Source: Crambe crambe
Taxonomy: Eukaryota; Porifera; Demospongiae; Poecilosclerida; Crambeidae
Assembly: GCA_963924555.1 (NCBI GenBank)
Contig: OZ004593.1
Coordinates: 4,832,480 to 4,896,479, forward strand
DNA: 64,000 nt
Direction of reading: 5' to 3'
Part shown: in pieces, positions 1-64,000 of the stretch
Layout of the letters: each line of letters begins with the position of its first letter
How positions within the stretch are numbered: the first letter of the stretch is position 1
Position numbers and translations under genes: made by a program
Notes under the pieces: model-generated
What the model saw: only the letters and a program-made list of their open reading frames with translations
The model's database searches: none
What the model was told of the DNA's origin: nothing

Positions 1-912
1 TAGCTGCATGATAGTAGCTGCAGTAACTATGATCTTAACACCATATTATGTAGGTTCACCTGTGTGCAATAATGAAGTGGAGGTCACAGCTCAGTACTAC
101 AATGATGGAGGTATGCAGTACCATGAGAAATTTTATATCATGCATTCCAACAACTAGCTACAGGATTTGAATCCAATATCAGGTGTAATATCAAGGACCT
201 TGTCTTTGGTGCTTCCAACAGTGCAATCATCAACTTGACACTTAGTGGTTCAAACATCACAAAGACTGGAGTTTACAATAAATGGAACAATATTTCACTC
301 TGAATGGAAGTGAATCAAACTTTGGAGTGCATCTCATCATTACAGGTAAATATAGTGCCAGATGAAGAAAATTCTCAATTGAAACTCTTGACATAAGTGA
401 GTTTACTCAATTATTATAGTATTGTCATGCATCCTGTCTCTTGATTACAGACACAACTTATAGAATCAATGGAGGTGGAACAATAGACATTAGCAGTACT
501 TCAACTAATACTGCTTCAAGTATAACAGGTGCCATCATTAGAGCCACTGTCACCATTTCTTTCCTCCTCCTTCTTCTTGTGACTATATTCCTCACTGGTA
601 TACTCAATAAGGAAAAATTGCCCAGTCTCTTCAAACAATCAATCCAGTTAAAGATGGATCAGAGCAAGAATCAGAACCCAACTATGAAGAAATATACCAT
701 CACCCACCAGAGAAAAAGAAGAAACATCTTTCAATTTCACTGATAACTGTTGCTATGCTGGTGCAGGTGTTCCATTGTATGAAGTTATTCATTCTCCAGA
801 CTCTGTTGCTGAACAAACAACCACAATGGAATCCAGTGAACTCTTCAACTCTGATACATTAACAGTCGATAACAGTTGTACTGAAGACCTCAATCATGCA
901 GGAAATGCTTGA
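1..912 (+). pseudogene. Receptor array copy 1 (short-tail), decayed, 5' end outside window
   Basis: This is the first copy of the tandem receptor array. The window opens inside intron 1. The ectodomain exon starts at about 54 after a TAG acceptor and opens with SPVCNNEVEVTAQYY, as in the intact copies. A small insertion after 'gatggaggt' shifts the frame, and a stop (CCAACAACTAG) follows near 157. The middle of the exon is also missing sequence relative to the copy at 9594-9980. The stalk/transmembrane exon starts near 451 and encodes a short Thr/Ser stretch, then a hydrophobic helix. The tail is frameshifted near 690 relative to the intact short tail at 6005-6296, although remnants such as FTDNCCYAGAGVPLY can be read in another frame. 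The signal-peptide exon would lie upstream of the window. It is most likely a pseudogene; a rescue by alternative splicing cannot be excluded. Confidence 0.7.
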
Positions 913-1085
913 ATGAAGTGAACATAACTATAGAACATTGTCGAACTTGCACTTTTGGGTTATTATAATAAGACTTGCTTTTCATATATATAATAATAAG
1001 GTTCATTGAAATTTCCAACATCATAACTACTTTTCTCTGTGAGTGGTACTACCTAGCTAGATAGTTACGTATATGCAGCCTGAAG

Positions 1086-2101
1086 ATGTCCAGCTTCTTC
1101 ACCAAAGTCATGTTCAAGAGCTTCCTCATCTTTTCACTTCACAGTCACAGTGGACAAAGTAAGAGATTTATGCTAGCTATAGATGTTTTAGTTAGTTGAT
1201 AGTACCTGCAGTAACTATGATCTTAACATGATATTATGTAAGCTCACCTGTGTGCAATAATGAAGTGGAGGTCACAGCTCAGTACTACAGTGATGTAGAC
1301 AACATAACAGATGTAATATCAAGGACCTTGTCTTTGATGCTTTCAACAGTGCAGCCATCAATTTGACACTTAGTAGTTCAAATATCATAAAGACTATACC
1401 ATTGGAGTTTAGAGTTATCAATGATAATAATTATTAGCATTACACTAAATGGAAGTGAATACAATATTTCACTCTGAATGGAAATCCTTTGGAACTGAAC
1501 CAAACCTTGGAGTGTATCTCATCATTACAGGCAAGTATTGTGCCAAATGAAAATGAACTCTGGACATAAGTGAGTTTACTCAATCATTACTCAAATTATA
1601 GAGATGGAACCACTAGTACAACAGATATTAGCAGTACTTCAACTAAAACTGCTTCATCAACCACTGCTTCAACTTCAACTACATCACCTACTGCTTCATC
1701 AACCAACACCACATCACCAACTGCTTCAAATATAACAGGTGTCATAATTGGAGCCTCTGTCGTCATTTCTTTCCTCTTCTTTCTTCTTCTTGTGATTATA
1801 TTCCTCATTGGTGTAATTAAGAGGAAACTTGCTCAGTCTCCTCAAATAGTTAAGGATGGATCAGAACAAGAATCAGAACCCAACTATGAAGACATACCAT
1901 CACCCACCAGAGAAAAAGAGACTGCCTTCAATTCACTGACAACTGTTGCTGTGCCAGTGCAGGTGTTTCATTGTATGATGCTATCCACTCTCCAGACTCT
2001 GCTGATAAACAAACGACCACAATGGAATCCAGGAACTTTGATACATTAACAATCGATCTTAACAGTTGTGCTAAAGATCTTGAAGTGCTTAACATAAATT
2101 G
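1086..2101 (+). pseudogene. Receptor array copy 2 (short-tail), decayed
   Basis: A signal-peptide exon (1086-1158, MSSFFTKVMFKSFLIFSLHS..., phase-1 donor GTAAG) is intact. The next acceptor region reads TAAG|CTCACC where intact copies have TAG|GTTCACC, so splicing at that AG would put the ectodomain one base out of frame. The ectodomain exon also lacks about 50 nt after the QYYSD segment and contains stops (for example TTATTAG near 1432). The stalk and transmembrane helix (1600-1830) are open and read TSTTDISSTSTKT then GVIIGASVVISFLFFLLL. The tail has a one-base deletion at FNS (near 1930) compared with FNFTDN in the intact copy, and a deletion near its end. The intron before the stalk is cut to about 31 nt. 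The defects are too many for a functional gene. Confidence 0.75.
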
Positions 2102-2149
2102 AGAATATTATAGAACATTGTGTAGCACTCATGGACACTGGACACTATA

Positions 2150-2520
2150 ATGAGACATCTTGCTTTCATGTCCTATGCACTCATGGTATGTTTGGGAGAG
2201 GGGGGAGGGGGAGGGAGGGAGAAGGGGAAGGGGGAGGACCCCGGAAGGGAGGAGGGGGGAGGGGGGAGTAGGTATATATGCATGTATGGCTAATTCTCTT
2301 CAAGTAGACATGTCACTGCAATGAAGCTCTTTGGAGAAAACATGCAGTTTGGAAGCACAGCAGAAAGGAGGGGACTAGTCTCGTGCCCAGCTTCTGCTTT
2401 TTCTGGGAGAGGCTAGAGGGGACTGCAGGGAAGCCCCACATACTGTTACTGTTAGAGTGTATAGGTATGTAGTTAGGTTGAAAAGCAATAACAGAAACAT
2501 AACAGAATAGAAGTTATCAG
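2150..2520. repeat. Intergenic spacer repeat of the receptor array, G-rich, copy 1
   Basis: This spacer block recurs at about 6355-6690 and 8868-9245. Each copy starts with 'atgagacat', then 'gtcctatgcactcatggtat', then a purine stretch dominated by GGGAG/GGGGA on the + strand (here 2196-2267), then 'ggactagtctcgtgcccagc' and 'tctgggagaggctagagggg'. No reading frame or RNA gene is evident. The copies mark the duplication units of the array. Confidence 0.8.
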
Positions 2521-2704
2521 TACACAAGCATTCACTGAAGTTTACACAAGTTCTCCCTGTTTACTTAGTTATTGAGTTATATTGTAATAACTAGATATTA
2601 TTAAAATTGATGGTCATACCGAAAATAGTATTTTATGATAATGATGTCATTGAAATTCCCAATATCATAACAACTTCTCTGTGAGTGGTACTAGCTAGAT
2701 CAGC

Positions 2705-4810
2705 ATGAACATATCCAGCTTCTTTGCCAAAGTCCTGTTCAACAGCTTCCTCATCTTTTCACTTCACACTCACAGTGGACAAAGTAAGAGATTTGTGCTA
2801 GTTATAGCTGTTTTAGTTAGTTGACAGTATGTAGCTGCAGTAACTCTGATCTTAACACAATATTATGTAGGTTCACCTGTGTGCAATAATGAAGTGGAGT
2901 TCACAGCTCAGTACTACAGTGATGGAGGCAACACAATGAGAAATTATACATGCACACTACAATCTGAATCCAATATTATCAAATGTGACTTCGATAAGGA
3001 TCCTGGTTTTGATGCTTCCAACAGTGCAGCCATCAACTTGACACTCAGTAGTTCAAATATCACAAAGACTATACCATTGGAGTTTAGAGTTATCAATGAT
3101 AGTATTGGCATCACACTAAATGGAAGTGAACAATATTTCAATCGAACTGAAAGGGTTTTGGAATTAAATCAAACCTTGGAGTGCATCTCATCACTACAGG
3201 CAAGTATTGTGTTAGGTGAAAATGAAGGATCATTTTTAATTGAAACTCTGGACATAAGTGAGTTACTCAATTATAATATAGTATTGTTATGCATCCTGTC
3301 TCTTTTAATTACAGGTAGAATTGATGGACATGGAACCACGAGTACAACAGACATTAGCAGTACTTCAACTAAAACTGCTTCATCAACCACTGCTTCAACT
3401 TCAACTACATCACCTAATGCTTCCTCCACCATCACCACATCACCAACTGCTTCAAATATAACAGGTGCCATTATTGGAGCAACTGTTGCCATCTCCTTCC
3501 TACTCCTGTTCATCATAGTGGTAGTCTTAGTCCTAATAGCCACAATCCTTCGAAGAAAAAAGTCCCATTTCTTTGACCATGGACCCTTCACAACCTCCAA
3601 TAGAGAAGACAATAACTATGAGACCATTAACACACTGCCACACCCCATGACACCGGCATTCGAAACAGGTAGCCGCTACAGTGATGGAAGCACGAGAAAC
3701 CTGAGCATGGCGAGCTTTGATATGTCATCCAGAAATAACCACCTCTATCCTCAAAACGACTTACCTCTCCCTCCAGTCGAGTCTGATTTCGCTACCATTG
3801 AAGAATGGAGGAGATACGAAGCAGAAAACGATCCCATTCCTAACCCCTTTTATGCTACGACGTCTGCTTTCTCATCTAGCACTGGAAGTGCACTCATAGA
3901 AGAACCGAATTATGAGATTATCCAAGAAGCCAAGCAAAGATTCGCATCACAAATAGGTGGAAGTCTGCATCACACCTTTGACATACATCAAATCCAAGAC
4001 CCTCATCATATGGCACAGTCACTTCATGACATACACACAACGATACATCCAACAAAGCTACCTTGGACTGGCTCTGTGAATAGAGTCAATAGAAATATGG
4101 CCACTAAGAAAATTCATCCACCACACTTCCATCGCAACGAGATGGATTTTGGACCACACTCCAATGTATCTCCCCTCACAAAGAGTTTAATGGCGAACCA
4201 TCTCATCACTGACCAAAAATCAGCAATGGAGGCAAATGGTGAGATGGAGGATCAAAGTCCTGGTGCCATCAAGAATGATTTTTACGTGACTACTTCTGAA
4301 CTGGAGCCGGAGTATTTCACACTTATAGATGATTCGCATGTGGTATCATGTGTGGAGGAACCTTCTGCTGAACCAGAAAGCACTACACCCCAAAGACCAG
4401 GTGAGGAATCAACGGACAGCATATCTGCACCTGATGACAGTGACCCCATTTATAGTGAGGCCAAGAAAACAAGATCCAAAGAGAACTTGGTAAGTACAGA
4501 AGAGCATGATATTACTACTGAAGAAAGCAGCCATATTGGTGATCTTCCTCCTCCACCATTTAAGTACGAGGAAGGAGAACTAATAGAAGTAAATAGAATG
4601 TCCGATAACGAAACGAGAGAAAGAGTTGAACTTGGACAAGAAAAGAAAGAAAGAAACGATAAAATACAACCTCAATCCTCTCAAACTGAGCATGACAACG
4701 AGGAACACCTCAACAATACAGACACCTCTCCTCCAGACAGACATGTCGAACCCTCGCTTCTCCCCTCGGCTATGAATGTTGATGATAAGCCTGCCCCGAA
4801 ATTAAATTGA
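2705..4810 (+). CDS. Receptor array copy 3, intact long-tail type I membrane protein
   Basis: A three-exon gene: 2705-2783, 2871-3257 and 3315-4810, joined in phase 1, giving 653 aa. Residues 1-26 are a signal peptide (MNISSFFAKVLFNSFLIFSL...). Residues 27-155 form one ectodomain with four cysteines after the signal (SPVCNN, NYTC, IIKC, LEC) and many N-glycosylation sequons; I do not recognise its fold. A Thr/Ser-rich stalk (157-206) leads to a transmembrane helix (about 207-234) and a basic RRKK stop-transfer. The long tail has tyrosine motifs NNYETI, PNYEII, DPIYSEA and PEYFTLI, an ATIEEWR block (315-321) and an NPFY motif (332-335), which is an NPxY-type endocytosis/PTB site. The 57-nt second intron has no stop and is in frame. 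The C-terminus is shorter than in the copy at 9432-11617 because a deletion brings a downstream TGA into frame. The role is probably cell-surface recognition with tyrosine signalling; this is inferred. Confidence 0.85.
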
Positions 4811-5076
4811 ATTGCCCTTTATTCAGTAAAATTAATAATCAGTAGTAGTCATCTGTTACTAGTTAACTAGCAAAAATTTGAGTTTGATGGTAGTGGCAGG
4901 AAAGCACTGCAGTGGCAGTGGCAGTAGTTAGGCACACATGTATTACTTATAATGTCATCTCTTAATGTGTTTATTCTTGTGAGTTATGTAAAAATGAGAA
5001 GTTTAAATTAACTATTGGATAAAAAATGCTATAATTTTCAGTGTAAAGTTGTCAACAAGAAGGAAAAAAATGCCGT

Positions 5077-5082
5077 AATAAA
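5077..5082 (+). promoter_or_regulatory. Probable poly(A) signal of the long-tail receptor at 2705-4810
   Basis: AATAAA lies about 270 nt after the stop codon. The same hexamer sits at the matching place (11902-11907) after the other long-tail copy, within a conserved 3' UTR block. Confidence 0.5.
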
Positions 5083-5155
5083 TCATCATGTGAAATGAGT
5101 TTTGATAACTAGGCTATAGCAACTAAATTAGTATGACGATGTATGCAGCCTGAAG

Positions 5156-6296
5156 ATGTCCAGCTTCTTTGCCGAAGTCATGTTCAACAGCTTCCTCATC
5201 CTTTCACTTCACACTCACAGCGGACAAAGTAAGAGATTTGTGCTAGCCATAGCTGTGATAGTAGCTGCAGTAACTATGAACTTAAAACCATATGACATTG
5301 TATAGGCTCACCTGTGTGCAATAATGAAGGCATTTTGATGGTAACAGCTCAGTACTACAGTGATGGAGACAGCACTATGGGAAATGTTACATGCATGCCA
5401 GCAACACAAGGATCTCAATTTAGTTGTGCTTTCAAAGGACTAGGTCTAAACTTCAACACTTCTAACAGTGCAGCCATAAACCTAACATTTAGTGGTTCAA
5501 ATATCACAGATGTTCTACCATTAGAGTTTAGTGCTATCAATGATAGTGTGATTAATATCACAGTAAATGGAAATGCCCAATATTTCACTCTGAACGAGAA
5601 AGATAATTTGGATTTGAATCAAAGCATAAGATGTATCTCCTCACTACAGACAAGTATAGAAGGAACATTTTCAATCGAATCTTTGAACATAAGTGAGTTT
5701 ACTCAATTATTGTAATTATTGTTGCATTCTTATGCCTGCTGCCTCTTAATATAGACTTAAGAAGTGGAACCACAACAAATGAATCGAGTACTGCAACAAA
5801 ACGTCCTGATCTAACCACAAGTAGACAAGAGAGTAGCAGTACAAGTAGTCCCTCATCATCAACTACAACTACTTCATTACCCACTTCTTCCTCCATCACC
5901 ACATCACCACCTACTTCAAATATAACAGGTGTCATCATTGGAGCTACTGTTATCATCTCCTTCCTCCTCCTTCTTCTTCCTGTGATTATTATATTCCTCA
6001 TTGGTGTAATTAAGAGGAAACTTGCTCAGTCTCCTCAAACAGTTAAGGATGGATCAGAACAAGAATCAGAACCCAACTATGAAGACATACCATCACCCAC
6101 CAGAGAAAAAGAAACTGCCTTCAATTTCACTGACAACTGTTGCTATGCCGGTGCAGGTGTTCCATTGTATGATGTTATCCACTCTCCAGATTCTGTTGAT
6201 GAAAAAATGACCACAATGGAATCCAGGAACTTCGATACATTAACAGTCGATCTTAACAGTTGTGCTAAAGATCTTGAGCATGAAGGAAGTGCTTAA
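5156..6296 (+). CDS. Receptor array copy 4, intact short-tail type I membrane protein
   Basis: A three-exon gene: 5156-5228, 5306-5692 and 5755-6296, all joints in phase 1, 333 aa. Residues 1-24 are the signal peptide (MSSFFAEVMFNSFLILSLHT...). The ectodomain exon is 387 nt, the same length as in the two long-tail copies, and aligns with them from SPVCNNEG through AAINLT and LEFSAINDS. It lacks the IIKC cysteine context and has FSCAF instead. The stalk is rich in Ser/Thr (TSSPSSSTTTTS). The helix GVIIGATVIISFLLLLLP is followed by a basic VIKRK. The short tail has PNYEDIPSP and PLYDVIHSP tyrosine motifs, a double cysteine (NCCYAG) and ends in CAKDLEHEGSA. It lacks the ATIEEWR and NPFY blocks of the long tail. 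This is the only intact short-tail copy. It may be a partner or a decoy for the long-tail proteins; this is inferred. Confidence 0.83.
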
Positions 6297-6354
6297 CATA
6301 ACTTGAGAATATGGAACATTATCTATCGCATGCATGGAAACTGGACACTATAAT

Positions 6355-6690
6355 GAGACATCTTGCTTTCATGTCCTATGCACTTATAGTATGTTTGGGA
6401 GAGGGAGAGGGATGGCAGAAAGGGGAGGGAGGGGGAGGGGAAAGGGGGTGTGGTGAAGAGGAGTAACATGTATGACTAATTCTCTTTCACAAGTAGACAC
6501 GTCACTGCAATGGCTCTTTGGAGAAAGGCAGAAAGGAGGGGACTAGTCTTGTGCCCAGCTTCCACTTTTTCTGGGAGAGGCTAGAGGGAACTGCAGGGAA
6601 GCTCCACATATACTATTATTGTTAGAGTGTATAGGTGTGTAGTTAGGTTGAGAAGCAACAACAGAAACATAACAGAGTACAGTACACAGG
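6355..6690. repeat. Intergenic spacer repeat of the receptor array, G-rich, copy 2
   Basis: Same block as at 2150-2520. The purine-rich part is at about 6399-6465 and is shorter here. It separates the intact short-tail gene from the broken copy at 6850. No coding potential seen. Confidence 0.75.
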
Positions 6691-6849
6691 CATTTACTGA
6701 AGTTTACACTTGTTTACTTACTAGTTAGCTATTGTGTAATAACTAAACTGATGGTCATAACGAAATAGTATTTAATAATAATGAGGTCATTGAAATTCCG
6801 AATATCATAACAACTTCTCTGTGAGTGGTACTAGATAGATAGTTATGTA

Positions 6850-7546
6850 TATGCAGTCTGAACATGTTCAAGAGCTTCCTCATCTTTTCACTTCACACAC
6901 AGTGGACAAAGTAAGAGATTTGTGATGTTTTTTAGCTAGCTGACTGTACTGTTGGAAGCATCGAAGACAAGGTCCTTGATATTACATCTGATATTGGATT
7001 CCAATTCTGTAGTTGTTGGCATGCATGATATAAAATTTCTCATAGTACTGCCTCCTTCAAAACTCTTGACATAAGTGAGTTTACTCAATTGCTGTATCCT
7101 GTCTCTTCTAACAACAAACATGACTTATAGAATCAATGGAGGTGGAACCACAAGTACAACAGACATTAGCAGTACTTCAACTAAAACTGCTTCAAGTGCC
7201 ATCATTGGAGCCACTGTCATCATTTCTTTCCTTCTTCTTCTTCTTCTTCGTGTGTATATAAGGAAAAATTGCCAGTTAAAGAGGATCAGTGTAAGAAGCA
7301 GAACCCTACTATGAAGAAATACCATCACCCATCAGAGAAGAAGAAGAAACAGCTTTCAATTTCACTGATAACTGTTGCTATGCGCATGCTGGTGCAGGTG
7401 TTCCATTATTCATTCTCCAGACTCTGTTGCTGAACAAACAACCACAATGGAATCCAGTGAACTCTTCAACTCTGATACATTAACATCAATAACAGTTGTA
7501 CATACTGAAGATCTCAATCATGCAGGAAATGGTTCAATGAAATGAA
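6850..7546 (+). pseudogene. Receptor array copy 5 (short-tail), broken by inversion and deletion
   Basis: A shortened signal exon (MFKSFLIFSLHT from about 6862) is followed by the GTAAG donor at about 6910. The intron and the start of the ectodomain exon are deleted. About 100 nt of ectodomain exon (roughly 6951-7053) sit in reverse orientation: read on the - strand they encode TMRNFISCMP, then SNIRCNIKDLVFDASNST. Normal orientation resumes at 'aactcttgacataagtgag'. The stalk is cut to TSTTDISSTSTKTASS, the helix is SAIIGATVIISFLLLLLL, and the tail is frameshifted, although EEIPSPIREEEETAFNFTD remains readable. It cannot make the family protein. Confidence 0.75.
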
Positions 7547-7722
7547 CATAACTATAGAACATTGTCTAACTTACACTATAATAAGACTTGCTTTTTTATA
7601 ATTTCACTGAGGGGGTAGTCCTACTGAAAGTATGAGGTTCATTGAAATTTCCAACATCATAATTGAACTTCTCTGTGAGTGGTACTAGCTAGATAGTTAT
7701 ATATAGCCATATCAGCCTGAAC

Positions 7723-8816
7723 ATGTCCAGCTTCTTTGCCAAAGTCCTGTTCAACAGGTGCTGTCTCCATCACTGTAGTACTGAGCTGTTACTATCGAAA
7801 TTCCTTCATCATTGCACACAGGTGAGCCTATACAATGTCATATGGTTTTAAGTTCATAGTTACTGCAGCTACTATCACAGCTATGGCTAGCACAAATCTC
7901 TTACTTTGTCCACTGTGAGTGTGAAGTGAAAGGATGAGGAACTATGGGAAATATTACATGATACAAGGATTTTAATTTAGTTGTGATTTCAAAGAACTAG
8001 GTCTAAACTTCAACACTTCTAACAGTGCAGCCATAAACCTAACATTTAGTGGTTCAAATATCACAGATGTTCTACTATTAGAGTCAATGACAGTGTGATT
8101 AATATCACGGAAATGCCCAATATTTCACTCTGAATGAGAATCGTGATTTGAATTTGAATCAAAACATAAGATGTACAGTATCACCTCACTACAGGCAAAT
8201 AATATAGGGGGAGCATTTTCAATCGAATCTTTGAACATAAGTGAGTTTACTCAATTATTATTGCATTCTTATGCCTGCTGCCTCTTAATACAGACTTAAG
8301 AGGTGGAACCACAACCACTGAGTCAAGTACTAAACATCCTGATCTAACCACAAGTAGACAAGAGAGTAGCAGTACAAGTAGTCCCTCATCATCAACTACA
8401 ACTACTTTATTATCCACTTCTTCCTCCATCACCACACCACCACCTACTTCAAATATAACAGGTGCCATCATAGGAGCTACTGTTGCCATCTCCTTCCTAC
8501 TCCTCCTTGTGATTATAATATTCCTCATAATTGATATAATTAAGAGGAAACTTGCTCAGTCTCTTCAAACAGTTAAGGATAGATCAGAACAAGAATCAGA
8601 CATACCATCATCACCCACCAGAGAAGACGAAACTGCCTTCAATTTCGCTGACAACTGTTGCTATGCTAGTGCAGGTATTCTCATGTATGATGTTATCCAC
8701 TCTTCAGCAGACTCTGTTGATAAACAAACGACCACAATGGTATCCAGAAACTTTGATACATTAACAGTCGATGTTTACAGTTGTGCTAAAGATCTTGAAC
8801 ATGAAGGAAGTGCTTA
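7723..8816 (+). pseudogene. Receptor array copy 6 (short-tail), broken by a 184-bp inversion
   Basis: The signal exon starts normally (MSSFFAKVLFN) but from about 7758 to 7941 the sequence is the reverse complement of the rest of exon 1, intron 1 and the start of exon 2, as seen by comparison with 5191-5374 in the intact copy. The normal strand then resumes at 'ctatgggaaatattacatg'. Further deletions and frameshifts affect the ectodomain (7942-8237). The stalk (TSSPSSSTTTT) and helix (GAIIGATVAISFLLLLVIII) at 8290-8530 are open, and the tail reads to EHEGSA at 8816 with small in-frame deletions, so the 3' exon decayed less than the 5' part. Confidence 0.75.
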
Positions 8817-8867
8817 ACATAAATTGAGAACATAGAACATTGTGTAGCACTCATGGACACTGGACAC

Positions 8868-9245
8868 TATAATGAGACATCATGTCCTATGCACTCATGG
8901 TATGTTTGGGAGAAGGGGAGGGAGGGGAGATAGAGGAGGAGGGGGAGGGGAGGGAGGGGAGATAGAGGAGGGGGAGGGGAGGGAGGGGGAAAGGGGAGCA
9001 GGTATTATATATGCATGCATGGCTAATTCTCTTCAAGTAGACATGTCACTGCAATGAAGTTCCTTGGAGAAAACATGCAGTTTTGGACCACAGCAAGAAG
9101 GAGGGGACTATATAGTCTCGTGCCCAGCTCCTGCTTTTTCTGGGAGAGGCTAGAGGGGACTCCAGGGAAGCCCCACATTGGTATGTAGCTAGGTTGGGAA
9201 GCAATAACGGAAACATAACAGTATAGAAAGTTATCAGTACACAAG
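8868..9245. repeat. Intergenic spacer repeat of the receptor array, G-rich, copy 3
   Basis: Third copy of the spacer block. The purine stretch (8908-8999) contains a local duplication of a 'gggaggggagatagaggagg' unit. It is followed by the same 'ctcgtgcccagct' and 'ctgggagaggctagagggga' segments as at 2370-2430. No gene seen. Confidence 0.78.
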
Positions 9246-9355
9246 CATTCACTGAAGTTTACACGAGTTCTCCCTGTTTACTTAGTTATTGAGTTATATT
9301 GTAATAACTAGATATTATTAAAACATACTGAAAATAGTATTTTATGATAATGATG

Positions 9356-9431
9356 TCATTGAAATTCCCAATATCATAACAACTTCTCTGCGAGTGGTAC
9401 TAGCTAGATAGTTATATGTAGCCATATCAGC
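9356..9431 (+). promoter_or_regulatory. Conserved upstream block of array genes (candidate core promoter/5' UTR)
   Basis: A stretch of about 75 nt with 'attgaaattcccaatatcat', 'acttctctgcgagtggtact' and 'agctagatagttat' lies just before the start codon. Near-identical copies precede the array genes at about 1004-1085, 2648-2704, 6786-6859 and 7634-7722. The intact short-tail gene at 5156 lacks most of it and keeps only 'gtatgcagcctga'. Conservation ahead of each start suggests a promoter or leader, but a simple copy of the duplication unit would look the same. Confidence 0.45.
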
Positions 9432-11617
9432 ATGAACATATCCAGCTTCTTTGCCAAAGTCCTGTTCAACAGCTTCCTCATCTTTTCACTTCACACTCAC
9501 AGTGGACAAAGTAAGAGATTTGTGCTAGTTATAGCTGTTTCAGTTAGTTGATAGTAGCTGCAGTAACTATGATCTTAACACCATATTATGTAGGTTCACC
9601 TGTGTGCAATAATGAAGTGGAGGTCACAGCTCAGTACCGCAATGATAGAGGCAACACAATGAGAAATATTACATGCATGCTACAATCTGAATTCAATATT
9701 ATCAAGTGTAACTTCAATAAGGAGCCTGGCTTTGATGCTTCCAACAGTGCAGCCATCAACTTGACACTCAGTGGTTCAAATATCACAAAGACTATACCAT
9801 TGGAGTTTAGAGTTATCAATGATAGTATTGGCATCACACTAAATGGAAGTGAACAATATTTCAACCGAACTGAAAGGGTTTTGGAATTAAATCAAACCTT
9901 GGAGTGCATCTCATCACTACAGGCAAGTATTGTGTTAGGTGAACATGAAGGATCATTTTTAATTGAAACTCTGGACATAAGTGAGTTACTCAATTATAAT
10001 ATAGTATTGTTATGCATCCTGTCTCTTTTAATTACAGGTAGAATTGATGGACATGGAACCACGAGTACAACAGACATTAGCAGTACTTCAACTAAAACTG
10101 CTTCATCAACCACTGCTTCAACTTCAACTACATCACCTAATGCTTCCTCCACCACCACCACATCACCAACTGCTTCAAATATAACAGGTGCCATTATTGG
10201 AGCAACTGTTGCCATCTCCTTCCTACTCCTGTTCATCATAGTGGTAGTCTTAGTCCTAATTGCCACAATCCTTCGAAGAAAAAAGTCCCATTTCTTTGAC
10301 CACGGACCCTTCACAACCTCCAATAGAGAAGACAATAACTATGAGACCATTAACACACTGCCACACCCCATGACACCGGCATTCGAAACAGGTAGCCGCT
10401 ACAATGATGGAAGCACGAGAAACCTGAGCATGGCAAGCTTTGATATGTCATCCAGAAATAACCACCTCTATCCTCAAAACGATTTACCTCTCCCCCCAGT
10501 GGAGTCTGATTTCGCTACCATTGAAGAATGGAGGAGATATGAAGCAGAAAACGATCCCATTCCTAACCCCTTTTATGCTACGACGTCTGCTTTCTCATCT
10601 AGCACTGGAAGTGCGCTCATAGAAGCACCGAATTATGAGACTATCCAAGAAGCCAAGCAAAGATTTGCACCACAAGTAGGTGGAAGTCTGCATCACATCA
10701 ATGACGTACATCAAATCCAAGACCCTCATCATACGGCACGATCACTTCAAGACATCCACACAACGATGCATCCGACAGAGCTACCTTGGACTGGCTCTGT
10801 GAATAGTAGAAATAGAAACATGGCCGCTAAGAAAATTCATCCACCACACTTCCATTACAACGAGATGGATTTTGGACCACCACACTCCAATGTATCTCCC
10901 CTCACAAAGAGTTTAATGGCAAGCCATCTCATCACTGATCAAAAATCAGCAATGGAGGCAAATGGTGAGATGGAGGATCAAAGTCCTGGTGCCATTGAGA
11001 ATGATTTTTACGTGACTACTTCTGAGCTGGAGCCGGAGTATTTCACATTCATAGATGATTCGCATGTGGTATCACGTGTGGAGGAACCTTCTTCTTCTTC
11101 TGCTAAGCCAGAAAGCACTGCACCCCAAAGAGCAGGTGAGGAATCAACGGACAGCATATCCGCACTCGATGACAGTGACCCCATTTATAGCGAGGTCAAG
11201 AAAACAAGATCCAAAGAGAACTTGGTAAGTACAGAAGAGCATGACATTACTGAAGAAGGCAGCCATATTGAAGATCTTCCTCCTCCAGTTCCTCCACCAT
11301 TCAAGTACGAGGAAGGAGAACTATTAGAAGTAAACGAAATGTCCGATAACGAAATGAGAGAAAGAGTTGAACTTGGACAAGAAAAGAAAGAAAGAAACAA
11401 TGAAATACAACCTCAAACTGAGCATGACCATAAGGAAAACCTCAACAATACTGACACCTCTCTTCCAGAGAGACATGTCGATGCTCAAGAACCCTCACTT
11501 CTCCCCTTGGCTATGAATGTTGATGACATGCCTCCACACGATGAGAAAAAAACAGAAAACAGGGAACAGCCGAAACTGTTGGGAAATGTGATAGAGGAAT
11601 TTGGTAAAGAAAACTAG
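9432..11617 (+). CDS. Receptor array copy 7, intact long-tail type I membrane protein
   Basis: Exons 9432-9510, 9594-9980 and 10038-11617, phase 1 throughout, 681 aa. The layout matches the copy at 2705-4810: signal peptide, 129-residue glycosylated ectodomain, Thr/Ser stalk, transmembrane helix, RRKK, and a long tail with NNYETI, PNYETIQEA, PEYFTFI and DPIYSEV tyrosine motifs, the ATIEEWR block and NPFY. The first ~45 ectodomain residues differ sharply from the sister copy (VEVTAQYRNDRG against VEFTAQYYSDGG), while the rest is nearly identical. The C-terminus is longer (ends in LLGNVIEEFGKEN) and probably ancestral, since the sister copy lost this part by deletion. The 57-nt intron 9981-10037 is again stop-free and in frame. 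Acidic and proline-rich stretches (PPPVPPP near 11280) could bind SH3 domains. The function is unknown; a surface recognition receptor is inferred. Confidence 0.85.
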
Positions 11618-11901
11618 TAAGCCCCGAAATTAAATTGAATTCCCTTTATTCAGTAAAATTAATAATCAGTAGTAGTCATCTGTTACTAGTTAACTAGCAA
11701 AAATTTGAGTCTGAAGGTAGTGGCAGGAAAGCACTGCAGTGGCAGTGGCAGTAGTTAGGCACACATGTATTACTTACAATGTCATCTCTTAATGTGTTTA
11801 TTCTTGTGAGTTATGTAAAAATGAGAAGTTTAAAATAACTGTTGGATAAAAAACGTTATAATTTTCAGTGAAAGGTTGTCAACAAGAAAAAAAACAAATG
11901 T

Positions 11902-11907
11902 AATAAA
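11902..11907 (+). promoter_or_regulatory. Probable poly(A) signal of the long-tail receptor at 9432-11617
   Basis: AATAAA within a 3' UTR block (11621-11945) that matches 4790-5105 after the sister gene. The unique sequence of the array's right flank begins shortly after. Confidence 0.5.
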
Positions 11908-12128
11908 TCCGTGAAAATGAGTTTTGATAACTAGGCTATAGCTACAGAATTATTATGAGAATGTTTATCATGAAAGCTGATGTTATGAGAGGAACCACCT
12001 GTTAAAGCATCTATTAAGCGCTTGATTATGAAGAAGTGAAATCATATGATGAAGTAGTCATATAATCTATGTAACAGTACATCCCACATGATATGACTAC
12101 GTTCTATGCACCACATGGACACTCAAGT

Positions 12129-12201
12129 GATTCCATGGTGTAGTGGTTATCACGTGAGTCTAACACACTCAAGGTCCCCGGTTCGATCCCGGGTGGAATC
12201 A
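12129..12201 (+). tRNA. tRNA-Val (anticodon AAC)
   Basis: A full cloverleaf can be drawn. The acceptor stem is GATTCCA/TGGAATC, the D arm contains GTGTAGTGGTTATCAC, the anticodon stem is TGAGT/ACTCA around loop CTAACAC with AAC at 12162-12164, the T arm is CCCGG/CCGGG around TTCGATC, and the discriminator base is A. The internal A and B boxes for RNA polymerase III are intact (GTGTAGTGG and GGTTCGATCC). No intron and no encoded CCA, as expected for a eukaryotic nuclear tRNA. The body closely resembles animal tRNA-Val(AAC). Confidence 0.95.
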
Positions 12202-12209
12202 TGATGGCA

Positions 12210-12216
12210 TTTTTTT
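12210..12216 (+). terminator. RNA polymerase III terminator of the tRNA-Val gene
   Basis: A run of seven T on the + strand begins nine bases after the tRNA 3' end, the normal place and form of a Pol III stop signal. Confidence 0.85.
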
Positions 12217-13945
12217 CCTTCTTTTATCCTTCTTCTCACTTCTATCATAATATTACATTCAGCTACACAGGCAGCTCCAAGGATACTAGTTATGGAGTGA
12301 TTAAATTTTATCTGGGAAGGACATGTTATTTGTTAAGGCAATGCATGAGTGAAGAGTTATGATGACAAACTAATTGTTCCAGCAAGAGAGTGTTGGCCAC
12401 ATACATTGCACTAGAGTGAGAGGGATTATAGTGATGCTCTGATAAATATCAAAGCCTCAAGCCTCCCAACAATTACAATAACGACATAATTATAATAACT
12501 GTTATTACTTCATGTTGGTCACATTATGATATCCAATCATTTGATAACATTGCAGTGCTTGGATGTTATATCATGGTGATGCCATACAGAGAGAAATCTG
12601 TAGCTTGGACGACAGATCGTTAATGGCTAATCTTACTATTCACTTTCTATCTCCATCCTTTGGAATGTTACACAGTGACTATACAGGACGGTAGAGCAAT
12701 GTATCAGAGGTGAATTATTATTATTCATGGATTATTTATAATGATATTCATGATTTATACAGGAGGCCACATGGAACTTCAAACATGTCACACATGCGCC
12801 TATGTCAAGGGGATATTTTTAAGTACTTACATTATAGCTAGTTATGCAAAAAAAGCTATAAACCATGTGTGTATCAATATAGCAGCCTGACACAGGACAT
12901 TTTTTGGCCATTTTCCTCACATGTCTGGTCAATTTGTGTGCCTTTATCTGATCAAATTTGCTATGGGATTAGTGTTATCATCAGGCACTATAAGTAGGGA
13001 TGGCGGGTCAAAGGTCATTGGTTATCATCAGGCACTATATGTCCGCACAATATTGCTGGGTTATGTTGAGCACTGTTCTTCTCAAAAATTTCCAACTCCA
13101 TGATGAACACTATACGAACTATCACTTAGCTAATCTGTGTTTGCATTTATTGTTGTTCTCCACTCAAAATGTTTACTTTACAAGGTCACACTCTCCCATT
13201 GCAAACATAGCAGCAGAAGTCACGGCTATTAATAACCTTAAAAACATGGAAACAACTCTACTAAGAATACAACTGCAGCAGCTATAGGGTTTTCCTTAAA
13301 GTGTGTAGAGTCCATGGTGCCTTACAATAAGTGATGTTACATCTACCTAGTTCAAATGCCTCATAGCTCACTGGCAAATAGCTCACTGGAAAAGCCTGCC
13401 TTCACGTGTGTAAAACTCTTCATTTTTCATATTGATAAGGAATTATGGTGGGCATACCGTAAACTTATCTTCCTTCCCTTAAAAGTTACAAGCCTGCTAT
13501 AACGCATAACTATAGAATTGGGGATAACCCTTCCAATTATGCCTTCCAAATGTTGTTTACATGAAAAAGCAATACCAAGCTAGCTGTGTATTCATCAATG
13601 CATGCAGGCAAATGAGATTAATTACGAATCCCAAAACAACTTCTGAATAAACTGTCATTTCATATTATAGATTTGTGCTGAATGTATAACTGGCTGCAAA
13701 TCAGTCGTAAACTATGCATTGTTATGAGGCCAGTCAAAATGAGAGTAAACAACGCATTCACCAGAACTCACCATTATTATGTATTATTTCTGAAAGATGA
13801 AAATACTATTCCAATTACGAGGCCAAAGGATTGCTTACTAAGAGTTGGTGACGACAAAGTTCCCCTTTCAGGAATGTTGATCAACTTTGTATTCTTGGTG
13901 GGTAAGTTGCGGGAAACCAGCTCAGACAACCAGTAGGATTATATT

Positions 13946-14001
13946 CAAGGTTATATCACCAAGGTTACATCACCAAGGTTACATCACCAAGGTTACATCA
14001 C
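13946..14001. repeat. Short tandem repeat, 14-bp unit, four copies
   Basis: The unit 'aaggttacatcacc' is repeated four times, the first with one change (ttatatcacc). Confidence 0.85.
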
Positions 14002-14804
14002 TGGAGATGATACTGCATACAGTATAGAGGACATTTTGTGAGGGAAAACTTCGTAGCAAATACAGACAAAAGAATTATTTATTATGGTTCAAGATTAATT
14101 TGTACTACTATTGCTATACTACTCAATTCTAGATGAAGGAGATTACCATAAAGTGGAATTTTCTCAACTGGCTAACACTATATAAATTTCCCATCCAATG
14201 TGCAATGCCATTACTAGATATTAGCTACATGTTGTAGCTCATTAAAACTACATTTGAGATTGAGAGAGAGAGAGAGAAGTTTTGATCCATGACACGTAGA
14301 GTATCATATCCATTAATTTTGGGCTGAGATCGGTCTAAAAAGTTTACATGAATCGGCAATAACAATGAAAGAGGAAAAAAAAATTGACTATTCAGAAGGA
14401 TCAACCGTTCAATTTTGATGATAAGATATACTTTTCCACAATTTGAGATTCCTGAGAGTTGTGTTTTATAACAAACAGATGCAGCTGCATATAATCAATC
14501 ATGCACACACGCTTCTTCATATGCAGTCATATGCATGCACATGTGTACAGGTAATTTGCAATAACTCTGAAGAATTGCAACAACTCTGTAGAAATAACAA
14601 CCACATGTGTCAGTGTATACAATTTTCAATGTTATACTTTCAGTGCCTTGTGCCTTTGAAACTTGTAGACTGTTGTTATGTGACGGTCAGTCTCTTTAAA
14701 ATAGTTATCATATATAAAATTGTCCAATAATTCTATCACGTCTTTTTTGATGATTGGACTATTTTCACACCAGATTTCAACCCCAAATAGTTTACTAGTA
14801 ATCA

Positions 14805-15110
14805 TGAGTTACGTATGATAAGTCAAAATATGAAAGAAGTGTTCAGAAAGGGAATTTTTCATAAGTTACGTATGATAAGTCAAAATATGAAAGAAGTGTT
14901 CAGAAAGGGAATTTTTCATAAGTTACGTATGATAAGTCAAAATATGAAAGAAGTGTTCAGAAAGTGATAAGTTACGTATGATAAGTCAAAATATGAAAGA
15001 AGTGTTCAGAAAGTGAATTTTTTGAGTTCAGCCGTAATCATGAGTTAAATATGATAAGTCAAAATATGAAAGAAGTGTTCAGAAAGTGAAATTTTTTTGA
15101 GTTCAGCCTG
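14805..15110. repeat. Minisatellite, ~46-60-bp unit, five copies
   Basis: Five copies of a unit containing 'gttacgtatgataagtcaaa' and 'atgaaagaagtgttcagaaa'. Copies differ by presence of a 'gggaatttttcata' or 'gaattttttgagttcag' linker, so unit length varies. The last copy reads 'gttaaatatgataag'. Confidence 0.9.
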
Positions 15111-15139
15111 GGGACTATACCCAATGCATGCATACATAC

Positions 15140-15330
15140 ATCTCCAAAAGTAAAAGTTAGCACATGAAAAATTATATAATATATGGCTCCTTGAATTGCC
15201 CCAGGCTATTATACCAATTGAAGAGCCAAGAAAAGATACTTCCAAGTCAGGAGGTGTGGCAGATTAATGTACATAAGAAATTAAAATTAATTTATATGCA
15301 TGAATGTCAGATTGGCTCATTAATTAGGTA
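15140..15330. repeat. Dispersed repeat, also seen near 62010-62110
   Basis: The stretch 'gatacttccaagtcaggagg' then 'tgtggcagattaat' matches 'aatacttccaggtcaagagg' then 'tatggcagattaat' at about 62038-62075, with similar flanks on both sides. This points to an interspersed element of unknown class. Confidence 0.6.
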
Positions 15331-16225
15331 GAGAGAGCATCAATTAGAAAGAATACAGTAGTAGCTAGGTGATAAGCTGGACCAATGGTAACAATCAAAC
15401 AGCATATACATTGCTAACTTTCATTCTTACACTAATGACTTGTTACAATTCACCATCTTTATCCAATCAGTAAAGCTCATGACATTAATTTTAATGTACA
15501 GCAGGTTGGGAAATTTAATAATAATCCTTATTGACAATTTTCATGCTCCTTCTTCTTCTTCTTTTGAGCTTTCTCATAATAATCAGCTTTTTACATAATC
15601 ATTGTAAATAATTATTGGTTTGTTGAACAAAATAACTGAAAATAATTCAACAAAGAAAATTCCCAATTCCTGGAATCACAATAGTTGCTACACACTAGAG
15701 AGAGAGCTAACACCACTCATGCAGGGGAAAAAAACAACAACACTTGCATATTGTGTTAGCCATAATGTATAAGTGAGTTGATATTTATTAATGAGTCAGT
15801 ATTAAATTTAAACTCATGATAGAATCCTTATTCAATGAATGATAGAATGGTTGCTATAATACTCACGTAAGTCTTATCATATCTCCACAGTTTCACTAAC
15901 ACTACATCATATACTATACCATATACTGAAAGTAAACAAGTCTCATAGAAAAAAAATTCAAATATCAAACAAAAATAAGCAACCATGCACGTACACACGC
16001 ATATCTACCGTAGGAGGTGCTTTAGTGCATCATAATCAGCTCAGAGCAGTCAGGGAAATTGTGTTGGTGATATCCCTTACTAAAGAAATCATCACACCAG
16101 TACTACTTCTGTTTGCAGTTTCGGAAGCATTTTTATAGTTTGGAAGCGAGAGAGAGGGAGTATCTGGATTTAGCTAGTTAACTATTAAGAGTTTCTGGTA
16201 GATAGCTACCTCTTTCTTCTCTTCC

Positions 16226-17578
16226 ATGGAGTCGCCATTTTTGCTCCTGACGCTCCTCCTGAGCTTCTCACTTGTCCAGGATAGTCAACAAGGTAAGAAT
16301 CTGTCAAAATTCCTATCGAGGCCACAAATTAGTGATGAATACTGTAGAGGATTTATGATAGCAATTTTTGTGTGACTTCCTCGTTTGAATTTCAAAGACC
16401 ATGCTATGCTAGTTCTGATGGTACTTTGTATAAGGCTCTATTCCATGCAAATGTGACAGTCCAAGTAGAAACCGAAATACATTCATTTTTTGCCGCTACT
16501 TTTTTTGAATTTTGGCTCACCTTTATAGTCCCCATGAAAATAGTCTAGAACACATGATAGAAGTTTGGAATAAATTCATCAAAGCATAATTGAAGAAATA
16601 ATAAATTCAATTAAGCTGATAATAATTATTTGATTTCTACATGGGATTGTCACAAAATTAATATAGACTCTAAAATGTTCCCCATGGCAATAGGCTTAAC
16701 TTGTTACTCGCAAGACCACTTCACAAAGGACCATAGGTAGAGCTAGCTAGCTAAGACTTAGAGATTTATGAACTCAGCTACTATTTTTTTAGCAAGTCAC
16801 CTTCCTGTATGGGGCAGGGAACACTTAATTTGCACTTTCCTCCTACAGACATTGAAATGCAAGCATCCATCTCCCCTAGACTTCTGGTTTTAAAAAGAAA
16901 TGGCTAACGGTTGATGTACAGAAGTGGCTAAGCTATTGTTATTATAGAGTCCTATGTAGCTATACATAAGATATGGGTCCTTCATTGCAATGTTCCATCA
17001 TGCAGTGTCTATTTTCATTCACTTTATGCAGAGCAACGGTTAGTAAGGAGAATGCCAACCTACTTACTGATTCAAGGGACACAAGTTCACTGCGCTAATA
17101 GCAATGATCCAAGATATCAGTATAACTGTTCAGAACCTATACCCATTTACAATAATGATCAACCTTCGGATTCAATGGAAAATTGGCTTGAATGGAAAGA
17201 TAATGGCAGTCTAAATTTTAGCTTTCAAAATGGTAACACATTAAGCAGAATAAAATTATGGTACAGTATAGAAATGGAAAATGCTCATATCACTATCCCA
17301 TCATTCAACTTTTCATTCACTGCACAAAATACTTCTGGACTGCATCATATAAGTGTCAGTGGAATGAGTCGAAGCATAGATAAGTTGCCAATAACTCTTC
17401 ATGTGCCACAAAATGCTGTTTTTTACTTGAGCAATATCACATTTTATGACAATGGTGAGCAATGATCATAAATTGTTAGTGGCAGAAAGAGGATTGAAGT
17501 CAGGAGGGAGGGAGTGAGAGCTAGGAGGAGAGAGGAAGTGAAAGGCAAAGAGAGAGAGTGAAAAGAGAGAGGGAAGAG

Positions 17579-17609
<31 letters not shown>

Positions 17610-17661
17610 GAAGTGAAAGGCAAAGAGAGAGTGAAAAGAGAGAGGGAAGAGAGAGGAGACG

Positions 17662-17749
<88 letters not shown>

Positions 17750-18656
17750 AATAATAATATTTATTTATTTACTTTTAGAAACTTCAAGTACAACTCTCTC
17801 ACAAATACCACCACTAACAACAGAGGGCCTCCAAACAACAATCATCACTATATCCATTGTACTTGGACTTCTCCTTTTGCTTGTTGCCTGCACTCTCATT
17901 GGACTCATATGTGTGGTCCTTTACAAGAAGAAAAGTCCCGATCACCTTCGAAGATTTGAGGCTCAGGAGAGAAACACTTATGATCTATCGCAACATAGAG
18001 AGGTAAAGGATGAGCATTACTATCATTCGAAACAACATGATTTCCTAGCTTCTGAAAAACCAATGCCACCATCAGATCCCGAGTATGCAACGATATCAGA
18101 ATGGAGGGAGATGCAAAACCTCCCTCATCATGAGTCAACACAATCTGCTGGTGTCATGAATCCATTTTATGCTGCCAGCAACATGTCCATTGCCACTAGA
18201 AGCTCAGATGGGGGGCCACCAAGTTACCCCAGCCCCGGGGGTCAAAGCAGCATGAATCTCATTCCCACTGATCCAAATCACAGTCCCAATTTGAGACGTA
18301 CCACAAGAGCATATTCACTGCAAGATGTAAGGAGTACGATGAATAAAGGCCTCAACTCCCCAAATCTTCGTGGAAAAACGTTTACAATAGGAAGTCAAAA
18401 TAAAGTCCCACGCCCTTTGCCCCCACCACGCCCAGTAATGAGGCACACTAGCATGAAGGCAACTCCTACAGCCGAGGTCTATTTGCAACCATTTAATCAG
18501 CCTGGGAAGTTAGTGTCACCGCTCACCCAGGATGTGAGGGCTGCAAGGGGCTATCAAGTGGAGGATTCAAGGGATAAAGAGTCAGAGCTAGAGAGAAGTG
18601 ACCGGAGTTCTGTGGATGCTGAGAACTATATTATTATGTCATCACGTGACCAATGA
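16226..18656 (+). CDS. Type I membrane receptor with array-type tail and a different ectodomain
   Basis: Exons 16226-16292, 17032-17454 and 17779-18656, phase 1 at both joints, 455 aa. Residues 1-20 are a signal peptide (MESPFLLLTLLLSFSLVQDS). The single-exon ectodomain (residues 23-163) has two cysteines (VHC, YNC) and sequons, and shows no clear match to the array ectodomains. The helix is about 184-212, followed by YKKK. The tail shares four collinear blocks with the array long tails: PPSDPEYATISEWRE (266-269 is YATI) against PPVESDFATIEEWRR; NPFYAASNMS (291-294) against NPFYATTSAF; YSLQDVRSTM against RSLQDIHTTM; VSPLTQ against VSPLTK. It is Pro-rich near 18410-18440 (LPPPRPV) and ends in ENYIIMSSRDQ. 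This is a diverged relative that kept the signalling half. It probably acts at the cell surface through tyrosine and PTB/SH2 adaptors; this is inferred. Confidence 0.85.
17533..17747. repeat. (GA)n microsatellite in intron 2 of the receptor gene at 16226-18656
   Basis: Long (GA)n with small interruptions, including a duplicated 'ggaagtgaaaggcaaagaga' segment. It fills most of the intron 17455-17778. On the + strand it is purine-rich, so it is not a polypyrimidine tract for this gene. Confidence 0.95.
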
Positions 18657-18884
18657 TTATTGCCATGACGCTACTGCAGTGTAAATACATTATTGTGATA
18701 TCATGTAGCTACAGCTGTGCATTCAATATTCATTGTCGGTTACTTAGATGCAGTGAAAAAACACTGACATGAATTTCATTTAGTTTATTTACCTTAGTGG
18801 AATCATAGCATTTTTTTAGCGGACCATGACTGGACTATGAACTGAACTGGAAGCGAGGGCGGAATAAGTGGGCCGATTCGGTGC

Positions 18885-18935
18885 GCGCCAATAAGAGTGC
18901 AGCCGATAAAAAGGGTGGGGCTCGCTTTATAATAC
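18885..18935 (+). promoter_or_regulatory. Candidate promoter of the Ig-domain gene
   Basis: A CCAAT box (18888-18892), a GC-rich 'gggtggggctcgc' and a TATA-like TTTATAATA (about 18926-18934) lie in order, with the TATA-like element about 50 bases before the start codon at 18982. The stretch is less AT-rich than its surroundings. Confidence 0.45.
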
Positions 18936-18981
18936 AAATACGACTCGACTATCGCTTGAATTGAACGTTACATAGTGTAGT

Positions 18982-21950
18982 ATGGGGTACTATATTCAGT
19001 GTTTCATCCTTACAGCAGCCTTGATTACTGCTGCAAGAACACAACAAACAGTAAGTAGATCCTATAAATAGGCAGCAAGTCTTATTATGCCGCCTCTTCT
19101 TCTTTTTTTCCATGTCCTAACTTCCGGTCCTAACTTCCGGTCCGATCAACGCCAAAGTGTGGTAAGAGTACCAGATTAAGCTTTGAAGTTCAAAAAAAAT
19201 CATGTATGTGAATGTTCTATGATAAATATGCACACACAGGAGACCTAGGTGCCACTGAAACAGTAAACATCAGGCTCAACCCTGCATTCAATCTACCATC
19301 CAGAGTTATTCAGGCTCGCTTGGGCCGTGCTTTGACACTCAAGTATGTAATAGCCAATAAGATCAAAAATCTATAAGATCTACAATGAATACACAGCAGT
19401 AGCTAGCTAGCTTATAATTATAGCAGAGTTGTTTTTTTTTTGTTTCTTTTTTTGTTGTTATTGTTTTTGTTGTTGTTGTTGTTTTTTGTTGTTTTTTCAT
19501 TCTGCTACTGTTCTTATGTTACAGCTGTATTGCTGCGATGACTGAAATTAGTTCTAACACTTTCATTAACATCATGTCATACACATGGTACCACAACGGT
19601 GATCAGTTGAACATAACAAGGTAAAAATATCGAGGTGTACAGTAAAGAGCTACATTGTTCAAAGGGAATGACTCTGAATCCTTTCAGTTCCAACCTACAA
19701 ATTCCAAGTGTGCGTGGTGCTGATGGAGGCGTGTATGAGTGCACTGCCACAAGCGATACTTGCACAACTCAAAGGTCACCAGAAGTCAATGTGACCAGTA
19801 AGTGGCTAATCATCATTAAGACAGTCACTAGCATAGGAACTGAGGGGTGTACGTACGTTGAACAGGGGCCCTCTACTCTAACAACTTGTTTTCATCAACT
19901 GAATTGGAAAAGTACACCAAATTTCTACTTTCACTGGTACTTATGAGTCATGGGTGCAAAAATTTAAGTGGTTGAAAATGTTCTTGTATGGGACGGACTC
20001 ATTCGGTGGCCCAGCACCACGATTATTGTGTTAGCTATTTTGAAAATGGTCCAACCATACTTTTGGGATAATAAGTATCTTTAGTCCTTAATCAGGTGCT
20101 CAGTCTCATGAAGCCACCTGTTTACTAGTAGTGTGGCTAGGTCTCTTACCTAAGACAAGTAAGACACCTACCCACAGACAATTCACCAGTAAGATACCTC
20201 ACCACAGTAACATTGAATGTGACCACCCCAGCCCTTTATTTACAAGTAAGATGGTTACTAGGGTAAAAAGATGATGCGAGTTTCATTATGGGTTACCATG
20301 GCATTCTGGTAATAAACAATGATTTTTTTTTTATTTTTTTTAATTAGCATGAATATTTTTCTATACCAATAAAATCTCAGTTATGTGCAGCTGCATGTTG
20401 CTAGGGAATTATTTTATCTACTTGCAGCTCCCCCAGATGTGACAATCCTGGAGCCCAGTGGAGCCATCATTACAACAGTAACTGGTGGCACTTCATTCAC
20501 TCTCCGATGCCAGGCAACTGGATGGCCACAACCTCAAATCCAAGTATAATTATGATCCACACAATCCACACACAAACAGCATAGCATCTGGATGCACAGA
20601 ATTCACACACAACATATAGCTAATAATTATACCCTATATAGTGCTGTCCTTTCTCTTCACATTATGCTGTCTTCTCTCTTCTTTAATAATAGTGGCTACG
20701 TATTGTGTCCGGCTCAAATACTGTCATTCAGAATGGACTGGTATACACAGTCAATTCAGCCAGCCCAACTGATCAGGGCCAATATATATGCCATGCCAGC
20801 AACAATATCGGCTCCAGCAATTCTTCCATAGTGGTCCAGTACATAGGTATGTCATCATGAAGAATATTTTTTGCAGGTAGCTCTAGATTATTGAGAAATT
20901 TATAGTTTAGAAAAGGCTAGATTTAGATCATACCTTTTTCTTCTCTTTCCAGCTTCACCCACAGGATCATCAAATATGGTATTGTTTATCATTAATAGCT
21001 AATCATGAATTGTTTTAGTGGCCAGCCATACATCATGTATATTAATTATTAAATCATTGGGAGCTATTTACCTCCTTCTTATTTTGTTTATAGACAAATC
21101 TCTACGTCCCTTCAAACAGTGAGCAATTAAACTGCTAGTTGTTATAGCTAACTAACTAGCTACTCTAATAGGTAGTTATTGAAACATACATGTTCTGATT
21201 TTAAACTTCAGTCATCTATTCAAAAATGCATGATTGCTAGCTATCTCTACACCAAACTAGCTATAATGTGGTGAGTGTTATGATGTTCATGGCGATTTTT
21301 CCCACTATGTGCAGGTACCGATTTTCGTGATTTTGGCATAGCAATAGGCGTCACAGCTGGAGTCAGTGTGATCTTAACTGTCCTAACACTGCTCTGCTGC
21401 TTTATCACGTGAGTCACTATAACTAGATATAGCTACCAGGATAAAATCATTCAGACACAAACCCTGGTAGGTTTTTTTTGAGCTCCAACTTGGAAGATAT
21501 AATATGCTACTGGAATATTTCCATGTAAAAGCTCAAGTAGCTACCTATAATATTTTTATGCACTCTTCCTAAATTTAGGGTAGATCCTGGAAAGAATCTG
21601 AGCTGCTAAGCTAGCTAGCTATCATCTTGTGTTCCTTATAGCTACCAGCCACTTTGAATTCCCCATTGAATTGAAATCCTCCTCGTTATTTATTTATTTA
21701 TTTTTCATTTATTTATTTATATTTTTTCATTTATTTTAGGCTTTACATAAATTGCTGTCGTAAGGAAACAGTTGATGAAGATAATGACTGGCCAGACGGA
21801 AGAAAAGAGCAAGTGCTAGAAGATAAGGAAGTGTTAATAGAGAGCAAGAATGAAGATAATTCTCAGTCAATGCGGAATCCTGTGGAGGAAGGAGATGAAG
21901 GCAGAAGTGTTGTTGCTGCCTCGCCAAGCGAAGTCGGAGAAATGATTTGA
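18982..21950 (+). CDS. Two-Ig-domain type I membrane protein
   Basis: Ten exons: 18982-19054, 19240-19342, 19525-19620, 19688-19797, 20428-20543, 20693-20846, 20953-20978, 21094-21118, 21315-21408 and 21740-21950; 335 aa. The signal peptide is MGYYIQCFILTAALITAA. Ig domain 1 has C60 (NCIAAM), W80 and the DxGxYxC motif (ADGGVYEC, C109). Ig domain 2 is I-set like: C155 (TLRC), W167, then TDQGQYIC (C199). The transmembrane helix is about 242-266 (GIAIGVTAGVSVILTVLTLL). The acidic tail has no tyrosine signalling motif beyond LYINCC. All joints keep frame if exon 1 ends at 19054 (AA|gtagat); the better donor at 19051 (CA|gtaagt) would break the frame, so the exon 1 end is uncertain. It is probably a cell adhesion or recognition protein; no orthologue is recognised. 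Confidence 0.85.
20300..20420. other. Intron 4 of the Ig gene, AT-rich
   Basis: Part of the 630-nt intron 19798-20427. It holds T-rich runs ahead of the acceptor 'ctacttgcag'. Nothing else recognisable was seen. Confidence 0.5.
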
Positions 21951-22039
21951 AAAATAGACAAATTATCCAGATAATAGTTTGTTGTTTTTTTGTTTTTGTT
22001 TTTCAGGATTTCTATAGTCACTTCAGGGAATTAGCTATT

Positions 22040-22330
22040 AATTTTAACTCCTCATTCACTGCGCATGCGTAACTTAACTCGACTGCGGATTTCAAAATTA
22101 CGATCTCTTAATTAGATACAATTGAGGAGGCGTGGCCGCCTCATAAAGCAATCATATAATAATAATTATTACTTTCTATATTCTTCCGCCGGTGGTGGTA
22201 GTGCCTGTAGACGTTGTTGAGGGGACAGAATTTACTCTCTGGACTGAGATCGATCGATCCGTCTCACAAACTCTCCACTTAGTCTCTGGCCTGCGAGACT
22301 ACTCAGTTCATCGACAAAGAGGGTAGTAAG
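22040..22330 (+). promoter_or_regulatory. Candidate promoter and 5' UTR of the receptor tyrosine phosphatase gene
   Basis: Ninety bases after the Ig gene stop, a GC-richer island appears: an NRF1-like palindrome 'tgcgcatgcgt' (about 22060), a 'gaggcgtggccgcctc' inverted repeat (about 22125-22141) and 'ccgccggtggtggtagtgcc'. A possible 5' UTR exon would end at 'caaagag|ggtagtaagta' near 22321-22330. The first coding exon I can support is 3.4 kb downstream at 25746-25782. The link is inferred. Confidence 0.35.
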
Positions 22331-22701
22331 TAGTACTATATAATAACTATGGGCGAATCAAACTTAGCCATAGCCATAGCTCTACTTAAAACCGCTAGCT
22401 ATGCCTGGTTACTGATTATATCATAGCTGTACTTTATATAGTATTTAGCTACTATTTTGGGCTAAATTGCGGGATGATTGAGGTGTGAAAAGTATTGTAC
22501 CAAAGTCATAGTGTTAGGAGGCACAATTATTATTTTATGGGGACAGTATAGAGCTTCTTGCATTTCAGGAAGACTGGGTTTTGTTTTATGCAGTCCAACC
22601 AACTGTTTTTGTTATGCTAATGAAGTGTAATCAAATAAACACATTGAATGAACCCTCGATTTCAACAACAGAGATATTCAATATGCTGGAAAAAAAAATA
22701 G

Positions 22702-22748
<47 letters not shown>

Positions 22749-25745
22749 GGATGAACCCACATCAATATCCTTGGCATAAACTCTGTGAATGCATGTGGTT
22801 GATCACTCAGTCCCTCGCTCGCTCCTCAAAAATTTGATCGGACATAGTGAGACTGGTTTATGTTACCACCTGCCTACATAGACCATGTAAAGACCTGAAA
22901 CCAACATGACCCTTCTAACCTTTACAATAAGTTCATTCCTCAGAGTCCAGTTTATTTTGGAGTCAATCTATCCAGGGTATCCTTCCATTCTATTCCATAA
23001 TTGTAAGGTCTTAGCTGACAGCACTAAATGTTTTTAATTAAGCATTCACTTGGTACAGAATGAAGCATCGAAAGCCATGTCCCAATAAACACCTATTCCA
23101 GCTATTTTGACCTCCCTAAAGAGACTTGTTTCCATAGTACCTATTCCAGCTATTTTGACCTCCCTAAAGAGACCATTTCTCACTTGTTCCTATAATAACC
23201 ATAGTAAGCAGTTTTACCACACAGGCCACTGGTCTTTTTTCAGTGCTCAACCAATTTTTAAAAAGTACTGCTACACACAACCAAATCTTGTTACTGACCT
23301 CTAATCTCCATCCAAGTGAAGGTAACAATACTAATTGATGTACCTTCTATGAAAAGGTGATCACACAAATGTTGTGAGATAGATTATGGCTTCATCTTCA
23401 GGTGTCTAAACCAGTATAATAACCACCAATGCAATAAGTTCCTTCCTGTACAACTTGAATTAGTGATAGAGCTAGCCAGCTGCTGTTCAGAAATGGGAGA
23501 CACCCCAGGGCCTGAAGAATTTGCAAAACGGGAGAAGGCATTCTGAGATCAAAGCACCAGAAACTTGATTACAGGATATTAATAATGAGAGGGAGATAAC
23601 CTTCAGTTCCCTTTGTTTTATTGATTGAATATGTAGGCTTTTGTTTGTGAAAGCCTAGTGCATAATTATACAGTAGATTTATCATCTTAGGAGGCCAGAA
23701 GTAGAGAGATTCAATTGTAAAGATTAGAAATGTGTAAACTTTTACACCTCCAAAACAGAGCCACACTCATAAGTGTCTGCAAATCTGCTAGGATGTATAA
23801 CTAAGGTTTTGTTGTGACAAGGCATGGAGTCTGTTCAGTGTGTTTGTGATGTGAGTGCAAGAGGTTTCAACGTGATTAGTAGAGGTTTGTTTGTGTTTAA
23901 GTATTGGAGGAAGCAGGCAATGTCTCAGTACATCTTCCGATAGAAGTGTATCACTTTCAATAAAGGTAGCCATTCTTATTAAGCATACCCTCCAAGGATT
24001 GCCATCCTCTAGATCAAAGACACCAACCTTCAATTCCAGTAATGAGATATTATACTCTCTAAACACCAACCCCCTGCTCTCTTCAATATCCTACTAGGTA
24101 CGTAGGGGCAACCTCTTCATTATTAAGGATATTAACATACAAGACTGTATCCTGTAAAGAAAGGTTCCTTCACTTTCTGTATCAGACTGCCCCCTCCTTG
24201 CTCAAATGATACCCACTCACTTTGCCACATTATTAGAGTGACTAGTACTGACATTTGTTTACCGTACTCAGTTCATGTCTTTCATAATGTGCATGTGAAG
24301 AACCCACGGTCTGTCATGTAACTTCCTTCTGCAAAGTTAGTTCTAGAAAAATAACTGAAAGCGTACATGCTTTGCTTCAGAATGGCTCTTACTCCAGTCA
24401 TATTGCAATCATCAGCCACTTAACAACACAAGGGAGGGGAGAGGAGGGAAAAGAGAAAGGAAAGGGGAGAGGAGAGGAAGAGGGAGGGTGAAAGGAAAGG
24501 GGAGGGAAGGGCGAGAAGAAGAGGGAGGAAGGAAAGGAAGTTTTGTTTCCTCCATGTACTGTATGATGTAATATCAGGTGTTTCCCCTCCTCCCCTCGTG
24601 ATTGTAAACGTCTTAGTATCATTTGACAGTTATACAGGTTTATGTAATGGTGGGCCACCTGTCGTCATAATTATTGTGTGTTGTAACATGAGTATGAGCT
24701 TTTGCTATTTCTTTCAGTTACTACTAGACTTGGAGCTGAAATATGTTTATGGAGGATGTTACTCCAAAGTTGCATTAACACTCCTTGCATGTTGATGAGA
24801 AGTCCTTAAAAAGTAGTCTTCATGGTCCAAGTTTTCAATGAGGGTTGATTACTCCCTCTTCAACCCCTCCCACTTCAGGAGGTAGATGTCTTTATCTTTC
24901 CACCACTAGATGCACTATTAATCGAGTGTGTAAGCTCTTTCCCTCCTTTCCTCTGCCTCCCCCCTCCCTCCTCCTCCTTACTAGATACACTCACTTTTAT
25001 GGTTTTAAAATGCTGATTCAATCTCTTAGTTGAGTGTTCATAACTCGATCCCTAACTGCTTCTACAGTACGCACAACAGATGCTAATACAAATGCTGTTC
25101 CTGTATGATATGTCTCTGATTTTCATTCCTAAAAATAGCTGAGTAATTTTCAGTAAACCTCTACCGGTTCCTAGTGGGAATTCAAAAAAACCAGTCCTTC
25201 TTCACCCAAAACTTCTCTGTAATGGTTGAACTATCTCTGAATCAATTTTTAAGCCCCCAAGGGCTACTAGTAAGCATGAGTTATAAAAGTGAATGTTATA
25301 ATTATTCTACATACTGTCATGGTACATCTTAGCCTGCATAGTTTCTTGAGGTGTGTGTGTGTGTGTGTGTGTGTGGGTGTGCGTGCGTGCGTGTGCATAT
25401 AATCCAGAGCTTGTTATTCTCGATGGCTTCCTGCCAATTAAACAAGGCCACAGAGTTCCTGTTTTCCCAGCCCTCATGACAGTAGCTACACATTAATATT
25501 GCAGTGCCTAATATGTTAGTTTTCAGAATATGAACACGATAGTGATGTTATCATTGCAAAGTGTGTTTGGTTGTTTTGATAGAATAATTATTGCCCCGAC
25601 ATGCCTCGGCACATCAATCCCTTTTTTGATTAAGTGCAAGATTAATTTCACAAATTTAGTCTTGCATGTCATGTGACTGTCTAATTACCGATATATTTAT
25701 CTATTAATCTTTTGTTTTCCCTAGCTTCTTATTGTTGTGCTTCAG
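22331..25745. other. Presumed first intron of the phosphatase gene; no exon recognised
   Basis: It contains a (GA)n microsatellite at 22704-22744, a directly repeated 37-bp segment at about 23090-23175 ('acctattccagctattttga' then 'cctccctaaagagac', twice), a purine-rich stretch at 24428-24540, and (GT)n at 25352-25400. No extracellular domain exon (FN3, Ig, MAM or similar) was recognised. A missed ectodomain here would change the protein N-terminus. Confidence 0.5.
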
Positions 25746-25779
25746 TTAGGAACTCTCAAAGACATCGATAATCATCGTC

Positions 25780-53157
<27,378 letters not shown>

Positions 53158-53195
53158 TCAAATGACGATGTGAAGACTTCTTGTAAACAATTATA

Positions 53196-53210
53196 ATATA
53201 AAGATTTATT
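53196..53210. promoter_or_regulatory. Candidate poly(A) signals for two convergent genes
   Basis: On the - strand AATAAA (53205-53210) lies about 200 bases after the PNUTS-like stop at 53407. On the + strand an ATATAAA variant (about 53196-53202) lies about 40 bases after the phosphatase stop. If both are used, the transcripts overlap tail to tail. The + strand signal is weak. Confidence 0.4.
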
Positions 53211-53406
53211 ACAGTACTCAACCACTTTTAAACATGAATATTAATATATTATTAATCATCAACCCTGTATAATTATATTGAATCTCACTGCCAATTTTTC
53301 TTTCACTGTCAATTTTTTTAATTTTAATCACCCAGAAAAGATGTACTTTTTTTATAGTGTTTTGCACATCAGTATTCGTTAATTACAACATTATTAAGTA
53401 CTAGTA

Positions 53407-56400
53407 TCAATGTGTTAATTGTTCACTATCGGCTTTAGACTTCTTACTAGCTATTGTTTCTTGTGGTGGGCCTGAATGCTGCTGACTGCTGTTGGGTGAA
53501 TCAGTTCCACTTTGAGGGGAATCATTTGAGATTGCATAAGTGTCTTCGTTTCGGTACTCTAAGTGTCTTTGTGGAGGTCCTTCGTACCTACTTCCTCCCC
53601 CTCCTCCTCTGCCTCTTGGATGCCTGTGAGGGAAGGCAGGCTCGTTGGTAGCCATTTTATCGGCAAGTTCTTCAGGTGTACAGTGAAGGAATCTGCAACG
53701 TGTTCCCAGCTTGCACCCGTGTGTGATGAAGTGTTTGCAAATCAACCCTATAAAAAAACCAATTAATGATATTGAAATATATCTACTAAAATACTAAGTA
53801 AGAGAGAGCTCTCCCTATTTCGGGATGTCATGTTTTATAATATAGAGAGAGCAATACTAGTAATCTACTGACAGTATTAATTATTAGGACAATATTATTG
53901 ATCTAATAATACTGTATTATCATTATGTGTTGTGTATTTTTATGGGCATGAAATATGGGGGGGGGTTAATACAATGCTTCCTCTCCACCACCCTGGGCTT
54001 GTTTGGTCAACATACCTTCAGGTCTAAAAGTCACGTACGTATGCTCCCATTAGGCAATATTAAACGCATGCGCATGATGCGTTACACCAAAAGTATGCAT
54101 CTCAAAAAGGATCTCTCTACCTACCACATTATCCTCTTGTAACTGCCAAATATATCTCAAGATATCCCATATTATGGCCAGTGTCCTGTATATACCTTGC
54201 TAACTATGATTATATGCAGTGGTAATCCAATACACAATATTAACACAAATTAGGTCTCAAAAAGCTAGCTAGCTAAGTATATGGGAGTGCAAGGTTCATC
54301 AGAAGAGAAGGATATCAACTTTTAAGACTCAATTTCCCCCAGTTTGGACAAATTGCATGACTGTGGTTAGATATTATACTGTATCCTCCAGTAGCAAATT
54401 GCTAACTTTATTTGGTAATGATAAGATTTCTGCAGTTCTTACCAAACTTGGTTAACTATGTAAACAGTGTTCCCAGGGGATGCGCCATAGGCTAGTTGCC
54501 AAGTGCTTTTCCAAGGAAATGGGGAATGGGGAATGATATAATTACCATCACATTTTATAGGCAAACCACAGCATTCATTAATCCAAGCTTCAGATCCACC
54601 AGATTAAACTTCCTTGTGGGGAATTTCTTGACATATAATATGCAGTTTTTTAGCTTCCACTATCAGTTATTAAAATAAATTGCAAACTTATACTGAGCAT
54701 GTGCAGGAGTGTGTGTAGCAATAACAAGAAGTTTCAAATCAAAAGGAGAAGAAAGAAAATACTCATTGGTGGTCACATTCTACCTACCAGATGGCTAATT
54801 ACAGTAGAATGAACATCCCTGCTACCATTTTGAATAAGAATCCTGATTATAACACTATGACAGCCATTGGGGGCTTTCAGTTAAAGGGAAGCCACATTAT
54901 AAGTAAAGATTTTCTATAGAGATTTACTCCTTAGTGGTGCAGGGAAAGGGGGCATTTTGTTCATAGAGACCAAGGGGAAAACATGTATGGTCAACACAAC
55001 TATCCTCTGCTATGTTTCTATGTCAGTAATCCTTACAGATGACGTATGTACCTTACCATTACTGAAAACCTTATAAAGCTAGTTCAAAGCTCATCGTTCC
55101 TTAACAATTAATACAAAGTTAAGCTACCCGTACTGCAATTAATTAAATATATTACTTCAAATTATGTCATCACGATTATATTATGAGGAAAGCCCTCATG
55201 TCTTGGGAAGAACAGAGGAGTTAATCTAATTCTCCACTTGACTGTCTGACTACCCCAACTAGCTACACTCCATTGACCAATCAAATGCTTGTCAAAAGGT
55301 AGGATTGAGGTAAGACTTAATACGCAATCGTCCATGAATAATGACATTAATTACTGTCCCTCTCCTACTTAATCGATTAGCAGAAGTAATTGATATTGAA
55401 TAAAATTCAAAACTCAATTACCTCTCCTACTTATCGATTAGCATGTTGCAGAGGCTTAAAAAAACTTACACCTACTTAATCAATTAGCAGGTCATTATTC
55501 TGTATGGCTTATAAAAATATACTCAATTAGTTACTTCCCCTTGTCTACTCAATCGATTAGAAACAGTAATTAATTGGACCAACAAAATATGTCTAATTGA
55601 ATTGAGTCTGCAGAGGCCTATAAAAACAAACTCCATTTGTTGTTTTATGTATTGGGTAAACAATATTAGAATCTGGAGGATGGTAATTAATAGATTGCAT
55701 CAATATTGTTGTCTAATTGAATCAACAGGAGGCGTAGGGGAATTTCATATGGTGTACCGTAATAGACTAAGAATATATGGAAGCTATGTAATAATAACAG
55801 AGGGGGCAGTGGTCCTCAAGGACTAAAAACAGGAAGGAAGAAAGGCGGTGATTCCCATTATTCTAGAGGATTTAATTTGTGGAACAAAAACAGGTGTAGA
55901 GGTTAACAGTGGGGTCACTTCACTTGGGCGGAAAAAAACAGGGACTGGCCCACAAGGAGGAAAGAAGGAAGGTGGGTTGAGTTGGTTTTTAGGGGGAGAG
56001 AAACAAACAGGACGGAGTCAACCTTAAAGTGGCTAGTGAGTTAAGCTGCATGCAAGAAAGATGGTTTCCTGGTGAAGGTTTGACAATTTCTAGATACAGT
56101 GCTGCATATTGATCACACGGAGAGAGCTATGGAGTTATCATGCACTGATTTTGAAGCACACATTTTCCAGAAGTCCTCCAACTGGTTCCTGTTGTCTGGG
56201 CTGTGGCCTCAAGGCCATTCACTGCACACTATGTTTCCCTCGCTTTATGTAAACTTCAGAAGTCCTATTCTGTAGCCATTATGGTTGCTGATGTAACAGT
56301 AGCTCTAAGATAATAATACCTCATGAATATATCCTTTGTCAATTGTTCAGACCACACACGCACATTGCTGCACAGTGAGCGGCTGAGAAAAGTACCCTGA

Positions 56401-59400
56401 GAGAGGTGTCCTCAGTATGGTTTATAGTTTTGGAAGTTCTTAAAATTAATGTGGATGCTTTTGGGACCAATAAATCAGAGAGAGGTGTCCTCATTTCAGA
56501 GGCCAGAAAAGTAAAAAAGAGAAATGAATTGACAAAGTACAGAATGGAGAAGTCTACTCAATAAAAAAAAACTCAGTACAGACACCAGGAAGAGTGTCCT
56601 AATTAGAGGGGTGGCCTCACTTCAGCACCTCTAACTCTACAACAGAATGGAGAAAATGCCTTGATTAGAGAGGTTTTTGGATTTCATATTGAGAAGAGGG
56701 TTGATATTGAGGGTTTAAGTAAGGACATTGTATAAGGAATCATAATGCATACCTCTTCTCCAGGAACCCCTCCCTCTTCCTCCTCGTGGGGGTCCAAAGC
56801 CACGCCCCCTTCTCATCGGTGGGTCACTTTGGCCTCTGAAATATCCATTCCCGTAATACCCTCCTCCTCCTTCAGAAGGTCCCCATTGTCCAGGAGGTGG
56901 GGGGACATCCCCCTGTTGCTGAGGGGAGAACCCTTGGGATGGAGGGTAGTAATTGCTGCTATCAGGACCTTGGTGGTAGGTTGGAGGTCCAGGGGGGGCC
57001 TTGGCTGGATCTCCGTCTCCCCTGTGATTTGACTGGCCGGGAGGCGGAGCGACATTGTTACCATGCTATTAGAGAAATGTAATTATAAAAGTCATTTTAA
57101 AAAGAAAATTTTGATGCAAAATGTGTGTACAGTGACTCTTTCTTCTATGCACATGATCTCAGTATACTACACAAAATCTCAGTATACTACATAACATGAT
57201 ATCAGTATACTCTACAAGATCTCAGTATACCATACATGCAATCTCAGTATACTAATCGTTACTGGTCAATACTGGTCAGGAAATGACTGATCAAATTTCA
57301 GCACTTGTGACCGATCAAAATAGCTTTCTTAGTTCTAGTTCTGCTCTGGTGTGGTGGCTAGCTATAGCTATCAAGGATGAGAAACTAGCACGGATGTAAT
57401 AATCATCATGGATGATGTATCCTGGGACGAACAGCTGACACTGAACAACACAGCTTCTTGTGTGTCCGTCCACACACATGCCATGCTCCTTAGGTCCACA
57501 CCCCCCACATCATACGTACCACCCAAGTCGTCCACCCGCCTCGGAGTACCTTAGACTTCCTCCCCTAAAATAACCGTACACTCTCTTCAAAAAGCCGTGC
57601 AAACAACTCCTGTTACAGAATTGAACATGAGATGACATCCTGCTGGGTGTGAGTCTTGCCTTGGAGTACCTTAGACTACACACACTTCCTCCCCTAAAAT
57701 AACCGTACACTCTCTTCAAAAAGCCATGCAAACAACTCCTGTTACAGAATTGAACATGAGATGACATCCTGACCGGCTCTCTGGGTGCGACTCTCGCACG
57801 AAACGTCTACCGCTGATGTAGCAACAATAATAGAGCTTCAAAAAGAGTGGTATAGATTATCTATCCATCACTGCATGAAATATATATGATATATAGTATA
57901 GCCTAAAATGTGACTTGATACCAAAATATCCCGTCTTTCACCAATAATGGCACTGAACTTCCTCCCTTTGTGAGTTCAATGCACCATGCTCCATAGCATT
58001 TGTGTAATTCTTGCAATATTTCTGTAAGGATGTTTTTGGTAGGATGGTTCACTTTATAATAAAGGTGAAATATATGTCCCTGTGGGATTAAATGATGCGA
58101 ATGTACTGAAATTGACAAGATTAAATCAACCAGCACATTCTAACATTGCTTTTCCATTCAAAGGAGGGCAGGATAACATATGGGAAGATCACAAACCTCC
58201 ACCTACGGCCATAGCTATCATGCTTTGAGAGGAGGATCACATGTTGAGTAAATCGATAGATTAAATCAACCAGCACATTCTTGCATTGCTGTTCCATTCA
58301 AAGGAGGGCAGGATAACATATGGGAAGATCACTAACCTCCACCTACATGAGGACAAAGGCCATAGTTTTCATGCCTTGATAGAGGAGGATCACATTTGAG
58401 TGAATCGATAAGATTAAATCAAGCAGCACATTCTAACATTGCTTCCATTCCAATGCAAGCAGGATGCATATGGAAGTTCACAACCCCTAGTCCACGCACG
58501 TCAGTAAAAATACCACAGCTATCATACTTCCATCGTTAACCATTGAATCTGAAAACAGCCCAATACAGGCACGCACACATATCAGTTTCATCAACCTAAT
58601 GAAATTCTATCCATGAGTGCACACGACCTTTATAGACCCTGGCACACGTCTATGACATTCTTAAACACTTGCTGTTGACCGACTGACTCAATTGTGAATG
58701 ATTGAATGAAAGCACTTAAACTTTAATTAATGGTAGACCTGTTATTTGATGACGACACAATTCTTAGAAGAGAAAGTTTAAATTGGAATTTGAATGCAAT
58801 GTTGGTATGAGGTCATGCCTATGTAAGGTACGGTTAATAACCTGATGGGGGCAATATCACAACTTTCCGTGCTTTTGCATAAATCAAAGAGCCACATTAC
58901 TATGTAATAATTTATTCCCACACAGTTCAACCAGGTCAAACTTGCTAATATTTTGCACCCTCTCAGTCACATACATGCATAAGAAAATTCCAACTCAGTT
59001 ACGCTAATTTCCAAATCAATGATACTTATTAATCATGCAAGTACTTACTGAATCACACATGAATTAACATGCACATAAATAATGTGGTGGTGCCAGAAGT
59101 TGACAATAACAACAATAACAATAAGCGATCACCAAACATGCACTTCCTTTCTCACTAGAGCATAATATAATTTGCTATCATTCCCCTAGCCCAACTCACC
59201 TCGCTGAAGTAGTTGATGAGAGATTGAGCTTGGTTGATTGTTGTTGCTGGACTAGGCAAAGGAGAATCTGAAAAACAAAACAACAACAACAATAATAATA
59301 ACAACACTTCTATACCATACACTGGTAGAAATTTTGGATAGTTCTCGTCCACTGACATTGAATAATTCTCAGAGATAATATGTTGTGCAGGTAAACTTGA

Positions 59401-61243
59401 ATTTCAAAAGATAAGAAGAAAAATGCTAAAATATATTACACAACTTGGTTACCAGAGAGGTGATGGCGTCAGGAGAAACCACACTCATTAATCTTATTAC
59501 ATAATAGCTATACACAGGAAGTCAACACCTTTATACGATATCAACAAGCTAGGAATCTTGATACGCATTTTCCTTGGCAGGTAAATTTTATCCATTCAAG
59601 TGCTTCGACAAGATGAGTGTGTATGTGTGTGCTCGCTGAATTGAATTTCAAACAGTGTGGCGATGAAATAATACCCTCTCCTTGCAGCTGTTGGGAGTGG
59701 AAAAAGGCCCACTTACCTGACTCCAAGGTTCCTAAGGCAACTTGGCAAAGAAAGAGGGGTTGATATCAAGGGATGTGTTTGCACTGAAATATAACACTGA
59801 GCCACTGAAATGATATACACAGTCTGAAGAGGCTTGCTTCCTCTCTTGTAGCATTTGCAGTGAGGAAGATAATAAAGGAGTCTTTGGCAGTGAAGAAGGG
59901 TAATATTCAAACACGTGATTAACTTCGAAACTTAACACTATTAAGGATCGATTAACATACTTCATTTTACGTAGCCGTGTCTTCCTCACTCCTTGCTCCA
60001 TCAAAACATATCATGTTGGGAGATATCACACACACACATGTCAAAACAGATCAGGTAAATATTTGATATCCTCTACAGGTTCGAGTGCAGTCTCCCTCTA
60101 TCCACATTAAGAACACCTGTTTGCCTGTATGTTCTGTGGTTGTTTTTACGCACGTATGAATCCCCCCCCCCCCCCCCCCCCCCCCAGGCAGGAGATTAAA
60201 AAGATCACACCAGAGAACCACTGAGTCAATTTTTCAGCTGTCTGTCACCAGTAATTTTGGAGGAAACAGCCAACAGAATCTTAAGTACTAACCAACCATT
60301 AATAAATAGAGCTAATAAGAATAAAATCTCTCTTACCAGGAGGGATGGAAACAGAGCTGCCATGAGGGAGATGGGTAGGGGAGGCAAAGGGGGGAGGTTG
60401 GTTCTGGTTCCCGCTGGCATTGGGCTGCAAACAAAACATCATCACATCATCATAATGTAATCATTACATACATACATGCAAAATGCAAATCACATAGCTG
60501 CCACTGAGCAGTCACACGCACCTGGTCAAGCCAGGATGCCTGTGCACTAAGCAGACACTAAGAGCCAGTGCTGGCAACCTCCTGGAGCCTGGGCTAGGAA
60601 CTCACAGGAGGACTGACAATCTCTTCTCAGCAAGTGGTGTGGGCACCCGAAGTCCCACCTGGACCACAGCTGATATTGCCAGTTTGATTTGCACCCTGGA
60701 AATTCCAGGTACAGTGTAACCTCAGTTATCTGCACCTCGTTTATCTGGAACCTCGTTTATCCAGATTAGCTAATACATGCACTACAAGCATGTGTAATGG
60801 ATTATTTTCTGAGAGTGCTTTGCACAGGCACATAATTAGCAACTGAATAACAACAAACTGCACTGTCCTAAGCTGTTAGTACTAGCTTTTTAAAAATTCC
60901 AAACAACCAACATAACCTATTTTAATACTATTTTCACTTATCCGGACTAATTCACTTATCCGGCAGCCTGGAAAAAATGCTTGGACAAAGGTGTTCGGAT
61001 AACCGAGGTTCGACATGTACCCATTTTTAGCTGGGTGGACTGGTGGCATGGTGTTAGGTGGATATTCACAGCAAATTAATGCTGGTGAAAAGGAGGATGG
61101 ATAAACACCATATGTCACTGGTGGGACTCGAACTCACGGTCTCCCGCTTACAAGCCCAGAGTGCAAACCACTCACTGCCAGTGACTCCACACATACATAC
61201 ATACATACATACAAACATACATACATACATACATACATACATA

Positions 61244-61274
<31 letters not shown>

Positions 61275-63355
61275 CATACATACATACATACATACATACA
61301 TACAGTGCTGGAGCCATGTTACACAAATGGATGTATCTGATAGCTGGAGTGGACTCTGTTACGTATTTACTCACTGTTTCACTCACTCACTCACTCACAT
61401 TTTAGTACACGAATTGAAATAAGCAATGCGCAACTTGATCACCCGTTTGTATGCATTTTCACACATCCTCAAACGGCCTGCCTCCTCTATCAGCAGCAGC
61501 ACAGGATTACTGGATTATCCACTAACACATTAAGCAAGAACATACCCCCCTACCACTTTAAAAGTAACCCAGGAACTGTGATCATGGTAACCCCCATAAC
61601 CAAGTCGGCATGTTCCAAAACAATGGACCACCTTCCAACATCGAACACAAACCCCCCACCCACTATCACATACAAACACTCAAATTATAAAGGGACACAC
61701 CCACTTCCAGTATGTCCAATACATGTAGCCACCAATTACTAATTATTATTGCTATAAACTTGACACATTAGTAATGGCTGACGTCACTAGATTAATTGCG
61801 GCCACCCCAGTACAAAGCATTGTGTAGGAGACAACTGTAATCCCACACGATAATTCAACAATTCTTTTTTAAAAAGTATCTTGCACATTAAAACATTTAT
61901 GTATGGTTTCTGTTCCAACAGAACTAAATGGAGCTAAAGAAAGATAGTGACGATAACCTCCCAAAATGAAAGACACCATCCATAGATTCACAAGATTCAC
62001 ATAAGAACTAGCTCTATCGTATTTATAGAACCAAGAAGAAATACTTCCAGGTCAAGAGGTATGGCAGATTAATATAAACACAAATTTATATGTGTCTATA
62101 TGGTCAGAACGTTGAATTGGCTCTTAGTAACCTCTTCAATAGAGCTACAACTTCACTTAGTGAACTCTCTCAAATAAGGACAAAATATCTGGTCCCAAAG
62201 TGTCCATCATATACAATAGAGGTTCCACTGTATAACTTCACTCCCATAGAGCAAGGACATTCACTGACCCTATGTACTAAAAACACAGTAATTTATAAAC
62301 AAGATATCCTTTCCGACCTGACACAGGTGACCAACTTTAAGACTAAATATTATGGTTAAACAATTAGCATAACGCACATTCCCTTTATGAAAATATCCCC
62401 TATTATTATATCCAACCAACACACAAGAGAGACGTCATGCTGGTTACACAATACGCCTGCATGCTATTTCCCCCACGCTGGTTACACAATACACCTGCAT
62501 ACCGGACATGCTATTTCCCCCACGGATGAGCAGTCATGTCATTATGAAGTACTATATAAGACTTCCAACTGGCCCCGCTATCACGTTTTGGGGATGTGGT
62601 CCATTCAACGGGGTGATTGGGTCATTGGTCACATATAAACACATACCATGTGGTAGTGTCGTGTGGGATGACACTGACTGGCTGTCAAGTCATAGTTATG
62701 ACTAAAATTAAGCTAAATTCCTCCTCCTTCCTCCCTCCCAAATTGTCTGAGGGTAGTTATAGTCTGTGTGCTACCTTATACTACTGATGATCCTTTACCA
62801 GATACAGTGACCAAACAAATCCCCTGGAGACTGTAGATTGAAATAGGTGCTATTGTTGGGGACATGGTGGAGTGACCTTAACAAAGGAGGTTGTTGAAAT
62901 AGGGTTGCTGGGACAGCTGAAATAGGTGCTGCTGGGACATGTGAAGCGGCCTTAACAGTGTGATAACAGGTGGTAGTTAAAACAGCTGGAATACGTAGGT
63001 GCTGTTGGGACACGGCTCGATAGAGGAAGTGGTCTCATTACAGGGTGGTCTGATTACACAGGCTTCACTGTAGCTGGAATAGGCGCCGTTGGGACAGGAC
63101 ACAGGGGCCTTAATAGAGAGGGTGATTACAGGGTGGTCTGTTTCACAGTAACATGATTGGCTCTATCTTATTAACAGGCAGCCACTGTGACTCGGAGATA
63201 AGGTCTAGACTTGATCATCTTCCAGTACCCCCTTAATTGCAACATCTACAGTACAATTACAGAGAGACAGACAAACCTCCATTAGTGGGATGAACTTGGG
63301 TTCAGTCACAACTATATCGGGTTCGGGATCTGGTTCCAAGGGTGAGGGTGGGACA
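53407..63355 (-). CDS. PPP1R10-like: PNUTS/PPP1R10-like PP1 nuclear targeting subunit, 3' part
   Basis: Five - strand exons: 63277-63355, 60337-60424, 59200-59267, 56753-57065 and 53407-53747. All joints keep frame; 295 residues plus stop are inside the window, and the 5' end lies beyond it. In order, the protein has SPLEPDPEPDIVVTEPKFIP, which matches the EPDPEP...KxIPL segment that follows the TFIIS N-like domain in vertebrate PNUTS. Then come Pro/Asn-rich and Gly/Pro/Gln-rich regions, an RGG region (RRGRGFGPPRGGRGRG), and a CCCH zinc finger, C-x7-C-x5-C-x3-H (ICKHFITHGC...CRFLH). In animal PNUTS the RGG box and CCCH finger are likewise C-terminal, but here a polar ~90-residue extension follows the finger. 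PNUTS targets protein phosphatase 1 to chromatin and transcription termination; the PP1-binding motif would be in the missing part. The gene converges on the tyrosine phosphatase gene, 250 bp apart. Confidence 0.82.
53748..56752. other. 3-kb intron of the PNUTS-like gene
   Basis: It holds a degenerate repeat with 'ctcctacttaatcgattagc' and 'gtaattgatattgaat', about five copies, at 55355-55620, and a purine-rich stretch near 55840-56030. No gene recognised on either strand. Confidence 0.6.
55355..55620. repeat. Degenerate tandem repeat ('cctacttaatcgattagcag')
   Basis: Copies at about 55363, 55425, 55480, 55545 and 55590 share '(tc)ctacttaatcgattag' and 'aataaaattcaaaactcaat'-like linkers. 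Confidence 0.75.
57124..57260. repeat. Tandem repeat 'atctcagtatactacaca', five copies
   Basis: Short units of 19-22 bp built on 'tctcagtatac' in a PNUTS-like intron. Confidence 0.85.
57535..57775. repeat. Tandem duplication of ~120 bp
   Basis: Two copies with 'ggagtaccttagact', 'cttcctcccctaaaataacc' and 'gttacagaattgaacatgag'. The first copy lacks 'acacac' after 'agact'. On the - strand both copies read SSHVQFCNRSCLHGFLKRVY, without other evidence of a gene. Confidence 0.9.
58130..58480. repeat. ~125-bp tandem repeat, three copies
   Basis: Units start 'ttaaatcaaccagcacattc' and contain 'ccattcaaaggagggcagga'. The third copy is the most diverged. Confidence 0.9.
60159..60185. repeat. Poly-C tract
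   Basis: About 26 consecutive C in the intron between the PNUTS-like exons at 59200-59267 and 60337-60424. Confidence 0.9.
60712..61017. mobile_element. Tigger/pogo-like MITE
   Basis: The left end reads TA|CAGTGTAACCTCAGTTATCT. The reverse complement of the right end reads TA|CATGTCGAACCTCGGTTATC. Inner copies of 'cctcgtttatc' and 'cacttatccgg' repeat the same motif on both sides. TA target duplications and the 'GAACCTCGGTTATCCG' end type fit the pogo/Tigger branch of Tc1/mariner elements. There is no room for a transposase. Confidence 0.75.
61114..61185 (-). repeat. tRNA-like sequence (tRNA-derived SINE head or tRNA pseudogene)
   Basis: On the - strand an 8-bp acceptor-like stem GTCACTGG/CCAGTGAC closes a tRNA-sized segment. 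An A box (TGGCAGTGAGTGG) and a B box (AGTTCGAGTCC) are present. The anticodon loop CTTGTAA would give TGT (Thr), but its stem (CTGGG/GCGGG) does not pair properly. This fits a tRNA-derived repeat better than a working tRNA. The (TACA)n tract at 61195-61303 starts about ten bases from its acceptor end on the + strand side. Confidence 0.6.
61195..61303. repeat. (TACA)n microsatellite
   Basis: About 27 units of TACA/CATA with two interruptions ('acaaacat', 'catattaca'). Confidence 0.97.
62100..62240. mobile_element. Fragment or MITE with CAGTGGAACCTC end
   Basis: 'aatagaggttccactgta' at about 62214-62233 is the reverse complement of TACAGTGGAACCTCTATT. Upstream 'caacttcacttagtgaact' resembles the opposite end seen in the 40985-41500 repeat. 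Element borders are not clear. Confidence 0.5.
62820..63160. repeat. Dispersed repeat, second cluster of the 31720-32060 family
   Basis: Subunits with 'ggtgctattgttggggacat', 'gctgctgggacatgtgaagc' and 'cttcactgtagctggaatag'. It ends about 120 bp before the PNUTS-like exon at 63277. Confidence 0.75.
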
Positions 63356-64000
63356 CTGAAACAAGAGACAAGAAGGAAGAAATGACATGCATACAGAATT
63401 GTAGTTTTATAGCCAAACGACAACAACAAAAAAATATATACTAATAATAAATGTGGTTTACACTTAAAAAAAGAATTTTCACGCACATGAAGGAATGTAG
63501 CTCCATATCACATAAATAATTCCTTGATCTGTTATTGGACACTTAATCTTTTGATTAAAGGGGCACATTGACTTGATCATATTTTCCGTGGTATGCATGG
63601 CAAGGAACGTAATGACCATATAAGCTGATTCCATTATTATTGTAGACACAGCAAGAACATGACCCCGAGTCAAGTGCAAGCATTACATTCATAAGGTCCT
63701 TGCATCTTGAATGATTACAACCATCATATCATATTACACTCCATCATAGTTCATGTATTTTGACAAAACAATAAAATGACTATGTGTCCTTGAAGTGGCA
63801 TTCTAATAAGAGCACCACTATCTAATTCAGGGGTCTTCCCCATTATAATATCATTGTATATTTAAAGTGCTACATCCTCAGAATTATTCAGCGAGCTGAC
63901 TCTCAGGTCATGACTCATTGAAATTGTTCTAATATATCTATTCTATACTTGATAGAGTTACAATAGTATTTTCCTATAGGCCAAGTGTGACATATCTCAT
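63356..64000. other. Upstream intron of the PNUTS-like gene
   Basis: The acceptor ctcttgtttcag (- strand) precedes exon 63277-63355. I could not find the next upstream exon before the window edge. Confidence 0.55.

Follow-up and report, generated by a model that had tools for sequence, protein, structure and literature searches.

Organization of the array

The window analysed here, a 64-kb stretch of chromosome 13 of Crambe crambe (odCraCram1.1), contains seven head-to-tail copies of one gene type, of which three are intact (genes B, C and F) and four are decayed. The array continues upstream of the window to a 5′ limit at about -10.2 kb and comprises 13 copies or fragments as a whole, all read from one haplotype of one individual. 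Six of the 13 are intact (B, C and F in the window, U1, U2 and U3 upstream), each with a verified three-exon frame, and the other seven are not. No relatives of the array's ectodomain were found outside the array in a search of the Crambe crambe genome, and the window contains no Rfam families.

Genes B, C and F each consist of a signal exon, an ectodomain exon and an exon coding for stalk, transmembrane (TM) segment and tail, separated by GT/AG introns that are both in phase 1; the frames begin at ATG and have no internal stops (table 1). The predicted proteins are 653, 333 and 681 amino acids long, with tails of 415, 89 and 443 amino acids, respectively. Their signal peptides are a reading of the sequence, the hydrophobic stretch being below the 19-residue hydropathy cut-off that a single segment of each protein exceeds. 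Ser and Thr make up 61-66% of the stalk in B, C and F and 61-71% over five copies of the array. The initial annotation had described seven copies in the window, three intact and four decayed, which agrees with the exon reading and the array comparison, and its proposal of a Thr/Ser stalk, one TM segment and a short or long tyrosine-bearing tail is borne out by composition, hydropathy and Tyr counts. It had also given the phase-1/phase-1 ectodomain exon a length of exactly 387 nt. This holds for all three intact genes of the window and fails for the three intact upstream copies, where the exon measures 375, 384 and 372 nt; therefore, the length is no constant of the family.

Table 1. Features of the array and of the neighbouring receptor gene, in window positions
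Feature	Position	Strand	Remarks
Decayed short-tail copy	1..910 (start ~ -170, ahead of window)	+	array comparison
Decayed short-tail copy	1003..2092	+	array comparison; stops present
Gene B exon 1: start codon, inferred signal peptide, phase-1 donor	2705..2783	+	
Gene B exon 2: 129-residue ectodomain, phase 1/1	2871..3257	+	no PDB-sequence match
Gene B exon 3: Thr/Ser stalk, TM segment, long tail (10 Tyr, one NPFY)	3315..4810	+	
Gene C exon 1: inferred signal peptide	5156..5228	+	
Gene C exon 2: ectodomain, most divergent among intact copies (59% aa identity to B)	5306..5692	+	no Pfam match
Gene C exon 3: stalk, TM, short tail (3 Tyr)	5755..6296	+	
Decayed short-tail copy with inverted ectodomain piece inside	6780..7534	+	array comparison
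Inverted ectodomain fragment within the preceding copy	6941..7059	-	array comparison
Decayed short-tail copy, C-like ectodomain and inverted 5′ piece	7639..8817	+	array comparison; stops present
Inverted piece: signal-exon end, intron 1, ectodomain start	7758..7941	-	reverse-strand donor read
Gene F exon 1: inferred signal peptide	9432..9510	+	
Gene F exon 2: ectodomain, 91% aa identity to B	9594..9980	+	
Gene F exon 3: stalk, TM, long tail (11 Tyr, one NPFY)	10038..11617	+	
Neighbour receptor gene, 455 aa, same three-exon phase-1 plan, other ectodomain	16226..18656 (16226-16292, 17032-17454, 17779-18656)	+	tail homologous to long tail

Ectodomains, tails and their discordant histories

The ectodomains of B, C and F each carry seven N-x-S/T sites and four Cys residues. 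No significant match to the 129-residue ectodomain was detected in Pfam-A or among PDB sequences, in keeping with the initial annotation, which did not recognise the domain, and viral contigs searched with its profile gave no confirmed relative. Ig-superfamily domains are recognised by the core Cys pair and the Trp of strand C. Because Trp is absent from the ectodomain in all six intact copies, a canonical Ig domain, which was considered for it, is unsupported; no Pfam Ig domain matches it. The AlphaFold2 model is all-beta and of low confidence (pLDDT 58.3, pTM 0.52). With this poor model none of 709 Foldseek matches reached E <= 0.001, and among the best 50 of the 709 immune-complex entries appeared only at ranks 13 and 16, without significance.

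NPFY is present in all three long tails examined, those of genes B, F and U1 (nine Tyr in the last), and a proline-rich motif also occurs in long tails; the short tail of U3 has three Tyr, as does that of C. A canonical ITIM occurs in none of the five array tails examined, and the array tails have no kinase match in Pfam. Weak matches to TMEM154 (PF15102; 20.2, 21.0 and 25.0 bits, all under the Pfam gathering cut-off of 30.3) and to mucin-like families, likewise below cut-off, cover the stalk, the TM segment and the flanking part of the tail. The long tail matched nothing among PDB sequences at E <= 1 and had no confirmed relative in the prokaryote genomes searched.

Ectodomains and tails within the array have discordant histories. 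The ectodomain exons of U1 and U3 are identical at 364 of 372 positions (97.8%), whereas their tails belong to different classes, which is the combination of similar ectodomains and different tails known from paired receptors. Between U3 and C the relation is reversed: the tails are identical at 345 of 359 positions (96%) and the ectodomain exons at only 260 of 357 (73%), with dS of 0.13 and 0.67, respectively (Fisher p 3e-19 for the contrast). The tail of B is closest to that of U1 (1309/1340) and its ectodomain to that of F (369/387), the preference of the ectodomain for F over U1 being marginal (p 0.054). Ectodomain dN/dS ranges from 0.41 to 1.12 over 15 pairs and is near 1 in some, an excess above 1 not being established; its excess over the tail was non-significant in all four pairs tested (p 0.12-0.56). 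Long-tail dN/dS is 0.36-0.43 in all three pairs.

Neighbouring receptors

Each tail class also occurs on a predicted receptor with a different ectodomain. The long tail has a homologue in the neighbouring gene at 16226-18656; when eight sequences were compared, the two were 26% identical over 226 aa with E 3e-7. The short tail is shared with a receptor 57-58 kb upstream, which belongs to a second ectodomain family (46/98 aa identical, E 1e-12 when three proteins were compared); the stalk-TM-short-tail module is shared, and in the genome search (E 1.1e-16) the match extends beyond the stop of the frame. This second family has 151 matching stretches in the genome, many of them on the chromosome of the array, and at least one member is a tyrosine-kinase receptor. 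Its profile found no closer PDB sequence than E 1.4 (with 10 sequences) or 0.64 (with 11).

The ectodomain at 17032-17454 had been read by eye as a member of the second family, an assignment that was dropped: it scores 6.3 bits on the family profile, which two of 200 of its own shuffles exceed, and this is suggestive at most. The structure model of the second window ectodomain is unusable (pLDDT 43.5). A relation of the long tail to the kinase juxtamembrane region of L057 was also rejected, no BLASTP match being detected at E <= 0.1; the corresponding region of L061 gave a single match (E 0.09). The L057 ectodomain scores 0.9 bits, so its membership in the second family is not established. Weak matches (E 0.003 each) link the long tail of F to a repeated-YSVV tail, and the YSVV tail to a YAQV tail. 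Some 22 kb ahead of the window is a frame coding for a TIR domain (PF13676, E 1.9e-15); another, at 49731-50612, codes for a fibrinogen-C domain (PF00147, E 3.7e-29).

Interpretation and known systems

The array apparently represents an undescribed family of sponge surface receptors that have a single ectodomain and a tail of one of two classes, as the initial annotation had suggested, and no earlier description of the family was found in our search of open-licence papers. Because the ectodomain matches no searched family and the tails recur on nearby receptors, the array is a good candidate locus for self/non-self or microbe recognition. We lean towards the explanation that it is a recognition-receptor cluster, in which type I membrane receptors are arranged in tandem and their heads and tails can be exchanged. 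Each protein would expose one small, probably glycosylated ectodomain atop a Ser/Thr-rich stalk and signal through a tyrosine-bearing tail of either class. Copies would originate by tandem duplication and then decay fast, while recombination or gene conversion could couple ectodomains with either tail class, the tails being modules that also occur on other receptor genes in this part of the chromosome. Such receptors would most likely serve in cell-surface recognition, allogeneic, microbial or both, in which the ligand meets the variable ectodomain; phosphorylated Tyr motifs could bring in SH2 or PTB proteins, and long and short tails may lead to different outputs. The sequence itself shows the architecture, the number of copies, their decay, the discordance between ectodomains and tails and the sharing of tails; surface exposure, glycosylation, tyrosine signalling and a role in recognition, allorecognition included, are what we infer for these proteins. 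The recognition reading is favoured by the six intact genes, by the lack of matches to the family outside the array, by the discordance and the shared tails and by the tyrosines of the tails. Against it count the absence of a canonical ITIM from the five tails examined, the ectodomain dN/dS values and the marginal preference of the B ectodomain for F; tandem duplication and decay are also expected for ordinary surface proteins.

Such proteins could be adhesion or sialomucin-like molecules, whose glycosylated head and Ser/Thr stalk adhere or shield and whose tails bind cytoskeletal adaptors via NPxY and proline-rich motifs. The composition of the stalk, the below-cut-off TMEM154 and mucin-like matches and the motifs of the long tails all fit this, but near-identical ectodomains bearing two unrelated tail classes, numerous decayed copies and tails common to receptors with other ectodomains do not, and we consider it rather improbable. 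A similarly low probability is given to the ectodomain being a shortened relative of the chromosome's second family, with no independent fold. The shared stalk-TM-short-tail module and the strand-rich appearance of both ectodomains point in that direction; nevertheless, kinship was not found in profile-profile or profile-score sequence tests, in which the former probability was 0.24% (0.37% with 18 sequences) and the B and C ectodomains scored 2.0-2.2 bits on the family profile, under the best shuffled controls. Least probable of all is a locally duplicated family drifting without special function, which would accord with the share of non-intact copies and with those ectodomain pairs whose dN/dS is close to 1, but is opposed by six intact frames and by the low dN/dS of the long tails.

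Within the preferred recognition reading, a sensor of symbionts or pathogens rather than an allorecognition system is a real though lesser possibility: the sponge, a filter feeder that hosts microbes, would then possess a cluster of immune receptors specific to its lineage. Being a sub-case of the recognition cluster, the sensor overlaps with it in probability. The TIR-domain and fibrinogen-C frames and the second large receptor family that this chromosome carries are consistent with such a sensor, but the present analysis cannot tell microbial from allogeneic ligands. It is also conceivable, albeit unlikely, that chromosome 13 (C16) from 4.77 to 6.07 Mb forms a sponge histocompatibility-like complex, a mix-and-match recognition region where several ectodomain families, single-exon and unrelated to one another, would be joined to tyrosine kinases and to signalling tails drawn from a small set; the array would be a freely reshuffled segment of this region. 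Being compact and mapped, with six intact genes, an ectodomain without known kin and tails that have been exchanged, the array offers a target for resequencing in individuals of known fusion behaviour; a search of open-licence literature on Crambe fusion gave no Crambe paper among the best 10 of 315 matches. Tails common to unrelated ectodomains would reveal how receptor repertoires can be assembled in a non-bilaterian animal.

Among known systems, the vertebrate paired receptors (LILR, KIR, Ly49 and teleost LITR) combine near-identical ectodomains with different tails in tandem arrays with pseudogenes. U1 and U3 resemble them in this respect, with tails that would signal, although the ectodomains are different and the five Crambe tails tested lack a canonical ITIM. 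The sponge aggregation factor family is a candidate for sponge self recognition, but its members are large secreted or matrix proteins, in contrast to the small predicted membrane receptors of the array. That family is named in PMC5450542, according to which sponges tell self from non-self with remarkable specificity; the portions of open-licence papers returned by our literature search name no membrane receptor for this discrimination. The nematode KIN-16 receptor tyrosine kinases, described in PMC10523662 as lineage-specific and involved in pathogen recognition, are on that account comparable to the kinase-linked second ectodomain family of Crambe, whereas the tails of the array match no Pfam kinase. 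The Alr proteins of Hydractinia belong to the Ig superfamily, and the ectodomains of Alr1 and Alr2 are highly polymorphic (PMC11067881); the Crambe ectodomain, read here from one haplotype, differs in having no Ig signature. Nevertheless, just as Alr comprises clustered single-pass receptors with many pseudogenes (PMC11067881), the Crambe array is a cluster of predicted single-pass receptors accompanied by pseudogenes.

Extent of the array and features of its ectodomain

Seven head-to-tail copies, three intact and four decayed, were described in the window by the initial annotation, and this count holds. The window spans C16:4832480-4896479. Upstream of the window there are six further copies or fragments, three of which are intact (U1, U2 and U3), and a genome search finds the long tail three times. 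The genome searched comprises 143.14 Mb in 119 contigs (the genome note's figures for the Crambe crambe assembly odCraCram1.1 are 143.20 Mb and 124 scaffolds; PMC12166358). A DNA query of signal and ectodomain gave 17 matches genome-wide, and the ectodomain protein of C, the intact short-tailed gene of the window, gave 12 at E <= 10; all lie on C16 (chromosome 13) at 4822636-4842458, but the search scores the best candidates alone, and a distant relative may therefore go unseen. Intron 2 has an open frame throughout in the two window copies tabulated and likewise in U1 and U3; since its 57 nt are divisible by three and stop-free, a transcript that kept it would encode 19 extra residues, most of them hydrophobic, and this property may have arisen by chance.

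Table. Coordinates and structure of the features discussed (bp positions without a contig are those of the window unless a locus is named)
Feature	Position	Description
U1	upstream of window	intact; long tail; intron 1 of ~1.3 kb
U2	upstream of window	intact; short tail, end shorter
U3	upstream of window	intact; short tail
Intron 2, 57 nt	3258-3314; 9981-10037	
Inverted pieces in two decayed copies	6941-7059; 7758-7941	locally inverted ectodomain or 5' pieces
AG-rich simple repeat, long	17523-17747	within intron 2 of receptor gene 16226-18656
Open frame	49731-50612 (-)	fibrinogen C-terminal domain (PF00147, E 3.7e-29)
Frame in L022	~22.4-21.6 kb before window	open frame with TIR domain (PF13676, E 1.9e-15)
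Frames in L039	~46-45 kb before window (-)	open frames; Ig-like domain by eye; fibronectin type III below cut-off
Receptor in L038	57-58 kb before window	second-family ectodomain, TM and short tail in one open frame
Tyrosine kinase frames (L090)	C16:4976850-4983070	two tyrosine kinase frames; two Ig-like frames (by eye) upstream of one of them
L061	1184-1870	ectodomain frame at this position, followed by one encoding stalk, TM and kinase (PF07714, E 2.2e-78)

Across the five copies examined, the ectodomain has 4 cysteines together with 6-7 sequons for N-glycosylation, and tryptophan is absent from it in all six intact copies. When these six are aligned, the variable columns cluster at positions 23-48 (20 of 26) and 89-106 (13 of 18), in contrast to positions 49-66, where 4 of 18 columns vary. 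Pfam-A gave no match for the C ectodomain, and for the longer frames of C and of the long-tailed genes B and F only matches below the cut-off, with the best stretches over the stalk, the TM and the nearby tail. The PDB sequence search returned zero matches with B and a single one (E 1.4) with a six-copy ectodomain profile. An AlphaFold2 model built from the three window sequences has eight strands at a mean pLDDT of 58.3; Foldseek with this low-pLDDT model gave 709 matches, none at E <= 0.001, and no weight is placed on the predominance of beta-rich proteins, galectins and lipocalins among them, in the best 50 of the 709 (top, beta-fructofuranosidase, E 0.055). The comparison of the ectodomain with canonical Ig domains is not supported.

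Histories of ectodomains and tails

U1 and U3 are nearly identical in the signal exon (72/73) and the ectodomain exon (364/372), yet the tail of U1 is long and that of U3 short. The U3 tail is nearest to that of C (345/359), even though among the six intact copies C diverges furthest in the ectodomain exon (260/357 versus U3); the ectodomains of U3 and C differ by a synonymous divergence of 0.67, their tails by one of 0.13. The ectodomain of B is nearest to F (369/387, versus 344/375 for U1; p 0.054) and its tail to U1 (1309/1340, versus 1247/1328 for F; p 1e-6). Because these segment-by-segment identities conflict, ectodomains and tails do not have one common history. Over 15 pairs the ectodomain dN/dS ratio ranges from 0.41 to 1.12, and three pairs each give 0.36-0.43 in the long tail and 0.21-0.80 in the short tail plus TM; the ectodomain excess was significant in none of the four pairs tested, and positive selection is therefore not claimed.

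Second ectodomain family and shared tails

Upstream of the window lies an array of a second single-exon ectodomain family, and several tails in this array carry repeated H-x-YSVV. The family has more members in other places: at least 151 stretches match it at E <= 0.01, fragments included (150 of 186 candidates scored), many of the listed ones between 5.43 and 6.07 Mb on C16 or between 0.88 and 0.95 Mb on C21; the ectodomains tried had no match in Pfam. Its ectodomains occur on receptors that lack a kinase and have repeated LYAQV tails, as well as beside or joined to tyrosine kinases, and frames with repeated LYAQV-type tails were read at three loci (L054, L055 and L056). At C16 5.42-6.05 Mb a listed ectodomain lies <=5 kb upstream of 15 of the 24 listed kinase matches, a count that is weak by itself given the density of ectodomains there; 12 of these 15 pairs are spaced 1.7-2.3 kb, and the tabulated L061 is one locus of this kind.

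The L038 receptor has an ectodomain 73% identical to the second-family query copy, and its TM and short tail match those of C in 46 of 98 residues, with the common block TDNCCYA..GVPLY.VIH. The gene at 16226-18656 follows the same three-exon, phase-1 plan as the array genes and its tail is homologous to the long tail (F, 26% over 226 aa, E 3e-7; B, 36% over 67 aa, E 1e-5); the sole genome match of its ectodomain at E <= 1 is itself. Both tail classes of the array are therefore found on receptors with another head.

Proposed signalling and role

The long tails (B, F, U1) contain 9-11 tyrosines and one NPFY, the short tails (C, U3) three tyrosines and two YxxI motifs, and a canonical ITIM is absent from all five. 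The ectodomain would be contacted by a ligand from a neighbouring cell or a microbe, upon which the tail tyrosines could be phosphorylated. The initial description of a receptor array with two tail classes is upheld and widened, and recognition is the best reading of its role, though unproven. Near-identical heads on different tails might then turn one ligand into two outputs, as paired receptors likewise do.
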